From the NCBI GenBank assembly GCA_016212215.1, contig JACRGV010000089.1:1-64000 (forward strand): a stretch of DNA of 64,000 nucleotides, given 5' to 3'. A program made the position numbers and the translations under genes. The notes below the pieces were generated by a model. It was not told where the DNA came from. It made no database searches and saw only the letters and a program-made list of their open reading frames with translations. Below are positions 1 to 64,000 of the stretch, one piece after another; position 1 is the stretch's first letter, and the number at the start of each line of letters is the position of its first letter. The DNA is from Nitrospirota bacterium. Its GTDB lineage: Bacteria; Nitrospirota; 9FT-COMBO-42-15; HDB-SIOI813.

Positions 1-63
1 ACGTACTTCGGCTATTTCCTCATGGGCGAATTCTCTGCCACGATATCTGACCGCCATCTCCAT
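1..63 (-). CDS. DruA/DUF4338-like protein, N-terminal fragment cut by window edge
   Basis: On the minus strand, 21 codons from ATG at position 63 (or 57) read out of the window's left edge and include RYRGREF followed by an acidic helix. That is how DUF4338/DruA proteins commonly begin; they occur in transposon-like elements and in the Druantia defence system. Two in-frame TGA codons lie just upstream, so the start is bounded. No clear Shine-Dalgarno is seen. Only the N-terminus is visible, so the assignment rests on one short motif and the rest of the gene lies outside the window. Confidence 0.45.
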   Translation of the reverse strand, partial: MEMAVRYRGREFAHEEIAEVR

Positions 64-168
64 TCATCATGTTGTACCATAGATGGCAACCAGAACGCAA
101 GTAGTTTTTTCGTGTCACCACGCCTCACTGAAGGGTTACAAATTAACCCATTAAAGTATTACAGTCAA

Positions 169-198
169 TTGACAACCCAATCTTTGCTTTGTTATATT
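169..198 (+). promoter_or_regulatory. sigma-70-type promoter for the PstS-like/GGDEF pair
   Basis: TTGACA at 169-174 is followed after 17 bp by TTATAT (192-197; TATATT overlaps it). Transcription would start near 205 and leave a 65-70 nt leader before the ATG at 273. The rest of 64-272 holds no convincing gene. Confidence 0.6.
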
Positions 199-272
199 GC
201 ACATAGTAATCACACAGAATTCAGACACCTCACCATTTATCATCAGAATTAAGGACTCAGGATTTCATATCA

Positions 273-707
273 ATGAAAAAAGCAATCAGCTCCATAATAG
301 GATTGTTAATATTTATTTTTCCACTCTCCTTTTATAGTTATGCCCTCGATATCGCTGTGATTGTTAATGCCTCCGGGCCTTTAATAAATGCCTCTAAATC
401 AGATGTCAAGGACATCTATCTCGGAGACAAGAGGTATGAAGGCGGCATACAGATAGTCCCATTTCTATTTCCTGAGGGCGGCATAAAAGAGATATTTCTT
501 AAAGACATGTTAATAATGACTCCCAAACAATTTAAGGTTTACTGGACCAGAAAGATGTTTCAGGATGGGGTACCTGTTCCAAAAACTTATGTCCACCCTA
601 GTGATATTCTAAACTTGGTTAGAAATAACAAGGGCGGGATAGGATTCCTTCCTAAGGAGGCAATAGATGATCTAAATGCTTTAAAGGTCATTATGATAAT
701 AAAATGA
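273..707 (+). CDS. PstS-like periplasmic substrate-binding protein (short)
   Basis: The 144-residue protein has a signal peptide (residues 1 to about 25, cleaved near YSYA) and resembles the short PstS-like proteins annotated as phosphate ABC transporter substrate-binding. It carries the family's DVKDIYLGDK segment, a central block with YWTRKMFQ and a GGIGFLPKEA segment near the end. It is about half the length of a full PstS, and no transporter permease lies nearby. Its stop overlaps the start of the downstream diguanylate cyclase by 4 bp, so the two are probably translationally coupled. I infer that it senses or binds a small ligand in the periplasm for that cyclase; this pairing is common but untested here. 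Confidence 0.7.
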   Translation: MKKAISSIIGLLIFIFPLSFYSYALDIAVIVNASGPLINASKSDVKDIYLGDKRYEGGIQIVPFLFPEGGIKEIFLKDMLIMTPKQFKVYWTRKMFQDGVPVPKTYVHPSDILNLVRNNKGGIGFLPKEAIDDLNALKVIMIIK

Positions 708-2479
708 AAAAAGGCATAGTAAAAAAGATAATGGGGTCATTCCTTTTAATAACATGTCTCTATCTTCTTACAACAGGCATAGCCTATTTTTTAATACGGG
801 ATGTATTTACCACATTAAATGAAATCAAGGCAGTGTCAAAAAGGCTTGAGCTTACAGGCGACCTCCAGCTTTATATTAATAAACTTGTTATGCCGGCAAA
901 TGATTACCTTATAACCGGAGATATAGTTGAGAGGGACAACTTTGATAAACTGATAACTCAGGTATCTGCGGTACTTGAAGAATTAAAGAGGCATAAAGGG
1001 GGAAAAGATTGGGAGGCAGTTTCTGATAAGGTGAGCAAAGATGCTGTAAGGTTAGGGGAAATGTCTATTGAACTTTTGTATATTGATAAGCCGGTTGGAA
1101 ATAAGATCGCCGGGGATTTGATGGAAAAGATGGATGCCTTCTCTGAACAGGTCATTGAAGAGGCAGGGAGGTTCCATCATATTGCTGAAGAAGACCAGAA
1201 AAAGATTGAACAAAAGGCCAGGGCAATGGAAAAGACTGCCTACATTACCTTTGGTGTAATATTGTTTATGTTCATAGCGTCAGTGCCGTTTCTTTCCTTT
1301 TACCTTTCAAAACATGTAACCGGACCTATCATTACACTACACGAAGGGGCAGGTGTCATCGGCACTGGAAAACTAAGCCACAGGATTTCCATAAACACAG
1401 GTGATGAATTAGAGACACTGGCGGATGGATTTAACAAAATGGCCGCCTCTCTGGAAGATGCCAAAAAGGAGCTGGACAGAAAGATATTTGAGCTTTATAC
1501 ACTTTACAATGTAAGTAAGGTGATGAACACTACATTTGAAACAGAACAGCTTCTTGTAAGGCTTGTTGGAGACATCAGTAACAATATGAATGTTCACAGG
1601 GTTGTTATTATGCTTTTTGATTATAAGACACAGGAGCTTTCTGCGGCGTCATTTACAGACTTCAAAAAAGAAGGCCTGCCGGACTTCCGTAGAAGGGTCG
1701 GCGAAGGCCTTTATGGTCTGGTTGCACAGACAGGAATGGCAAGGCTGATAAGGGATGTTGATAATGAGCCTGGCCTGGATAAAAAGGATATATTAAGCCC
1801 TGATATTCAGTCAATTATTGCAGTGCCGTTCGGCAGGAGGGAAAAAGTCCTTGGCCTCCTGTGCGCATTCAAAGACAGGCCGCAGTCGTTCGAGTGGTAC
1901 GACCTTGAACTATTCAGGACAGTAGCAGAGCACGTTGCAGTTGCCCTTGAGAATGCAAAACTTTTCGAGGAAACTAAACTTCTTGCAATTACTGATGGAC
2001 TCACCGGCCTTTACAACCACAGGTTTTTTATTGATGGAGTGAAAATCGAAATAGAGAGGGCGGAAAGATACAACCGTAATCTTTCACTCTTAATATTTGA
2101 TGTAGACCAATTTAAACATTATAACGATACACACGGCCACCCTATGGGAGATGAGATTCTCAGCGGGATTGCAAATCTGATACGGAAAACCGTCAGAAGT
2201 ACGGATTTGGCCTGCAGGTATGGCGGAGAGGAATTCTCAGTTATTCTACCGGAAACCGGAAAAGAGGCTGCTACAGCACTTGCCGAAAGGATTAGAAAAG
2301 TCATATCTGAGTATCCATTCCCATTCAGGGAAACCCAGCCGATGGGCGCCATAACAGTCAGCGTGGGAGTTTCAACTTACCCTTCAGATGAGACGAATAT
2401 TGAAAAACTTATCAGCAAGGCTGATGATGCACTTTACAGGGCAAAGGAAGGGGGGAGGAACATGGTGGTCGGAGCATAA
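704..2479 (+). CDS. membrane diguanylate cyclase (sensor-HAMP-GAF-GGDEF)
   Basis: This 591-residue protein makes the second messenger c-di-GMP. An N-terminal membrane helix (about 12-32), a helical periplasmic region (35-180) and a second helix (about 181-201) are followed by HAMP (about 202-255, with TGDELETLADGFNKMA), a GAF domain (about 270-420) and GGDEF (about 425-590). The active site reads RYGGEEF and the product-inhibition site RSTD sits five residues before it, so both activity and feedback look intact. It is coupled to the upstream PstS-like gene, which may supply its periplasmic input. The exact ligand is unknown. Confidence 0.92.
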   Translation: MKKGIVKKIMGSFLLITCLYLLTTGIAYFLIRDVFTTLNEIKAVSKRLELTGDLQLYINKLVMPANDYLITGDIVERDNFDKLITQVSAVLEELKRHKGGKDWEAVSDKVSKDAVRLGEMSIELLYIDKPVGNKIAGDLMEKMDAFSEQVIEEAGRFHHIAEEDQKKIEQKARAMEKTAYITFGVILFMFIASVPFLSFYLSKHVTGPIITLHEGAGVIGTGKLSHRISINTGDELETLADGFNKMAASLEDAKKELDRKIFELYTLYNVSKVMNTTFETEQLLVRLVGDISNNMNVHRVVIMLFDYKTQELSAASFTDFKKEGLPDFRRRVGEGLYGLVAQTGMARLIRDVDNEPGLDKKDILSPDIQSIIAVPFGRREKVLGLLCAFKDRPQSFEWYDLELFRTVAEHVAVALENAKLFEETKLLAITDGLTGLYNHRFFIDGVKIEIERAERYNRNLSLLIFDVDQFKHYNDTHGHPMGDEILSGIANLIRKTVRSTDLACRYGGEEFSVILPETGKEAATALAERIRKVISEYPFPFRETQPMGAITVSVGVSTYPSDETNIEKLISKADDALYRAKEGGRNMVVGA

Positions 2480-2621
2480 AAATTTTTTCCAGGTTAAGAG
2501 GTGACAGCTTCAGCAGATAGACAGGACACTGTTCAGTCTGCTGATATTTGCTGACAAAGTGAGCATAGGATTAAATGACAAAAATAATTTTTCTCTTGAC
2601 AATAATCTCTCAGTCTGATAA

Positions 2622-2653
2622 TTGTAGTGCTGACAATGCGACGGTATTATAAT
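2622..2653 (+). promoter_or_regulatory. possible promoter of the HMA/YHS operon
   Basis: A consensus TATAAT lies at 2648-2653, with TATTAT overlapping it at 2645. TTGTAG at 2622-2627 is 17 bp before TATTAT, and a separate TTGACA lies further up at 2596-2601. The -35 assignment is therefore uncertain. A start near 2660 would make the hairpin at 2657-2704 the very 5' end of the transcript. An unrelated inverted repeat (CAGCAGA 2511-2517, TCTGCTG 2537-2543) sits upstream. Confidence 0.35.
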
Positions 2654-2656
2654 AAG

Positions 2657-2710
2657 GCCACGAAGGCCTCCAGCCCGCATGAAGCGGGGGGATTACTTCG
2701 TGGCTTTTTT
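2657..2710 (+). terminator. leader hairpin with U-tract ahead of metal-binding operon
   Basis: GCCACGAAG (2657-2665) pairs perfectly with CTTCGTGGC (2696-2704), followed by six T. Nested inside is CCCGC (2674-2678) pairing with GCGGG (2684-2688). This has the form of an intrinsic terminator. It ends only 20 bp before the ATG of the HMA protein and starts about where transcription should begin, so it could be a leader attenuator rather than the end of the distant upstream gene. Confidence 0.6.
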
Positions 2711-2730
2711 GTTTGTTGTGCAGTTATAAT

Positions 2731-3069
2731 ATGAAAAAAAGCGTAACCATAAAAATATCAAATACAAACTCCTGTCAACAGTGTATGCAGGCTGTAAGTA
2801 ATTCCATAAAAGGTCTTCAGGGGATTATTTTAGTTACCCTGAAACCGGAGACAGACAGGTTTGAGGTTGTGGTCTCGTATGAATCCGGAAAGGTGAGTTT
2901 TGAAAAAATCAGGAACACAATAGTTGAGTTAGGTTATAACATTGACGGATATATTATACATGAACACTTGCATGCCCATGGGGATATTTTTCATGACCAT
3001 CCCCATACACATGGAGATATGGACAAGGAACACTATCATATTCACTCAGAAGATAAGGAGGTAACATAA
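2731..3069 (+). CDS. heavy-metal-associated (HMA) domain protein with His-rich tail
   Basis: The 112-residue protein has an HMA-like fold in the first 70 residues (MKKSVTIKIS..., with the metal site CQQC) and a C-terminal tail of about 40 residues carrying eleven histidines in HEHLHAH, HDHPHTH and HYHIH runs mixed with acidic residues. It is a likely cytoplasmic binder or chaperone of Cu, Zn, Ni or Hg; the metal cannot be read from sequence. I chose the ATG at 2731 because the in-frame TTG at 2713 lies almost inside the terminator-like hairpin. The stop codon shares one base with the ATG of the YHS gene, so the two are an operon. Confidence 0.75.
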   Translation: MKKSVTIKISNTNSCQQCMQAVSNSIKGLQGIILVTLKPETDRFEVVVSYESGKVSFEKIRNTIVELGYNIDGYIIHEHLHAHGDIFHDHPHTHGDMDKEHYHIHSEDKEVT

Positions 3070-3218
3070 TGGCTATTGACCCTGTCTGCAAGATGAAAGT
3101 AATTGAGGAAAAGGCTGCGGCTAAAACAGAGTACAAAGGTAATACCTACTTTTTCTGTGCAAAGGTTTGTAAAGAAAAGTTTGAGAGAGAACCGGAAAGG
3201 TATTTACAGAATAAATAA
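3069..3218 (+). CDS. YHS-domain small protein
   Basis: A 49-residue ORF starts one base inside the preceding stop codon (TAATG). It reads MAIDPVCKMKV at the start and FFCAKVCKEKF toward the end, which is the YHS domain signature: DPVCxM followed by FCxxxCxxxF. YHS domains bind metal through the cysteines and occur in copper- and mercury-handling proteins. A strong AAGGAG before the next gene begins right at its stop. With the HMA-His protein upstream and the secreted HKGH protein downstream it forms a compact metal-handling operon. Confidence 0.85.
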   Translation: MAIDPVCKMKVIEEKAAAKTEYKGNTYFFCAKVCKEKFEREPERYLQNK

Positions 3219-3231
3219 AAGGAGATTAATA

Positions 3232-3828
3232 ATGTATAGAATAATTTTTAAAAGATTCTTCTTAATTACTGTGCTTTTATTTGGTTGCTATCTCTTAAAC
3301 ACAACAAATGCCTTTGCACATAAAGGCCATGCCGGTCCGACAAAGGTCTTTATGGAAGAAAAAGAGGCATTAAAGACCATGCTGCCCAAAGATGATAAGA
3401 TTGTCAAAAGAAAAGAGCTATTGAAAAAAGAGCAGGTTAAGGATGCCGTAAAACGCTGGGGTTATTCCCCTGATGAAGGGGTCTATACCTATTTTATTTC
3501 AAAGGATAAAGAAGGAAATTTTTCAGGGGCATTATTCATCCGGGAGTTTGAATATAAACATGGCAACATAAATATCGCAATAGGTTACAATAAGATTGGC
3601 GAGGTTACTGTTATTAAGGTAATCTCATGTTCTGAAAAGCATCTGAAAGAACTTACAGAAAATATAGAGTCAAATGGCTTCCTTTATAATTTTTCACATC
3701 TTAAAATAGATGAGGTTATCTCAAAGGGAAAAAGCTATGAAAATGAGTCAAAGGAAACCCTGAAATACATCATAGCAAAAGAGATTGAGGGGACTGCTAT
3801 CTTATTTAAACTGTTTCAGGGAAAATAA
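3232..3828 (+). CDS. secreted protein of unknown function, weakly FMN-binding-like
   Basis: I do not firmly recognise this 198-residue protein. A signal peptide covers residues 1 to about 29 (cleavage near NAFA, leaving HKGHAGPTK as mature N-terminus, a possible metal ligand). The C-terminal half (ALFIREFEYKHG..., IGYNKIGEVTVIKVIS) has the strand pattern of FMN-binding domains of the RnfG/NosR type, but the flavinylation threonine motif is not evident. The ATG at 3232 follows AAGGAG; a longer in-frame ORF exists upstream but overlaps the YHS gene. Its 3' end overlaps the convergent IHF-like gene by 23 bp. Confidence 0.5.
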   Translation: MYRIIFKRFFLITVLLFGCYLLNTTNAFAHKGHAGPTKVFMEEKEALKTMLPKDDKIVKRKELLKKEQVKDAVKRWGYSPDEGVYTYFISKDKEGNFSGALFIREFEYKHGNINIAIGYNKIGEVTVIKVISCSEKHLKELTENIESNGFLYNFSHLKIDEVISKGKSYENESKETLKYIIAKEIEGTAILFKLFQGK

Positions 3829-4114
3829 GGCCGCCATGACCATCTACCAGCTCTTTTAATTCCTTGCCTGCCTTGAAAAACGGGACCTTTTTCTGGGGCA
3901 CCACGACAGACTGACCTGTCTTTGGATTCCTCCCCTCGCGGTTCTGTCTTGCTCTAATCCTAAAGCTTCCAAACCCGCGTATCTCTATCTTATCACCTGC
4001 TGCAAGCGCCTCTTTAATGCTATCGAATAGCATGTTAACCACAATCTCTGTCTGTTTTTTCGTAAGGATTGTGGTCTTCATTGAAACCCTTTCAATAAGG
4101 TCCGTCTTTGTCAT
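3806..4114 (-). CDS. HU/IHF-family DNA-bending protein (IHF-beta-like)
   Basis: The 102-residue protein shows the full bacterial DNA-bending fold: an N-terminal helical dimerisation part, then EIRGFGSFRIRARQ and GRNPKTG on the DNA-inserting arm, with the intercalating proline in the usual place. The MTKTDLIERV start and the position after sppA suggest the IHF-beta branch, but HU cannot be excluded. It bends DNA for transcription, recombination and chromosome packing. It ends the minus-strand cmk-plsC-rpsA-sppA operon, 15 bp after sppA. About ten extra residues follow the usual C-terminus. Confidence 0.85.
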   Translation of the reverse strand: MTKTDLIERVSMKTTILTKKQTEIVVNMLFDSIKEALAAGDKIEIRGFGSFRIRARQNREGRNPKTGQSVVVPQKKVPFFKAGKELKELVDGHGGLIFPETV

Positions 4115-4129
4115 TAAATCCCTCCTAAT

Positions 4130-5038
4130 TTAATATGCCAGAAGATATTTTATGCTGAATGAGCCGTCACGTCCTGAAAGTCCGTGAAGTGTTTTCCCAT
4201 TTGCTATCCAGCCGATTACTGACTGGTTTCTTATCATATCAATTATTGAGAACCGTTTCTTTTTCTCAAGTAAGATAGGTTTTCCCTTGATACCGGCCAT
4301 CTTTGCAGTAATCTTTATTGCCTCCTGCATATTACCTATCTCATCCACAAGCCCTAACTTTTGTGCCTGTCTGCCGGTAAAGACCCTGCCGTCTGCAATG
4401 GGAATAACCTTATCCTTTTCCATACCGCGCCCCTCAGCAACAGCCTCAATAAACTGGTCGTGCGTATCATCAATAACACCCTGAATCAATTCCCGCTCTT
4501 CTTTAGTCATTTCACGGAACATTGAACCAATATCCTTAAACTTTCCGCTCTTTACAACTACACTTTCCACACCGACCTTTTTCATAAGCCCGCTGACATT
4601 TGCAAGCTCAAGGATAACCCCTATACTCCCTGTAACTGAACCTGGATTTGCAACGATCTTATTGGACGCACTTGCTATGTAATAGCCGCCTGATGCAGTT
4701 ACAGCACCCATAGAGGTTACTACCTTCTTTTTGCCTTCATCCCTGATCTTTTTTACTTCCTGATAAATCTCCTGGGAGGGGGCAACCGCTCCTCCGGGAC
4801 TGTCAATCCGGAGGAGAATCGCCTTTACGGAATCATTGGAACTGTACTCTTTTAATTCTTCTATAATCTCATTGGAATCAAGGATAACACCTTCAATCCT
4901 TACAACAGCAATCTTTTCACCCGGTATCCATGAACGACTGCCGAAACCTACAGTAGCAATATACGCTACAATAAAAATAAATATGGCCACGCCAAACAGA
5001 GAAAGAAACATGAATAGTATTGGATGTCTTTTCCTCAT
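4130..5038 (-). CDS. sppA: signal peptide peptidase SppA (short form)
   Basis: This membrane-anchored serine protease clears cleaved signal peptides. A single N-terminal membrane helix (about 9-30) precedes one protease domain of the S49 family. The nucleophile is Ser116 in TASGGYY and the general base is probably Lys168 in KSGKFKDIGS. RIDSPGG lies at residues 77-83. At 302 residues it is the short, single-domain form that assembles into a dome-shaped oligomer. It starts 10 bp after rpsA and precedes the IHF-like gene, a common arrangement in several phyla. Confidence 0.93.
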   Translation of the reverse strand: MRKRHPILFMFLSLFGVAIFIFIVAYIATVGFGSRSWIPGEKIAVVRIEGVILDSNEIIEELKEYSSNDSVKAILLRIDSPGGAVAPSQEIYQEVKKIRDEGKKKVVTSMGAVTASGGYYIASASNKIVANPGSVTGSIGVILELANVSGLMKKVGVESVVVKSGKFKDIGSMFREMTKEERELIQGVIDDTHDQFIEAVAEGRGMEKDKVIPIADGRVFTGRQAQKLGLVDEIGNMQEAIKITAKMAGIKGKPILLEKKKRFSIIDMIRNQSVIGWIANGKTLHGLSGRDGSFSIKYLLAY

Positions 5039-5048
5039 CAGGTTAATG

Positions 5049-6740
5049 TCAGCCCTGCGTTATCTTCCTTGCGGCCTCTCCTAATGTAATATTTCCGCCT
5101 CCCTGATTTCCCATGTACTTTTCAACCTCTTTCCTTTCGAGGTCTTTATTGTATTCCTTAATGGATAAGGCAATCTTTTTATCGGCAGTGTCAATCTTTA
5201 CTACCTTGGCTGTTACCTCCTCACCCATATTCATAACATCTTCAGCCCTGACAGGCGGTTCAACGCCTGACTCACTCACATGAATCAGTCCTTCTACCCC
5301 CTCTTCAAGCTCTACAAATATACCGAAGTCTGTAATCCGTACAATCTTACCTTTAGCAGAACTGCCTACAGGATATTTCTCAGGGATCTCCTTTGACCAC
5401 GGATCAGAGGCCACCTGTTTCATCCCGAGAGAGATACGCTGTTTTTCCTTATCAACCTTAAGGACTATTGCCTGAACCTTCTGCCCTTTTTTCAAAATCT
5501 CAGAGGGGTGCTTTACATGCTTCAGCCATGACATATCAGAAACATGTATAAGGCCGTCAATCCCGTCTTCCAGTCCGACAAAGGCACCGAATTCTGTCAG
5601 GTTCCTTACCTTACCTTCTATAATCGTGCCGGGCTGATACCTGGTTTCAATAACTTCCCATGGATTCGGCTCTATCTGCTTCAGTCCGAGTGATATTTTC
5701 CTGTTCTGTTTATCTATATTTAATACCGCCGCTGTTACTGTCTCCCCTACGGACACTACCCTTGAAGGATGCTTTACCTCACCGCTCCATGACATGTCAG
5801 ATATATGAATAAGCCCCTCTACCCCTTCTTCAATCAGGACAAATGCACCATAATCCGTTATGCTGACAATCTTTCCATGAAGCCTTGAATTGATAGGGTA
5901 TTTATTTTCAACCGTTAGCCATGGGTCAGGGGTCTTCTGCTTATATCCAAGGGATACACGGCCTGTATCCTGGTCATACTTCAGGACTTTAACAGAAACC
6001 TTTTCTCCAACCTTAAACACCTCTGAAGGATGCCCTATCCGGCCCCATGAAATATCTGTAATGTGCAGAAGTCCATCTATCCCGCCAAGGTCTACGAATA
6101 CCCCGTAATCAGTAATATTTTTAACATACCCTTCCAGCAATTGTCCTTCTTCGAGTGCATCAAGGGTCTGCTCGCGCATCTTCTTTATCTGCTCTTCAAT
6201 TGTGGCACGCCTTGATACAACCACATTGCCGCGTTTCTGATCCATCTTGATAATCTTGACATTGCATGTCTGCCCAACCATCCTGTCAAGGTCTTTAATA
6301 GGCCTGACATCTATCTGTGACCCGGGTAAAAATGCCTTGATACCTATGTCTACATTTAAACCGCCCTTTACCTTACCGACAATCTTTCCGGTAACAGGCT
6401 TCCCGAGTTTAAACAACTCATCCATCTTCTCCCAGATCTTTCGCCTGTCAGCCTTTTCCTTGGATAAGAGTATATTCCCTTCTGCATCCTCTCTCTCTTC
6501 TATAAATACCTCTATGTTGTCTCCAGGCTTTACTGCCTTTAGCTCTTCAGAAGAGAACTCTGCAATGGGTATAGTGCCTTCTGATTTGTACCCTACATCT
6601 ACTACGACACCGTTAGGGAAGACGCCTATTATCTGTCCCCTGACGATACCCCCTTCCTCAATTCTTTTAAATGATTCCTCGTAAAGTTGCGCCAACTCCT
6701 CGGAAGAAACCTTATTGTTTTGCACCGGTTTACCCGTCAT
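5049..6740 (-). CDS. rpsA: 30S ribosomal protein S1
   Basis: The 563-residue protein contains six S1 RNA-binding domains, recognisable by repeats such as DYGVFVDLGGIDGLLH, DYGAFVLIEEGVEGLIH, EFGAFVGLEDGIDGLIH and DFGIFVELEEGVEGLIH. The first two are divergent and serve to hold the protein on the 30S subunit; the last four bind mRNA. Length and order match bacterial S1. A strong GGAGGTGG lies just before the ATG. The upstream plsC and cmk genes and downstream sppA and IHF-like gene form the classic rpsA neighbourhood. Confidence 0.97.
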   Translation of the reverse strand: MTGKPVQNNKVSSEELAQLYEESFKRIEEGGIVRGQIIGVFPNGVVVDVGYKSEGTIPIAEFSSEELKAVKPGDNIEVFIEEREDAEGNILLSKEKADRRKIWEKMDELFKLGKPVTGKIVGKVKGGLNVDIGIKAFLPGSQIDVRPIKDLDRMVGQTCNVKIIKMDQKRGNVVVSRRATIEEQIKKMREQTLDALEEGQLLEGYVKNITDYGVFVDLGGIDGLLHITDISWGRIGHPSEVFKVGEKVSVKVLKYDQDTGRVSLGYKQKTPDPWLTVENKYPINSRLHGKIVSITDYGAFVLIEEGVEGLIHISDMSWSGEVKHPSRVVSVGETVTAAVLNIDKQNRKISLGLKQIEPNPWEVIETRYQPGTIIEGKVRNLTEFGAFVGLEDGIDGLIHVSDMSWLKHVKHPSEILKKGQKVQAIVLKVDKEKQRISLGMKQVASDPWSKEIPEKYPVGSSAKGKIVRITDFGIFVELEEGVEGLIHVSESGVEPPVRAEDVMNMGEEVTAKVVKIDTADKKIALSIKEYNKDLERKEVEKYMGNQGGGNITLGEAARKITQG

Positions 6741-6793
6741 AAATTAACCACCTCCAAATTTTTTTTGTTAATCTAACATATTTAGAGAAAAAT

Positions 6794-7405
6794 TCATAGT
6801 AGTATTTTTGGATCCAGCAAGGTTCTTATATTTTCCATGATAACATTTGTTATCTTCTCTATATCTCTTTTATCTTCTATCATACTGCTGAAATCAATGG
6901 GCATGCCGAATTTAATCGTTACCACGGCCGGTCTTATCATCCATCTTCCAGGAGGCAATGCCTTATCCGTTCCTATGATGGCCGTTGGAATTACTTTATA
7001 ACCACTCATCCTGACTATCAACCCGACTCCTGATTTACCAGGCTGAAGCATTCCATCAATACTCCTTGTACCTTCCGGGTATATCACCAACACCTTTCCC
7101 ATTTTAAGCCTCTTAATCGCCTCCCTCAATGCTGTCCTGTCTAACTTTTCCCTGTCAACAGGAAATCCTCCAAGCATACGGAACAATGTACCTATCAAAG
7201 GGATGCTGAAAAGCTCCTTTTTCCCCATAAAATCAGCGTCCCGCCCTATACTGTATCCAAGCAGTGGAATATCTAAATAGCTCAGGTGGTTGGCTGCTAT
7301 AATTACTCCGCCTGTCCTGGGAATATTCTCCCATCCTATGATACGTATCCTGAATATAGTGCGTGCAAATAAACCGATGAGAAAGCAGACAAATGAATAG
7401 AACAT
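6794..7405 (-). CDS. plsC: 1-acyl-sn-glycerol-3-phosphate acyltransferase
   Basis: The 203-residue membrane enzyme adds the second acyl chain to lysophosphatidic acid to make phosphatidic acid. The catalytic NHX4D box is NHLSYLD (His40, Asp45), and the later substrate motif is YPEGTRS. An N-terminal hydrophobic stretch anchors it to the inner membrane. It lies 7 bp after cmk and is followed by rpsA, typical of the cmk-plsC-rpsA operon. It is a little short for the family but has all its motifs. Confidence 0.92.
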   Translation of the reverse strand: MFYSFVCFLIGLFARTIFRIRIIGWENIPRTGGVIIAANHLSYLDIPLLGYSIGRDADFMGKKELFSIPLIGTLFRMLGGFPVDREKLDRTALREAIKRLKMGKVLVIYPEGTRSIDGMLQPGKSGVGLIVRMSGYKVIPTAIIGTDKALPPGRWMIRPAVVTIKFGMPIDFSSMIEDKRDIEKITNVIMENIRTLLDPKILL

Positions 7406-7412
7406 TATGTTA

Positions 7413-8135
7413 TTAAGGATTGGATTTTTGATTTATAATACTCAGGATTTTTTCTACAACTTCTTCAATTGAAAGTCCAGTGGTATCTATAACTATTGCG
7501 TCTTTCGCTCTTCTTAAAGGGTCAATCTCCCTGTTCTTATCATTTTCATCCCTGCTGATTACCTCTTTGACAGTTTCCTCCAGCGTAACATTGGCTCCCT
7601 TATCCTGCAATTCCTTCCATCTTCTCTTTCCACGCTCATTAATATCCGCATCAAGATAGAATTTAAAGGGGGTATCAGGAAAAACTACAGTCCCGATGTC
7701 TCTTCCTTCTACAACAACGCCGCCATATTTTTTAGCCCAGCTAAGCCCGATCTCCCTCTGCATTCTTACAAGATATTTTCTTACAGAGGCAAAAACAGAC
7801 ACAGCAGACGCCATCCTGCTGATCTCCGGTGTCCTTATTTCTTCTGAGATATCCTTACCGTCAACTATTACCCTAAGATGACCATCTACCAGTTCCATAT
7901 CAAGTTGGATGGTAGCACATATTTTGTCAAATGATTCATCCGAAAATGCCCATGGCTTCCCCTCCCCTCGCGGGAGGGGATTAAGGGGAGGGGGATTCCG
8001 TGAATATACCTTCCACCCTATGGCCCTGTACATTGCGCCTGTATCAAGATATGCAAATCCAGCCGTCTTGGCAACTAGTCTCGCAATAGTACTCTTGCCG
8101 CTCCCGACAGGGCCGTCTATGGCAATGATATGCAT
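7413..8135 (-). CDS. cmk: cytidylate kinase with in-frame repeat insertion
   Basis: CMP/dCMP kinase, 240 residues, usually about 220. The P-loop GPVGSGKST is at residues 8-16, DTGAMYRAIG follows, and the CMP-binding motif EIRTPEI and catalytic EGRDIGTVVFPD are present. About 19 residues (47-65, PPPLNPLPRGEGKPW) between YSR and the NMP-binding part match nothing in the family and are the translation of a cassette II intergenic repeat (see 7933-7998). The insertion keeps the frame and sits in a surface loop after the first helices, so the enzyme could still fold. Confidence 0.93.
   Translation of the reverse strand: MHIIAIDGPVGSGKSTIARLVAKTAGFAYLDTGAMYRAIGWKVYSRNPPPLNPLPRGEGKPWAFSDESFDKICATIQLDMELVDGHLRVIVDGKDISEEIRTPEISRMASAVSVFASVRKYLVRMQREIGLSWAKKYGGVVVEGRDIGTVVFPDTPFKFYLDADINERGKRRWKELQDKGANVTLEETVKEVISRDENDKNREIDPLRRAKDAIVIDTTGLSIEEVVEKILSIINQKSNP
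7933..7998. repeat. cassette II repeat with border remnant inside cmk
   Basis: GATTCATCCGAAAATG (a border-module end, minus orientation) at 7934-7949 is followed by CCCCTCCCCTCGCGGGAGGGG and a GGGGAGGGGG tail. The same unit fills gaps throughout the window. Here it is read through in frame by cmk. Confidence 0.85.
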
Positions 8136-8159
8136 GTACTATAACCTTCCTTCATTCGA

Positions 8160-8262
8160 AAATAAACCCCATCCCCACCCTAACCCTCCCCTTGAAGGGG
8201 AGGGAATAAACTAAGCACCCTCCCCCTCAGGGAGAGGATCCGGGTGAGGGAATTAGGAGAAT
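8160..8262. repeat. intergenic cassette II repeats
   Basis: Two palindromic units in tandem: CCCTCCCCTTGAAGGGGAGGG with its GGGGATGGGG-type flank in reverse, then CTCCCCCTCAGGGAGAG with its GGTGAGGG flank. They fill most of the gap upstream of cmk. Confidence 0.85.
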
Positions 8263-8305
8263 TCGCCTACCCCAAAAGCCGCGAAATCAATCTTAATCTC
8301 AATCT

Positions 8306-8360
8306 CAACCTTTATCTTCCTTCTTACTTCTTGCTTCTTCCTTCTTGCTTCTGCTCACTG
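8306..8360. repeat. TTCTTGCTTC tract (family C) forming the end of the TPR gene
   Basis: Degenerate tandem units of TTACTTCTTGCTTC type. On the minus strand they read AGAAGCAAGAAG and encode the last residues (EQKQEGRSKK) and stop of the large TPR lipoprotein. Confidence 0.75.
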
Positions 8361-11300
8361 CCTCCTATTTTCATCCCCACCCTCTTTTCCAGCACATTTA
8401 TCCATACCGCTACATCCTCTCTCTTACCGCCTGATTTTACATATTCTTTGTAGTTTTTTAAAGCCTCTGCCGGTTTTCCGAGATATAACTCGGTTAGTAT
8501 ACCGAGGTTTAAGAGTGCATCGCTGAAATCGTGTTTTATTGACAGGCTCTTAAGGAAATCCGTTTCTGCCTTTTTAAACTCCCCGTTGTCCAAGTAAGTT
8601 AGTCCCCTGCTGTTGTATACAACAGGGTCTTCAGCAACAGGAGAATTTATATCACCTGTGAACCTTTCTCCGGCCTCAACCCTTTTGTACCTTGCCGGTA
8701 ATAACTTTGAAAGCCTTTCATAACTCTTTTTGCTCCACTCATTGTATATGCCCTCTTCTGTGGTCTTGCGGACATTTCCCTCGTAAGTGCTTATGGCCTT
8801 TTCTTCAAACGGTGACGCCTGCTCCTCAAGCATAATATCATACTCTTCAAGTTGTTCAGTCGTCAGTTCTGCCGGTTTTTCAGAATTCAGGATTGCCTCT
8901 TTGATATGTTCAAGCATCTCACCCATCTTATAGACTGCCTCTGTTGTAACATCACCTATCCTGTATTTTGCAGCAGCAGTGTAACCGGCAAGGGCCTCTT
9001 TCAGGAGAACCTGCTTCTTTTTCAGATTTTCTTCCAATGGGCTTATGAGTTTCAGATCTTCAAAAGATGCCTTTTTAGAATCAGTAAGAACAACCTGTGC
9101 CTTTGCCGCAAATTCAGTGGCCTCTATTGTAGCAGATGCCCCAAGTTTTTTGTGTAAGGCGATTACCTTATCATATAGTTCCTTCTCAGAGATTAAATCC
9201 TTTGCCGCACCCTTTGCAGACGCCATCTTAAAGGTAAGTTCAATCGTCTTTGTACTTTTCGGGAATGTCTCTTCAAATTTTTTATATTGTTTATTATAAC
9301 CTTCCTGGTTGCCTGTTTTTTCATACATCTGAACAGACCTGAAAAGCATCTCTTCTTTTTTGGCCTCATCAGGCGTTATAGCGGAAGCCTTTTCATAAAT
9401 CTTCGCCGCTTCAGTATAGTCTTTATAACCTTCCATCAACTCCCCCCACCGGTTTGCTGCATCAAAGGAGTAACGCGACTCAGGGTATTTATTGACAAGT
9501 ACCTGATAACTGTTTACGGCCCTTCCGATTTGAGATGCATCTTCGAATAAAACACCTGCATCTAAGAGTGCAACAGGCGCAATATCTGAATTAGGCACTG
9601 TCTTATATACCCTCTCATAAGCCTCTGCTGCCTCAAACTTCTTATCTTTTGCTTTAATATCCTCTGCCTGCTTATACAATGACCCTGCGAGCGCCCTTTC
9701 AAGAAGCGGTAGGTCCTGTTTATCACTTTCAGGGATTAAGGCGATGGCCTTCTTAATCTCATCCTCACTCTTGTTGTAGACCTGTTCTTTAAGGAAACTT
9801 TCAGCAATATACCGCTGTGCCATATATCTTTCCTTTTGCGAAGAAAGGGGATGCTCTGTCACAGGTTTTGCCATGGCCCGTGCCTCTTCAAATTTTCCGA
9901 CCATAAAGTATGTCTCTGCACTATTCAGCAAGACCTCCGGAACCCTCTTGTCCTTTGGAAATCTGTCCACAAACTTTTTACATGACTCTGCAAATCTGAG
10001 TGCAAAGGTATTATCACTCCTGACCTTACCGCCCGGCCTTGCGATTTTTTCCAAAGCGAGGAGAACCCTGTAGCTCGCCTCTCCGGTGTAGTCTGACTGC
10101 TGATATTTGTACGCAACCTTCTCATACTCTTCTGCGGCCTTGTCATAGTCTTTCAGTTCAAAATAGATCTCAGCAAGGAGGAAGTTTGTCTCTATCAGCA
10201 TGTTCCTGAGTGTTGCAGACTCAGGCTCCTGAGGGAATATGTCAATAAACCTGCGTATCCACAGGATGGCCTCCTTATAATCCTTTTCCTTTTTTGTTGA
10301 GTGTGCATTGGAGTAGTGGTATTTTGCGAGCTGGTACATATCACTCTTTACAAGGGTCTTGTTCAGGTCAACGAGTTCTTTTACCCGTTTCTGTGCACCC
10401 CTTTTATTTGACTTAAACCAGAGGCTGTCCTCCATGTAAGATTCTACAAACTTTACCCTCGCATTATATGCAAGGTCTATCATGTTCCCCTTTGTGTATG
10501 CCTCAATAATCTTATACTGAAATACCGGCGCATCTTCATGCAATGGATTTGTATTTACAAACGCATCATAAATATCCGCTGCCTCCCTGAATCTGCCGCT
10601 TTCGATATATATATCCCCAAGCTTACGATAGACATAAGGCTCAAAGGTCTGTATACCCCTTACCTTAAAGTAATTGGCTAATCTGGCAGGTTCACCTATA
10701 TATTCAAATACAAGAACAAGTGTCTTTATGGCATCATTTATCAGGTCCCGTTCCACAATAGATATGTTATGTATCTCTTCCTTTCCTTCAGGTGTAAGCC
10801 TGACGCCTTTTCTGTCCAGCAGCAGCATGAACCTGTCGGCGGCCTCTTCATAGTCTTTGGTAATGAAGTGTGCCCACCCGAGTTTATAGAGTGACTTGTC
10901 ATAGAGATTAAAGTCATCAATCTTCATGACCTGTTTATAGTAGTGTATTGCCTTAGGCATCTGATTATTCTCAAAGTAGTATTCTCCGAGCCTGAAGTTT
11001 GCCTCATGGCTATACATGCCGTTTGGAAATTCTTTTGTGATCCTTTCGAGGAATATAATAGAGCGTTCCCGGTTGCCTTCTTCCATATAACCCCGTGCAA
11101 GATGGTATAGTATATTTTCGTTTTCAGGCCGGTCCGGATATGCATTCAAAATAGCTTCATATATCTGCCGTGATTTGGAATGATCGAATCTCTTCTTATA
11201 CCTGAGATATGTGTTTTCCTCAATCTCCATATAGATATCTGCAAGTTGTTCCATGCTGTCTGCCATTAGTTTACTTCTGAAGTCTTTGTGAACTCTTATA

Positions 11301-11482
11301 AAGTCCTCATAAACCCTTAATGACCTCCAGCGATACTCCAGTGCCTTTTCCTGAGGCATGTCCTGAAATGTCAGTATAGCCTCAGTAGCAGACCTGACCT
11401 CATCATCTCTCTTTATTTCTGAGTTGTTACCGGCACAGGAAACAAGCATGAGGATTGAGAGTAATAGTAAAAACTTTTTCAT
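8324..11482 (-). CDS. large TPR-repeat lipoprotein
   Basis: The 1052-residue protein starts with a lipoprotein signal (MLVSC, cysteine 16) and then consists almost wholly of TPR-like helix pairs, many with the LAEIYFELKDYDKAAEEYEK or YRIGDVTTEAVYKMGEMLEH style. It is probably an outer-membrane or periplasmic scaffold of the YbgF/BamD-like type; no enzyme domain is visible. The last classical TPR is near residues 960-1040. The final ten residues come from an intergenic repeat, which suggests that the original C-terminus was altered. It overlaps the upstream TPR gene by 4 bp, so both are co-translated and may form one complex. Confidence 0.8.
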   Translation of the reverse strand: MKKFLLLLSILMLVSCAGNNSEIKRDDEVRSATEAILTFQDMPQEKALEYRWRSLRVYEDFIRVHKDFRSKLMADSMEQLADIYMEIEENTYLRYKKRFDHSKSRQIYEAILNAYPDRPENENILYHLARGYMEEGNRERSIIFLERITKEFPNGMYSHEANFRLGEYYFENNQMPKAIHYYKQVMKIDDFNLYDKSLYKLGWAHFITKDYEEAADRFMLLLDRKGVRLTPEGKEEIHNISIVERDLINDAIKTLVLVFEYIGEPARLANYFKVRGIQTFEPYVYRKLGDIYIESGRFREAADIYDAFVNTNPLHEDAPVFQYKIIEAYTKGNMIDLAYNARVKFVESYMEDSLWFKSNKRGAQKRVKELVDLNKTLVKSDMYQLAKYHYSNAHSTKKEKDYKEAILWIRRFIDIFPQEPESATLRNMLIETNFLLAEIYFELKDYDKAAEEYEKVAYKYQQSDYTGEASYRVLLALEKIARPGGKVRSDNTFALRFAESCKKFVDRFPKDKRVPEVLLNSAETYFMVGKFEEARAMAKPVTEHPLSSQKERYMAQRYIAESFLKEQVYNKSEDEIKKAIALIPESDKQDLPLLERALAGSLYKQAEDIKAKDKKFEAAEAYERVYKTVPNSDIAPVALLDAGVLFEDASQIGRAVNSYQVLVNKYPESRYSFDAANRWGELMEGYKDYTEAAKIYEKASAITPDEAKKEEMLFRSVQMYEKTGNQEGYNKQYKKFEETFPKSTKTIELTFKMASAKGAAKDLISEKELYDKVIALHKKLGASATIEATEFAAKAQVVLTDSKKASFEDLKLISPLEENLKKKQVLLKEALAGYTAAAKYRIGDVTTEAVYKMGEMLEHIKEAILNSEKPAELTTEQLEEYDIMLEEQASPFEEKAISTYEGNVRKTTEEGIYNEWSKKSYERLSKLLPARYKRVEAGERFTGDINSPVAEDPVVYNSRGLTYLDNGEFKKAETDFLKSLSIKHDFSDALLNLGILTELYLGKPAEALKNYKEYVKSGGKREDVAVWINVLEKRVGMKIGGSEQKQEGRSKK

Positions 11483-12669
11483 GGGAGATTAAAGTTCATT
11501 TCGTTATTTATGCGGCCGCCGCCCTCCAGATGGAGATTGCGGGCCATTTCCAACGAGGTCTTTGCCGACTCCTCCAATAATTTTAATTTTAATGCCTTAA
11601 TATCCTTACCCGCGTCCTCTTTGATTGTATCAAGAATCTCTTTTCTCAAGGTTTGGGAATCGCTGATAAGCGGCCCTGTGTCGGAAGAAATAATGTTTTT
11701 AATATCAGTAATAGTTTCTTCCATAGATACAAGGCCATTATAAAGGTTGAGTTTCTCAATCAGGTCATCATTTCCGGTTATTTCCACAGTGTGTTTCAGC
11801 CTGCCGGTATCCTGATTCGGGATATCGTTTTCTATAACCTGAACCCTCTTCAATAAATCCTCATAAAATTTTATGGCATTGCCATTCTGTTCCAAAGCCT
11901 TGCCGTAGGCGCTTAAGGTAGTGTATGCATGACCGATGTACGGCATCACCTCCCGTGCATAAGGGCTGTCAGGAGAGGCAACGGCAAGCTCTTCCCAAAA
12001 GATTACAGTCCTTACCCATCTACCCATATTTGCATAAGCCCATCCCGAACCATACAGAGCCTGTGAATATAAAGGGCTGTCTTCAGGGATGAGGGCAAAG
12101 TGTCTTCCTGCCTCTGAATGATTAGCCTGATTCATGTAAATAAATCCCAGTAAAAGATGCGTCCTTTCTCCAAGGTCTTTTACCTCAGGGTTCTCTGTCA
12201 GCTTTGCGGTTTTACTGTCGGGGATATTTTTTATTATCTGTTCAAGAGATTCTGCGGCTTCGTTATATTTGTCTGTGTTAATGCTTATTAAAGCCTTAGT
12301 GTATAATGCCTTATAATAGAATTTACTCTTAGACTGGACCTTTTCTATTGAATTCTTTGCCTCTGGAAATTTCCCGGTCTTTAACAGGCTGTTTGCCATT
12401 AAATAATTTGATTCGTCAATAATCTCCTGAGGTATCTCCTGAATTGAACTGCCGTCCATACCTGAAAATGCCGTGACTGCATCAGCCCATGCCATTATAT
12501 TATAAAGCATCTTACCCTTTTCAAAAGACACCATTGAAGGAGAGCCTTCAACAGGTAGGTTGAGTATCTGCGAAGGGATGTCAGAGGCTGAGGCATGATT
12601 TAAAATATGGGGGGTAATAACAGAGAGAAAAGAGAGTAGTATTATTAAACGAAATAAAAACCTTTTCAT
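11479..12669 (-). CDS. secreted TPR-repeat protein
   Basis: The 396-residue protein has a signal peptide (residues 1 to about 29, cleavage near ASA) and five or six degenerate TPR units (about 60-260, for example TKALISINTDKYNEAAESLE and YGSGWAYANMGRW). A helical C-terminal part (about 265-390) looks like coiled coil. No catalytic motif is visible. Its stop overlaps the start of the 1052-residue TPR lipoprotein, so the pair likely works together in the envelope. The start codon directly abuts a cassette II repeat. Confidence 0.75.
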   Translation of the reverse strand: MKRFLFRLIILLSFLSVITPHILNHASASDIPSQILNLPVEGSPSMVSFEKGKMLYNIMAWADAVTAFSGMDGSSIQEIPQEIIDESNYLMANSLLKTGKFPEAKNSIEKVQSKSKFYYKALYTKALISINTDKYNEAAESLEQIIKNIPDSKTAKLTENPEVKDLGERTHLLLGFIYMNQANHSEAGRHFALIPEDSPLYSQALYGSGWAYANMGRWVRTVIFWEELAVASPDSPYAREVMPYIGHAYTTLSAYGKALEQNGNAIKFYEDLLKRVQVIENDIPNQDTGRLKHTVEITGNDDLIEKLNLYNGLVSMEETITDIKNIISSDTGPLISDSQTLRKEILDTIKEDAGKDIKALKLKLLEESAKTSLEMARNLHLEGGGRINNEMNFNLP

Positions 12670-12775
12670 CCGAAAATAAACCCCATCCCCTCCCTAACCC
12701 TCCCCCATTCAGTGTCGGGGAGGGAATAAACTAAGCACCCTCTCCCTCAGGGAGAGTGTCCGGGTGAGGGTGGGG
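12669..12775. repeat. intergenic cassette II repeats
   Basis: Reverse-oriented purine/pyrimidine units (TCCCTAACCCTCCCCCATTC, CTCTCCCTCAGGGAGAG) with GGGTGAGGGTGGGGTTTTC leading into the border module. They begin at the first codon of the TPR gene. Confidence 0.85.
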
Positions 12776-12780
12776 TTTTC

Positions 12781-12948
12781 ATTGTCATTTGTGAATCCCC
12801 GGTTCATCTGGGTTCATCCGAAAATCCCTCCGGCGGGGTAAGAAAACCCCGCCTATCCATTTCTACGAGGATAGGCGGGACTTTCTTGTCCCGCTGATTT
12901 TCATGGCCCTTTGTGAGCGCCCCGCTCATGGTGGTTCACCCGAAAATC
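12781..12948. repeat. border + cassette I + border (minus orientation)
   Basis: A full module: border hairpin, GGCGGGGTAAGAAAACCCCG, CCTATCC...GGATAGG, GGGACTTTCTTGTCCC, then a second border with GTGAGCGCCCCGCTCA. This and the neighbouring repeats fill the 424-bp gap before acuC; no gene is seen there. Confidence 0.9.
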
Positions 12949-12951
12949 CTT

Positions 12952-13033
12952 TTCTGTCATTCCCGCATGTCTTAAGCGGGAATCTTTCTTTATTAACACT
13001 ATATCCCCGATAGAAACATTCGGGGATGACAGT
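12952..13033. repeat. family E palindromes (TTCCCGC / CCCCGATAG)
   Basis: ATTCCCGC (12959-12966) pairs with GCGGGAAT (12976-12983). CCCCGA (13005-13010) pairs with TCGGGG (13020-13025) around TAGAAACAT. The second hairpin recurs at 35614-35634 and the first at 41420-41442. Confidence 0.7.
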
Positions 13034-13093
13034 TATTAATTTGCGGGGCTATTTTTATCTGCCTGTGTGACATAGTGTCATGAAAGTTCCAGA

Positions 13094-14212
13094 CTAAATC
13101 CCGTGGAGAGGAAATATCTTTTCGTGGATATGTTTTACCTTTTCCTCTGCCCACTTCCTTGTGGTTTCATCCCCGCGTTTTTGTATATCTTTATCCCGTA
13201 ATGACGCACCCTCATATCCGAACATCTCGAATACCCGCATACTCCCCTTAGGGATAGCCTCCGGCAGTTCTACTCCGCACATTATCCCGAATGCAAGCGC
13301 CCACGACCTTGCCACATTTGTAATGTCGTAGCCCCCTCCGCCCAATGCTGCCCACGGCAGTCTGAATGATTTCATCCTTTCAATCATCCTGCAGAAGCCT
13401 TCTGTTGTAAGGCCGAGATGGGTGAGGGGGTCTGTCTCCATATTATCAACACCGAGCTGGGTCACAATAACATCAGGTTTATAAGCCTCAATCAGAGGGG
13501 GTACAATCTGTTCAAATCCCCATACAAACACATCATCACCTGTTCCGGGGTAGAGAGGTAAATTTACAGAATATCCGGTGCCTGCCCCTGTACCAATCTC
13601 TTCAACAAATCCGGTATTAGGAAAAAGGAATTCTCCGCTTTCATGCATGGAGATCGTCAGTACCTTGTCAGTATTATAGAATGCGTGCTGAACCCCGTCA
13701 CCATGATGTGCATCAATATCAATGTAGGCAACCCTCTTTCCATTTTTTATCAGGTCATGGATTGCAACTGCAGCGTCATTTATGTAACAGAAACCGGATG
13801 CCTTTGACGGCATTGCATGGTGCAGTCCTCCGCCAATATTAAAGGCAATGTCCGCCTCTCCCTTACAAACCATCCTGACAGCCTGGATTGAGGCGCCGGT
13901 AACTAACGATGACCATTCATACACACCCCTGAACGCAGGGTTATCCGCTGTCCCTATGTTATATTCCAGATCAGGGTGGCCGTCCAACTGCTCCATATTC
14001 ATAAGGGAGTTTATATACCCTTCATCATGAAACAAGAGTATCTCTTCCCTCGTTGCCGGCGAAGGTTCAATCAGACGCACATCAGGATTCTTAAAAACCC
14101 CATACTCCTCCAGCAGGTTATAACACAACTTCAACCTCATAGTCTTCATTGGGTGACTTGGCCCATAGTCGAATATACTGAACTTAGGCGAATATATAAA
14201 AGCAGTTTTCAT
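13094..14212 (-). CDS. acuC: AcuC-type histone deacetylase family protein
   Basis: The 372-residue zinc hydrolase of the arginase/deacetylase superfamily is the type that deacetylates lysines, for example on acetyl-CoA synthetase. Visible landmarks are the tandem histidines in FNIGGGLHHAM, the zinc site in YIDIDAHHGDGVQ, LPLYPGTGD, a second zinc aspartate in QLGVDNMETDPL and ALGGGGYD. The N-terminus (FIYSPKFSIFDYGPSHPM) and length match bacterial AcuC. It is transcribed away from the PBP gene and has no acetoin or acetate genes beside it, so its substrate here is open. Confidence 0.9.
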   Translation of the reverse strand: MKTAFIYSPKFSIFDYGPSHPMKTMRLKLCYNLLEEYGVFKNPDVRLIEPSPATREEILLFHDEGYINSLMNMEQLDGHPDLEYNIGTADNPAFRGVYEWSSLVTGASIQAVRMVCKGEADIAFNIGGGLHHAMPSKASGFCYINDAAVAIHDLIKNGKRVAYIDIDAHHGDGVQHAFYNTDKVLTISMHESGEFLFPNTGFVEEIGTGAGTGYSVNLPLYPGTGDDVFVWGFEQIVPPLIEAYKPDVIVTQLGVDNMETDPLTHLGLTTEGFCRMIERMKSFRLPWAALGGGGYDITNVARSWALAFGIMCGVELPEAIPKGSMRVFEMFGYEGASLRDKDIQKRGDETTRKWAEEKVKHIHEKIFPLHGI

Positions 14213-14284
14213 AACAGGAAACTAAAATACTATAAAAGACTTGATAATGTCAAAGATTGGTTTTTAGAAATGACTAATTGAGTC

Positions 14285-14313
14285 TGGACAATTTTGCAAT
14301 ATCATTGCATAAT
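14285..14313 (+). promoter_or_regulatory. likely promoter of the PBP gene
   Basis: TGGACA (14285-14290) and CATAAT (14308-14313) are spaced by 17 bp. The start would give a leader of about 75 nt. The region also holds imperfect TTGCAAT/ATTGCAT repeats. Confidence 0.4.
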
Positions 14314-14396
14314 ATCGGCAAGCGGATAAATAGAAAGGCAGAAGACCTTCCTGAATCTTATCACGGCTGTATGAACCTATAAACTATATTTTCCAC

Positions 14397-15662
14397 ATGC
14401 TGACCCATATACTGACATGGTTAAAAAAGATTTCATACTGGGTTTTATTGGTTACAGCCCTTGTTGTGCTGATAATCATTGCAGGCTCGATTCTATGGGT
14501 GAACAGCCTTTCACGTCAAATTCCGGATGATCGGGCGATAACTGATTTTACGCATAATGCAGTTACAGTTATTTATGATAAAGACGGTGTCCGGATGGCC
14601 TCTCTAAAGGAAAATAAGAGTCAGATATGGATTTCCTTCTCTGATATGCCCGACAATCTGAAAAAGGCGATAGTTGCAACTGAAGACCCGTATTTCTTTA
14701 AACATGCAGGTATAGATTACCGTCAGACATGGGAGTCTGTTAAGGAGAATCTGCGTGTGTGGCGGTTTGTAAGGGGCGGGAGTACGATTACACAGCAGGT
14801 TGCAAAGAATGTATATCTTACAAGAGAGAAGACCATTACACGAAAGATTAAAGAGTATATTCTTGCGAGGAAGATAGAGTCACTACTACCTAAGGAAAGG
14901 ATCCTTGAGATCTACTTAAACGAGGCAGGGTGGGGTTATGGTATATATGGTGTTGAACTCGCATCCCGATTCTATCTTGATAAACCTGCGGCAGAGCTGA
15001 CTCCTGCTGATTCCGCCTTTCTTATAGCAATGCTCAGGAATCCTGCGTTATATAATCCATATAAAAATCTTGATAAGGTAGTAAAAAGGCAGCAGCTTGT
15101 TCTGACGCTTATGCTCAGGCACAGGCTGATTACTAAGGAGGAGTATGAAAGTTCTCTAAATCTGCCCATTATCCTGCGGTTGGATAAAAAAAAGAAACAG
15201 TATAACAATATTAGATTGGACAACGGTGATGATGAAAAAGACGGTTTATCATGTTATGCAGGATTAATGGAAGAGTATCTGTCTGATACAGTCGGGAGAA
15301 ATCTCCTCTATGATGTCGGGCTTGAGATTTATACTACCCTTGACAGCCGGTTGCAGAACTTGCTTGAAGAACTATTAAGAAGAGAGGAAAACCACCCCCC
15401 CTCACCCCCCCTTAGTAAGGGGGGGATAGGGGGGGTGGTTAGAGATGTTGTGAAAATAGTACTTATAAAGGATACTAAAGGTAAGGTCAGGGCAATAGGC
15501 TGTTCAGGAAAATGGAAGGAAGTATCTGATGAGATAATGGGTGAAATGAGAAAGTTTAATTATCCGGTTAATCTTAATTTATCAGCAGCCGAATTTACAA
15601 CGGGAAATGAAATTTCATGGAAAGATATCTTATTGATAAGTAAAGGGGACAGGTTATTGTAA
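14397..15662 (+). CDS. penicillin-binding protein 1A-like, glycosyltransferase only, with repeat insertion
   Basis: A membrane anchor (about 13-34) is followed by a complete GT51 peptidoglycan glycosyltransferase domain: ATEDPYFFKHAGID (catalytic Glu96), RGGSTITQQVAKNVYL (127-142) and KERILEIYLN. It then enters the linker normally leading to the transpeptidase (YTTLDSRLQ), but no transpeptidase serine motif follows. Instead residues 332-348 (NHPPSPPLSKGGIGG) come from an inserted palindrome, and about 75 unassigned residues close the protein. At 421 residues it is far shorter than bifunctional PBP1A (700 or more). It probably still polymerises glycan. Confidence 0.82.
   Translation: MLTHILTWLKKISYWVLLVTALVVLIIIAGSILWVNSLSRQIPDDRAITDFTHNAVTVIYDKDGVRMASLKENKSQIWISFSDMPDNLKKAIVATEDPYFFKHAGIDYRQTWESVKENLRVWRFVRGGSTITQQVAKNVYLTREKTITRKIKEYILARKIESLLPKERILEIYLNEAGWGYGIYGVELASRFYLDKPAAELTPADSAFLIAMLRNPALYNPYKNLDKVVKRQQLVLTLMLRHRLITKEEYESSLNLPIILRLDKKKKQYNNIRLDNGDDEKDGLSCYAGLMEEYLSDTVGRNLLYDVGLEIYTTLDSRLQNLLEELLRREENHPPSPPLSKGGIGGVVRDVVKIVLIKDTKGKVRAIGCSGKWKEVSDEIMGEMRKFNYPVNLNLSAAEFTTGNEISWKDILLISKGDRLL
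15389..15440. repeat. palindromic repeat inside the PBP gene
   Basis: AACCACCCCCC at the left and GGGGGGTGGTT at the right enclose CCCCCCCTTAGTAAGGGGGGG, so the whole 50-bp unit is an almost perfect palindrome. It is translated in frame. Confidence 0.85.
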
Positions 15663-15730
15663 ATAGGAAAATATTAGGGTACAATACATCAACTTTTTAA
15701 AAAGGGATTTTCAGAAAGGAGAAATAATCA

Positions 15731-16588
15731 GTGTTAAAAGAAAACAGGTTGTCAGTGCTTATTAACAGAGTAAACAGAAGGCGCAGTCTGATTGCAGGTT
15801 TGTGGGTTATCGGTTTGTTTGTATTGGCTAGTCTTATTCCGGCAAATGGGTACGGAGAGATGACACCGGAGCAGATTGTGGGAAAGGCTGAGGATGTGAA
15901 TGCAGGGCAGGACCATCAGTCCAAACTGACATTTACCATAAGGGAAACAGGCGGAGATGAGAGGAAGGTGGTTTTGAGGAGGTACTGGAAAGACTATCAC
16001 GATGACCCGTCAGTGGATTCCAAGGTGCTTGTTTTTCATGAGTATCCGCCCGACACAAAAGGCACTGCTTTTATGGTCTGGACGTACAAGGCAACATCTC
16101 ACAAGCCGGAGGACATGTGGATTTATCTTCCTATACTTAGAAAAGTACAGAAGCTTCCTGAACACCCTGATGAGATATTCAGCGGTTCAAACCTGAAGCC
16201 TGCCGACATGGTGCGCAGGGATGCAACCTTGGATAAGCATAAACTACTGCGTGAAGAGACGATAGAGAATCAGCAGTATTATGTAATAGAGAGCACACCA
16301 AAAGAGAAGAATCCCAATTACAATTACGGAAAGGTTGTCAGATGGATAAAGAAGAATGACTTCCTTAAAGAGCGTGTTGATTATTATTCTGAAGATGGGA
16401 CATTGTTAAAGACCCAGATGATCAACTGGAAAAAGGTTAAAGATGCAAGTATATGGGAAAAGGTGGTTATTACAAATGTTAAGACAGGTGTAAAGACAAT
16501 CCTTAGCATTAGTGATGTGGAGATAGATAAGGGGTTGAACGACAAGGCCTTTACAGAAAGGGTCATGTCCTCAGGAAAAGTCAGATAA
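15731..16588 (+). CDS. outer-membrane lipoprotein-sorting protein (LolA-like)
   Basis: The 285-residue secreted protein is of the family annotated as outer membrane lipoprotein-sorting protein (COG2834-like). A hydrophobic signal (about 20-41) is followed by a beta-rich domain with HEYPPDTKGTAFMVWTYK, MWIYLPILRKVQKLP and GSNLKPADMVRR, all typical of the family. The start is GTG after AAAGGAG. It lies 16 bp upstream of the Cache-HAMP-GAF sensor gene. In other genomes such proteins sit beside RND-type lipid exporters; none is present here, so the partner is unknown. Confidence 0.82.
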   Translation: MLKENRLSVLINRVNRRRSLIAGLWVIGLFVLASLIPANGYGEMTPEQIVGKAEDVNAGQDHQSKLTFTIRETGGDERKVVLRRYWKDYHDDPSVDSKVLVFHEYPPDTKGTAFMVWTYKATSHKPEDMWIYLPILRKVQKLPEHPDEIFSGSNLKPADMVRRDATLDKHKLLREETIENQQYYVIESTPKEKNPNYNYGKVVRWIKKNDFLKERVDYYSEDGTLLKTQMINWKKVKDASIWEKVVITNVKTGVKTILSISDVEIDKGLNDKAFTERVMSSGKVR

Positions 16589-16604
16589 TATAAGGTCAGA
16601 TAAT

Positions 16605-18407
16605 TTGAAATTATTGGATCAGCTTCATATAGTCTCCGGTCTCCAGAAGAGGTTGGTATTATCAACCCTTGCTGTAAGCTTTATTGCCATACTGATGGTA
16701 ATCGGCCTTGTATATTTTTCAGGCAAATCTGCTCTGAAGGAGACCATAGGCAGTACATTTCGTGAGCTTGCTGAGACCGTCAGCAGTAATATAGACCTTT
16801 CAATAGAACATCATATAGAAGAATCAAAACTGCTTGCATCTGCTCAGAGTATCCTTTCCCCTGTTGAAGATTCAAACGCTGTTTATGAAGGACAATCACC
16901 GGAGGAGATTCATAAAAGGGTTCGTGAGATTGAGGATAGATGGACAGGCGCTGTCGGTGTGAATGCATACCTGTTTGAAGTCCTGAACAACAGGGCCACA
17001 GACTATCTTAAAGAATTTATAAGAAGCAGTGAGCAGGGGATTCATAACCTAATCCTCGTTACAAATGAGCGGGGGGCTGTTGTTGCGTCTACCTCAAAAA
17101 CCAAACATTACTATTATGGGGATCAGAAGTGGTGGAAGGATGCCTATAATAATGGAGTTGGAAATATTTATGTAAGTGATATTTATGATAGTGAGGAGTT
17201 AGGGACAAGGGCCTTTGATATTGCTGTTCCTGTTATGAAGGGCGGCAAGGCAATCGGCATCATACTGACGTCGCATAATGTGGACATGTTTTTTAAGGCA
17301 ATAACCGCGGCAAAGGTCGGTAAGACAGACCATGTAATGATTGCCAATTCTGAAGGGGATGTGTTGTTTTGCCCTGTATCTCCGGCAAAAGACCATAAGA
17401 TTGAGAAGAGTCTATTAGAGGATATATCAAAAGAACAATCAGGATGGGTTGTCACCAGATCTGATGTCCATTTCCCAGGTAAACAATCAATTGTAGGTTT
17501 TGCACCGGTAAAGATTACCTACACACTCGGCAAGGAAAACCTTAACGGCAAACGCTGGTATGTGTTTACAAGCCAGAATCAGAGTGAGACGTTTATGCCG
17601 GTACTGTCCCTGCTTGTAAAAATAGCGATTGCCGGTCTGATAGGTGCAGGACTGATCGTTATTCTTGGGTACATAAATGCAGGGAAGATAGTAGGCCCTG
17701 TTAAAGAGTTACAAAAGGGGGCTGACCTTATCGGTGCAGGCGACCTTGATTACAGGATAAAGGTTAATACAGGAGATGAGATAGAAGACCTGGCAAAGAA
17801 GTTTAATGATATGGCATCAAAGATGAAGCTGTTCTATATAAAGCTGGAGGAGATGGTAAAAGACAGGACAAGAGAGCTTGAGCAGAGGAATGAAGAGATA
17901 TCAATACTCTATTCAATGGTGACTGCCTTGAACCAGTCGCTTGACCTTGACAAGACATTTTCTGCATCCCTTACAACCATGATTGAGGTAATGAAGGGGG
18001 ACTCCGGCCTGATATGGATGCTTGATAACAAGAAGAGGAGTTTTGCAATTGTGGCTGCTCAGGGGGTAACTTTAAATAAAGACAAAGAACAGAAGATGTC
18101 TGAGTTATTTGAGTTTATAGGTGACAGGGTAATCGGGAGCGGGAAATTATGGTCATCTGAAAACCTTACTGTAGATGAACGCACTGAGGGGATGGCCATA
18201 CCTGAGGATGATTGCCTTGCGATTGTGGGGATACCCTTAAAGTCAAAGGATAAGGTTCTGGCAATAATGTTCCTTCTGTATAAAAATATAAGGGCACTTA
18301 CCTCAAGAGAAGAAGAGATGCTTCAGTCTATTGGAAGTCACATAGGTATTGCAATAGAAAATTCCCTCCTGTTTGCAAAACTGTTAAAGCATGATGGAAT
18401 GGAATAA
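16605..18407 (+). CDS. Cache-HAMP-GAF sensor protein lacking an output domain
   Basis: Starts with TTG. A first membrane helix (about 17-38), a large periplasmic double-Cache-like region (about 45-335, with YYYGDQKWWKDAY and FDIAVPVMKGGKAIGII), a second helix (about 338-358), HAMP (about 360-412), a coiled coil with RTRELEQRNEE and a GAF domain (about 445-595) are present. The protein ends at residue 600, where a histidine kinase or GGDEF domain would normally follow. A cassette I fragment begins 10-20 bp after its stop, so loss of the output domain through a repeat-linked event is possible. Otherwise it is a stand-alone sensor acting through a partner. Confidence 0.8.
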   Translation: MKLLDQLHIVSGLQKRLVLSTLAVSFIAILMVIGLVYFSGKSALKETIGSTFRELAETVSSNIDLSIEHHIEESKLLASAQSILSPVEDSNAVYEGQSPEEIHKRVREIEDRWTGAVGVNAYLFEVLNNRATDYLKEFIRSSEQGIHNLILVTNERGAVVASTSKTKHYYYGDQKWWKDAYNNGVGNIYVSDIYDSEELGTRAFDIAVPVMKGGKAIGIILTSHNVDMFFKAITAAKVGKTDHVMIANSEGDVLFCPVSPAKDHKIEKSLLEDISKEQSGWVVTRSDVHFPGKQSIVGFAPVKITYTLGKENLNGKRWYVFTSQNQSETFMPVLSLLVKIAIAGLIGAGLIVILGYINAGKIVGPVKELQKGADLIGAGDLDYRIKVNTGDEIEDLAKKFNDMASKMKLFYIKLEEMVKDRTRELEQRNEEISILYSMVTALNQSLDLDKTFSASLTTMIEVMKGDSGLIWMLDNKKRSFAIVAAQGVTLNKDKEQKMSELFEFIGDRVIGSGKLWSSENLTVDERTEGMAIPEDDCLAIVGIPLKSKDKVLAIMFLLYKNIRALTSREEEMLQSIGSHIGIAIENSLLFAKLLKHDGME

Positions 18408-18417
18408 ACGACAGTAA

Positions 18418-18478
18418 TTTATAATCCGGATAGGCGGGGTTTTCTAACCCCGCCGGAAAGATTTCTGGATGAACAGTG
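18418..18478. repeat. partial cassette I and border end
   Basis: GGATAGGCGGGGTTTTCTAA, then CCCCGCCGGAAAGATTTC and TGGATGAAC. The closing ATGAAC supplies the start codon of the next gene and GGAAAG its weak Shine-Dalgarno. Confidence 0.85.
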
Positions 18479-19062
18479 AACAGTTTAAAATCATACAAAT
18501 CGTCCCTCCTGATTGGTGTTTCAAGTGTGATGTATGCTGCAGGTTTCCTGAGAGTACCAGCTTTCTTGCACCTTATTTTACTGCTGAAGAGATTAATAGG
18601 GTATTTCCCCCTCCCTTGGCTGGAGTAGGTCAGGAAGAATCAAAAAATTCCCTCCCCTTCAAGGGGAGGGATAGGGTGGGGATGGGGTTATTTCCGAATA
18701 AATCAGGCTGCAAGATTACATTGATAGCCGGAGGCGAAGCATATATATGCCCGGCCTTTGATCTGCCGACTGCACATTGCCTGATATATAATGTCCGCCC
18801 CTTTGACTGCGAATTATATCCTTATGCTTTAATGCGGGATGAGTCAGGAGAAAACGTGGTAATTGGGGTTGATACAAAGTGTCCTTATGTAAGAGAAAAT
18901 ATAGGTGCGAATATTTTCACGGCCGCTGCGAGTGACATTGCAAATGCTATTGAGTCCTCTCCCCTTATTGAAATTATCTCTGAAAACAGAGACCTCATAG
19001 GCCCTTTTCAGGATGACGTGATTTCTTTAATTATGTTGAAAAAACTCTCAGACCTTCTTTAA
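18469..19062 (+). CDS. YkgJ-type cysteine-cluster protein with repeat insertion
   Basis: The 197-residue protein has the cysteine cluster of the YkgJ/CxxCxxCC family: WCFKCDVCCRFP near the start, then GCKI, YICPAFD, HCLIYNVRPFDCELYP and later CPYV. These cysteines are thought to bind a metal or Fe-S centre; the function is unknown. Between FTAEEINRV and FPNKSGCKI lie about 30 residues (PPPLAGVGQEESKNSLPFKG...RVGMGL) translated from a cassette II repeat. The stop is directly followed by the ATG of the DUF2156 gene. The two are an operon, and both carry the same insertion. Confidence 0.82.
   Translation: MNSEQFKIIQIVPPDWCFKCDVCCRFPESTSFLAPYFTAEEINRVFPPPLAGVGQEESKNSLPFKGRDRVGMGLFPNKSGCKITLIAGGEAYICPAFDLPTAHCLIYNVRPFDCELYPYALMRDESGENVVIGVDTKCPYVRENIGANIFTAAASDIANAIESSPLIEIISENRDLIGPFQDDVISLIMLKKLSDLL
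18605..18700. repeat. cassette II repeat inside the YkgJ-like gene
   Basis: CCCTCCCCTTCAAGGGGAGGG and GGGTGGGGATGGGGTTATTT with upstream pyrimidine tract. The final ATTTCCGAAT resembles a border end. Confidence 0.85.
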
Positions 19063-20085
19063 ATGGATTTACCCTTAAGTCAATTCGGATTAAAACCCCT
19101 CTTGCTGTCGGACAAACCCTTTATTGACAACATACTCAACACCGTTGATTCCATCCTATCTTCTTATACATTCACTACCCACTACATCTGGAGGGATATT
19201 TTCCAATTTTACTGGGGGATTATTGATAACTACTTCTGCCTGTTTGCAGTGTACGGTGATTATATCTACATGCCCATTCCACCTTCGATCATTCCCACTC
19301 TCCAAATTGAAAAGTTGGGATGGGGGCAGGGGGAGTTTCAAAATTCCCTCCCCTTCAAGGGGAGGGTTAGGGTGGGGATGGGGTTATTTCCGGATGAACA
19401 CTATGCGCAAACAATCTCCAAACTCTTTTCAATTATGCACAGAATCAACAATAACCCTGCTGTTTCCCGGATAGAAAATATTGATGAATCCATGAAAGAA
19501 GCCTTCTTGTCTATGGGCTATAATCTCAATGCAGGAGAACCGGAATACGTTTACCTGCGTGAAGAACTGGTAACCCTCAAAGGTAATCCCTTCAAATCCA
19601 AAAGGGCAATGTATAATTATTTTGTAAAAAATTATACATACAGTTTTGTAGAATTTCAGTCCGCCCATGTAGAAGAGTGTATGAGGTTATTTGAGCGATG
19701 GAAAAAGGATAGAGGAAGGAAACCTAATGACGACCTTTTCCTGTATCAGGCACTGCTTGAGGATGCATCATATTCGCACAAGCAGGCAATAACGAATTAT
19801 GAGTCCCTCTCATTAACCGGCCGTGTAGTGCAAATAGATGAGAGGATAGAAGGATACACATTCGGTTTCAGGAGGGGCGATGTCTTCTATATACTGATGG
19901 AGATTACGAATCCTGAAATTAAAGGACTATCCCAGTTTATCTTCAGGGAATTATGCCGGGAACTTTCAGACTACACGTTCATCAATACCCTTGGTGATTC
20001 CGGTCTGACCAATCTTCGCAATGCAAAGCTTTCATACAGGCCGTATAAAGTTGTACCCGGCTACATAGCGTACCCATTCAGCTAG
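19063..20085 (+). CDS. DUF2156 (LPG synthase C-terminal-like) protein with repeat insertion
   Basis: The 340-residue protein resembles DUF2156, the GNAT-related double domain found at the C-terminus of lysyl-phosphatidylglycerol synthases. Typical features are THYIWRDIF..YWGIIDNY near the start, KRAMYNYF and IEGYTFGFRRGDVFYILMEI. It lacks membrane segments, so it is the soluble stand-alone form. About 25 residues (WGQGEFQNSLPFKGRVRVGM) after MPIPPS are repeat-derived and read in the same frame as the insertion in the preceding gene. The substrate is unknown. Confidence 0.82.
   Translation: MDLPLSQFGLKPLLLSDKPFIDNILNTVDSILSSYTFTTHYIWRDIFQFYWGIIDNYFCLFAVYGDYIYMPIPPSIIPTLQIEKLGWGQGEFQNSLPFKGRVRVGMGLFPDEHYAQTISKLFSIMHRINNNPAVSRIENIDESMKEAFLSMGYNLNAGEPEYVYLREELVTLKGNPFKSKRAMYNYFVKNYTYSFVEFQSAHVEECMRLFERWKKDRGRKPNDDLFLYQALLEDASYSHKQAITNYESLSLTGRVVQIDERIEGYTFGFRRGDVFYILMEITNPEIKGLSQFIFRELCRELSDYTFINTLGDSGLTNLRNAKLSYRPYKVVPGYIAYPFS
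19310..19402. repeat. cassette II repeat inside the DUF2156 gene
   Basis: CCCTCCCCTTCAAGGGGAGGG and GGGTGGGGATGGGGTTATTT, ending in CCGGATGAAC, the border end. It is nearly identical to the copy 700 bp upstream. Confidence 0.87.
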
Positions 20086-20106
20086 CCGCATCTTAATCCC
20101 TTCTAT

Positions 20107-20345
20107 TGGCCATGAAAAGCAGCGGGACAAGAATGTCCCGCCTATCCTCGTAGAAATGGATAGGCGGGGTTTTCTTACCCCGCCGGAGAGGGTTTTCGGA
20201 TGAACCCACATGAACCAGGGTTCACAAAGGGCAATGAAAACCCCACCCTCACCCGGACCCTCTCCCTGAGGGAGAGGGGGCTATGTTGATTCCCTCCCCT
20301 TCAAGGGGAGGGGTAGGGTGGGGATGGGGTTGATTTTCGGATGAA
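20107..20345. repeat. cassette I + border + cassette II + border end
   Basis: GGGACAAGAATGTCCC, CCTATCC/GGATAGG and GCGGGG/CCCCGC hairpins are followed by the border (ATGAACCAGGGTTCAC) and two cassette II palindromes, closing with GATTTTCGGATGAA. Bases 20197-20345 match 53891-54039 at all but two positions. This fills the convergent gap; no gene is seen. Confidence 0.92.
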
Positions 20346-20352
20346 CCAATAA

Positions 20353-21990
20353 TTAATGCCTGATATTATTTCCCAACTCAACCCTGTTCCTCCCCTTTTG
20401 TTTGGCCTGATAGAGGGCGGTGTCAGCGACAGAGATCAACTCTTCTTTTGCCTGCATCTCAGGGGTATAAGAAGATACGCCGAGGCTTATTGTAACGTTG
20501 GAATTTCCTGCAACCGACATCCTGAGCCTTTCAGCTACAACGTGTACCTGTGAATAATCCACCTCCGGGAGCAGGACGATAAACTCCTCCCCGCCGTACC
20601 TCGCTGCGAGGTCAACATCCCTGACCCCTTCCGAGATTATCTTTGCAATCCTCGCAAGGAGTACATCCCCTGCAGGATGGCCATATTCGTCGTTATATTT
20701 CTTGAAATAATCTATGTCCAGAAGTATGACAGAGAACATCCTGTTATATCTCCTTGCCTCATTGAACCCCCTCTCAAGGAATATCTCCATATATCGCCTG
20801 TTTGCAAGACCGGTCAGGGAATCGTGGAGTGCAAGTGCCTTAGTCTCTTCATAGAGTCTTGAGTTTTCAATAGCTACGCCTATCTGACCGCCTATGGACA
20901 TGAGTGTCTCAATGCTTCTTCTGCTTAACTCTACACCTTCAGGTGTATAAAGACATAGTACACCTACAACTTTCTCCGCCGCCTTCAACGGTACGACAAC
21001 ATGTCCGTGATCTGTCATGTCAGCATAATGAATCGTATGGCGAGGGTCGTCATCAGCCTTCGTTGATACAACAATCTCCCCGGTCATTGCCGCAAGACCA
21101 CAGAGACAATCTCCCACCCTCATGCCTTTATGCAGGTTTATAAACTCATCACTAAACCCCACCTGTGATATAAGGTTCATACGCCCTTCCTCAACTACAA
21201 ATATCCCGCCCCTCCGTTCAACATTGAACATCTCAATGCCCAGTATTGTATATAGAATATCATACAGGAGTTTGTGCAGGTCTATTGTCCGGCTTATTGC
21301 CATGGAGACCTTGTAAAGCATAGACAGCTCATCGTTGATTCTCCTCAAATCGTCACTCTGCCTCTTGATCTCAGCCGCCCCCTTTTTCCGGTCTGTAATA
21401 TCCCTGACAATACCTGTAGTCTGCCACTTATCCCCTATCTTCATTGCAGAGACAGAGAGTTCAATGGGAAACTCGCCTCCGTCTCTATGCAGTGCTTCAA
21501 CTTCAACGGTTTTCCCGACCACAGTCCCTAACCCTGTTTTGAAAAATTCATCAAGTCCCTCGTAGGATTTTTCACGGTATCTCTCGGGCACGATCAGCTT
21601 GTGCAGCTCTTTCCCTACAGCCTCATCAGCCGTAAACCCGAACATCTCCTCAGCCTTCCTGTTCCAAAGGCTGATAATATCCGGCGACTCAAGGCAGATA
21701 ATGGCATCGCCGGCTGTCTCCGTAATTGTACTTAGCTGTTTTTCTCTCTCACTCAGCATCTGCTGAGACTTCCTGCGTCCGGCAATCTCCTTTACCATTG
21801 GATGAAAGGATAAAAGGTACAGGAAGGGTGCTGTTATAAGTATAAGGGAGGAGGCATCTATTATTGCCGTGATAAGGGGGGGCAAGGGAGGAATTAGAGA
21901 GAACAGCAGCATAATTGCAAATTCACCCGCATATATTATCGCCGCAAGTAATACTATGAAACGAATCTGGGGAGAGGACTTAAAAGACAT
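20353..21990 (-). CDS. membrane PAS-GAF diguanylate cyclase
   Basis: A c-di-GMP synthase of 545 residues with two to three N-terminal membrane helices (first about 85 residues), a PAS domain (ETAGDAIICLESPDIISLWN...), GAF (about 235-385) and GGDEF. The active site is RYGGEEF with an RDVD inhibition site five residues ahead, so it should be active and product-inhibited. I chose the ATG at 21990 because GGAGGT lies 6 bp upstream; an upstream in-frame ATG would add 32 residues without such a site. It is the second of three GGDEF proteins in the window. Confidence 0.9.
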   Translation of the reverse strand: MSFKSSPQIRFIVLLAAIIYAGEFAIMLLFSLIPPLPPLITAIIDASSLILITAPFLYLLSFHPMVKEIAGRRKSQQMLSEREKQLSTITETAGDAIICLESPDIISLWNRKAEEMFGFTADEAVGKELHKLIVPERYREKSYEGLDEFFKTGLGTVVGKTVEVEALHRDGGEFPIELSVSAMKIGDKWQTTGIVRDITDRKKGAAEIKRQSDDLRRINDELSMLYKVSMAISRTIDLHKLLYDILYTILGIEMFNVERRGGIFVVEEGRMNLISQVGFSDEFINLHKGMRVGDCLCGLAAMTGEIVVSTKADDDPRHTIHYADMTDHGHVVVPLKAAEKVVGVLCLYTPEGVELSRRSIETLMSIGGQIGVAIENSRLYEETKALALHDSLTGLANRRYMEIFLERGFNEARRYNRMFSVILLDIDYFKKYNDEYGHPAGDVLLARIAKIISEGVRDVDLAARYGGEEFIVLLPEVDYSQVHVVAERLRMSVAGNSNVTISLGVSSYTPEMQAKEELISVADTALYQAKQKGRNRVELGNNIRH

Positions 21991-22167
21991 TATGGACCTC
22001 CAAAAGATTAATCCGGGACAATCATGAACATTACCATAACACTGCAAAATACAAAAATCAAAACTATTATTTATCTTCTTTGACATCGCTTTTTTGTTCT
22101 TACATATTAACTCATCTGATTTAGTATACTGCCAGACTCAACACCTTCAGGCGTATATATAGGTTTA

Positions 22168-23109
22168 TCAGGACCGGCGGCGGAACACCAGCACCGCAGG
22201 GTCAATTTCCGGCGGCAGCACCAAACGGCTCAACTCCGGGTCATCTGCCATGTCAAACGTCTGCTGTTCTTTGTAAGCGTTCCACGCTCCGGATGCAAAC
22301 CTGTGACGAGATAGAATCACTATGTAGATTTCCACCTGTTTCTGTAAAAACACAGCTCGCTCAAAACGGTTGCCGGGCGGCGGCCAAGAGCATACAACGG
22401 CACGAGGCGTGAACCGCCTCAGTGCCTCCAGTGCATCAAGGCATTCCACATCAGGGGGATATTCCATCACGTGCCTCCATGAGCGGTCATCTGTTGCTGT
22501 TACCTGCGTACCTGCATCGCGTAAAAAGCGGGCAAGCGTTCCATCACCTGCAGCGAGTTCCACGCACGGGCGTGTGCCAATGAGCCCGGCCAGGGCGTGC
22601 ACCAACTTCTGTGAGTAGAAGCACCAGATTCCCCGGGGCTGAACCAGCGGCATCACTAACCGCCGGTCAAACACAATCGGCCACCACAGCTTGAAAGATG
22701 TCAGAGACACGGGTTTACGCCGCAGGCCGCTCTCAAAAAGCAGTCGTTGCACAATCCATCCGCTCCACAGCCCCAGCCTGACTGTCCCAACCTTCTGCCC
22801 GGTCGCAGCCACTATGGCGATCTTTTCCAACGCAAGTTTGGCCATCTGTGCGCGCACCACGTATGGCAGTGCTTCACGCTCAACGTGAGGATTGCCTCCA
22901 CCACGAAGCACCCGCTCCTGCCATGCCATGGCCTCTGCGTGATAGCGTTCCAGAAACCGGACAGCATCTTCAATGCGGCCGCTTTCCAATGCAGCCACCA
23001 TAGCCTCACCGGTCTGTTTCCATTCATCCGGAAAACGCATCATCAACTGTTCCAGCGTAGCGTTTTTAACTTCTGGAAATAAGTCTGGTACAGAAGCTTG
23101 TCTTGTCAT
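22168..23109 (-). CDS. SAM-dependent methyltransferase-like protein, G+C-rich
   Basis: The 313-residue protein has a helical N-terminal half and a Rossmann-type C-terminal half with a SAM-binding motif I, VELAAGDGTLARFL (about 183-196), followed by VTATDD (motif II acidic residues) and VVCSWPPPGN at the motif IV position. This suggests a methyltransferase; the substrate is unknown. The longer in-frame start at 23232 would translate a border/cassette I repeat, so I place the start at 23109 (MTRQASV). Its base composition is clearly more G+C-rich than its neighbours, which points to recent transfer. Confidence 0.6.
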   Translation of the reverse strand: MTRQASVPDLFPEVKNATLEQLMMRFPDEWKQTGEAMVAALESGRIEDAVRFLERYHAEAMAWQERVLRGGGNPHVEREALPYVVRAQMAKLALEKIAIVAATGQKVGTVRLGLWSGWIVQRLLFESGLRRKPVSLTSFKLWWPIVFDRRLVMPLVQPRGIWCFYSQKLVHALAGLIGTRPCVELAAGDGTLARFLRDAGTQVTATDDRSWRHVMEYPPDVECLDALEALRRFTPRAVVCSWPPPGNRFERAVFLQKQVEIYIVILSRHRFASGAWNAYKEQQTFDMADDPELSRLVLPPEIDPAVLVFRRRS

Positions 23110-23365
23110 TGTTTCATCCGAAAATCCTTCCGGCGGGGTAAGAAAACCCCGCCTATCCAGATATATATTATGGATAGGTGGGACATTCTTGTCCCATCCA
23201 TTTTCATCCCCCTTTATGAGCGACACGCTCATGAAAGTTCATCCGAAAATCACCGCTTCAAATCCCCCCAGACCCCCTTTGAAAAAGGGGGATTTTCATA
23301 GCAATCTTGCTTCCAACTTCTTGCCTCTTACTTCTGCTTACTGTTAACTGCTTACCGCTTACTTT
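23110..23365. repeat. border + cassette I + border + cassette II + family C/D tracts
   Basis: A minus-oriented module with a variant cassette I (GTGGGACATTCTTGTCCCAT) and border hairpin TGAGCGACACGCTCA. A short CCCCCAGACCCCCTTTGAAA unit and TTACTTCTGCTTACTG tracts run up to the end of murJ. This is a second gap with no gene. Confidence 0.85.
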
Positions 23366-24911
23366 TCAACATCCCCCACAAAAACTGCAGCTCTTTATTT
23401 TTAGATACATGAAGTACAGCAATATAAGCCAATGTACTCAAAACTATACCGGCGATGAGTATGCCTGTCTTCAGTAGAAGATTGCCGTTTGTTCCCCAGA
23501 TATTCCCGCGGGTAATTAACCATCCCACTATGCCCATTAGTATGTTGGCAGGTATCACTGTTTTCATCGAACCTATTATCTCCCTAAGATTTATCCTGCC
23601 GAGCTTCTTTCTTAGTGCATAGATCAGGAATGATAAATTTACCATCGCTGCAACAGATGTTGCCAGAGCCAGTCCGCCGTGCCTTAACGGTTTCATAAGG
23701 GCAATGGAGAGTGCTATATTTACTATCACCGCAATTACACCTGCCTTGACCGGTGTCTTTGTGTCCTGCAGGGAGTAGAAGACCTGGGCAGTTACCCTTG
23801 TACCTGCAAATGCCCACAGGCCGATTGAATAATACAACAGTGCATCTGCTGTTCCGAGTGTAGCAGTAAAATCAAATGCCCTCGATTGAAACAAGACACT
23901 TACAATAGGGATTCTCAATACTATCAGCCCGACCATGGCGGGCAGGGTTATAAATAACAGGAGTCTTGCTGCAAAGGAATAGGTATTCCGTACCTCTGCA
24001 TAATCCTTCTTAACAGCAGAAGCAGAAAGCGTAGGAAGGATCGCTGACGACATTGCCACCCCGAATATACCGAGCGGAAAATGGATAAGCCTTATCCCAT
24101 AGTAGAGATATGCAACACTCCCCTCATCCAGATAAGAGGAAAGGACTGTGTTCACAAATATGTTCACCTGAGTCACAGAAAGACCGAGAATCATCGGAAT
24201 CATCAGCTTGCCGATCCGAATCAGGCCGGGATGGGAGGGCTTAAAATACCACCCCATCTTCATGTCCCTTTTCCATAGGGAAGGTATCTGGAGTGCAAAC
24301 TGGCATATACCGCCCAGAAACACACCGATTGCAAGACCGTATATGGGGATACTGAAGAGCGGGGCAAAGATATATACACCGCTGATCATTAAGATTGATA
24401 ATGCCACAGATGAAAGGCCGGGTATTACAAACGAACCGAGTGTATTCAATATGCCCATGAACAGGGCAGCTATTGACACAAAGAGGAGGTAGGGAAACAT
24501 TATCTGAGTAAGACGGACTGTAAGAACAAACTTGTCACCTGCGGCATGAAAGCCTGGTGCAATAAGGGCCACTACCCACGGGGCAGCGGCAATACCTATA
24601 ACAGTTACTATCAAGAGAACTACAATCAGGATTGTAAAAGTGGATTTGGCAACCTTCAATGCCTCTTCCTTTCCCTCCTCATGAAGGTAACCGCTGAAAA
24701 CCGGTATAAAGGCCGCTGACATTGAACCTTCTGCAAACAGTTCTCTTAAAAGTCCTGGAATACGGTAAGCAACAAAAAATGCATCCGCCACCATCCCTGC
24801 ACCAAATACCCGCGCAACAACCATATCCCGTACAAACCCGAATATCCTGCTTATCAGGGTTGTGCTTCCAAGTATCGCCGCCGCCTTTGTAACCTTTTCT
24901 TGATTATTCAT
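23352..24911 (-). CDS. murJ: lipid II flippase MurJ (MviN)
   Basis: The 519-residue integral membrane protein moves lipid II across the inner membrane for peptidoglycan synthesis. It has about 14 membrane helices and the MurJ/MviN signatures STLISRIFGFVRDMVVARVF near the start, DAFFVAYRIPGLLRELFAEG and SAAFIPVF. I use the ATG at 24911 (MNNQEKVTK). A longer reading would begin in cassette II repeats (PPPLNPLPQGEGR), which are not part of the family. Confidence 0.94.
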   Translation of the reverse strand: MNNQEKVTKAAAILGSTTLISRIFGFVRDMVVARVFGAGMVADAFFVAYRIPGLLRELFAEGSMSAAFIPVFSGYLHEEGKEEALKVAKSTFTILIVVLLIVTVIGIAAAPWVVALIAPGFHAAGDKFVLTVRLTQIMFPYLLFVSIAALFMGILNTLGSFVIPGLSSVALSILMISGVYIFAPLFSIPIYGLAIGVFLGGICQFALQIPSLWKRDMKMGWYFKPSHPGLIRIGKLMIPMILGLSVTQVNIFVNTVLSSYLDEGSVAYLYYGIRLIHFPLGIFGVAMSSAILPTLSASAVKKDYAEVRNTYSFAARLLLFITLPAMVGLIVLRIPIVSVLFQSRAFDFTATLGTADALLYYSIGLWAFAGTRVTAQVFYSLQDTKTPVKAGVIAVIVNIALSIALMKPLRHGGLALATSVAAMVNLSFLIYALRKKLGRINLREIIGSMKTVIPANILMGIVGWLITRGNIWGTNGNLLLKTGILIAGIVLSTLAYIAVLHVSKNKELQFLWGMLKSKR

Positions 24912-25050
24912 CCGAAAATCTCCATAGCTCACCCTCCCCCTACCCCCTCCCGTCAAGGGAGGGGGAATCTTAGGCAATCTTTCATATCTCCCCTCCCCTT
25001 GCGGGAGGGGATTAAGGGGAGGGGGCCTCATTTTCATCTTCCTTTGTGAT
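24905..25050. repeat. border ends enclosing cassette II units (minus orientation)
   Basis: TTCATCCGAAAATC, then CCTCCCGTCAAGGGAGGGGG and CCCTCCCCTTGCGGGAGGGG, ending CTCATTTTCATCTTCCTTTG (degenerate border). It overlaps the murJ start codon. Confidence 0.83.
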
Positions 25051-25124
25051 CCTTTTTCTTTTGAGCAGTTCAACAGATAAACACAGTGTCACAAACAAGT
25101 CAACCCTAAATCTACCTTAGCCGC

Positions 25125-25216
25125 CAATTCTTGTTGTTTGCTTCTTGCTATCTGTTACCTATGTTTGCTATGCCCACCCCCACCCTAACCCTCCCCCATC
25201 AAGGGGGAGGGAATCT
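25125..25216. repeat. family C tract and cassette II repeat
   Basis: TTGCTTCTTGCTATCTG and ACCCTAACCCTCCCCCATCA with AAGGGGGAGGGAATC. With the preceding unit it fills most of the 445-bp gap before resB; only a promoter follows. Confidence 0.75.
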
Positions 25217-25265
25217 TTGTTTACCTTTTTAATCTGCTCCTAACCTATTACCTGTTTCCCTATTA

Positions 25266-25294
25266 TTGACAATTATGCACGACATGGTTTATTC
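25266..25294 (+). promoter_or_regulatory. likely promoter of the cytochrome c biogenesis genes
   Basis: TTGACA (25266-25271), 17-bp spacer, TTATTC (25289-25294). The transcript would carry a leader of about 55 nt to the start of resB. Confidence 0.45.
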
Positions 25295-25356
25295 TAACCC
25301 TACTGTTTTTAATGATTGTAAAAATGATAAATTTAATGACCAAGGTAAATATTTAG

Positions 25357-26745
25357 TTGGTGAAAGTAAATCAAACAGGATCCCGGATTAAACAGAAGGG
25401 GTTTGTTTTAAAAATATTTGACGTTTTTGCCTCAATTAAGCTGGCAGTTGCAATATTCTTTCTTCTGGCGCTTGGCTCTATTATTGGGACTGTTATAGAG
25501 CAGGGGCTTTCTCCTGAAGAGTATCTTGCAAAGTTTGGGGAGAGGCAGGCATACTGGATTAATCTGCTCAAGCTTAACGATACCTATCATAGCTGGTGGT
25601 TTACCTCCCTGCTTGCACTTCTTGCCATAAACCTTTCTGTTTGTGTGGCAAAGAGAGTTCCGGTAATAATGAAGTCCTACCGTTTTGCAGACCTTGATTT
25701 TACCCATAATCTTGTCACGAATTTAAGGAACAGTACAATAATACAGTATTCCGGAAACATCGAAGATGCGAAGGCAAAGGTTATATCTGTGCTTTCAGGC
25801 CGTAAGTATAAGATAATTACAGAGAACACCCCCAAAGGTATTTCAATTGTTGCGGCAAAAGGGAGGATAGGCAGACTCGGCGCTATTATAAGCCACATTA
25901 GTATATTCATCATACTCATGGGGGCAGTATTAAGCAGTGCCATAGGATACAGAAGTTTTTATCCATTTTATGAGCATGAACCTGTTTATGTGCCTCAGGG
26001 GAATTTTTATTTACAGATGGATAAGTTCTGGATTGATTATTATGATACCGGCATGATTAAAGATTATTTCAGTACGATGACTGTTATAGATCATGGTAAG
26101 AAGGTATTAACAAAGACCATTCAGGTAAATGATCCTTTACAATACAAGGGGGTCTGGTTTTACCAGAGCAGTTACGGCATGGCGTGGGATCGTATTGATA
26201 AGGCTTTTATTAAGATTACGGATAAGAAGACAGGGAATATTGTGGCAGAGGATGTTCTGGATTTCAGGAAGGAGAAGGAGATAAAGGGGACAGACTTACG
26301 GATAAATGCTACCAATTTTCTTTCTCATTTTGCTTATGATTCACAGAGTAATCAGATCTACTCTAAGTCGCCGGAACATGAGAACCCGGCAGTACAGCTC
26401 GATATTTATGAAGGCGGGAAGCTGATTTCAACCCCATGGATATTTTATAAATATCCTAATATGTTTCCGGTTAAGAACTCCAAATATAATTTTATACTTG
26501 CCGGCTACAATGCACCGCAATATTCAGGCCTCCAGATAGCAAAAGACCCCGGCGTAAATCTTGTCTGGGTCGGGAGTTTTATGCTGATGATAGGTCTGTT
26601 TATTTCCTTTTTTGTATTTCACAGGAGACTATGGGTTAAGGTCGTGTCTTCTGAAAATAATACACTGATCTATATAGGAGGCCTGACCAATAAAGACTTT
26701 ATCGGTTTTGAGAAGGAGATGAAGGTAATTACAGAATCTTTTTAA
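25357..26745 (+). CDS. resB: cytochrome c biogenesis protein ResB (CcsB-type)
   Basis: The 462-residue protein is the ResB half of the System II haem handling complex that attaches haem to apocytochromes c outside the inner membrane. The sequence FDVFASIKLAVAIFFLLALGSIIGT and SWWFTSLLALLAINLSVC show the first membrane pair; later helices flank a large periplasmic domain (about 190-400) with QVNDPLQYKGVWFYQSSYG, which is family-typical. It starts with TTG (or GTG three bases on) after AAGGT. The downstream ccsA gene supplies its usual partner. Confidence 0.92.
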   Translation: MVKVNQTGSRIKQKGFVLKIFDVFASIKLAVAIFFLLALGSIIGTVIEQGLSPEEYLAKFGERQAYWINLLKLNDTYHSWWFTSLLALLAINLSVCVAKRVPVIMKSYRFADLDFTHNLVTNLRNSTIIQYSGNIEDAKAKVISVLSGRKYKIITENTPKGISIVAAKGRIGRLGAIISHISIFIILMGAVLSSAIGYRSFYPFYEHEPVYVPQGNFYLQMDKFWIDYYDTGMIKDYFSTMTVIDHGKKVLTKTIQVNDPLQYKGVWFYQSSYGMAWDRIDKAFIKITDKKTGNIVAEDVLDFRKEKEIKGTDLRINATNFLSHFAYDSQSNQIYSKSPEHENPAVQLDIYEGGKLISTPWIFYKYPNMFPVKNSKYNFILAGYNAPQYSGLQIAKDPGVNLVWVGSFMLMIGLFISFFVFHRRLWVKVVSSENNTLIYIGGLTNKDFIGFEKEMKVITESF

Positions 26746-26798
26746 GGTAGTTTTAATCCCTCATTTATTATAATGATGAGGATGGGAGGAAACAGCTT

Positions 26799-27629
26799 AT
26801 GGTCAATTCATTTTTCATATTCGACATTTTGTTCTGGATATATCTGATAGCAGCATTCTGCTATATCTTTTATGTAGCACTAAAGAAGGATTCTATCGGC
26901 AGTATAGCATTTATACTTACTGTTATCGGCTGGATTGTAAATACTGCGGCACTTATAGTAAGGATGATGGAGACAGGCAGGGCACCGTATGTAAATCTGT
27001 ATGAGACAATGGTGTTGCTGACGTGGATGGTGGTTGCGGGCTTTATTGCTATGGCTCTAAAATTTCCCAAACTTCGCGTGTTAGGGGTAGTCATTATTTC
27101 CCTTGCATTTCTTGCTATCGGCGCTGCGGCTATGCTCCCTTACAGATACCAGGCAATTGAGCCGCTCATACCGGCATTGCAGAGCAACTGGCTGATTCTG
27201 CACGTACTTACAACATTTGTAGGATATGCCGGTTTTGCGATTGCATTCGGTATCGGGATTTTATACCTTTTCAAAGAAAGTGCTGAACGAAAAGGCAGAC
27301 CCTCTTTCTTAGACAGGTTTCCAAGTGCAGAGATTCTTGATGATATGAATTATAAGTTTATTGCCATTGGATTCCCATTCGTCACCCTCGGAATAATTCT
27401 TGGTGCTATATGGGCCAATTATGCTTGGGGCGGGTACTGGAGCTGGGATCCGAAAGAGACATGGTCGCTCATCGTATGGTTTATCTATGCAGGCTATTTC
27501 CATGGCAGGCTTGTCAGGGGATGGAAAGGGAGAAAGACTGCATATTTCTCAATAATAGGATTCTTAGCTGTAATCTTTCTCTACTGGGGAGTCAGCTTTG
27601 TATTACCGGGACTTCATGCCTACGCATAA
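26799..27629 (+). CDS. ccsA: cytochrome c biogenesis protein CcsA (haem-handling)
   Basis: The 276-residue, eight-helix protein carries the tryptophan-rich haem motif WGGYWSWDPKETWSLIVW and the conserved histidines around it (HVLTTFVGYAGFA, YFHGRLVRGWKGRK). It is the CcsA subunit that, with ResB, exports and presents haem for cytochrome c assembly. It lies 53 bp after resB on the same strand. A repeat-filled gap separates it from tlpA and ccdA, which provide thiol reduction for the same pathway. Confidence 0.94.
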   Translation: MVNSFFIFDILFWIYLIAAFCYIFYVALKKDSIGSIAFILTVIGWIVNTAALIVRMMETGRAPYVNLYETMVLLTWMVVAGFIAMALKFPKLRVLGVVIISLAFLAIGAAAMLPYRYQAIEPLIPALQSNWLILHVLTTFVGYAGFAIAFGIGILYLFKESAERKGRPSFLDRFPSAEILDDMNYKFIAIGFPFVTLGIILGAIWANYAWGGYWSWDPKETWSLIVWFIYAGYFHGRLVRGWKGRKTAYFSIIGFLAVIFLYWGVSFVLPGLHAYA

Positions 27630-27872
27630 GTACAGTGAACAGTAAGCAGTGAGCAGAAGTTAGAAGCAAGAAGTAAGAAGTTAGAAATAAGAGGACGAAA
27701 AACAGTAATGAAGATTCCCTCTCCCTCAGGGAGAGGGTCAGGGTGAGGGTGGGCATAGCAACACACGTAACATATAGCAGAAGTTAGAAGCAAGAAGATA
27801 GAAGCAAGATTAAAAAGATAAAGGAAGATTCCCTCCCCTTCAAGGGGAGGGTTAGGGTGGGGATGGGGTTGT
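27628..27872. repeat. family D, C and cassette II repeats
   Basis: GTGAACAGTAAGCAGTGAGC, AGAAGTTAGAAGCAAGAAG tracts, CTCTCCCTCAGGGAGAGGG and CCCTCCCCTTCAAGGGGAGG followed by GGGGATGGGG. The last purine tract lies just before the tlpA start and may act as its Shine-Dalgarno. Confidence 0.88.
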
Positions 27873-27876
27873 TCAA

Positions 27877-28455
27877 ATGAATGATAAAGCTAACGGTACA
27901 AACAAACTCAGCGCCATTATTATCGGTATTGTTGTACTGGCCGGTATCGTCGGTATGGTATGGCTTAAGAGCAATAAATATGCCCCGGTTATTACAGGTT
28001 CTGATGCCCCTGATTTTACCCTTAAAGATTTGAGCGGCAGAGAACATTCGCTTTCCTCTTATCACGGTAAGGTTGTATTTGTAAATTTCTGGGCTACATG
28101 GTGCAAGAGCTGTAGAGAAGAGATGCCGTCTATGCAGACACTTTATAAATATCTGAAAGATAGAGATGTCCCTTTTGAGATGCTTGCCATCAGCATGGAC
28201 AGGGTAACCACGCAAAAAGAAGTGGACAGTTTTGTGAAGAGTCTTGGAATTACCTTTCCGGTACTCCTTGACCCGTGGGGCAAGACAGACGGAAAATACA
28301 AACTTACCGGCGTACCTGAGACTTATATTATAGATCAGGAAGGGAGGGTTGTTGAAAAGATCATCGGCCCCCGTGACTGGACAACTATCGGGTCTGTCGA
28401 GAAATTATTCGGGCTTCTCCATATCAGTACAGAGCCTGAAAAAAAGGGAGGATAA
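27877..28455 (+). CDS. TlpA/ResA-family thiol-disulfide oxidoreductase
   Basis: The 192-residue, membrane-anchored thioredoxin-like protein has a single N-terminal helix (about 12-30) and a periplasmic AhpC/TSA-Redoxin domain with the active site WCKSC (Cys76, Cys79) and the cis-proline motif GVPETYII. Such proteins reduce the CXXCH cysteines of apocytochrome c before haem attachment. It sits 2 bp from ccdA, which passes it electrons, and downstream of resB-ccsA, so its job in cytochrome c maturation is well supported by context. Confidence 0.9.
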   Translation: MNDKANGTNKLSAIIIGIVVLAGIVGMVWLKSNKYAPVITGSDAPDFTLKDLSGREHSLSSYHGKVVFVNFWATWCKSCREEMPSMQTLYKYLKDRDVPFEMLAISMDRVTTQKEVDSFVKSLGITFPVLLDPWGKTDGKYKLTGVPETYIIDQEGRVVEKIIGPRDWTTIGSVEKLFGLLHISTEPEKKGG

Positions 28456-28457
28456 AA

Positions 28458-29198
28458 TTGGAAGGAACACAGCTTTCTATATTCATGGCATTTCTCGCAG
28501 GGCTTCTGTCATTTGTCTCGCCATGCGTATTACCGCTCGTACCGTCTTTTGTAACCTACATAACAGGGCTTACATTTGAAGATATTACATCTGATAAAGA
28601 CAGGGCAAGGATACGAAAAATAACCATCAGCAATTCTCTTGCATTTATCGCCGGATTCACAACTATTTTTATTTTATTCGGTGCATCAGCAACATTTATC
28701 GGACAGGTATTTCTGCAGTATCAGGATATTATTCAAAAGATTGGAGCAGTCCTGATAATCCTATTCGGATTGTATATTATGGGGGTACTGAAACTCAATT
28801 TCCTGACAAAAGAGAAAAAGTTTCACATAGAAAATAAACCATCAGGGTACTTAGGTTCGTATATAGTTGGAATGGCATTTGCGGCCGGATGGACGCCGTG
28901 TGTCGGCCCGATATTAGGAACAATACTGCTGTATGCAAGTACCACCGGCTCAATTGGAAAAGGGATCGGACTACTCGCTGTTTACTCCCTTGGACTTGGC
29001 CTGCCTCTTTTTATTTCAGCCCTTGCAATAAATACATTCATCTCCACATTTAAGGTTATTGCAAGATATATGAGATGGATAACCATAATAAGCGGGATAT
29101 TCCTCATCCTGATAGGGGTTATGATTTTTACAAATTCCTTTACCATCATCACAACATGGTTCCAACAGCACGGGATAGGGTATACGATAGAGTTGTAA
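28458..29198 (+). CDS. ccdA: cytochrome c biogenesis protein CcdA
   Basis: The 246-residue protein with six membrane helices moves reducing equivalents from cytoplasmic thioredoxin to periplasmic TlpA/ResA. The redox cysteines are in FVSPCVLPLVPSF (Cys23) and GWTPCVGP (Cys148), the CcdA/DsbD-beta signature. It starts with TTG 2 bp after the tlpA stop. Together with resB and ccsA this completes a System II pathway. Confidence 0.93.
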   Translation: MEGTQLSIFMAFLAGLLSFVSPCVLPLVPSFVTYITGLTFEDITSDKDRARIRKITISNSLAFIAGFTTIFILFGASATFIGQVFLQYQDIIQKIGAVLIILFGLYIMGVLKLNFLTKEKKFHIENKPSGYLGSYIVGMAFAAGWTPCVGPILGTILLYASTTGSIGKGIGLLAVYSLGLGLPLFISALAINTFISTFKVIARYMRWITIISGIFLILIGVMIFTNSFTIITTWFQQHGIGYTIEL

Positions 29199-29205
29199 GA
29201 AGTGC

Positions 29206-29271
29206 GGATTTCCCCCTCCCTTGACGGGAGGGGGTTAGGGGGAGGGTGAGCTGTGAGGATTTTCGGGTGAA
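29206..29271. repeat. cassette II repeat with border end
   Basis: CCCCTCCCTTGACGGGAGGGG, GTTAGGGGGAGGGTGAGCTG, then GGATTTTCGGGTGAA. Confidence 0.8.
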
Positions 29272-29341
29272 GGGGAAACCAATTTTTGACATTCATTTTG
29301 GTGTATGGAATAATACTTTTTCCAAAAACAGGTAATAGGTA

Positions 29342-30523
29342 ATGGGTGACAGTACAACGGATTTTGATGTAATAGTGGTCGGGGCGGGACCTTCCGGCTC
29401 TACAACTGCTTATGAGCTTGCAAAAGCGGGTATGAGTGTCCTCATACTTGAGAAAGAAAAGTTTCCACGCTACAAACCCTGCGGCGGCGGCCTTTCACTT
29501 AAACTAGAACGTATCCTTTCTGTAAACATTAAAGATGTAATAGAATCTACAATAACCGGTTCTTACTTCAGTTATCAGCAAAAAGACGGGCTTTATCTAT
29601 GGTCCGACAGACCGATCGCCCACATGGTTATGAGGGATAAGTTTGATACATTACTCGTCTCAGAGGCTGTAAAGGCCGGTGCCGCTTTCAGGGACAGGGT
29701 AAAGGTTAATGGGATAACAGAGTCAAGTAGCGGCTATGATGTCATCAGCGATGAAGAGAGCTTTCATGGCAGATATGTTATTGGTGCTGATGGCGTAAAT
29801 GGTGTTGTCAGGAGATTTATCCGCCCGCGGGAGATACGCACCATGGCGGCCTCTATTGAGGCTGAGATCCCTGTTGAAAAGGACTTGATTGATAAGCATA
29901 ACAATTATGTGCATATTGACTTCGGCACTATTCCTTATGGTTATGCATGGGTCTTCCCTAAGAATGGTGTATTGTCTGCCGGCATTGCAGGTTTCCGGGG
30001 TGTTGTAAAACAACCCAAAAAATATTTTGACCAGTTTATTAAGGCACATTCTTCAATCAGTGAAGTCAGTAACTATAAGTATAAAGGCTATCCAATCCCA
30101 TTATTCAGAAACCACCAGAGTCTTACAAAGGGCGGAGTCTTATTAACCGGTGATGCAGGCAATCTTGTTGACCCATTTTTTGGTGAAGGGATATATTACG
30201 CCATAAGGAGCGGTCAGCTTGCATCGTCTGTAGTAATTGATGCGAGGAACAAAGGATATGATACCCTTTCCGGATATGATGGGCTTCTTGATTCTGAACT
30301 GTATCCTGAATTCAAGGCCGCACAGAAAATATCTCAGTTTGTATATACCTTCCCTAAGACATGGTTTGACATCCTCACTGATAAGCCTGAACTTGCTGAA
30401 AAATACTACAATGTGCTGAGGGGTGAAAGCAGCTATAGAGAATTCTTAAAAGAGCTTAAGGGCATTGCCGGTTCTTTGATGAAGACAGCATTGAAGAGCG
30501 GATTCCTGCAATTATTCAGTTAA
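29342..30523 (+). CDS. geranylgeranyl reductase-family FAD oxidoreductase
   Basis: The 393-residue flavoprotein of the PHBH/geranylgeranyl reductase family has an N-terminal FAD-binding motif (VVGAGPSGSTTAYELA), FPRYKPCGGGLS, GADGVNGVVRRF and the second FAD motif GDAGNLVDPFFGEGI. Members reduce prenyl chains or oxidise aromatic compounds; substrate cannot be assigned. The annotation as geranylgeranyl reductase family is solid, a specific role in menaquinone or lipid saturation would be guesswork. It stands alone between the cytochrome c genes and an M50 protease. Confidence 0.85.
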   Translation: MGDSTTDFDVIVVGAGPSGSTTAYELAKAGMSVLILEKEKFPRYKPCGGGLSLKLERILSVNIKDVIESTITGSYFSYQQKDGLYLWSDRPIAHMVMRDKFDTLLVSEAVKAGAAFRDRVKVNGITESSSGYDVISDEESFHGRYVIGADGVNGVVRRFIRPREIRTMAASIEAEIPVEKDLIDKHNNYVHIDFGTIPYGYAWVFPKNGVLSAGIAGFRGVVKQPKKYFDQFIKAHSSISEVSNYKYKGYPIPLFRNHQSLTKGGVLLTGDAGNLVDPFFGEGIYYAIRSGQLASSVVIDARNKGYDTLSGYDGLLDSELYPEFKAAQKISQFVYTFPKTWFDILTDKPELAEKYYNVLRGESSYREFLKELKGIAGSLMKTALKSGFLQLFS

Positions 30524-30633
30524 GTAACATTAAAAACAATGAGTAACCACAAAGGCACAAAGTAAAAAAATAATTTTCCCTTTTATATTTTAATATTGAT
30601 TTTCCTCAGTGTCTCAGTGTTTTTTTACATTAT

Positions 30634-31764
30634 ATGGTAACTTCCGGCTTTAAACTTTTCAGGGTACTGGGCATACCCATTCATGTACACTATACATGGT
30701 TTATTGTCTTTTCCCTTGTAGTCTATACCCTTGCAATAAATTATTTTCCTTATATGGGGCCTTACTACAGTCCTTCAGTCAGGTGGTTTATGGCTGTTCT
30801 CTCTGCCTTAATATTGTTTTCTTCAATCCTGTTACATGAACTTGCACATTCTTATGTTGCACAAAAAGAAGGGATTACGATCAGCAGTATTACCCTGTTT
30901 GTCTTCGGGGGGATAGCTAAGATGGCCGGCGAGACAAAGTCCCCAAAGGGGGAGATGAAGATTGCCATAGCAGGGCCGGCATTAAGTTTATGTCTCGCGA
31001 TAATCTTCTGGATTATTGCATTTATCTTTAAAAGAGGCATGGCAACATCTCCTGTGCTTGCCATATCTTATTTCCTTGCAACTTCAAATACAGCCATTGC
31101 CATATTCAATCTTATCCCTGGTTTCCCGCTTGACGGCGGCAGGCTCTTACGGGCGGCTATCTGGCATAAGACAGGGAATCTTAACAAGGCCACACTTATC
31201 TCAAGCCGCATTGGTAAGGGTTTTGCCATATTTCTAATCGCAATGGGACTATGGGATATTATGCATGGTGAATTCATCAGCGGTCTCTGGGCGATTTTTA
31301 TAGGCATGTTTCTCCAGCAGGTAGCAGGAGAGGGATATAAACAGACCGTACTGCATAACACACTCGTTGTTGTAAAAGTCCGCGATATTATGGTCTCGCC
31401 TGTAGTAGTCATAGATGATGAATTTATGACACTCGACAGGGTAGTGAATGACTATTTCTTCCGCTACCGTTATAACAGCTTCCCGATAGTCTCCGGTAAC
31501 ATGCTCCTTGGTACTGTCTCCCTTCATGATGTCAGGAATGTTGAAAAAGAGAAGTGGCCGGATGTTCGTGTGAGAGAGATCATGTGCACCAATCCTGCGG
31601 AGTTCACCATATCCCCTGAACTAAGTGCTGAAGATGCCTTAGACAAAATGGTAGAAGATAACCGCGGCCGCCTTGTAGTCATAGAGCTGGGAAATATAAT
31701 TGGAATAATCAGTCAGCGGGATATCATGCATGTATTGAAGTTAAAGACCGACCTCGGGAAGTAG
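30634..31764 (+). CDS. M50 site-2 protease with CBS domains (SpoIVFB-like)
   Basis: The 376-residue membrane metalloprotease has six membrane helices, the zinc motif HELAHS (His68, Glu69, His72) in helix two and the third ligand in NLIPGFPLDGGRLLRA. The C-terminal 130 residues contain two CBS domains (VRDIMVSPVVVIDD..., VREIMCTNPAEF...), which usually bind adenine nucleotides and regulate activity. The substrate is unknown. The gap upstream contains a CACAAAGGCACAAAG / CAGTGTCTCAGTG repeat-like tract and no clear promoter. Confidence 0.93.
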   Translation: MVTSGFKLFRVLGIPIHVHYTWFIVFSLVVYTLAINYFPYMGPYYSPSVRWFMAVLSALILFSSILLHELAHSYVAQKEGITISSITLFVFGGIAKMAGETKSPKGEMKIAIAGPALSLCLAIIFWIIAFIFKRGMATSPVLAISYFLATSNTAIAIFNLIPGFPLDGGRLLRAAIWHKTGNLNKATLISSRIGKGFAIFLIAMGLWDIMHGEFISGLWAIFIGMFLQQVAGEGYKQTVLHNTLVVVKVRDIMVSPVVVIDDEFMTLDRVVNDYFFRYRYNSFPIVSGNMLLGTVSLHDVRNVEKEKWPDVRVREIMCTNPAEFTISPELSAEDALDKMVEDNRGRLVVIELGNIIGIISQRDIMHVLKLKTDLGK

Positions 31765-31865
31765 TTGAATATAAAAATAGTTATGCTAAAATGATACCGT
31801 TGTATCACTAAAGTTCGTTAATAGCTCTATATTTTCATACAGCGTTTAAGTAATTCATAGCAATA

Positions 31866-32735
31866 TTATATACATTCCCACATACAAAAATGTCCGACAG
31901 GCCTCTTCCTGACAATTGAGGCATCACGTAACTTCTTCAATGCATCCGTGGCTTTCTCAAATGATATCTCGCAAACCACAGATACCTCTTTAGTAGCTAC
32001 ATGCCTGTATTTTCTGACAAATGTTTCTACATCAGGAGGTGAAGAACGTTTAATTCCCGGTGCCAGTTCATTGATAGATTTAATATAATCTTCATAAGTA
32101 TTATCTCCATCAAGTATCCTGTATTCACCGGAATCGTTTGTGAGAAGCAATGCAGGAAATGAATATCTCAAATGTCCCTCTGTCACCTTTGTATCCCTGG
32201 CCTCCGGCACAGGGCGGCGGGCTGCCTCCCAATCCTCTCTGAATGCCTGTATCGCAGACTCACTATCCATGTCAATTCGTAGCCTGTCCATATTCATACC
32301 GGGAATATCTTCTGCAAGTTTTAATAATGCCTCCTTATTATCCAACCGCCGCTTTTCTGTTAGGAGTCCTTCACGGATCCTTCGCAGGAATGCATCTTCT
32401 AAATCTGCACCCTGAAGCCCGGCTGCCTTGGCCGCAATACATGCCGGATGAGTAGACATTGGAGGCCCATCTGTCCAGAAACCTACATCAATAGGCATCT
32501 GGGTTTTAATTGAAACCTCTTCCTGATGTTTTGCCAGTGCCTCGCCATCACCGCCGGACAGATTGTACAAAGGGTCATAGAAATCTTTTGACCATCGTTC
32601 CATTAACCCGCCTAACCTATGCCTCCATTGAATCCGGTTACCAAACTCTTCTCTTAGCTTCCTGTATTTTGGTTCATTGCCCCACGACCATGAACATAAC
32701 GGGTCTGTAAAATATTCAGCCTTTATCTTCTCCAT
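31866..32735 (-). CDS. DsbA/thioredoxin-like protein with CXXS active site
   Basis: The 289-residue protein belongs to the DsbA-like group near SpxH/FrnE (YFTDPLCSWSWGNEP start, central helical insertion, PALLLTNDSGEYRILDG with the cis-proline region). The usual CXXC is CSWS here, so only one catalytic cysteine remains; it may act as an adaptor or glutathione-type enzyme rather than a disulfide oxidase. No signal peptide is present, so it is cytoplasmic. The last 60 residues (FVRKYRHVATKEVSVVCE...) look like a winged-helix appendix. It lies 17 bp downstream of a methyltransferase gene, likely co-transcribed. Confidence 0.72.
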   Translation of the reverse strand: MEKIKAEYFTDPLCSWSWGNEPKYRKLREEFGNRIQWRHRLGGLMERWSKDFYDPLYNLSGGDGEALAKHQEEVSIKTQMPIDVGFWTDGPPMSTHPACIAAKAAGLQGADLEDAFLRRIREGLLTEKRRLDNKEALLKLAEDIPGMNMDRLRIDMDSESAIQAFREDWEAARRPVPEARDTKVTEGHLRYSFPALLLTNDSGEYRILDGDNTYEDYIKSINELAPGIKRSSPPDVETFVRKYRHVATKEVSVVCEISFEKATDALKKLRDASIVRKRPVGHFCMWECI

Positions 32736-32752
32736 TTGTGCCCTCCTTTAAA

Positions 32753-33313
32753 TTACTTTATTCCTTTGATCTTATAATAAGAAGCACACAGGTTCCCTTT
32801 TTCTTCTATCTTAAAACCTGCTGCCTTCATGAGTTCTTCTGTCTCTGTCATATCAATCCTTTCTTCAAAAGGAGGCCCCTGTTCCTCTTCCTTCTTCTGC
32901 CAGTCTAATAGGATTAGTTTCCCGTTATTCCGTAAGAGCCTCTTCAGTTCATGCAGAAATGCCGGTTTATCCGATGCCTCATGAAAGACAAACGCAGTAA
33001 AGACCATATCACACACAGCGTCTTCAACAGGTATTGAATTTTCAGTTGAGAGTATAACATGGATGTTTTGGTCAGGATTCCTCTTTTGCAGTTCTTTTAA
33101 CATCTCTTTCTGAATATCCACTGCATAGACCTTTCCCTTACTGCCTACTACCTCGGATGCAGGTAATGTGAAAAAACCTGGCCCGCAGCCGATATCTGCA
33201 AAGGCCATCCCTGAAGAAAGCCCGTTTGACCGCAGAAATCCCACCGGTTCCAGCTCCCTCTTCCTCTCTTCATTCATCAGTATTTCTATCTTTGCCGGAT
33301 CAAATTTATGCAT
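32753..33313 (-). CDS. class I SAM-dependent methyltransferase
   Basis: A 186-residue methyltransferase of the UbiE/Methyltransf_11 type: motif I FADIGCGPGFFTLPA, the acidic end of strand 2 in VYAVDIQKEML, and the active-site region VFTAFVFHEA. The C-terminal strand-helix set is complete. The substrate is unknown. GAGGG lies a few bases ahead of the ATG. Its upstream gap is filled by border and cassette repeats, and the CXXS thioredoxin-like gene follows it. Confidence 0.85.
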   Translation of the reverse strand: MHKFDPAKIEILMNEERKRELEPVGFLRSNGLSSGMAFADIGCGPGFFTLPASEVVGSKGKVYAVDIQKEMLKELQKRNPDQNIHVILSTENSIPVEDAVCDMVFTAFVFHEASDKPAFLHELKRLLRNNGKLILLDWQKKEEEQGPPFEERIDMTETEELMKAAGFKIEEKGNLCASYYKIKGIK

Positions 33314-33344
33314 TTTATTCCCTCGAAATAATAATTATTTATCA

Positions 33345-33545
33345 AGTTATCATCCGATAATCCCTTCCGGCGGGGTAAGAAAACCCCGCCTATCCCTATC
33401 TACGAGGATAGGCGGGACTTTCTTGTCCCGCTGATTTTCATGGCCCTTTGTGAACCCTCGGCTCATGGGGGTTCATCCGAAAATAACCCCCACCCTACCC
33501 TTCCCCTTATAAGGGGAAGGGTAGGGAATAAACTCAGTCCCCTCT
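33345..33545. repeat. border + cassette I + border + cassette II (minus orientation)
   Basis: Starts CATCCGATAATC, runs through GGCGGGGTAAGAAAACCCCG and GGGACTTTCTTGTCCC, then border hairpin TGAACCCTCGGCTCA and ACCCTTCCCCTTATAAGGGG palindrome. Confidence 0.9.
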
Positions 33546-33560
33546 CCCTATTCACTGTCG

Positions 33561-34214
33561 TTACTCCTCCCCTTCCCACTCCTTATAAAATCTGTCTAAG
33601 TAACCTTCCATATAATGATGTCTTTCCTCAGCCATTTTCTTTGCAGTCTTTGTGTTCATCATATCTTTTAATAAAAGGAGTTTTTCATAAAAGTGGTTGA
33701 TGGAGGGGCCTTTGTTGTTCTTATATTGCTCAAAGGTCTCATGTTCTGCCGGTTTAATATCAGGGTTGTAGATTTCCAATCCCTTGTATCCGCCATAAGC
33801 AAATGCCCTCGCAATACCAATGGCACCAATGGCATCCAGTCGGTCGGCATCCTGTACCACCATCCCTTCCTGTGTACGCATCGGTGTCTCAACACCTGCA
33901 CCCTTGAATGATATATCTTTTATAATCTCACATACATTTGCAATAACCTCTTTATCTACATTAAGCCCCTCAAGCCATTCTCCGGCAACCCGCGGACCTA
34001 CAGTCAAATCACCGCCATGAAATTTGTGGTCTGCAATATCATGTAGAAGGGCCGCAAGCTGAATAGTAAAGATATCCGCCTTTTCCTCTTTACCGATATG
34101 TATAGCCGTCTTCCATACCCTGTAAATATGCCACCAGTCATGCCCTGAGCTTTCGGATTCCATTTGTTTCTTTACATAGTCTTCAGTCTTTTTTAAGATT
34201 GTTTCTTTATTCAT
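33561..34214 (-). CDS. HD-domain phosphohydrolase
   Basis: The 217-residue protein has the HD metal-binding motif in order: GHDWWHIYRVWKTA (His), LLHDIADHKF (His-Asp) and VQDADRLDAIGAIG (Asp). This pattern matches the YedJ/YpgQ subgroup, which hydrolyses nucleotide phosphates or pyrophosphates. No signal peptide, so cytoplasmic. It is 35 bp downstream of the M14-like hydrolase gene and may share its transcript. The substrate is not predictable. Confidence 0.88.
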   Translation of the reverse strand: MNKETILKKTEDYVKKQMESESSGHDWWHIYRVWKTAIHIGKEEKADIFTIQLAALLHDIADHKFHGGDLTVGPRVAGEWLEGLNVDKEVIANVCEIIKDISFKGAGVETPMRTQEGMVVQDADRLDAIGAIGIARAFAYGGYKGLEIYNPDIKPAEHETFEQYKNNKGPSINHFYEKLLLLKDMMNTKTAKKMAEERHHYMEGYLDRFYKEWEGEE

Positions 34215-34249
34215 AAGTTCATAACTCCTTTTACTTTATCCCTCTTATT

Positions 34250-35014
34250 TTATAGTGCAAGGATCAGCTCTAAGGCGGATAAATGCATTGCCACCCGATC
34301 CTCTATAGGAAAAGTTGATGGCGATTCCAGTGTAAGGCAATGTTTTGTACCATGAAGATATAGATATAAAGGAAGAGGTATATTCTTCCTCCTGACAGGG
34401 AATCTTGCCTTCCCTTTTTGTGGACATATTACGCCCCCGCAATTAGGAAATCCATCTATTCTCTCTCTCATATCAATCGGGTACTTTTTAGACATTGTCT
34501 CTATAATCTTTTTTCCTATAGAAGTCTCTTTTTTATTTATGACCTCATAAAGATAAAAGCCTGTTCCATCAACATCTTCATGAAAATCAAGATATAAATC
34601 AAAGTGCCTTCCCTCAATAGCACGCTGATATATTTTAACCTCTTCCGGCGGGTCGTTTCCACCAAATTCGCGATTCAGGTCTATGCCTCTGATATTCTCC
34701 CTTGTGCCTTTTTCAATACCGGTGGGACTGATGCACGGGAATATAGTGAATTGATATTTGTTGTACCATTTATTAATACCTTCTCCTGCAACTCTGCCGC
34801 CTTCCCCCATTTCCCCCATTTCAATGTAACGTAATACAGCCTCTACTCCGGCCGGTTCATCCCCATGAATGCCGGATGAAAGTAATATCTTCTTATTTCC
34901 AATACCGCATTGAAGTATGTATAGAGGATGGCCGGATTCTATTTTGCCGGCCGTAATAATCTCCATGGTTTTATTTTTCTTCAGACGTTTTATTATGGAT
35001 GTGTAATTCCACAT
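34250..35014 (-). CDS. M14/AspA-like zinc carboxypeptidase family protein
   Basis: The zinc hydrolase of the succinylglutamate desuccinylase/aspartoacylase and M14 group has LLSSGIHGDEPAGVEAVLRYIE (zinc His-Glu), GIDLNREFGG (substrate-binding Asn-Arg) and YLDFHEDVDGTGFYLYE (third zinc His). About 255 residues. It probably cleaves an amide or peptide-like bond of a small substrate, perhaps a murein peptide or an N-acyl amino acid. The start is uncertain: ATG at 35014 (MWNYTS) fits family N-termini, another ATG is at 35041, and the ORF is open to a TTG at 35065. Confidence 0.8.
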   Translation of the reverse strand: MWNYTSIIKRLKKNKTMEIITAGKIESGHPLYILQCGIGNKKILLSSGIHGDEPAGVEAVLRYIEMGEMGEGGRVAGEGINKWYNKYQFTIFPCISPTGIEKGTRENIRGIDLNREFGGNDPPEEVKIYQRAIEGRHFDLYLDFHEDVDGTGFYLYEVINKKETSIGKKIIETMSKKYPIDMRERIDGFPNCGGVICPQKGKARFPVRRKNIPLPLYLYLHGTKHCLTLESPSTFPIEDRVAMHLSALELILAL

Positions 35015-35110
35015 TTTGCTGAAAGCACCCTCAGCTAACATTCCTGTACCCACTTTACAAACCAAAACACAAGTAGATTTATAATTATGATGATTTGATT
35101 GCCTATGTCA

Positions 35111-35509
35111 CTATCCTTTCCTCTTCATATGCTCTTTAAGCATGCAACGGTCCATAACAACTATTAACCCTGCATCCCTGGCCTTTTGAGCGGCCTCCTC
35201 ATTGACTATACCCTCCTGCATCCAGACTACCTTTGCCCCAATACTGACGGCAGATTCTACGATGGGCACTATATCCTGTGGTTTTCTGAATATGTCAACA
35301 ATGTCTATTTTTTCAGGCACAGACTGAAGGTCAGGATAGCACTTTACTCCCAGGACTTCGGTAATAGTAGGATTTACTGGTATGATATTGTACCCTTGGC
35401 TTTTAAGGTAGCTTGATACTGTAAGGCTTGGCCTACCGAGCCTGTTCGAGATGCCAACCACGGCAATAGTTCTGGCCTCATTCAGTATATTTTCTATCTC
35501 ATCTTTCAT
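35111..35509 (-). CDS. CoA-binding protein (YccU-like)
   Basis: The 132-residue Rossmann-type protein is of the CoA_binding_2 family: IAVVGISNRLGRPSLTVSSYL, a glycine-poor nucleotide loop, then NPTITEVLGVKCYPDL and VDIFRKP, ending WMQEGIVNEEAAQKARDAGL and MDRCMLKEH. These resemble the N-terminal domain of succinyl-CoA synthetase alpha subunits and bind CoA; their role is unknown. A Shine-Dalgarno AGGAGG is seen before the ATG. It is transcribed away from glgX. Confidence 0.9.
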   Translation of the reverse strand: MKDEIENILNEARTIAVVGISNRLGRPSLTVSSYLKSQGYNIIPVNPTITEVLGVKCYPDLQSVPEKIDIVDIFRKPQDIVPIVESAVSIGAKVVWMQEGIVNEEAAQKARDAGLIVVMDRCMLKEHMKRKG

Positions 35510-35597
35510 ATAGACCTCCTTTTCTTAAATCCGGTATTGTTAAAACATAACCACAGAATATTTATTCTATCGAGGCTCTTGCAAAAGTCTTTGTCAT

Positions 35598-35702
35598 CCC
35601 CGAAATCTTCCATCCCCGATAGAAACATTCGGGGACGGATATGATTTTTTGTTATAAAACAATATATTCCCCCTAAAAACATGCTGGAATGACAGCATGT
35701 TT
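35598..35702. repeat. family E palindromes between divergent genes
   Basis: CCCCGA (35614-35619) pairs with TCGGGG (35629-35634) around TAGAAACAT. AACATGCTG (35678-35686) pairs with CAGCATGTT (35693-35701); on the minus strand the latter hairpin is followed by TTT and a further T-rich run, terminator-like. The rest of the 374-bp gap before glgX shows no gene I can support. Confidence 0.7.
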
Positions 35703-35883
35703 GTACTTTTACAATAAAATAATGAACATATTGGCTAATATTGTCAAGCTTGCATCTCAGGCACAGGCAGGAGGATTAGTCAATGTTCAGGAGACTGGGC
35801 ATAATCTCCAATCTGAATCCAATTGACTTTAAATCCCTTACGCTGGTATCCTGATTTTGGATTTAAGAAAGGAGGGTTAATGT

Positions 35884-38019
35884 ATGGCTTACAAACTTGA
35901 ACATAATACCAATAAAAAAATCTCCGCAGGCAGATACTACCCGATAGGGGCTACTACAGCAAAGGGCGGCGTTAATTTTGCCATATACTCTCAACATTCG
36001 AGTGAAGTTTTTCTGCTTCTCTTTGATACGCCTGACAGTGAACCGACTGACATAATAAAACTTGAGAACCGGACAAAGTATATCCGGCATACGTTTGTTC
36101 ATCGCCTTAAGCCCGGACAGCTTTATGCATTCAAGGTCAGGGGTGAATATAATCCACGCTATGGAATGAGGTTTAATGAGAATAAACTCCTGATTGACCC
36201 ATATTCAAAGGCACTGACCGGCAAGCTTACCAATAAAGATAATCTTCTGCTGGCATACAATCCTGATTTACCTTCACGAGACCTGTCTATTGATGAAAGG
36301 GATAACACAAACATAGTTCCAAAATCCATAGTAGTAGATGACAGTTTTGACTGGAAAGGCGATATACGTCATGAGATCCCTTTTGAAAAGATGATTATTT
36401 ATGAGGTACATCTGAAGGGTTTTACAGCACATAAATCATCAGGTGTAAAATATCCTGGTACTTACATGGGATTTATTGAAAAGATCCCTTATCTCCGTGA
36501 ACTCGGCATAAATACAATAGAGTTTCTGCCTCTTCAGGAATTTTATATTGATGACTTTCTTGTTGAGAGGGAGCTGACCAACTACTGGGGATATAACACA
36601 ATAGGTTTTTTTGCACCAGAGTCGTCATTTAGTACAGGCGGTTCCCCGGGCTGTCAGGTCAATGAGTTCAAGACGCTCGTGCGGGAACTTCATAAGGCCG
36701 GGATTGAAGTAATCATGGACGTGGTTTATAACCACACAAGCGAGGGGAATGAGCTTGGGCCTACTGTATGTTTTAAGGGGATTGATAATCCCACATATTA
36801 CTGCCTTACCGGCGGCCCGTCAGATCCGTATCGTTATTACATGAACTATACCGGATGCGGCAACAGCATGAACCTCTCCAACACCCATGTAATCCGCTTT
36901 GTAATGGACTCACTCCGCTACTGGGTTGAGGTGATGCATGTGGATGGTTTCAGGTTTGACCTTGCATCTGTGCTTGGACGTGAGGCAGGGATGTTTCAAA
37001 GCTCAGCATCATTCTTTGATGCAATATCGCAGGACCCTGTTCTGAACAGGGTAAAGCTGATTGCAGAGCCGTGGGATTTAGGTACATATCAGGTCGGTAA
37101 TTTTCCTGTTGACTGGTCTGAGTGGAACGGCAGGTTCAGGGATACTATCAGGAAATTCGGTAAGGGGGACGGAGGGCAGGTAAGGGAATTGGGATACAGA
37201 TTAACAGGGTCTGCTGACCTTTATGGTGACGATGGGAGGTCTGCATATAACAGCATCAATTTTATTACATGCCACGATGGCTTTACGTTGAAAGACCTTG
37301 TCACCTACAACAGCAAACATAATGATGCAAACCTTGAGAATAATAATGACGGTTCAAATGATAACAGCTCATGGAACTGTGGGGATGAAGGCGAGACCGG
37401 AGACGAAGGCATTATCAGGCTCAGGAAACAGCTTATAAAGAATTACATCTGCTATCTCCTTTTTTCATCAGGTATCCCAATGATACTCGGCGGGGATGAG
37501 TTCATGCGAACCCAGCAAGGTAATAACAATGCATACTGTCAGGACAATGAGATAAGCTGGTTTGACTGGAATGAAACAAGGAATAATTCTGACATGCTTG
37601 AGTTTTTCAGAAAGGCCGTTGCATTTACAAAAAAATATACAATACTACAGAGACGGAAGTTCCTGCTTGGTAATGACCTTAATGCCAATCATATCCCTGA
37701 TATTACATGGTTTGGAAAAGATGGCGGCAAACCTGCATGGGATGACCCTGAACTCCGCACATTATGCTACAGACTTGACGGCGGTGAAGTAAAATCAAGA
37801 TTAGGAAACTACCAGCTCTTCATTATCCTCAATGCTGATTTCACAATACAGGACATCAAAATCCCGCCGATTGAGGATGGCAAAAACTGGTACAGTGTCA
37901 TAGATACCAGCCTCACAAGCGGAGAAGACTTTGCTGCTGACGGCAAAGAACCACTGATTAATCCATCTGACCATTACATTGTTAATCCAAGAAGCACAGT
38001 GGTGCTGGTGGGGAGATAG
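35884..38019 (+). CDS. glgX: glycogen debranching enzyme GlgX
   Basis: The 711-residue GH13 enzyme removes limit-dextrin branches from glycogen. An N-terminal CBM48 (about 15-130: YPIGATTAKGGVNFAIYSQHS) is followed by the catalytic barrel with YEVHLKGFT, VIMDVVYNHTSEG, VDGFRFDLASVLGRE (nucleophile Asp), LIAEPWDLGTYQVGNFP (acid Glu) and NFITCHDGFTLKDLV (third Asp). The insertion NEGGNDN-type region typical for GlgX is visible as NNNDGSNDNSSWNCG. AAGGAGG lies before the ATG. Phosphoglucomutase follows about 700 bp on, opposite strand, consistent with glycogen turnover. Confidence 0.95.
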   Translation: MAYKLEHNTNKKISAGRYYPIGATTAKGGVNFAIYSQHSSEVFLLLFDTPDSEPTDIIKLENRTKYIRHTFVHRLKPGQLYAFKVRGEYNPRYGMRFNENKLLIDPYSKALTGKLTNKDNLLLAYNPDLPSRDLSIDERDNTNIVPKSIVVDDSFDWKGDIRHEIPFEKMIIYEVHLKGFTAHKSSGVKYPGTYMGFIEKIPYLRELGINTIEFLPLQEFYIDDFLVERELTNYWGYNTIGFFAPESSFSTGGSPGCQVNEFKTLVRELHKAGIEVIMDVVYNHTSEGNELGPTVCFKGIDNPTYYCLTGGPSDPYRYYMNYTGCGNSMNLSNTHVIRFVMDSLRYWVEVMHVDGFRFDLASVLGREAGMFQSSASFFDAISQDPVLNRVKLIAEPWDLGTYQVGNFPVDWSEWNGRFRDTIRKFGKGDGGQVRELGYRLTGSADLYGDDGRSAYNSINFITCHDGFTLKDLVTYNSKHNDANLENNNDGSNDNSSWNCGDEGETGDEGIIRLRKQLIKNYICYLLFSSGIPMILGGDEFMRTQQGNNNAYCQDNEISWFDWNETRNNSDMLEFFRKAVAFTKKYTILQRRKFLLGNDLNANHIPDITWFGKDGGKPAWDDPELRTLCYRLDGGEVKSRLGNYQLFIILNADFTIQDIKIPPIEDGKNWYSVIDTSLTSGEDFAADGKEPLINPSDHYIVNPRSTVVLVGR

Positions 38020-38102
38020 GGTTGCATATGAGATTCATACCGTCTCCTTTTGGTTCATGCGGAAGAGCAGAGACGCAGAAGGTGTGCTGGTCATTTTGAC
38101 TG

Positions 38103-38393
38103 TTATTTAACAGCGACCTTTTCAAGCTTTTCTATCTCTCTGCAAAGGTCATTGACTGTTTTACCTTTAAAAATCTCTTTTCTGATTTCAGTGTAGTCTC
38201 CATAACCTGATTCATACTGTAAAATAAACCTTGTGGCATTGAGTATTCCGAGGTTCTTTACAAGGGTATTCCACCCGGCCTCTCTTAAAACAGAGCCTGT
38301 CAGGTTTTTATGATGATGTGTTCTAAGCATTTCTAAAAATGGCCTGTTATAGACGTTTGTATCAAGGTAAATCTTTGTTTTTTCCCGTTTCAA
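38103..38393 (-). pseudogene. chimeric remnant: PIN-toxin start joined to an antitoxin-like protein
   Basis: The 96-residue ORF begins with TTG and reads KIYLDTNVYNRPF, the typical first strand and metal Asp of PIN-domain toxins. From about residue 20 it no longer resembles PIN and instead reads GWNTLVKNLGILNATRFILQ and GYGDYTEIRKEIF, a sequence I associate with small proteins encoded beside PIN toxins. It therefore looks like a fusion left by deletion within a toxin-antitoxin locus. No intact PIN domain remains. A 16-codon ORF abuts it upstream. I call the antitoxin part from memory and with moderate confidence. Confidence 0.5.
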
Positions 38394-38444
38394 TTAATTT
38401 TCTCCATCATACCTCAGTATGTCGAGTTTTAATGTAACAGACAT
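38394..38444 (-). CDS. 16-codon ORF with strong ribosome site, likely antitoxin remnant
   Basis: ATG at 38444 follows AAGGAGGAAGA, an excellent Shine-Dalgarno, and reads MSVTLKLDILRYDGEN before TAA. The stop directly touches the TTG start of the PIN/antitoxin chimera, so the two would be coupled. It looks like what is left of the first gene of a toxin-antitoxin operon. The remaining gap up to 38706 contains no supportable gene. Confidence 0.4.
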   Translation of the reverse strand: MSVTLKLDILRYDGEN

Positions 38445-38706
38445 TCTTCCTCCTTTTCTGATGATACATTATTATTAAATTATAAGGAAAACTTTATTTT
38501 TTTGAGCATAAAGTAACATAAACAAATTATATTGTTAAACATAGAAAAAAACAACGGGACAGAAAAATTAAAAATATTACTGTCCATTTGGACATTCACT
38601 ATACTACCGCGCCTCCGCGTGATACTCCTACTGCCTTGGGGCTGGGAACGGACTGGATGAGACGCAAAAGCGTTTCAGGATTAGCAGCATCGGCCTGTTT
38701 AATGAA

Positions 38707-40353
38707 TCAAGAGGAACTGAATGCAGTACTGATAAGTATCTCTGCCTCTTCCTGTATCTGCCTGAGATGTTCTTTTCCTATGAAACTCTCTGCATAGACC
38801 TTGTAAATATCCTCTGTCCCTGAGGGCCTTGCGGCAAACCATCCGTTTTCAGTAACAACCTTGAGACCACCAATGGGTGCCCCGTTTCCCGGTGCTCTGG
38901 TGAATGTTGCAATTATCTTTTCTCCGGCGAGGGAAGTTGTTTTAATCTGTTCCGGCGAGAGTTTTTCAAGTATCTTTTTCTGTTCTCTTGTTGCAGATAC
39001 ATCACTTCTCTCATACACAGGATTGCCGAACATCTCTGTCAGTTCGTGATACTGTTCCCCCGGGTCGCGGCCTGTCCTTGCAGTCATTTCCGCAGCAAGG
39101 AGGTCCATGATGAATCCGTCCTTATCAGTGGTCCATACTGTTCCGTCTTTCCTAAGGAAAGAGGCCCCTGCGCTCTCCTCTCCGCCAAACCCGCAGGAAC
39201 CATCAATTAGTCCGTCTACAAACCACTTGAATCCTACAGGTACTTCTGAAAGCCTTCTCCCCAGATGTCTTGCTACCCTGTCTATCATACTGCTGCTGAC
39301 AAGGGTTTTTCCAACCGCAGCATCGCTCCTCCAGTTGTTCCTGTTCTGGAACAGATACCGGATGGCCACAGATAGATAGTGATTCGGATTCATAAGACCT
39401 GATCCCGGGGTAACAATCCCGTGCCGGTCAAAGTCAGGGTCATTACCAAAAGCAATGTCATATTGATCCCTGAAATCAATAAGGCTTGCCATTGCATAAG
39501 GAGATGAGCAGTCCATCCTGATCCTGCCGTCCTTGTCAACGGTCATAAAACGGAATGTCGGATCTGCATGCCGGTTTTTTTCCTCAATATTCAGGCCGTA
39601 TCTCTCTGCAATAGGATCCCAGAATGCGAGGCCGGCCCCTCCCATGGCATCGGCGCCAATCCTCAGATTGGCAGAGCGTATACAGTCCATGTCTATTATC
39701 TGTGCCAGATCTTCAACATAATATTTGATGTAATCATACTCTTTTGTTGTACCTGCCTTAATCGCCCTTTCGTATGGGATCCTTTTTACACTGCTGTTGC
39801 TATTTCTCATTAGATCATTTGCCCTGTTTTCTATCCACCTTGTAATACCGGTATCAGCAGGGCCGCCGTTTGGAGGATTGTATTTTATCCCGCCGCTTTC
39901 AGGAGGATTGTGAGATGGTGTAATAACAATGCCATCAGCCATACCTGATTGTCTACCACGGTTGTAGGTCAGTATGGCATGTGAAACAACAGGCGTGGGA
40001 GTGTACCCACGACCCGACTGGATCAATACGTCAATCCCATTGGCTGACAGCACTTCCAGTGCCGTCACATAAGCAGGCTCAGACAGTGCATGAGTATCCA
40101 TGCCGAGAAATAACGGGCCGTCTATCCCATTCTCTTTGCGGTACTGTATGACAGCCTGTGTAATAGCAAGGATATGGTCTTCGTTAAACCCTTTTTGCAG
40201 GGACACCCCTCTGTGTCCTGAAGTGCCAAAGGCAACACACTGGGCCGGATCGGAAACATCAGGATGCAGGGCATAATAAGCGGTTATCAGCTCCGGGACG
40301 TTAATAAGCAGAGAGTATGGGGCAGGTTTTCCTGCCAGAGGATGCAAGGCCAT
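38707..40353 (-). CDS. pgm: phosphoglucomutase (alpha-D-glucose phosphate-specific)
   Basis: The 548-residue enzyme interconverts glucose 1- and 6-phosphate. It shows [17 protein letters not shown] near the start, the phosphoserine loop [20 protein letters not shown], the Mg loop [11 protein letters not shown] (DXDXDR type), the sugar-binding [10 protein letters not shown] and the C-terminal phosphate-binding [14 protein letters not shown]. Length and motifs match the E. coli Pgm type. It converges with the remnant toxin-antitoxin locus and has its own promoter. With glgX it points to glycogen metabolism. Confidence 0.96.
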
Positions 40354-40412
40354 TGTATCTGTCTCCAGTTTATGCTACTCAATGAATTAATAGAGGAATA
40401 TAATTTTTTGAG

Positions 40413-40441
40413 AGAATATCAGCATAAGATTTTGCTGTCAA
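40413..40441 (-). promoter_or_regulatory. pgm promoter
   Basis: On the minus strand TTGACA (40441-40436) and TATTCT (40418-40413) are exactly 17 bp apart, giving a leader of about 50 nt. Confidence 0.6.
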
Positions 40442-40496
40442 CAGGAACTTCGTCTTGACCCAGCATACCTGATACTGCTATTTTATTTTATGCCAA

Positions 40497-40640
40497 TGAA
40501 ACGTCCATGAGCGGGGCGTTCACAAAGGGTGATGAAAATCAGCGGGACAAGAAAGTCCCGTCTATCCTCGTAGAAATGGATAGGCGGGGTTTTCCAACCC
40601 CGCCGGAAGGGATTTTCGCATGAACGCGCATGAGCGGTGT
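40497..40640. repeat. border + cassette I + degenerate border at the hsdM break point
   Basis: Border hairpin TGAGCGGGGCGTTCA, GGGACAAGAAAGTCCC, CCTATC...GGATAGG with GCGGGG/CCCCGC, then ATTTTCGCATGAACGCGCAT. The last copy of ATGAGC provides the start codon of the HsdM fragment. Confidence 0.9.
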
Positions 40641-41022
40641 GCAGAAACGGATTAAAGAATTGAATGGTGAAATAACAGATGAATTAATACTATTAAAACA
40701 ATACCTATCATTATCAGACCATGAAACATCAGCAAACAAAAAGATAAAAGAGGCACAGTCTGCTTTGGAGGAAAAGGTATTAGATAAATACAAGGCCCTT
40801 ACAGAAACTGAAATAAAAACCCTGCTGGTGGAAGATAAATGGATGGCAGCCCTCGAAAGAGATGTCAAAACCGAGATGGACCGCATCAGCCAGAGGCTTA
40901 CAGGACGGATTAAAGAGCTGGCGGAACGATATGAAACCACCTTGCCGGAGCTGAATACTGAAGTGGGGACACTGGAACAAAAGGTCAATGCACATCTCAA
41001 GAAGATGGGGTTTGTATTATGA
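40630..41022 (+). pseudogene. hsdM: HsdM C-terminal fragment (type I DNA methyltransferase subunit)
   Basis: The 130-residue ORF matches only the helical C-terminal tail of type I methyltransferase subunits: VEDKWMAALERDVKTEMDRI, LTGRIKELAERYETTLP and a closing LKKMG. The catalytic domain with the SAM-binding and NPPY motifs, about 350-400 residues, is gone. The fragment begins inside a repeat module, which supplies ATG and GGAAGGG. Its stop overlaps the next ORF by 4 bp, as in the original operon. It cannot methylate DNA. Confidence 0.75.
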
Positions 41023-41354
41023 GTGAAAAACGATTTGAAGTAGGTAAATCTGAGGAAAACTCACTTTTTTCAGAGGTCCTACCTATTGCCTTATCAATCC
41101 AACGCCTTGCTAAGCAAGCGAGGCAACAATACTCGATGGAGGTGGATGCTGTCATCCGTGAACAATCCCATAGTCGCAAACGGATAGAGCATCTGCTCGA
41201 TGGTATGCTTGATTTCTGTTTTGATGATGGGATGTTAACCTTATATAAAAAACTGTGCCGGTATTACTTTCCCATTGCCCCCGATGCAACAGCTTCATAT
41301 ATCTACGCCTATCGCGACCTGTGGGATACTGAACAGGGAGGACAGGGTGAGTAA
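41019..41354 (+). CDS. small type I R-M operon protein of unknown function
   Basis: A 111-residue, mainly helical protein (RLAKQARQQYSMEVDAVIRE, RIEHLLDGMLDFCFDDGMLTLYKKLCRYYFPI, ASYIYAYRDLWD). I recognise it as a small ORF often placed between hsdM and hsdS in certain type I restriction loci, but not its function. It overlaps the HsdM fragment by 4 bp and the KilA-N remnant by 8 bp, keeping the original spacing. It seems complete. Confidence 0.6.
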   Translation: MSEKRFEVGKSEENSLFSEVLPIALSIQRLAKQARQQYSMEVDAVIREQSHSRKRIEHLLDGMLDFCFDDGMLTLYKKLCRYYFPIAPDATASYIYAYRDLWDTEQGGQGE

Positions 41355-41478
41355 AGACAAGAAAACAATAATAGATGTACGGGGAAGCTCCATTACTGTT
41401 ATTTGTCCCCCTGTTGTCTTTCCCGCAGTTTGTAAGCGGGAATCTGGTTATATCCCAGATCGAGGAAGTGATGAGTAA
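41347..41478 (+). pseudogene. start of a KilA-N/RhuM-like gene, cut by a family E repeat
   Basis: GTG at 41347 overlaps the previous stop and reads SKDKKTIIDVRGSSITVI, which is how KilA-N/RhuM-type proteins of restriction loci often begin. After about 19 codons it runs into CCCCCTGTTGTCTTTCCCGC and the rest (CPPVVFPAVCKRESGY) is repeat-derived. The protein would normally be about 300 residues. The identification rests on a short stretch and on position. Confidence 0.45.
41411..41450. repeat. family E palindrome inside the KilA-N remnant
   Basis: TTCCCGC (41420-41426) pairs with GCGGGAA (41436-41442) around AGTTTGTAA, the same hairpin type as at 12959-12983. Confidence 0.7.
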
Positions 41479-42542
41479 TATACCAAAGGGATACAAACAG
41501 ACTGAGGTGGGGGTTATTCCAGAAGATTGGGATGTAACACCAATTGGAGAATTATTCACTTTCAGCGGTGGGTTGTCAGCTTCAAGAGACCAATTATCAA
41601 ATGTCGGAAGATGATGAAGGTGCAAGCAAACATATTGTTTTATTTAATTCTGAGGGAATACCATTCATTTCAGGACTACATACTATTGTTTCAAAAAGCA
41701 AAAATGACATTATTGATAATCGTTACAAGCGCTATTGTTTTCAGCCTTCTTATGTAAAAAGCCAATTTAAGTTCTATGCTGTGGGTACAAAAGTAACTGG
41801 AATCAGCAAGACAAATATCGCTAAAATCCTCATCCCCCTCCCCCCCAGCAAAGCCGAACAAACCGCCATTGCCGCCGCCCTTTCCGATGCCGATGTGCTC
41901 ATCAGCAGCCTCGAAAAACTCATTGCCAAAAAGCGGAACATCAAGCAGGGGGCGATGCAGGAACTGCTCACCGGCAAAAAACGCCTGCCGGGGTTTAGAG
42001 GGGAGTGGGAAGTGAAGAGGCTGGGGGGAATATTTAACGTAACCGCTGGTGGTGATTTTGATTACTCACTATCCTCATCCATTCAAGATGAAACGTACTG
42101 CTATCCTATATATTCCAACGCCATCTCTGAAAAAGGATTGTATGGGTATAGCTCATATAATGATCATAATGCAGATTCAATCACAGTAACAGCACGGGGG
42201 ACATTAGGCATTGCAAATTATAGAGATCATAAATTTACAGCCATCGGCCGGGTTCTAATTCTGGAACCAAAGGAGGCAATTGACGGCCGGTTCTTTTCGG
42301 AGTTTATAAATAACCGGATTGATTTTGTCGTTGAAAGTACTGGAGTTCCGCAACTAACTGCACCGCAGATTTTTAAATGCGAGTTGCCAGTTCCACCTTT
42401 TGCCGAACAAACCGCCATCGCTCAAATCCTCAGCGATATGGATGCAGAGATTGATAAATTAGAACAGAAGCTGGCAAAATACCGGATGATAAAGCAGGGG
42501 ATGATGCAGGAGCTGCTGACGGGAAGGATACGGATTGTATAA
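41471..42542 (+). pseudogene. hsdS: type I specificity subunit HsdS, frameshifted
   Basis: The gene starts at ATG 41471 (MSNIPKGYKQTEVGVIPEDW, the usual HsdS opening) but hits a stop at 41614 in the first target-recognition domain. The reading continues in a shifted frame from about 41600 to 42542: rest of domain one, central conserved helix (PPSKAEQTAIAAALSDADVL...GAMQELLTGKKRLPG), second recognition domain and closing helix repeat (PPFAEQTAIAQILSD...MMQELLTGRIR). A single indel near GTCGGAAGATGATG would restore it; a sequencing error is possible. When intact, HsdS reads the DNA target for HsdM and HsdR. Confidence 0.85.
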
Positions 42543-42544
42543 TG

Positions 42545-42716
42545 TGTTTACAAAATCCTCCATAGCTCACCCTCCCCCTAACCCCTCCCGTCAAGGGAGG
42601 GGGAATTCTGGATGCATCCTCGTATTTCCCCTCCTGTCAACGGGGGGAATAAACCTTAGTCTCCCTCTCCCCTGGCGGGAGAGGGTCCGGGTGAGGGGGC
42701 CTTATGGATGTTCACA
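42545..42716. repeat. cassette II repeats, several units
   Basis: CCTCCCGTCAAGGGAGGGGG, a degenerate CCCCTCCTGTCAACGGGGGG and CTCCCCTGGCGGGAGAGG, with degenerate border ends. They fill the gap between hsdS and the regulator gene. Confidence 0.85.
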
Positions 42717-42719
42717 AGG

Positions 42720-42754
42720 AAAACTAAAATAACACGTTATGCTATTTTAGTTTT
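42720..42754. promoter_or_regulatory. 12-bp perfect inverted repeat, operator or terminator
   Basis: AAAACTAAAATA (42720-42731) and TATTTTAGTTTT (42743-42754) are perfect reverse complements around an 11-bp loop, with a T-run on the plus strand and an A-run on the other. It could end transcription in either direction. It also overlaps the likely -35 of the next promoter, so it could be an operator. Confidence 0.5.
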
Positions 42755-42764
42755 TATGTATAAT
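42737..42764 (+). promoter_or_regulatory. promoter of the AlbA_2 regulator/mini-HsdR operon
   Basis: TATAAT (42759-42764) with TTATGC (42737-42742) 16 bp upstream, the latter inside the inverted repeat. The leader to ATG 42811 would be about 40 nt and contains AAGGAT. Confidence 0.45.
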
Positions 42765-42810
42765 CTAAAACAACAGTCGTGGTTATTTTAATTTTAAGGA
42801 TACGCCTCGT

Positions 42811-44190
42811 ATGAAAGAAAACCAGAACATTGAATGGAAAGAAACCTGGCGGGATGAGTATATCAAGTGGATCTGCGGTTTTGCCAATGCTGCCGGGGGC
42901 ATCCTTGTTATAGGGAAAAATAACAAAGGGGATATTACTGGTGTTGATCATGCTGGAAAACTTATGGCGGATATTCCCAATAAGGTTAGGGATATTATGG
43001 GGATAATCGTTGATATGAATTTGAAAAGAGTTAGGGGAAAGGTGTTCATAGAAATCATGGTTGAGCCACACCCTTATCCGGTTAGTTATAAGGGACAATA
43101 TCATTACCGCAGCGGCAGTACCAAACAGGAACTTAAAGGTTCAGCTCTGGATGCCTTTCTTCTGAAAAAATATGGTTTGCATTGGGACAGTGTTCCAGTT
43201 CCGAATTTGTTACCAGAATCTCTTGAAGAAAAAGCGTTTGCACTGTTTGCTAAAAAGGCTGTCAAAAGCAAACGGTTAGGTGATGAGGTATTGAAAGAAA
43301 AAAGGAAATCATTGTTAAGAAAATTGCATTTAGTTGAAGGGGCTTATCTGAAAAGGGCTGCTGCGTTATTGTTTCATGAAGACCCTGAGCAGTATGTTAC
43401 GGGAGCCTATGTGAAAATAGGGTTTTTTAAATCCAATTCAGATCTGATTTATCAGGATGAAATTCACGGTAATCTGTTTCAGCAGGTGGATAAAACCCTT
43501 GACTTACTGTTAACTAAATACATGAAAGCCTACATTAGCTATGAGGGTCTTCAGCGTGTAGAAAGCTATCTCTTCCCAGCGCCGGCATTGCGGGAAGCCC
43601 TGCTCAATGCTGTTATACACAAGGATTACAGCAGCGGCAATCCTGTACAGATCAGTGTTTACGAAGATAAAATTATTTTTTGGAATGCCGGCCGTCTGCC
43701 TGAAGAGCTGTCATTAGAATTGTTACAGAAAAAACATCCTTCTATCCCATACAACCCGCTCGTTGCCTCTGCATTTTTTAGGGCCGGTTATATCGAAGCA
43801 TGGGGTCGTGGAATAGAAAAGATCAATGATGAGTGTAAACTGGCTGGTGTCCCTGTACCGAATCTCAATTATGATTATGCAGGATTGATGATAACTTTTA
43901 AATCCGGTATGGGAATAAAGATTGAAGAATCAGGGGAAATATATCCTCTTACCGCCCTAGAAACTGGGGTAAAAACTAGGGTAAAAAATAGGGAGAAAAC
44001 TAGGGAGAAAATACTAAAAATGATATTAGATAATCCCTCAATTTCCACTGATGATATGTCAAATAGAATAGGAATCTCAAAAAAAGGAATTGAATGGCAA
44101 ATCAAGCGTCTTAAAAAGGAAGGGACAATCCAACGCATAGGTCCTGCAAAAGGCGGATATTGGAAAGTTCAAGGTAAAGCTAATGAATAA
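42811..44190 (+). CDS. AlbA_2 (schlafen-like) DNA-binding protein with HATPase and HTH
   Basis: The 459-residue protein has an N-terminal AlbA_2 domain (about 1-115: EWKETWRDEYIKWICGFANAAGGILVIGKNNKG), a linker, a degenerate GHKL-ATPase-like domain (about 260-370: PAPALREALLNAVIHKDYSS, FWNAGRLPEELS, EAWGRGIEKI) and a C-terminal winged helix (about 405-455, NPSISTDDMSNRIGISKKGI). This architecture is typical of predicted transcriptional regulators placed inside type I restriction operons. A short tandem repeat (TRVKNREKTREK) joins the last two parts. Its 3' end overlaps the HsdR remnant by 8 bp. It is intact while the restriction subunits are not. Confidence 0.85.
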   Translation: MKENQNIEWKETWRDEYIKWICGFANAAGGILVIGKNNKGDITGVDHAGKLMADIPNKVRDIMGIIVDMNLKRVRGKVFIEIMVEPHPYPVSYKGQYHYRSGSTKQELKGSALDAFLLKKYGLHWDSVPVPNLLPESLEEKAFALFAKKAVKSKRLGDEVLKEKRKSLLRKLHLVEGAYLKRAAALLFHEDPEQYVTGAYVKIGFFKSNSDLIYQDEIHGNLFQQVDKTLDLLLTKYMKAYISYEGLQRVESYLFPAPALREALLNAVIHKDYSSGNPVQISVYEDKIIFWNAGRLPEELSLELLQKKHPSIPYNPLVASAFFRAGYIEAWGRGIEKINDECKLAGVPVPNLNYDYAGLMITFKSGMGIKIEESGEIYPLTALETGVKTRVKNREKTREKILKMILDNPSISTDDMSNRIGISKKGIEWQIKRLKKEGTIQRIGPAKGGYWKVQGKANE

Positions 44191-44494
44191 TATCGGACAA
44201 AAAGAACGACTCACCCAAAACCGTGTGATCAAACTGAAGGTAAGCAAGGTGATGCGGGAAGATGTACCGGCAAGCATTAAAACACCTGGCCGGCAGGCTT
44301 TATATAATAATCTTGATAAGGATGAGGCGCTGGCAATCAAAATATATGATGGTATTGAAGGGGTAAAAAAGGCTGACTGGAAAGGTAACCGCCAGAAAGA
44401 GAATGAGATTAAGGCGGTAATGTATAAAATACTGGAAGATGAAAAAAAGGTGGAAAGGATATTTTCGATTGTTAAGGAGAACAAAGAGTTTTAA
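44183..44494 (+). pseudogene. hsdR: internally deleted HsdR: N- and C-terminal ends only
   Basis: The 103-residue ORF opens with MNNIGQKERLTQNRVIKL, which matches the N-terminus of type I restriction R subunits, and then switches to IKTPGRQALYNNLDKDEALAIKIYD and ADWKGNRQKENEIKAVMY, which match their last 80 or so residues. The nuclease and DEAD-box translocase domains, some 900 residues, are missing. The frame is kept. It overlaps the regulator gene and is one base from the metallopeptidase gene, so the operon layout is preserved. It cannot cut or translocate DNA. Confidence 0.75.
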
Positions 44495-44495
44495 T

Positions 44496-45209
44496 ATGCA
44501 AAAGATAATACTTGAAGATATAAGTGTGGATGTTGTGAAGAAAGGCATAAGGAATATGCACCTGAGCGTTCATCCCCCTGATGGAAGGGTGAGAATTTCT
44601 GCACCCTTACGGATGGATATGGATACCATCAGGACATTTGTCATATCAAAATTGCACTGGATAAGAAAACATCAAAACAGGATTAAGAGCCAGGAGAGGG
44701 AAACGCCGAGGGAATTTATTAACAGGGAAAGCCATTACTACATGGGTAAACGGTACCTGTTAAGAGTCACGGAACATAAGACCCTTCACAAGGTGGAATT
44801 ACAGCATGAATTTATTGAGATGTATGTCAGGCCGGATACGGGTATGGAAAAGAGAGAGGCGATATTAGATGAATGGTACCGTCAGAGATTGAAGGACCTG
44901 ATACCCGAACTTATTGCAAAGCATGAAAAGATTATGAAGGTGCATGTGGCTGAGTTTTTCATTAAAAAAATGAAGACCAAATGGGGCACCTGTAACAGGA
45001 CTGCAAAACGGATATGGTTAAACTTAGAATTGGCAAAGAAACCGGTAGAATGTATTGAATACGTTGTGGTACATGAGATGGTGCATCTGTTCGTGCGTCT
45101 GCACAATGACAGGTTTAAGGCATACATGGACAAGTTTTTTCCGGGATGGAGATTTTATAAAGAGGAACTGAATAAAGGGCCCTTACGGCATGAGGATTGG
45201 GGGTATTGA
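44496..45209 (+). CDS. YgjP-like (DUF45) zinc metallopeptidase
   Basis: The 237-residue protein of the M48-related YgjP/WLM group has the zinc motif VVHEMVHLFVRLHNDRF (HEXXH plus downstream histidine) and KMKTKWGTCNRTAKRIWLN, both family hallmarks. Such genes commonly follow hsdR in type I loci; their role is unknown. I start it at the ATG at 44496, just after the hsdR remnant stop; an upstream in-frame start would overlap that gene. The protein appears full length. Confidence 0.9.
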   Translation: MQKIILEDISVDVVKKGIRNMHLSVHPPDGRVRISAPLRMDMDTIRTFVISKLHWIRKHQNRIKSQERETPREFINRESHYYMGKRYLLRVTEHKTLHKVELQHEFIEMYVRPDTGMEKREAILDEWYRQRLKDLIPELIAKHEKIMKVHVAEFFIKKMKTKWGTCNRTAKRIWLNLELAKKPVECIEYVVVHEMVHLFVRLHNDRFKAYMDKFFPGWRFYKEELNKGPLRHEDWGY

Positions 45210-45254
45210 GGTGTTTTCAAAAAACTTTTTTGCGTTTGAATAACGACATCGGAT

Positions 45255-45400
45255 GTAACTATTCAGCGAAATTTGGCTGTACACGCTCAATTGCTTCTTC
45301 TATTTTAATGTTCTCAATTGTTATCGAGAACATTGTGCCATATTTATAATGAAAAATCTAGTTTTTTCTCAAAAATATCTGCTTTACGCTGAATAGTTAC
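45255..45400. repeat. 146-bp element with 14-bp terminal inverted repeats
   Basis: GTAACTATTCAGCG (45255-45268) and CGCTGAATAGTTAC (45387-45400) are perfect reverse complements flanking an A+T-rich, non-coding core. This is the shape of a MITE or an internally deleted IS. The flanking 8 bp (CATCGGAT, CTGTTCAG) differ, so no target duplication is evident. It sits at the edge of the restriction island. Confidence 0.6.
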
Positions 45401-45404
45401 CTGT

Positions 45405-46796
45405 TCAGTAGTAAAAGTTGTCATTACCCTTTTCTGTAATTGTTTTTATTGCCTCAGCAGTAATCGTCACCATCTTCTTTATTTGGTTGTTATTTATACT
45501 GAGAGGCGGCATGAGGATGATGATATTGCCGATGGGTCTCAGGAGAAGGCCCATCCTGCGGGCTTCTATACAGACTCTTATTCCTGCCTTTTGTTCGAGG
45601 GGGTATGGTGTCTTTTTATTTTTGTCTTTGACGAGTTCGATGCCTGCTATTAAACCTTTCTGGCGTATTTCTCCAACATGAGGGTGTGTTTTTAATATGG
45701 ATAATAACTTTCCGAGAAGTTTAATTTTGGGTTGTATTTTGTTCAGTACGTCTTCTTTCTCAAATATCTCAAGGTTTGCAATGGCAGCGGAACATCCTAA
45801 CTGGTTGCCTGTGTAGCTGTGGCCGTGAAAAAAAGTCTTGAATTCTTTGTATTCACCAAGGAATCTATCATAAACCTCCTGCCTCACAAGTGTTGCAGCG
45901 AGCGGCATATATCCGCCTGTAATCCCTTTCGCTATTGCCATTATGTCGGGGCTAACATCCTCATGTTCACATGCGAACATGCGTCCTGTGCGGCCGAAGC
46001 CTGTGGCAACCTCATCAGCAATCAGGAGGACATTGTACTTTGTGCATAGTTCCCGAACCTTGCTGAGATAACCATGCGGTGATATGACCATACCGGCGGC
46101 GGCCTGAATAATGGGTTCAATAACAACTGCTGCAATCTCTTTATGATGAGCACTTAGCATCTCTTCCATCTTAACGGCACATTCAAGTTCACATTCCGGG
46201 TATGTATTATCTATCGGGCATCTGTAGCAATAAGGCGAAGGGGCCTTATATCCCTCAAATAAAAGCGGCTTATATATTTTATGAAACAGGTCAATGCCGC
46301 CAAGGCTGACAGAACCGATAGTATCACCATGATATGAGTTTTCCAGAGTCAGGAATTTTGTCTTTTTCCTGTATCTGCCTCCTCTCATTTGCCAGTATTG
46401 AAAAGCCATCTTGAGGCCAACCTCAACTGCTGTTGACCCATTGTCAGAATAGAATACCTTATCTAAGGCGAACCCGGATTTATGGGTGAGTGTTATCAGC
46501 TTTTCTGCAAGCTCGATAGAAGGGATATTTGACAGTCCAAGCAGGGTGCTGTGAGCGATCTTATTTAATTGTTTTTTAATCGCATTATCAATATACTTCT
46601 TTCTATGGCCATGAATATTAAGCCAAATTGATGATGTGCCGTCTATGTATCTTTTTTTATTTGTATCTGTAAGATATACTCCATTGCCGCTCTCTATAAT
46701 TACCGGAGATTCTGTTACCCAGTCCTTCATCTGGGTAAACGGGTGCCATAAGTATTCCCTGTCTTTGTCTGCTAAAATGTGTGTTTTTTTATTCAT
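45405..46796 (-). CDS. bioA: adenosylmethionine-8-amino-7-oxononanoate aminotransferase
   Basis: The 463-residue PLP enzyme converts KAPA to DAPA in biotin synthesis using SAM as amino donor. It begins DREYLWHPFTQMKDW, the BioA signature, and has DGTSSIWLNIHGH, YSDNGSTAVEVGLKMA, YHGDTIGSVSLGG, LIADEVATGFGRTG and the PLP lysine in AIAKGITGGYMPLAATL. The length is in the normal range for BioA. No other biotin gene is nearby, so it is an isolated member of the pathway here. The C-terminus (IIILMPPLSINNNQIKKMV) is intact. Confidence 0.94.
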   Translation of the reverse strand: MNKKTHILADKDREYLWHPFTQMKDWVTESPVIIESGNGVYLTDTNKKRYIDGTSSIWLNIHGHRKKYIDNAIKKQLNKIAHSTLLGLSNIPSIELAEKLITLTHKSGFALDKVFYSDNGSTAVEVGLKMAFQYWQMRGGRYRKKTKFLTLENSYHGDTIGSVSLGGIDLFHKIYKPLLFEGYKAPSPYCYRCPIDNTYPECELECAVKMEEMLSAHHKEIAAVVIEPIIQAAAGMVISPHGYLSKVRELCTKYNVLLIADEVATGFGRTGRMFACEHEDVSPDIMAIAKGITGGYMPLAATLVRQEVYDRFLGEYKEFKTFFHGHSYTGNQLGCSAAIANLEIFEKEDVLNKIQPKIKLLGKLLSILKTHPHVGEIRQKGLIAGIELVKDKNKKTPYPLEQKAGIRVCIEARRMGLLLRPIGNIIILMPPLSINNNQIKKMVTITAEAIKTITEKGNDNFYY

Positions 46797-46839
46797 TGCC
46801 CGTTATAGTTATATTATTTTATGATGCATGTCAATAAAA

Positions 46840-46920
46840 TAGGTAATAGGTGAGCGGAAAGCAGTGAATGGTGAATAGTGAATGGTGAATAGTGAAAAGA
46901 AGTAAAATGTAAGAAGGTTT
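46840..46920. repeat. family D/C tract
   Basis: AATAGGTAATAGGTGAGCGG, AGTGAATGGTGAATAGTGAA and AGAAGTAAAATGTAAGAAGG tandem-like units between bioA and the HtrA promoter. Confidence 0.7.
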
Positions 46921-46922
46921 AC

Positions 46923-46952
46923 TTTACAAATTCGGATTAAAAATAATATAAT
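46923..46952 (+). promoter_or_regulatory. promoter of the HtrA protease gene
   Basis: TTTACA (46923-46928) and consensus TATAAT (46947-46952) with an 18-bp spacer. The leader would be about 45 nt and contain AAGGGGAGGA before the ATG. Confidence 0.6.
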
Positions 46953-47001
46953 GTTGTTGTTATTAAAATAACTTTCAGATATAAAGGGGAGGAATGTATT
47001 T

Positions 47002-48513
47002 ATGTTTGATTTTCAAAAGGTCTCAAGAAAAAAACTGATAGCAGGCGCTGTTCTTGTTTCCATTGGGGTGATTATCGGGGTAGTAATTTCTGCTAATTTC
47101 GGCTGGATTTCTTTAGGGCAGGCAAAGCTGGAACCCATTTCCCCTAAAGTAACTGAACATCTTGAGGCCACTGAGAAGGCATTTGTTGAAATATCAAAGA
47201 GGGTTGTCCCTGCAGTTGTAAATATCTCCACCACAAAGACAACAAAGGGTGTTGAAGGGAATCCGCTTAACCCATTTTTCCAGGATCCATTTTTCAGACG
47301 GTTCTTTGGAGATGAATTTTTCAGGGACCATGAGTCACCCCATGAATCGCCAAGGAGACATAAAGAGCAGGCACTCGGTTCAGGCGTGATTGTTTCTGAG
47401 GATGGTTATATTGTTACAAATAATCATGTTGTATCAGGGGCAGATGAGATAAAGGTTGTTTTATCCGATAAAAGGGAGTTTACAGGAAAGGTTGTCGGGG
47501 CAGACCCCAAGACGGATATTGCAGTGATAAAGATAAAGGCCGGTGACCTTCCTGCAGTTACATGGGGGGATTCAGACAGTCTTGAAGTGGGAGAGTTTGT
47601 CCTTGCCATCGGTAATCCTTTCGGTTTAAACCAGACAGTTACAAGCGGAATTATCAGTGCAAAAGGCAGGGCCAACGTAGGTATTGCTGATTATGAAGAT
47701 TTCATTCAGACTGATGCGGCTATAAATCCTGGAAATTCCGGCGGGGCGCTTGTTAATATAAGGGGTGAACTTATTGGAATTAACACAGCTATATTTTCGA
47801 GAAGCGGCGGGTATATGGGGATTGGATTTGCCGTACCAAGCAATATGGTTAAATCTGTTATGGATAGTCTTGTGAAAGTGGGTAAGGTCACACGCGGCTG
47901 GCTGGGAGTTTATATTCAGGATATTACGCCTGAGCTTGCCAAACAGTTTAAGTTAACTACAAATCAAGGTGCATTGGTAAGCGATGTGATGGACGGCAGT
48001 CCGGCAGAGAAGGCAGGTTTTGAACGTGGTGATGTTGTTATACAATACAATGGAAAAGAGATTGAGAATACAGGTCATTTCAGAAATATGGTAGCACAGA
48101 CTGCCGTAGGTAAGGTGGTTGAAATAAAAGTCTCCAGAGAGGGGCATGAAAAGGTATTGAAGGTAACAATAGGTGAACTTCCGGCAGATGGTACAAAAGA
48201 AGGAAGAAGTGAGGAAGAGGATGCTGTAGGGATATTTAAAGGTGTAAGTGTCCAGAACATTACACCTGAATACCGCGACAGGCTTGATATACCGGATAAG
48301 GTCAAGGGGGTTATTATATCGGCTATTGATTCAGACTCTCCTGCTCAGGAGTATGGATTGAAGGCAGGAGATGTGATTATGGAGATTAATAAAAAACAGA
48401 CAAAGAATACAAAGGATTTCAACAAGGCAGTGGGAGAGATAAAAAAAGGCGAAGGAGCGCTTATACTTGTATACCGTGAGGGGATGACATTGTTTATTAC
48501 GATATCACCTTAA
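47002..48513 (+). CDS. periplasmic serine protease Do/HtrA (DegP-type)
   Basis: The 503-residue envelope protease/chaperone has an N-terminal signal anchor (about 10-35), a trypsin-like domain with the triad in IVTNNHVVSGAD (His), KTDIAVIKI (Asp) and NPGNSGGALVNIRGELIG (Ser), and two PDZ domains (about 285-375, starting RGWLGVYIQDITPELA, and about 405-500, with GVIISAIDSDSPAQEYG). That is the DegP/DegQ layout. It handles misfolded periplasmic proteins. It has its own good promoter and stands as a single gene. Confidence 0.95.
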   Translation: MFDFQKVSRKKLIAGAVLVSIGVIIGVVISANFGWISLGQAKLEPISPKVTEHLEATEKAFVEISKRVVPAVVNISTTKTTKGVEGNPLNPFFQDPFFRRFFGDEFFRDHESPHESPRRHKEQALGSGVIVSEDGYIVTNNHVVSGADEIKVVLSDKREFTGKVVGADPKTDIAVIKIKAGDLPAVTWGDSDSLEVGEFVLAIGNPFGLNQTVTSGIISAKGRANVGIADYEDFIQTDAAINPGNSGGALVNIRGELIGINTAIFSRSGGYMGIGFAVPSNMVKSVMDSLVKVGKVTRGWLGVYIQDITPELAKQFKLTTNQGALVSDVMDGSPAEKAGFERGDVVIQYNGKEIENTGHFRNMVAQTAVGKVVEIKVSREGHEKVLKVTIGELPADGTKEGRSEEEDAVGIFKGVSVQNITPEYRDRLDIPDKVKGVIISAIDSDSPAQEYGLKAGDVIMEINKKQTKNTKDFNKAVGEIKKGEGALILVYREGMTLFITISP

Positions 48514-48795
48514 AGACAGTGAATAGTGAATAGTGAATAGAAAGAAGAAGTTAGAAGTAAGACGTAAGATGTAAGATGTAAGATGTAAGACAAATAAGGC
48601 CCACTCACCCGGACCTTCCGCTGGGGGAGAGGGTACATAGAATATTCCCTCTCCCTGAGGGAGAGGGGGCTATGTTGATTCTCTCCCCTTGAAGGGGAGA
48701 GAATCAAAAATTATATTCCCTCCCCATTGAGGGGGGAGGGTTCAAAATTATATTCCCTCCCCTTCAAGGGGAGGGTTAGGGTGGGGATGGGGTTT
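48514..48795. repeat. family D/C tracts and four cassette II units
   Basis: AGTGAATAGTGAATAGTGAA, AGATGTAAGATGTAAGATGT, then four purine/pyrimidine palindromes including CCCTCCCCTTCAAGGGGAGGG with GGGTGGGGATGGGG just before the ispD start codon. Confidence 0.88.
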
Positions 48796-48800
48796 CCAAG

Positions 48801-49496
48801 ATGAAAGTAACGGCCATTATAACTTCTGCGGGTAAAGGGAAGCGGATGGGGATGGAGACGCCTAAACATTTCCTGCGTCTTGAAGGCAGGCCCATCCTTG
48901 CTTATACGATTGATGCGTTTGAGAGCTGCCCACTGGTAAACCATGTTTTTATCGTTGTAAGGTCAGGAGAAGAGGAGTTTTGCATCAGGGAGGTTGTGGA
49001 AAAGTATGGATATAAGAAGGTCTTGAAGGTAGTAATCGGAGGGGAGAGGAGACAGGATTCAGTGTATCATGCAATAAAAGAACTGGATGCGGATACTGAT
49101 ATTGTTGTAGTGCATGATGGTGTCAGGCCGTTTGTTTCTCCTGCATTGATAAGTGAAACTGTTAAATCAGCAATGTATTTTGATGGTGTTGTGGCCGCGT
49201 TACCTTTAAAAGATACAATAAAAGAGGTCACAAAAGACGGCATGGTAAAAGATACTCCTAAGAGAGAATTATATTGGCTTGCACAGACACCGCAGACATT
49301 TAAGAAGCGTGTTCTTGAAAGTGCCTTCATAAGTGCATACAATGATGATTTCTTTGGCACAGATGAGGCATCACTTGTAGAGCGGACAGGCGGGAAGGTT
49401 AAGATTATTGAAGGATCTTATGAGAATATAAAGATTACAACAAAAGAAGATCTAATTCATGCAGAGTTAATATTGAGGGCGAGGAAGAATAGGTAG
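48801..49496 (+). CDS. ispD: 2-C-methyl-D-erythritol 4-phosphate cytidylyltransferase
   Basis: The 231-residue enzyme of the MEP isoprenoid pathway couples MEP with CTP. It starts with the nucleotide-binding loop ITSAGKGKRMGMETPKHFL and shows VVIGGERRQDSVYHAI, VVVHDGVRPFV (metal/CTP site) and AQTPQTFKK, all family motifs. The ATG lies six bases after a cassette II repeat, whose GGGGATGGGG provides the only Shine-Dalgarno-like sequence. ispF follows after another repeat-filled gap, the usual partner. Confidence 0.94.
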   Translation: MKVTAIITSAGKGKRMGMETPKHFLRLEGRPILAYTIDAFESCPLVNHVFIVVRSGEEEFCIREVVEKYGYKKVLKVVIGGERRQDSVYHAIKELDADTDIVVVHDGVRPFVSPALISETVKSAMYFDGVVAALPLKDTIKEVTKDGMVKDTPKRELYWLAQTPQTFKKRVLESAFISAYNDDFFGTDEASLVERTGGKVKIIEGSYENIKITTKEDLIHAELILRARKNR

Positions 49497-49692
49497 AAAG
49501 GCTGAAGGCTGAAGTTAGAAACAAGAAGTTAGAAACAAGAAGTTAGAAGAAAGAGGCAAGAAGAAAGACGTTAGAAGCAAGATGTAAGAAGTAAGAAACA
49601 ACATTAAATTCCCTCCATTTCACTGGGAGGGTTAGGTATTTCAAATAATCCCCTCCCCTTCAAGGGGAGGGTTAGGGTGGGGATGGGGTTAT
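49497..49692. repeat. family C tract and cassette II repeats between ispD and ispF
   Basis: AGAAACAAGAAGTTAGAAAC-type units, then CCCTCCATTTCACTGGGAGGG and CCCTCCCCTTCAAGGGGAGGG followed by GGGTGGGGATGGGGTTATTT, ending at the ispF start. Confidence 0.88.
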
Positions 49693-49698
49693 TTTAGA

Positions 49699-50190
49699 TT
49701 GCGAATAGGCATTGGATATGACATACACAGGCTGGGTGCAGGCAACGGGGTTGTTCTTGGCGGCGTCTATATTCCTTTTGAGAAGAGCCTGATTGGACAT
49801 TCTGATGCGGATGTGCTGTTGCATGCTATTTGTGATGCACTACTTGGTGCGGCAGGGGAGGGTGATATCGGGGTACATTTCCCGAATAATAACCCTGCAA
49901 TCAAAGGTATATCAAGTATAGAATTACTCAGGAAGACAAACATGATTATCGGCAATAAGGGTTATAAGGTTTCTAATATTGATTCTGTACTCCTTGCTGA
50001 GGAACCAAGGATTTCTCCATACAGGGATACAATGATAAAAAATATTTCTGCTGCAATTGGAGCAGAACCAGGGCAGGTTCATGTAAAGGCAACCACAAAT
50101 GAAGGGCTTGGTTCTATAGGCAGAGGTGAAGGGATAGCGGCTTATGCAGTTTGTATCCTGACATTAAAGAATGGTCAGAATGGGGAATAG
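49699..50190 (+). CDS. ispF: 2-C-methyl-D-erythritol 2,4-cyclodiphosphate synthase
   Basis: The 163-residue trimeric zinc enzyme cyclises CDP-ME 2-phosphate in the MEP pathway. It has [12 protein letters not shown] (zinc Asp-His), [31 protein letters not shown] and the C-terminal [19 protein letters not shown]. It starts with TTG right after a cassette II repeat. Its stop shares one base with the GTG of cysE, so ispD, ispF, cysE and ribBA likely form one transcript. Confidence 0.95.
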
Positions 50191-50834
50191 TGTTAGAAGT
50201 TATAAAGAAGGATTACTACGCTGTTTTTGAAAGGGACCCTGCTGCTTCTAACTTTCTGGAAGTATTGTTAGCTTATCCCGGGTTTCATGCAATTATATTA
50301 TACAGGGCAGCGCATTGGTTATGGGTTAAGGGGGTTCCTGTTCTGCCGAGGGTTATTTCACATATTGGAAGGTTTTTAACCGGCATAGAGATACATCCCG
50401 GTGCGAGTATTGGTACAGGTTTTTTTATTGATCATGGGATGGGGGTTGTAATTGGAGAAACAAGCATAATCGGGAATAATGTTACCCTTTTTCAGGGTGT
50501 TACTTTAGGGGGTACAGGTAAGGAAAAGGGGAAGCGTCACCCGACACTTGGAAATAATATAGTAGTGGGGGTGGGTGCGAAGGTGTTAGGAAATATAACT
50601 ATTGGTGATAATGTCAAGATAGGTGCTAATGCGGTGGTTCTTGAGCCTGTTCCATCTGATGCAACAGTAGTCGGAGTTCCGGGCAGGGTAGTGAAACAGG
50701 GCGGCAGGCGCCTTAAAGATGCGATGATGGACCATGTACACATGCCTGACCCTGTTGCAGATAAGATGGAGCGGCTGGAGAAGGAATTGAAAGAGTTGAG
50801 GAAACATTTAAAGCATGATAAAGAGGATATATGA
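50190..50834 (+). CDS. cysE: serine O-acetyltransferase
   Basis: The 214-residue acetyltransferase makes O-acetylserine, the cysteine precursor. The helical N-terminus ([30 protein letters not shown]) is followed by the left-handed beta-helix of hexapeptide repeats ([51 protein letters not shown]), with the catalytic DHG. I use GTG at 50190, which overlaps the ispF stop; an upstream TTG would start deep inside ispF. Its stop overlaps ribBA by 4 bp. The C-terminal helix ([18 protein letters not shown]) is longer than in EpsC-type proteins. Confidence 0.93.
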
Positions 50835-52033
50835 GTCTTAATACAATTGTCGAGGCAATAGAGGACATTAAGCAGGGGAAGATGGTTATCCTTGTTGATG
50901 ATGAGGATCGTGAAAACGAGGGGGACCTTGTTATGGCTGCGGAGAAGATTACTCCTGATGCCATCAACTTTATGGCACGATTCGCCAGAGGTCTTATTTG
51001 CCTCACAGTGACACAGGAACGTGCAGAAGAATTGTCCCTTCAACCGATGTCATCGGAAAATACTGCCCAATTTGGTACTGCCTTTACAGTTTCTATAGAT
51101 GCTATGAATGGAATTACAACCGGTATCTCGGCATCCGACAGGGCAATTACGATTCTGACTGCAATAAACACGGATTCAAAACCTGGCGACCTTGCAAGAC
51201 CGGGGCACATTTTTCCAATTAGGGCACAGAATGGCGGGGTCTTGAAACGTGCGGGTCAGACCGAGGGCTCCGTTGACCTGGCAAGACTTGCGGGGCTGAA
51301 TCCATCAGGCGTTATCTGCGAGATTATGAATGAAGACGGCACTATGTCACGTTTACCTGAATTAAAAAACTTTGCTAAGGCTAATGACCTCAGGATAGTA
51401 ACAGTAAAAGACCTTATTGAATACAGGCTCCAGCGGGAGTCCTTTGTACATCAGGTGGAGTCATCTAACCTGCCTACTGAATATGGTGATTTCAGGGTAA
51501 TAGTGTATGAAGATGATATTGACCATAATTATCACCTTGCCCTTGTGAAAGGTGATATAAAGGATTTGGACAAGGTGCTTGTCAGGGTTCATTCAGGTTG
51601 TATTACAGGAGATATATTCAGATCAAAGAGATGTGACTGCGGAGAACAACTTCATCAGGCAATGAAAAAGATAGAAAAAGAAGGCGCAGGTGTTCTGCTC
51701 TACATAAATCATGATGTTGGAAAAGGATTACTCAGGAAAATCAGCGCATATAAACTTCAGGATGAGGGAAAAGAGGCCGGTCACGTTGATTATGTGCCGG
51801 CAGGCTTTAAACCGGTATTAAGGGATTATGGTGTAGGCGCTCAGATACTTGTAAGCCTCGGTGTGCGGCATATCAGATTAATGACCAACAATCCAAGAAA
51901 GATTGTAGGGCTTGAAGGATATGGTCTTAATGTGGTTGAGCGGATTCCTGTGGAGGTTGAGGCCCACGCTGATAACATAGATTATTTAAAAACAAAAAAA
52001 GACAAGCAGGGCCATTTGTTGCAGGGTGTGTAA
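50831..52033 (+). CDS. ribBA: bifunctional DHBP synthase / GTP cyclohydrolase II
   Basis: The 400-residue riboflavin enzyme has two domains. The first (about 1-200) is 3,4-dihydroxy-2-butanone 4-phosphate synthase with [17 protein letters not shown] and [20 protein letters not shown]. The second (about 205-400) is GTP cyclohydrolase II with the zinc cysteines in [22 protein letters not shown] and a closing [18 protein letters not shown]. All catalytic motifs are present. It overlaps cysE by 4 bp. ribH follows after a 529-bp repeat array, so the riboflavin genes are split by repeats. Confidence 0.95.
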
Positions 52034-52548
52034 ATGAAACGTTCATGAGTGTGGTGCTCACAAAGGGAAATGAAAATAGTAAATAGTAAGCAGTGAGCAG
52101 TAAACAGGAAAGGCAGTCTTTATCTGCTAACTGCTTACCGCTTACTGCTTACTTGGGGTCATTTTCGGATGAACTTTCATGAGCGGGGCGCTCACAAAGG
52201 GGGATGAAAATGAGTGGGACAAGAATGTCCCACCTATCCTTGATCTATATCTGGATAGGCGGGGTTTTCTTACCCCGCCGGAAGGGATTTTCGGATGAAC
52301 CCACATGAACCAGGGTTCACAAAGGGCCATGAAAATCAGCGGGACAAGAAAGTCCCGCCTATCCTCGTTAAAAGGGATAGGCGGGGTTTTCCAACCCCGC
52401 CGGAGGTGATTTTCGGATGAACCGTCATGAGCGGGGAGCTCACAAAGGGAAATGAAAATAGTAAGCAGTGAGCAGTAAACAGGAAAGGCAGTCTTTATCT
52501 GCTAACTGCTTACCGCTTACTGCTTACTTGGGGTCATTTTCGGATGAA
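52034..52548. repeat. array of border modules alternating with cassettes D, I, I, D
   Basis: Order: border (52034-52078), cassette D (52085-52153), border (52160-52210), cassette I (52211-52286), border (52287-52337), cassette I (52338-52407), border (52408-52459), cassette D (52460-52528), border end (52535-52548). Cassette D is itself a palindrome, AGTAAGCAGT...ACTGCTTACT. Bases 52085-52173 and 52460-52548 are identical over 89 bp. This fills the whole gap between ribBA and ribH; no gene is seen. Confidence 0.93.
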
Positions 52549-52562
52549 TAAAGGGGGTAATT

Positions 52563-53030
52563 ATGCCGGAGCCTATTGAAGGGAATATTATTGGGACAGG
52601 TCTCAAAGTTGGGGTAGTGGTAAGTAAGTTCAATGATTTTATAACTAACAGGCTGTTGGCAGGTGCATTGGAGGCATTCAAACAGTGCGCTGTAGAAGAT
52701 GGGAATATAACAATAGCAAAAGTTCCCGGGTCTTTTGAAATACCAATGGTTGCAAAGAAGATGGCTGAATCAAATAAGTATGATGCAGTTGTATGTCTTG
52801 GCGCAGTCATCAGAGGGGCGACACCTCATTTTGATTACATTGCAGCAGAAGTTACAAAAGGGATTGCAGGGATAAGCCTTGACTCAGGAATACCTGTGAT
52901 ATACGGTGTCTTAACAACTGATACAGTAGACCAGGCCATTGAAAGGGCAGGCTCAAAGAACAGGAACAAAGGCTGGGATGCGGCTGTCCATGCAGTTGAA
53001 ATGGCGAATCTATATAAACTGTTGGGGTAA
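52563..53030 (+). CDS. ribH: 6,7-dimethyl-8-ribityllumazine synthase
   Basis: The 155-residue enzyme joins the ribBA product with the pyrimidine to give the riboflavin precursor, forming pentamers or icosahedral shells. It shows [20 protein letters not shown], the substrate loop [35 protein letters not shown] and [25 protein letters not shown] lies a few bases before the ATG. It continues the riboflavin cluster and precedes nusB, a common order. Confidence 0.95.
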
Positions 53031-53240
53031 ACAGTCATGATCCTTCGGCTCACAAAGGATGATGAAAATTAAGGCCACCTCACCATGCCCCCCTCCTGCC
53101 TCCCCCCCGCAAAGGAGGGGGGAGGAATTTGGTAGGAATTTAATTGCAGCTCTCCCGCCAGGGGAGAGGGTACATGGTTTTATTCCCCCTCCCTTGACGG
53201 GAGGGGGTTAGGGGGAGGGTGAGCTATGGAGCATTTTCGG
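53031..53240. repeat. border + long cassette II + border end
   Basis: Border hairpin TGATCCTTCGGCTCA, then CCCCCTCCTGCCTCCCCCCC, GGAATTTAATTGCAGCTCTC and CCCTCCCTTGACGGGAGGG, ending CATTTTCGGGTAAA. The same layout recurs at 58746-58965. Confidence 0.88.
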
Positions 53241-53265
53241 GTAAAGCAGAGGGTAAGTAAAAAAT

Positions 53266-53688
53266 ATGGGTTACAGGCGAAAGGCAAGGGAGTTTGCTCT
53301 GCAGATGTTGTATCAGTATGACGTTAGTCATGAGTTCGAACATCTGATAGATGAGTTCTGGAGTAATAAAGATGTACCGGATGACATAAAAGAGTTTGCC
53401 GGTAATATCGTAGAGGGTGTTATTAAAGGTGAAACTTCAATAGATGAAATGATAAATAGGTCAGCCGAGAACTGGAGTATAGACAGGATGGCAGTAGTGG
53501 ATAGAAATATCATGCGCATAGCAGCTTATGAATTTTTAAACATTCAGGAAATCCCTGTAAAGGTTACAATTAATGAGGCAATAGAGATTGCCAAAAAGTT
53601 CGGCGGAGAAGAGTCCGGCTCTTTTATAAACGGCATCCTTGACAGGATTGTAAGGGATAATAAAGATAAAGTTAGCAGTAAGCTGTAA
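53266..53688 (+). CDS. nusB: transcription antitermination factor NusB
   Basis: The 140-residue all-helical RNA-binding protein works with NusE on boxA in rRNA transcription. The N-terminal arginine-rich RRKAREFALQMLYQYD and the C-terminal VKVTINEAIEIAKKFGGEESGSFINGILDRI are family signatures. It follows ribH, as in many genomes. Its final residues (KDKVSSKL) and stop are formed by a family D repeat (GTTAGCAGTAAGCTG...), so the true C-terminus may have been replaced. Confidence 0.93.
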   Translation: MGYRRKAREFALQMLYQYDVSHEFEHLIDEFWSNKDVPDDIKEFAGNIVEGVIKGETSIDEMINRSAENWSIDRMAVVDRNIMRIAAYEFLNIQEIPVKVTINEAIEIAKKFGGEESGSFINGILDRIVRDNKDKVSSKL

Positions 53689-54039
53689 GCAGTAAACAGA
53701 AGTTAGATGTAAGAGGCAAGAAGTAAGAAAGATAGAAGCAAGAGGCAAGAAGTAAGAAAGAAAATAGGATAAGCCTCATGAGCCTCCGGTTCACAAAGGA
53801 TGATGAAAATGAGCGGGACAAGAATGTCCCGCATATCGTTAAATATAAAGCTGTATAGGCGGGGTTTTCTAACCCCGCCGGAAGGATTTACGGATGAACC
53901 CACATGAACCAGGGTTCACAAAGGGCAATGAAAACCCCACCCTCACCCTAACCCTCTCCCTGAGGGAGAGGGGGCTATGTTGATTCCCTCCCCTTCAAGG
54001 GGAGGGGTAGGGTGGGGATGGGGTTGATTTTCGGATGAA
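53672..54039. repeat. family D/C tracts, border + cassette I + border + cassette II
   Basis: GTTAGCAGTAAGCTGTAAGC, AAGAAAGATAGAAGCAAGAG, border TGAGCCTCCGGTTCA, a variant cassette I (GGGACAAGAATGTCCC, GTATAGGCGGGG), border TGAACCAGGGTTCA, cassette II pair and GATTTTCGGATGAA. The last 149 bp duplicate 20197-20345. This fills the nusB-purB gap of 363 bp. Confidence 0.92.
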
Positions 54040-54051
54040 AGGGAACTTGTA

Positions 54052-55347
54052 ATGATAGATCGGTATTCTTTACCTGGGATGCAAAAGGTTTGGGAGCAGG
54101 AGAATAAGTATAGTAAGTGGCTTGCTATTGAGATACTGGCATGTGAGGCGCTTGCTGAATTGGGGGAGATCCCAAAAGAGGCTGTAAAGGTTATAAAAGA
54201 GAAGGCATCTTTTGATTCAAACAGGGTGAATGAGATAGAGAATGAGGTAAAGCATGATGTAATAGCCTTTCTGACCGCAGTATCAGAGAACATCGGGGAA
54301 GAGGGAAAGTACATGCATAAGGGGCTTACATCCTCTGATGTCCTTGATACCGGTCTATCGCTTCAGCTTATTGATGCCGCAAATATTATACTTGATGACC
54401 TGACTAAACTGAAAGGAATCCTGAAAGATAAGGCAATTCTTTATAAAGATACAGTGATGATGGGCAGGTCTCATGGTATACATGCAGAGCCTATTACATT
54501 TGGGCTCAAAATGGCTTTGTGGTATGAAGACATCAAAAGAAATATATCCCGCCTTGAGAGGGCGAAGGAAGCGATCAGTTATGGAAAGCTATCCGGTGCA
54601 GTAGGAACCTTTGCCAATATCTCTCCTTATGTTGAGGAGTATGTCTGCTCTAAACTCGGTTTAACTCCGGACCCTGTGTCAACCCAGATAATTCAAAGGG
54701 ACAGGCATGCTGAATTTATGTGTGCATTGTCATTAATTGCAGGGACACTTGAGAAGTTTGCAGTTGAAATAAGACACCTTCAAAGGACTGAGGTGTTGGA
54801 GGCAGAAGAACCTTTTACATCAGGACAGAAAGGCTCTTCAGCTATGCCCCACAAGCGTAACCCTGTCGGTTCTGAAAACATCACAGGACTCAGCCGTCTA
54901 ATCCGTTCCAACTCGATGGCAGCGCTGGAGAATATAGCCTTATGGCATGAGCGTGACATAAGCCATTCGTCGGTTGAACGTGTTATACTTCCGGACAGCA
55001 CAATCCTGCTTGATTATATGCTGAACAGGTTTATAAATATTATTGAAAATCTTGTTGTCTATCCTGACAATATGCTGAGGAATCTTAATCTTACAGGCGG
55101 GCTTATATTTTCCCAGAGGGTACTTTTGGAGCTGGTGGGAAAAACCCCTGACAGGGACAAGGCATACCGTCTGGTACAACGTAATGCAATGGAGTCGTGG
55201 AAAAGCGGTGAGGATTTTCAGAAACTGCTGATGAAAGATCCTGATGTAAATAACTTCTTAAATGATGAAGAAATAAAAAAGTGCTTTGATATTTCCTATC
55301 ATCTGAAAAACGTCGAATATATCTTTAAAAGGGTATTTGAAAATTAG
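54052..55347 (+). CDS. purB: adenylosuccinate lyase
   Basis: The 431-residue fumarase-superfamily enzyme acts twice in purine synthesis, splitting fumarate from SAICAR and adenylosuccinate. MIDRYSLPGMQKVWEQENKY is the PurB opening; MMGRSHGIHAEPITFGLKMA holds a catalytic histidine, and GSSAMPHKRNPVGSENITGLSRL is the mobile catalytic serine loop. It is followed 11 bp on by purS. The start codon lies 12 bp after a border end. Confidence 0.95.
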   Translation: MIDRYSLPGMQKVWEQENKYSKWLAIEILACEALAELGEIPKEAVKVIKEKASFDSNRVNEIENEVKHDVIAFLTAVSENIGEEGKYMHKGLTSSDVLDTGLSLQLIDAANIILDDLTKLKGILKDKAILYKDTVMMGRSHGIHAEPITFGLKMALWYEDIKRNISRLERAKEAISYGKLSGAVGTFANISPYVEEYVCSKLGLTPDPVSTQIIQRDRHAEFMCALSLIAGTLEKFAVEIRHLQRTEVLEAEEPFTSGQKGSSAMPHKRNPVGSENITGLSRLIRSNSMAALENIALWHERDISHSSVERVILPDSTILLDYMLNRFINIIENLVVYPDNMLRNLNLTGGLIFSQRVLLELVGKTPDRDKAYRLVQRNAMESWKSGEDFQKLLMKDPDVNNFLNDEEIKKCFDISYHLKNVEYIFKRVFEN

Positions 55348-55358
55348 GGGGGTTTTAC

Positions 55359-55601
55359 GTGCTTGTGAAAATATATATTACTATGAGAGATGGAATATTA
55401 GACCCGCAGGGTAAGGCAGTGCTGCAATCCCTGCACACATTGGGATATAGTACAGTTGAAGATGTCAGAATCGGCAAGTATATAGAATTGAATATTGAAG
55501 ACACACCTGAGCAAGAACTTGATGCAAAGGTTAAGGAGATGTGCAGTAAACTCCTCGCTAATCCCATCATTGAAGATTTCCGATATGAGGTCGTGAAATA
55601 A
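55359..55601 (+). CDS. purS: phosphoribosylformylglycinamidine synthase subunit PurS
   Basis: The 80-residue subunit bridges PurL and PurQ in the FGAM synthase complex. It starts with GTG (MLVKIYITMRDGILDPQGKA) and carries the family pattern LHTLGYSTVEDVRIGKYIELN and MCSKLLANPIIEDFRYEV. It directly follows purB. purQ and purL are not found downstream; instead a repeat and cheA follow, so the operon is broken or ends here. Confidence 0.93.
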   Translation: MLVKIYITMRDGILDPQGKAVLQSLHTLGYSTVEDVRIGKYIELNIEDTPEQELDAKVKEMCSKLLANPIIEDFRYEVVK

Positions 55602-55611
55602 GGCAAATATA

Positions 55612-55705
55612 GGGTTCAAGGATTCGAGGGGACAAGGGGTCGAGTGAAAAACTTTTACTCATGGACCCTTTCCCCTTGACCACTGGACCCCTTGAACCCT
55701 TTTGT
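55612..55705. repeat. family F long inverted repeat, possible terminator
   Basis: GGGTTCAAGG (55612-55621) and CCTTGAACCC (55690-55699) are reverse complements, with further pairing inside (GACAAGGGGTC / GACCCTTTCCCCTTG). TTTTG follows. It could end the purB-purS transcript. Confidence 0.6.
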
Positions 55706-55716
55706 TTATAAACCTC

Positions 55717-57750
55717 ATGCCTGAAAAAAGAAAATTCCACGAATTCCTTGTTGAATCAGAAGATATTGTCCAGTCTATCAGCAACAATCTCCTCCGTATG
55801 CAATCATCCGCACTATCATCAAAATATCCTGACCAAGAATTAATCAATGACATCTTTCGCAGTATGCATACCTTGAAAGGGATCTCTTCAACTTTCGGAT
55901 TTAGCAACCTGACCAGATTAAGTCACAGGCTTGAGGATATGCTGGATGACCTCAGGATGGGGAGGATAATGCTGTCCGGCAGATTACTCGACACACTTTT
56001 TGAGGGGATTGATGTCCTTGTCAGGCTATTGACCTGCATAAATGAAAAAGGTGTAGAAAATATAGATATAAATTCCATAATGGAAAAGATTGACCTGTTT
56101 GAGAATGTTGAAGGGGGATGTGAGAATGGTTCAGTTACTCCGGCAGATTATCTGAGCACCGAGATGCTGAATGGATTAAATGATTATGAGTTAACGCTTC
56201 TTGAGAACAAGATAAGGGATGGAGAATTTCTTTACAGGATCAAGGCCGGTTTCCCTGTTAATACTATTGATACTGAGATTGATAGACTCCGTGAAACCAT
56301 GAAGAAATCCGGTGAGATAATAGCATTAATCCCTGTATCAGGTTTTTCAGGTAATGATTTAATATCGTTCAATATTATCTTTTCTTCTAAAGAGATAAGA
56401 ACAACAGAAATGGTAAATGAGATTGTAAAAGATTATTTAACTAACATTGAAGAGATTGAATCATACAATATTCCCCATAGTAATGTGACTATAGAGGAAG
56501 ATAAGAATAAGGGGGCATCGGCAAAAAGCATTACAAAGACGGTCAGGGTCGGCATTGAAAGGCTTGATGTCCTTTTAAACACTGTAGGTGAGATATTTTT
56601 ATTAAACGATACCATGTCTCAATTAATTAAAGAGGTAAAGAATGGTTCAGATAATAACAGGAATGTTCGTACAATGGCAAAGGCATCGAAGGAACTTTAC
56701 AAGAGACTGACAGTCCTTCGAAATGACATTATTGACATCAGGCTTGTCCCTATTAGTTATTTGTTTGAAAGGGTTTCAGGGATTGTGAATAAACTTTGCA
56801 GTGAGTTATCAAAGGATGTTGAAATCAAGTTATCCGGCGGCGATACAAAGTTAGATAAGGCGATGATCGAGGGGCTTGCAGATCCGTTGATGCATATTAT
56901 CAGAAATGCAATGGACCATGGGATTGAAGATGAAGAAATACGTATCGGGAAAGGTAAACCGCAGAGAGGTACTATAGAGTTATCTGCCTCACACAGGGAA
57001 AGCAGGATCATAATTGACATAAAAGATGACGGTGCAGGTATAGACTTCAGTAAAATTAGTGCCGTTGCCTTAAACAGGGGATTAATTACAGAAGGTGAAA
57101 ATCCTGAAGAGACGGAGATGGTGAAATTTTTATTTAGTCCGGGTTTCAGCACAAGGGCAAGTATAGATGAGGTCTCCGGCAGAGGGATAGGACTTGATGT
57201 AGTTGCAAAAAATATAGCATCCCTCGGGGGCATGATAGATGTTGAGTCTGCTTTTGGAAGAGGGACTAAGTTTTCCATAATACTTCCGTTAACCCTGCTT
57301 ATTGCAAGGGCCTTAATAGTAAATGATTCCGGAAGGCAATATGCAATTCCTTTTAACTATATCTCGGAAATCCTTGTATTTCAGGATCATGCTGTAAAGA
57401 AGACAGGTATAAAAGAGGTCTTTAATTTAAGGGGACATTTTATTCCTGTTATCAGACTTCAAGAGACCCTTGTGTTCATGCAGTCCGAACAAATTCCACA
57501 TAACCCTCCTTCAGCAAAGGGGGGAAGGGTGGATTTAAAAAGAAAGCAGTATGTTATTGTGGTCGGGCTTGCAGAGAAGAGGGTCGGTATCGTTGTTGAT
57601 GCAATTAAGAGTCAGCGGGAGATATTGATCAAACCGTTAAACGAACTGCTCGGAACTGTTCCAGGGATAACAGGATTTACAGAGATAGATTCCAAGAGTG
57701 TTGTACCTGTACTTGATGTAGGCGGGATAATCGAGAAATGTAAGGTTTAG
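55717..57750 (+). CDS. CheA-type chemosensory histidine kinase with small repeat insertion
   Basis: About 677 residues. An N-terminal Hpt domain with the phospho-histidine in SMHTLKGISSTFGF, a linker, a dimerisation segment (VRVGIERLDVLLNTVGEIFLL), the HATPase domain (DPLMHIIRNAMDHGIE N-box, DDGAGIDF, GFSTRASIDEVSGRGIGLDVV) and a CheW-like C-terminus. No receiver domain is fused. In the CheW-like domain about 12 residues (PHNPPSAKGGRVDL) are repeat-derived (see 57499-57534). An in-frame TTG 15 bp upstream is an alternative start. A REC-GGDEF protein and CheW follow, as in Wsp-type systems that control c-di-GMP. Confidence 0.9.
   Translation: MPEKRKFHEFLVESEDIVQSISNNLLRMQSSALSSKYPDQELINDIFRSMHTLKGISSTFGFSNLTRLSHRLEDMLDDLRMGRIMLSGRLLDTLFEGIDVLVRLLTCINEKGVENIDINSIMEKIDLFENVEGGCENGSVTPADYLSTEMLNGLNDYELTLLENKIRDGEFLYRIKAGFPVNTIDTEIDRLRETMKKSGEIIALIPVSGFSGNDLISFNIIFSSKEIRTTEMVNEIVKDYLTNIEEIESYNIPHSNVTIEEDKNKGASAKSITKTVRVGIERLDVLLNTVGEIFLLNDTMSQLIKEVKNGSDNNRNVRTMAKASKELYKRLTVLRNDIIDIRLVPISYLFERVSGIVNKLCSELSKDVEIKLSGGDTKLDKAMIEGLADPLMHIIRNAMDHGIEDEEIRIGKGKPQRGTIELSASHRESRIIIDIKDDGAGIDFSKISAVALNRGLITEGENPEETEMVKFLFSPGFSTRASIDEVSGRGIGLDVVAKNIASLGGMIDVESAFGRGTKFSIILPLTLLIARALIVNDSGRQYAIPFNYISEILVFQDHAVKKTGIKEVFNLRGHFIPVIRLQETLVFMQSEQIPHNPPSAKGGRVDLKRKQYVIVVGLAEKRVGIVVDAIKSQREILIKPLNELLGTVPGITGFTEIDSKSVVPVLDVGGIIEKCKV
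57499..57534. repeat. small palindromic repeat inside cheA
   Basis: AACCCTCCTTCAGCAAAGGG then GGGAAGGGTGGATT. This is a short cassette II relative, read in frame within the CheW-like domain. Confidence 0.7.
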
Positions 57751-57800
57751 CTTTTCCGGTCATTTCAGGTTTCATTCCTGATTTCCGAAATACTTAAGGC

Positions 57801-58739
57801 ATGGGAAAAAATATATTAATAGTGGATGATTCTACGGTTATCCGTAAACAGGTTTTAGATACCTTACAAAAGGCACAATTGTTTGATAATTATCATGAGG
57901 CAGACAATGGATTCAGTGCCATCAAGGTGCTTTCACAGAAGGAAATCAGTATGGTTGTCTGTGATGTAATGATGCCGGGGATGGATGGGTTTAAACTTCT
58001 TGAATTCATGGGAAGGGAAAAGAGTTTAGAGGATGTAAATGTGATTATGCTCTCAGCCAACAGAGGGGTGTTTGACCGTATCAGGGGGCTTGAAAACGGG
58101 GCTGTGGATTATATGACAAAACCTTTTCATCCGCAGGAGCTGATATTAAGGGTCAGGACTCAGTTGAAGATGAAAGAACTCCAGTGTGAGCTAAGGTCTA
58201 AGATCAATGAACTGGAACGTGTTACCATAATGGATAATCTGACAGGACTTTATAATTCCAGGTATCTCTATGATGCAATTGTCAGGGAATACAATCGGTG
58301 TGAGAGATTCAATCTGAAATTATCACTGGTAATGCTTGATGTTGATTATTTTAAAGAGGTGAATGACAGCTATGGACATCAGCGCGGAGACGCAGTCCTT
58401 AAAGAAATCGGCAGATTACTTCAGGCAATACTCAGGGGTTATGACTTTGCAGTCAGATACGGTGGAGATGAGTTTATGATTGTACTTTCCCAGAATACAG
58501 TACTGGGTGCACATATTGTTGCAGAGCGGATCAGAAAGGCTGTTGAAGAGAGTCCTATGTTAAGGGATTTGACCGGTGACATACACGTAACAGTAAGCGT
58601 CGGCGTGGCGACATTTCCTGATGATACCATTGGAGGTTATGATGCCCTTATCAGCATGGCTGATAATGCATTATACAGGGCCAAACGAGAAGGAAGAAAC
58701 AGGGTTTCGTCATATCTCAAAGGGGTAGCCTCAGTCTGA
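57801..58739 (+). CDS. response regulator diguanylate cyclase (REC-GGDEF, PleD/WspR-like)
   Basis: The 312-residue protein has a receiver domain (VDDSTVIRK, phospho-acceptor Asp55 in VVCDVMMPGMDG, conserved Lys in MTKPFHP) joined by a coiled linker to a GGDEF domain with active site RYGGDEF and inhibition site RGYD five residues before it. It should make c-di-GMP when phosphorylated. The adjacent cheA gene is the obvious kinase, which mirrors the WspE-WspR pair. It is the third diguanylate cyclase in the window. Confidence 0.93.
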   Translation: MGKNILIVDDSTVIRKQVLDTLQKAQLFDNYHEADNGFSAIKVLSQKEISMVVCDVMMPGMDGFKLLEFMGREKSLEDVNVIMLSANRGVFDRIRGLENGAVDYMTKPFHPQELILRVRTQLKMKELQCELRSKINELERVTIMDNLTGLYNSRYLYDAIVREYNRCERFNLKLSLVMLDVDYFKEVNDSYGHQRGDAVLKEIGRLLQAILRGYDFAVRYGGDEFMIVLSQNTVLGAHIVAERIRKAVEESPMLRDLTGDIHVTVSVGVATFPDDTIGGYDALISMADNALYRAKREGRNRVSSYLKGVASV

Positions 58740-59092
58740 GCCAAAAATGAACCGTCATGAGCCTCCGGCTCACAAAGGATGATGAAAATGAGGCCCCCTC
58801 ACCCGTGCCCCCCTCCTGCCTCCCCCCGCAAAAGAGGGGGGAGGAATTTGGAAGGAATTGAATTGCAGCTCTCCCGCCACGGGAGAGGGATGCAAAGTTT
58901 TTCCCCCCTCCCTTGACGGGAGGGGGGTTAGTGGGAGGGTGAGCTATGGAGATTTTAGGATGAACTCCCATGAGCCGGGGGTTCACAAAGGGCCATGAAA
59001 ATCAGCGGGACAAGAAAGTCCCGCCTATCCTCGTAGAAATGGATAGGGGGGGTTTTCTTACCCCGCCGGAGGGGATTTTCGGATGAATCTTC
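58740..59092. repeat. border + long cassette II + border + cassette I + border end
   Basis: Border TGAGCCTCCGGCTCA, CCCCCTCCTGCCTCCCCCCG, GGAATTGAATTGCAGCTCTC and CCCTCCCTTGACGGGAGGG, border TGAGCCGGGGGTTCA, GGGACAAGAAAGTCCC, CCTATCC/GGATAGG and GATTTTCGGATGAA. The end supplies GGAGGGG and the ATG of cheW. It fills the whole 343-bp gap. Confidence 0.92.
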
Positions 59093-59592
59093 TTCATGGA
59101 AAGCATGAAGGTATAACTGAGAAGATATTACATCAGGACAATAGCCATTATCTCCAGTACCTGAGGTTTACTATTGATAATGAAGTATATGCTGTTGACG
59201 TAATAAATGTCAGAGAGATTATTAATTACATTGAACCGACGGAAGTTCCGAATGCCGGTCCTTATGTAAAGGGAGTAATATCATTAAGAGGGACGATCAT
59301 TCCTGTAATCGCCTTCAGCAGATACCACAACCCTCCTTATTCCGATTCTCATCCTCAACATGGTAAAAAAAAGAATATCATAATTATAGGACACAAAAAT
59401 CTTGCTGCCGGACTTCCTGTTGATAGGGTGAGGGAGGTAATATATGTTACTGAAGATAAATTCAGTCCTGTTCCGCAATTTGTTGAAAAAGAGAAAGTGG
59501 AGTTCTATAAAGGTATAATTGAGTATAAGGATTTATTTATAATGGCCTTAAAGACAGAGACACTCCTTGCTTACCTGAAAAATAAAAACTAA
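59083..59592 (+). CDS. CheW-family coupling protein
   Basis: The 169-residue CheW links chemoreceptors to CheA. After an unusual 28-residue N-terminal extension, partly repeat-encoded (MNLLHG...), comes the fold LRFTIDNEVYAVDVINVREII, YVKGVISLRGTIIPVIAFSR and LAAGLPVDRVREVIYV, all CheW landmarks. Both ribosome site and start codon lie in a border module end. No receptor, CheR or CheB gene is in the window, so receptors must be encoded elsewhere. It overlaps the convergent membrane gene by 4 bp. Confidence 0.9.
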   Translation: MNLLHGKHEGITEKILHQDNSHYLQYLRFTIDNEVYAVDVINVREIINYIEPTEVPNAGPYVKGVISLRGTIIPVIAFSRYHNPPYSDSHPQHGKKKNIIIIGHKNLAAGLPVDRVREVIYVTEDKFSPVPQFVEKEKVEFYKGIIEYKDLFIMALKTETLLAYLKNKN

Positions 59593-60071
59593 TCTTTCGT
59601 ACCCCCATCTACATGTACCGGAGCCTGAAAATCAGGTCTGATTTCAGTGTGCCTGATGTGTCCGCCAAGATAGGCAGTATAGGCAATGAGCACTGACGAT
59701 ATGATACTGAAAATAATAATTCCATTTTTTACGTATCCTGGTATCCTGTCCTGTTTTCTGGAAAGGATAAGCCCAAGTAATGAAAGACCGCCGAGGATCT
59801 CCATTACAATAAGTGATGCAATGGCAGATTCTTCATGCTCTTCTATATAGTGTTTAGACACAGTCGGAATATCCTCTATAACATGTTCAGTGGGTTCTCC
59901 TGTTATAAATACAGGGATTGCAGATAATGCAGCAAGTATTAACAGAACTGATGTAACACGCTGGAACTGCATATTCTTCAGTATCACAGAGATAATGAAG
60001 AACAGACTACAGAATAAGACTCCTATCACCGGGATATGGTTAAGCATTATATGTACGTGAGGGATACTCAT
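59589..60071 (-). CDS. DUF2231-like small membrane protein
   Basis: A 160-residue protein with four predicted membrane helices (about 10-30, 36-56, 80-105, 118-140) and a conserved-looking N-terminal HVHIMLNHIPVIGVLF, with PHVHIMLNHIP recalling DUF2231 proteins that may bind metal or haem through these histidines. A second histidine group is in HRHT-like GGHIRHTEIRPDF near the end. The function is unknown. It is 42 bp downstream of a DUF486 membrane gene in the same direction. Confidence 0.6.
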   Translation of the reverse strand: MSIPHVHIMLNHIPVIGVLFCSLFFIISVILKNMQFQRVTSVLLILAALSAIPVFITGEPTEHVIEDIPTVSKHYIEEHEESAIASLIVMEILGGLSLLGLILSRKQDRIPGYVKNGIIIFSIISSVLIAYTAYLGGHIRHTEIRPDFQAPVHVDGGTKD

Positions 60072-60113
60072 AAAAATAAATCTCCTTTTTTGCCTTGTTT
60101 GCTTGTTTGATTG

Positions 60114-60440
60114 TTATTTTTTGAATATTAAGATTACTGCGCCTATAATCAATAAGAACCCTGCTGCATAGTTCCACTTGAATTCTTCTTTAAGGTATAA
60201 TATCGAAAATATTGCGAAAACAATTAGGGTTATTACCTCCTGAATGGTTTTTAATTGAGCGGCAGAAAACTGGGAATGACCGATACGGTTGGCAGGCACC
60301 TGGAAACAGTATTCAACAAATGCGATGAGCCAACTGATAAGGATTACAATCCATAAGGGTGAGCTTTTATATTTAAGATGTCCGTACCACGCAAATGTCA
60401 TGAAGATATTTGAGATGGTGAGAAGGAAAACTGTTTTCAT
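60114..60440 (-). CDS. DMT-family/DUF486 membrane protein
   Basis: The 108-residue protein has four membrane helices and the DUF486 pattern: FMTFAWYGHLKYKSSPLW near the start, ISWLIAFVEYCFQVPANRIG in the middle and SAAQLKTIQEVITLIVF following it, closing in FLLIIGAVILIFKK. DUF486 proteins belong to the drug/metabolite transporter fold and are half-size like EmrE; no substrate is known. It probably shares a transcript with the following DUF2231-like gene. Confidence 0.85.
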   Translation of the reverse strand: MKTVFLLTISNIFMTFAWYGHLKYKSSPLWIVILISWLIAFVEYCFQVPANRIGHSQFSAAQLKTIQEVITLIVFAIFSILYLKEEFKWNYAAGFLLIIGAVILIFKK

Positions 60441-60484
60441 TTTAAGTTTGCATTGATCTCCTGGATTTTGTATTATATCGAACT

Positions 60485-60913
60485 ATGGCTAACATATCAA
60501 TAGCAGTTATAGACGGGCAGGGCGGAGGAATAGGCGCCCATATTATAGAGAAGATACATAAAAGTATACCGGAAAAATCCCTTGAGAATGTTGAGATTAT
60601 TGCAGTCGGTACGAATGCAATAGCTACATCACTTATGATGAAGGCAGGGGCTAATAAGGCCGCTACAGGTGAGAATTCTATTATTCTTATGAGTAAGAAC
60701 GTAAACATTATTATAGGGACATGGGCAATAATAATCCCGAATTCTATGCTCGGTGAACTTACCCCGGCAATGGCAGAGGCAATATCCAGCAGTAATGCAC
60801 GCAAGCTGCTTATCCCTCTCCCACAAACCGGCATAGAATTAATCGGTGTGACCCCTGAGCCTTTTCCGCATATAATAGATAAACTGATTGACAGGATAAA
60901 GAGAATGTTTTAA
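60485..60913 (+). CDS. DUF3842 family protein
   Basis: The 142-residue protein is a DUF3842 member: AVIDGQGGGIGAHIIEKI gives a glycine-rich nucleotide-type loop at residues 7-24, then VGTNAIATSLMMKAGANKAATGEN, WAIIIPNSMLGELTPAMA and LIPLPQTGIELIGV. The fold suggests a small Rossmann-like protein; the function is unknown. The family is common in anaerobes. It is transcribed away from the DUF486 gene and is 280 bp upstream of the CooT-like gene. Confidence 0.85.
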   Translation: MANISIAVIDGQGGGIGAHIIEKIHKSIPEKSLENVEIIAVGTNAIATSLMMKAGANKAATGENSIILMSKNVNIIIGTWAIIIPNSMLGELTPAMAEAISSSNARKLLIPLPQTGIELIGVTPEPFPHIIDKLIDRIKRMF

Positions 60914-60924
60914 TCTATCCTGCA

Positions 60925-61160
60925 TTGAAATGTCCATGAGCTGGGCGGTCACAAATGGCAATGATAACCCCACCCTCACCCTGATCCCCCCTCCTGCCTC
61001 CCCCCGCAAAAGAGGGGGGAGGGATTTGGAAGGAATTTAATTGCAGCTCTCCCTGAGGGAGAGGTGGCTAAGTTAATTCCCTCCCCGACACTGAATGGGG
61101 GAGGGTTAGAGCCTGCCCCCGCAGTAGTAATTGGGGGTGGGGTGGGTATGGGGTTTAAAA
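60925..61160. repeat. degenerate border + long cassette II repeats
   Basis: TGAGCTGGGCGGTCA (a weakened hairpin), CCCCCTCCTGCCTCCCCCCG, GGAATTTAATTGCAGCTCTC, CTCCCTGAGGGAGAG and a CCCTCCCCGACACTGAATGG palindrome. It fills the gap before the CooT-like gene; no gene is seen. Confidence 0.85.
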
Positions 61161-61195
61161 GCAGATAAAAATAATTAACAGGGAGATTAACTGCT

Positions 61196-61393
61196 ATGTG
61201 TGAAGCAAGTGTTTATATACTCAAGGGTGATAAGGAAGAACTTTTTCTGGACAGTGTGGATATCTTAGAGCCTCAGGAAGGCGGCAAGATATACATGAGA
61301 AATCTTGAAGGTGTGCAAAGGGTAATAACTGCACAGATTAAAAGGATCCGGCTTGTTGAGCATAAGATTGTTATTGAGAAGACAGAGGGATAA
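61196..61393 (+). CDS. CooT-family small nickel-binding protein
   Basis: The 65-residue protein starts with MCEASVYI and contains a compact beta fold (FLDSVDILEPQEGGKIYMRN, VQRVITAQIKRIRLVEHKIV) that matches CooT, whose Cys2 and backbone bind one nickel per dimer. CooT helps nickel insertion into CO dehydrogenase in some anaerobes. No CODH gene is seen in the window, so this one is an orphan; homologues exist in species without CODH. GGGAG precedes the ATG, and a clear terminator follows. Confidence 0.85.
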   Translation: MCEASVYILKGDKEELFLDSVDILEPQEGGKIYMRNLEGVQRVITAQIKRIRLVEHKIVIEKTEG

Positions 61394-61423
61394 GGCGGAG
61401 ATGGTTTTTCTCGAAGGATTAGA

Positions 61424-61459
61424 GGCTGTAGAAGGGGTGGTACTTCTATAGCCTTTTTT
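61424..61459 (+). terminator. intrinsic terminator after the CooT-like gene
   Basis: GGCTGTAGAAG (61424-61434) pairs with CTTCTATAGCC (61443-61453), one G-U pair, 8-nt loop, followed by six T. Confidence 0.85.
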
Positions 61460-61465
61460 AGTTAG

Positions 61466-61680
61466 GTAGCAGTAAGTAGAGGTAAGAAGTTAGAAGTAAG
61501 AAGCAAGATAAGATTAAGACTAAGATTGATATTGAGTTAAGCCATATGTAAGAGAGTATGCAATATTTATTTCCCCTCACTTGGCGGGAGGGGGGGGGGG
61601 CGGGACAAGAATGTCCCGCCTATCCTCGTTGATATGGATAGGCGGGGTTTTCTTACCCCGCCGGAAGGGATTTTCGAGTG
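61466..61680. repeat. family C tract, cassette II fragment and cassette I with border end
   Basis: AGGTAAGAAGTTAGAAGTAA tract, CACTTGGCGGGAGGGGGGGG, then GGGACAAGAATGTCCC, CCTATCC/GGATAGG, GCGGGG/CCCCGC and GATTTTCGAGTGAA. GGAAGGG and the closing GTG serve as ribosome site and start of the aminotransferase gene. Confidence 0.88.
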
Positions 61681-62778
61681 AAACTAAATTTTATTGACCT
61701 TAAACAACAGTACACAAAATATAAATCAGAGATTGATCAGGGGATTGCGGAGGTTGTTAACAGTACGCAGTTCATTATGGGGCCTAAGGTAAGTGAACTT
61801 GAACAGACACTTGCGGAATATGTGGGTGTGAGATTCGGGATAAGTGTAAGCTCCGGTACTGATGCACTTCTACTTGCACTCCTGGCTTATGGTGTTAAGA
61901 GCGGGGATGAGATATTATGTCCGCCTTTTACATTTATTGCTACAGCAGAGGTTATAGCATTACTTGGTGCAAAGCCTGTATTCGTTGATATAGATGAAAA
62001 GACCTATAATATAAATCCGCTGCTTATCGAAGAAAAGATTAATAAAAATACAAAAGGGACTATTCCGGTAAGTTTATACGGGCAGGCTGCTGAAATGGAT
62101 GCAATCAATGCTATTGCAGACAGGCATGGCATTTTTGTTGTTGAAGACGGGTGCCAGTCATTCGGCAGCATATACAAGGGAAAGAGGTCATGCGGTTTCA
62201 GGGATATCGGCGTTACCTCCTTTTTTCCTTCAAAACCGCTTGGATGTTATGGTGACGGCGGGATGATATTTACTGATAATGAAGAGAAGGCCGGCATAAT
62301 GAAGAGTCTTCGTGACCACGGGCAGGAGAAGAGATACAAACATAAATACATCGGGATTAACGGCAGGCTTGATGCTATTCAGGCGGCAGTACTGCTTGCA
62401 AAGTTCAGGCATTTTGAGGAAGAGGTAAAACTCCGTGAGATAAAGGCTTTTTATTATAATGAAGGACTTAGAGATGTTGTTATTACCCCTTATGTAGAAA
62501 ATTATAATTCATCTGTTTATGCCCAGTATTCAATCAGAACAGACAGGCGGGATGACCTGAGTAAATACCTGAATGATAACGGCATACCTACTGCAATCCA
62601 TTATCCTATACCCTTACATTTCCAAGAGGCATTCAACTATCTTGGATACAAAGAGGGTGATTTTCCTGTAAGTGAAAAGGTTTCTTCAGAGATATTGTCG
62701 CTTCCAATGTTCCCGTTTATTACAAATGAGGAACAGGATTATGTGATTGGGAAGGTGCGGGAGTTTTTTAAGAAGTAA
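61678..62778 (+). CDS. DegT/DnrJ/EryC1-family sugar aminotransferase
   Basis: The 366-residue PLP enzyme adds an amino group to a keto-sugar nucleotide. It has FIDLKQQYTKYKSEIDQGI, the PLP-phosphate loop SSGTDALLLAL, EDGCQSFGSIYKG and the PLP lysine Lys186 in SFFPSKPLGCYGDGG, followed by DHGQEKRYKHKYIGINGRLD, all typical of WbpE/WecE-type enzymes. GTG start at a border-module end. The GDP-mannose pyrophosphorylase gene follows, so the region likely makes surface polysaccharide sugars. The exact sugar is unknown. Confidence 0.92.
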   Translation: MKLNFIDLKQQYTKYKSEIDQGIAEVVNSTQFIMGPKVSELEQTLAEYVGVRFGISVSSGTDALLLALLAYGVKSGDEILCPPFTFIATAEVIALLGAKPVFVDIDEKTYNINPLLIEEKINKNTKGTIPVSLYGQAAEMDAINAIADRHGIFVVEDGCQSFGSIYKGKRSCGFRDIGVTSFFPSKPLGCYGDGGMIFTDNEEKAGIMKSLRDHGQEKRYKHKYIGINGRLDAIQAAVLLAKFRHFEEEVKLREIKAFYYNEGLRDVVITPYVENYNSSVYAQYSIRTDRRDDLSKYLNDNGIPTAIHYPIPLHFQEAFNYLGYKEGDFPVSEKVSSEILSLPMFPFITNEEQDYVIGKVREFFKK

Positions 62779-62832
62779 GGAGTAAACTGTTAGAAGTAAG
62801 ACATAAGACGTAAGAAGAAATAAACAAGAATA
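62768..62832. repeat. family C tract
   Basis: GAAGTAAGGAGTAAACTGTT, AGAAGTAAGACATAAGACGT and AAGAAGAAATAAACAAG between the aminotransferase stop and the next start. Confidence 0.7.
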
Positions 62833-62835
62833 AAC

Positions 62836-64000
62836 ATGAATAAGGAATATACTGGGATGGAAAATGTTTATGTTGTGATTATGGCGGGTGGGAGTGGTAC
62901 ACGCTTCTGGCCTTTGAGCAGGGAGGCTATGCCGAAACAGCTCCTCAGAATTGAGGGGGAAGAGACGCTGATACAGCAGACAATGGCAAGGGTGACTCCT
63001 CTAATACCTTTAAACCGTATCTTTATTGTTACCAATAAGAATCATGCCGAGCAGATAAGGTATCAATTGCCGGAGATAAAAAGAGAGAATTTTATAATTG
63101 AACCTTTGCCGAGGAATACTGCTGCTGCAATAGGATTCGCCTCAGCACATATCTACCATCATAATCCTGATGCAGTAATGGCCGTATTGTCTGCTGACCA
63201 TGTTATTAAAGAGAGAGACAGGTTCCTTGATGTTTTACGTGATGCCATAAAAGTTGCCGGTAAGGATTTTCTTGTGACAATAGGTTTGAAACCAACAAGG
63301 CCTGAGACAGGATATGGTTATATAGAAGCAGGGGAGTTGATAGAAGTCAGAAGTCAGAAGTCAGAAGTTAGAAGTCAACAGCAAGAAGCAAGACGCAAGA
63401 AGCAAGAAGTAAGAAATGAGAAGATGGAAACAGGAAGTGACAAGTCAGATATCACTGTATATTCAGTGAAAAGGTTTGTTGAGAAGCCTGATGCTGAAAG
63501 GGCGGCCGTCTATCTTAAAGAGGGTAATTTTTACTGGAACAGCGGTATGTTTGTATGGAAGGCAGGCAGGATACTTGAAGAGATCGGCGATTATATGCCG
63601 GTCCTGTCTAAAGGGCTTAGAGAGATAGCATCTGCTATCGGGAAAGAGGATGAAACAGAAGTTACAGAAAATGCCTTCACTAAATTTGAACTGATTTCTA
63701 TTGATTATGGTGTTATGGAGAAGTCTGCCAGGGTAGCGGTTGTTCCGGCAGATTTTGGATGGAGCGATGTAGGGAGCTGGACAGCACTTGATGAGATATC
63801 TGCTATTGACCCTGGTGGGAATGTGATAATGGGAAATGTGATAGATATAGACAGCAGGAGTTCCATTATCTATGCGACTGACAGGCTTGTTGCCACCATT
63901 GGATTGAAGGATATGGTTGTAGTTGATACTGATGATGCTACCCTTGTATGCCGGAAGGACAGGGCACAGGATGTGAAGAAGATAGTTGAAGACCTGAAAA
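62836..64000 (+). CDS. mannose-1-phosphate guanylyltransferase, cut by window end, with repeat insertion
   Basis: No stop codon occurs before the window ends (388 codons visible). The nucleotidyltransferase begins MENVYVVIMAGGSGTRFWPLS and continues MPKQLLRIEG, IIEPLPRNTAAAIGFA, VLSADHVI, PTRPETGYGYIEAG, VKRFVEKPD, NFYWNSGMFVWKAG, IDYGVMEKS and DFGWSDVGSW, the full ManC/AlgA pattern for GDP-mannose synthesis. Residues about 168-205 between GELI and VYSVKRF are encoded by a family C tract (RSQKSEVRSQQQEARRKKQE) that keeps the frame. ATG at 62836 or 62857 may be the start. Whether an isomerase domain follows is not visible. Confidence 0.92.
   Translation, partial: MNKEYTGMENVYVVIMAGGSGTRFWPLSREAMPKQLLRIEGEETLIQQTMARVTPLIPLNRIFIVTNKNHAEQIRYQLPEIKRENFIIEPLPRNTAAAIGFASAHIYHHNPDAVMAVLSADHVIKERDRFLDVLRDAIKVAGKDFLVTIGLKPTRPETGYGYIEAGELIEVRSQKSEVRSQQQEARRKKQEVRNEKMETGSDKSDITVYSVKRFVEKPDAERAAVYLKEGNFYWNSGMFVWKAGRILEEIGDYMPVLSKGLREIASAIGKEDETEVTENAFTKFELISIDYGVMEKSARVAVVPADFGWSDVGSWTALDEISAIDPGGNVIMGNVIDIDSRSSIIYATDRLVATIGLKDMVVVDTDDATLVCRKDRAQDVKKIVEDLK
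63337..63432. repeat. family C tract inside the GDP-mannose enzyme gene
   Basis: AGAAGTCAGAAGTCAGAAGT, then AGCAAGAAGCAAGACGCAAG and AAGCAAGAAGTAAGAAATG. The same units are intergenic elsewhere. The tract is translated without a stop. Confidence 0.88.

What the first reader, a model, noticed from the sequence alone, without database searches (positions are those of the whole stretch)
52034..52548. Modular repeat array: one border module alternating with interchangeable palindromic cassettes
The gap between ribBA and ribH is built as border-D-border-I-border-I-border-D-border end. The same border (GATTTTCGGATGAA, hairpin, CACAAAGG, ATGAAAAT) also flanks cassette II at 20197, 53031, 53891 and 58746. 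So a constant module of about 50 bp separates variable but recurrent palindromic cassettes. I know of REP/BIME and MITE repeats, but not of one with this swap-in cassette structure. It suggests a site-specific insertion or recombination process acting at the border.
Basis: partly seen in the sequence, partly recalled or inferred. Interest (0 to 1): 0.8.

Follow-up and report, generated by a model that had tools for sequence, protein, structure and literature searches.

The report
Two-hairpin mobile repeats carrying interchangeable palindromes
The repeat array is built from roughly 125-230-base mobile DNA units, each with a small self-folding hairpin at its head, one of many unrelated palindromes in its middle, and a tail that often serves as the start codon of the next gene, so they can pile up head-to-tail beside genes; the same unit ends occur in several bacterial phyla and no enzyme that moves them was found.

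Summary
The array is real and far beyond chance: the genome (G000, 3.0 Mb) holds 223 exact tails and 264 head motifs, against 0 for the reversed control. But the "border" is not a module. It is the tail of one unit (ATTTTCGGATGAA) joined to the head of the next (covarying hairpin, then CACAAAGGNNNATGAAAAT). The variable triplet in the head is linked to the cassette of its own unit (0/5000 shuffles) and not to the preceding cassette, so head + cassette + tail is what multiplies. Cassettes are at least five unrelated palindromes in no fixed order (K1-K2 7x, K2-K1 7x). Cassette-less 62-base units exist, so the cassette sits in the loop of a second hairpin, GAAAAT/ATTTTC. Relatives have empty sites, and some carry a different palindrome at the same site. 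Tails sit on start codons in about half of terminal units, and a few units lie in frame inside genes. The same ends occur in Nitrospirota, Nitrospinota, Cloacimonadota and Smithella. No Y1/RAYT transposase and no reverse transcriptase was found in this genome. The unit works most like a palindrome-associated transposable element (PATE) invaded by other repeats. A hairpin-bridged ribosome-binding site is possible but failed a constraint test. Mobilising enzyme: unknown.

The parts
52034..52173 (+). Unit 1 (cassette D = K5): HP1 52046-52060, CACAAAGG 52059-52066, ATGAAAAT 52070-52077, palindrome, tail 52161-52173
52169..52299 (+). Unit 2 (cassette I = K1): CACAAAGG 52193-52200, tail 52287-52299
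52295..52421 (+). Unit 3 (cassette I = K1): CACAAAGG 52318-52325, tail 52409-52421
52417..52548 (+). Unit 4 (cassette D = K5): CACAAAGG 52441-52448, tail 52536-52548, followed by the ribosome-binding site and start of ribH
   Evidence: the site is empty in G002, G006, G007, G008, G009
53027..53245 (+). Solo unit (163-bp C-rich palindrome, K3) between ribH and nusB; GTAAA on both sides
   Evidence: the site is empty in G002, G004, G006-G009
53769..54039 (+). Two-unit array K1-K2 between nusB and an adenylosuccinate-lyase-like gene
58747..59087 (+). Two-unit array K3-K1; the tail ATG at 59083 is the first codon of the CheW-like gene
   Evidence: G002 has the same gene start without the array
61590..61682 (+). 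Head-less K1 unit; the tail GTG at 61678 is the first codon of a DegT/DnrJ-like gene
40496..40624 (+). Solo K1 unit
20112..20345 (+). Head-truncated K1 unit followed by a K2 unit
12665..13084 (-). Three-unit array K10-K1-K2; the tail ATG at 12669 starts ORF 11479-12669
   Evidence: empty in G002
23113..23246 (-). K1 unit
24907..25048 (-). Unit with a C-rich palindrome and atypical head
33349..33484 (-). K1 unit preceded by the tail of another unit
19330..19398 (+). Head-less unit read in frame inside ORF 19063-20085 (..NSLPFKGRVRVGMGLFPDE..); the G002 orthologue has a K1 palindrome here
18640..18703 (+). Head-less unit read in frame inside ORF 18469-19062
7935..8000 (-). Palindrome plus tail read in frame (..KPWAFSDES..) inside the cytidylate kinase gene

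Best explanation
The array is made of transposase-free mobile elements. Shown: a unit is a short hairpin (HP1, stem covarying), a fixed CACAAAGG-NNN-AT linker, and a second stem GAAAAT/ATTTTC (HP2) whose loop holds one of several unrelated palindromes, ending in NN(A/G)TGAA; units are absent from orthologous sites in relatives, and head and cassette are inherited together. Inferred: units insert next to (A/G)TGAA-like sequence. Because every unit ends in (A/G)TGAA, a new unit can insert behind an old one, giving head-to-tail arrays, and a unit inserted at a start codon hands the gene a new ATGAA, so the gene survives; harmful insertions are lost by selection. Inferred: other palindromic repeats entered or replaced each other in the HP2 loop in the past. 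Inferred and weakest: movement is by a single-strand (HUH-type) transposase acting in trans, as for IS200/IS605-derived PATEs, because there are two folded ends, no terminal inverted repeats and no clear target duplication. Deletion between the ATGAA repeats around the head would give the head-less copies.
For: Copy number with zero reversed control. Empty sites in relatives. Linkage of head and own cassette, none with the preceding cassette. Cassette-less units: 5 in G299, 1 in L146. HP1 covariation: 93.1% paired vs 74.6 +- 1.5% shuffled, 44 double changes vs 11.8 +- 2.7; 58 stems, 3.10/4 Watson-Crick vs 1.56 +- 0.12. Tail ATG opens an ORF of at least 60 codons in 24/55, 16/39 and 44/87 terminal units, vs 0-2 in frame +1. 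Gene start to the right of the tail 47 vs to the left of the head 14, p=1e-7. Left and right 5-mers share a consensus but are barely correlated in solo units. Different palindromes at one site in related genomes. A cassette repeat living without the wrapper in G016, G020, G138. Ends shared across phyla.
Against: No Y1_Tnp in G000, which has the most copies, nor in G006, G007, G299, G301 or G303; Y1 genes elsewhere are not flanked by these ends. Same-site cassette differences could be independent insertions. The site at 53027-53245 has GTAAA on both sides, which looks like a target duplication. Some tails lie upstream of a native ribosome-binding site rather than on a start codon (ribH). The GAAAAT/ATTTTC pair could be read as short inverted repeats.
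Confidence: 0.62

Rival explanations
1. Border-directed cassette exchange: borders are fixed recombination sites, like attC, and palindromic cassettes are swapped in and out between them by a site-specific recombinase.
For: Different palindromes at one site in related genomes; the same HP1 stem occurs with K1, K2 and K5 (67); linkage to the cassette decays with distance (triplet z 15.8, stem z 9.3, linker z 3.5).
Against: The head is strongly linked to its own cassette and not to the preceding one; cassette-less single units disperse by themselves; whole units are absent at orthologous sites. Recombinases other than Y1, IS110 and RT were not surveyed.
Confidence: 0.15
2. The unit is a translation-permissive element: AAAGG(AG) in the head is a Shine-Dalgarno sequence and HP2 with its palindrome is looped out, so that ribosomes bridge from it (5-7 nt) to the ATG in the tail, as in phage T4 genes 38 and 25. 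This could hold on top of the best explanation.
For: Spacing without HP2 is 5-7 nt in all unit types (sequence); a T4 precedent exists, 22 nt reduced to 5 nt (PMC3014915); tail ATGs are start codons in about half of terminal units; any palindrome would serve, which would explain interchangeability.
Against: CACAAAGG is not better conserved in K1 units on start codons (mean 0.71 mismatches) than in array-internal ones (0.70). K1 tails already have purine-rich GGAAGGG/GGAGGTG 8 nt before the ATG. In-frame copies inside genes need no initiation.
Confidence: 0.2
3. IS110-type elements are the autonomous partners: the wrapper carrying an IS110 transposase moves and mobilises the short units.
For: 58%-identical IS110 transposases plus a related small downstream ORF sit inside the wrapper in Smithella (L213) and in G001 (L326).
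Against: IS110 is absent from most unit-rich genomes (14 of 19 lack it); the single IS110 of G000 is not in a wrapper. IS110 elements are known to insert into repeats, so it may be a passenger.
Confidence: 0.08
4. Ordinary intergenic palindromes (REP/BIME-like) amplified by a RAYT.
For: High copy number, intergenic palindromes, clusters.
Against: No Y1_Tnp in G000 (8); units are polar with two different ends, arrays are head-to-tail rather than alternating, and the stem sequence is free to vary.
Confidence: 0.07

Closest known systems
PATEs of Haloquadratum walsbyi, invaded by SMR-A repeats (PMC3119063)
   Same: Near-terminal palindromes, no terminal inverted repeats, no clear target duplication, too short for a transposase, very short cassette-less forms (52 bp there, 62 bp here), and unrelated roughly 100-bp repeats inserted within the near-terminal palindrome.
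   Different: PATE ends match IS605-type transposons of the same genome; no such transposon was found here. Here units form head-to-tail arrays, end in a start-codon-like ATGAA, and the same ends span several bacterial phyla.
Rickettsia palindromic elements (RPE; PMC10969869)
   Same: Palindromic repeats of several families, some read in frame inside housekeeping genes.
   Different: Here most copies lie between genes or on start codons, and all families share the same constant ends.
BOX elements of Streptococcus pneumoniae (PMC3049150)
   Same: Modular repeats with constant outer modules and a dispensable middle module predicted to fold on its own.
   Different: The BOX middle is copies of one boxB; here it is one of several unrelated palindromes. 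BOX has terminal inverted repeats and target duplications.
REP/BIME and RAYT systems (PMC2817692)
   Same: Hundreds of small palindromic intergenic repeats.
   Different: No RAYT here; polar units, head-to-tail arrays, stem sequence not conserved.

Membership tests
PATE (palindrome-associated transposable element) | Near-terminal palindromes | tested here: met
   HP1 covariation; HP2 seen in cassette-less units
PATE (palindrome-associated transposable element) | No target duplication | tested here: inconclusive
   Solo units: identical flanking 5-mers 24/130 vs 19.6 expected; one clear GTAAA/GTAAA case
PATE (palindrome-associated transposable element) | Ends related to IS605-type transposons | tested here: not met
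   No Y1_Tnp in G000; Y1 loci of related genomes carry no such ends within about 1.5 kb
REP/BIME with RAYT | Y1 (RAYT) transposase in the genome | tested here: not met
   0 matches of PF01797 in G000
MITE of a DDE transposon | Terminal inverted repeats and target duplication | tested here: inconclusive
   Ends are not inverted repeats of each other, apart from the internal GAAAAT/ATTTTC stem; duplication not supported in general. DDE transposases were not surveyed
Integron attC arrays | attC core sites (RYYYAAC..GTTRRRY) and an integron integrase | not tested
   Core motif not seen by eye in the head; integrases not searched
Known structured RNA | Match to an Rfam family | tested here: not met
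   0 gathering-threshold matches in 64 kb; below threshold mostly microRNA-like chance hits on palindromes
IS110 / bridge RNA element | DEDD transposase within the unit | tested here: not met
   The only IS110 of G000 is outside any unit; two wrapped cases exist elsewhere
RPE-like in-frame element | Insertion in frame inside genes | tested here: met
   For a minority only: 4 of 89 arrays plus three head-less copies in the window

The most novel reading that the evidence does not exclude
A cross-phylum family of minimal two-hairpin elements adapted to land on start codons without silencing the gene: the tail re-creates ATGAA and a Shine-Dalgarno sequence in the head is brought to it by looping out HP2, so any palindrome can ride in the loop. 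The free choice of palindromes would then follow from translation rather than from recombination.
Probability: 0.2. Interest if true: 0.82.

Novelty: new variant of a known kind. Interest (0 to 1): 0.62.

Why it matters
Hundreds of copies per genome and the same ends in several phyla make this a widespread, apparently undescribed class of small mobile DNA. It gives a concrete scaffold (constant head and tail, free loop) for asking how unrelated palindromic repeats spread together and how repeats can occupy start codons of genes without killing them. A search of the held papers for the conserved end sequences returned no description of such a repeat among the ten papers listed of 83 (that is not proof of absence).

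Tried and rejected
Rfam: no family. Y1/RAYT: none in G000 (8), none with matching ends elsewhere. Reverse transcriptase: none in G000. IS110 as the general mover: rejected on distribution. Target duplication: not supported in solo units. Shine-Dalgarno constraint at start sites: no difference from internal units. Association of the terminal cassette or its purine-rich 3' end with start codons: weak, p=0.11. Viral contigs: 47 matches read; nearly all are ordinary gene starts preceded by CACAAAGG; only L280 is a unit. Plasmid and phage collections: no match to the K1 unit. Direction of folding by G-U versus A-C counts: 13 versus 8, not decisive.

Full report
What was checked. The genome belongs to Nitrospirota, inferred because a relative of the same family (G006) matches a public Nitrospirae assembly: its contig C6 has the same length and the same match positions as L158.

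What the unit is. A full unit reads: (A/G)TGAA, about four to five bases, CATG, a hairpin (HP1), CACAAAGG, a variable triplet, ATGAAAAT, a palindromic cassette, ATTTTC, two bases, (A/G)TGAA. The HP1 stem is free in sequence but keeps pairing: over 51 distinct heads 93.1% of cells are paired against 74.6 +- 1.5% in shuffles, with 44 double changes against 11.8 +- 2.7; over 58 distinct stems 3.10 of 4 positions are Watson-Crick against 1.56 +- 0.12. Cassette-less units exist (five copies of CACAAAGGGAGATGAAAATTTTAATTTTCGTATGAA in the Nitrospinota genome G299, and one in L146), so the minimal unit is two hairpins and the cassette occupies the loop of the second (HP2, GAAAAT/ATTTTC).

The border is a junction. 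In 541 kb of G000 there are 136 complete units in 89 arrays of 1-5. The variable triplet in the head is strongly linked to the cassette that follows it (MI 1.27 bits, null 0.41 +- 0.05, 0 of 5000 shuffles, n=112) and not to the cassette before it (0.815, null 0.77 +- 0.10, n=44). Linkage weakens with distance from the cassette (triplet z 15.8, stem z 9.3, linker z 3.5). The multiplying thing is therefore head + cassette + tail, with some older reassortment. Cassette order is not fixed: K1-K2 7 times, K2-K1 7 times, with K3, K4, K5 and others mixed in.

Insertion. Orthologous gene pairs in relatives lack the units: ribBA-ribH is empty in five genomes, ribH-nusB in six, and the 12.7 kb site in G002. 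Tails and left flanks share an (A/G)TGAA consensus, but in solo units the two are barely correlated (24 of 130 identical, 19.6 expected), so a duplicated target is not supported in general; the GTAAA...GTAAA pair around 53027-53245 is an exception. In about half of terminal units (24/55 own, 16/39 family, 44/87 other genomes) the ATG or GTG of the tail opens an ORF of 60 codons or more; frame +1 gives 0-2. Units point towards gene starts (47 versus 14, p=1e-7). A few units or head-less units are read in frame inside genes, including cytidylate kinase. At 19.3 kb the G002 orthologue carries a K1 palindrome where G000 carries a K2-like one, and G006, G008 and G009 have other sequence there, palindromic in at least G006 and G009. 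A similar difference of palindrome at one site is seen before the gene at 61678 and in the 60.9-61.2 kb gap. This can be exchange or repeated insertion; it cannot be told apart here.

Distribution. The head motif is in all 10 genomes of the order and in 35 of 296 of the phylum. One cassette repeat (TCCCCCTTAATCCCCC) also lives in genomes without the head motif (G016, G020, G138), and in G008 only 10 of 23 copies have a head while 19 have a tail.

Mechanism. No Y1_Tnp and no reverse transcriptase was found in G000. Two folded ends, no terminal inverted repeats and no clear duplication are what IS200/IS605-derived PATEs show, and in Haloquadratum unrelated roughly 110-bp repeats (SMR-A) insert within PATE palindromes (PMC3119063). 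That is the closest working model; membership is not claimed because the defining link to an IS605-type transposon was tested and not met. IS110 genes inside the wrapper in Smithella and G001 look like passengers or a side branch. A bridged Shine-Dalgarno start, as in T4 genes 38 and 25 (PMC3014915), fits the spacing (5-7 nt without HP2) but a conservation test did not support it.

Limits. The genome is a draft, G000 statistics rest on 541 kb, relatives are mostly other genera, and DDE, serine and tyrosine recombinases were not surveyed.

Noticed in passing
L213:4353-5943 and L326 (minus strand, about 485-2060): IS110-family transposase plus a related small downstream ORF inside the head/tail wrapper in two phyla (58% identical transposases).
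   Followed up: partly
window 7935-8000 (-), 18640-18703, 19330-19398: Palindrome plus tail read in frame inside cytidylate kinase and two other genes, like Rickettsia palindromic elements.
   Followed up: partly
L384, L390, L395-L414 (G008): Copies missing the head but keeping the tail outnumber the reverse (10 versus 1), perhaps by deletion between the ATGAA repeats around the head.
   Followed up: partly
window 53660-53770: AT-rich AGAAGTAAGAAGCAAGA-type repeats after nusB, related in style to the D cassette arms but without unit ends.
   Followed up: no
window 61580-61610: Run of G (GGGGGGGGGGG) directly before a head-less K1 unit.
   Followed up: no
L280 (viral contig), position 164-182 (-): The one viral contig with a genuine unit: paired hairpin CCGATTAGTCGG, CACAAAGG and a near-empty second stem.
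   Followed up: no
L128, L138, L143, L164, L196, L201, L223 (Smithella): Two tail subtypes (GGTGCATTTTCGAGTGAAA and GTGTATTTTCAGAGGAAA) with slightly different upstream letters, so the tail sequence is carried by the unit.
   Followed up: partly
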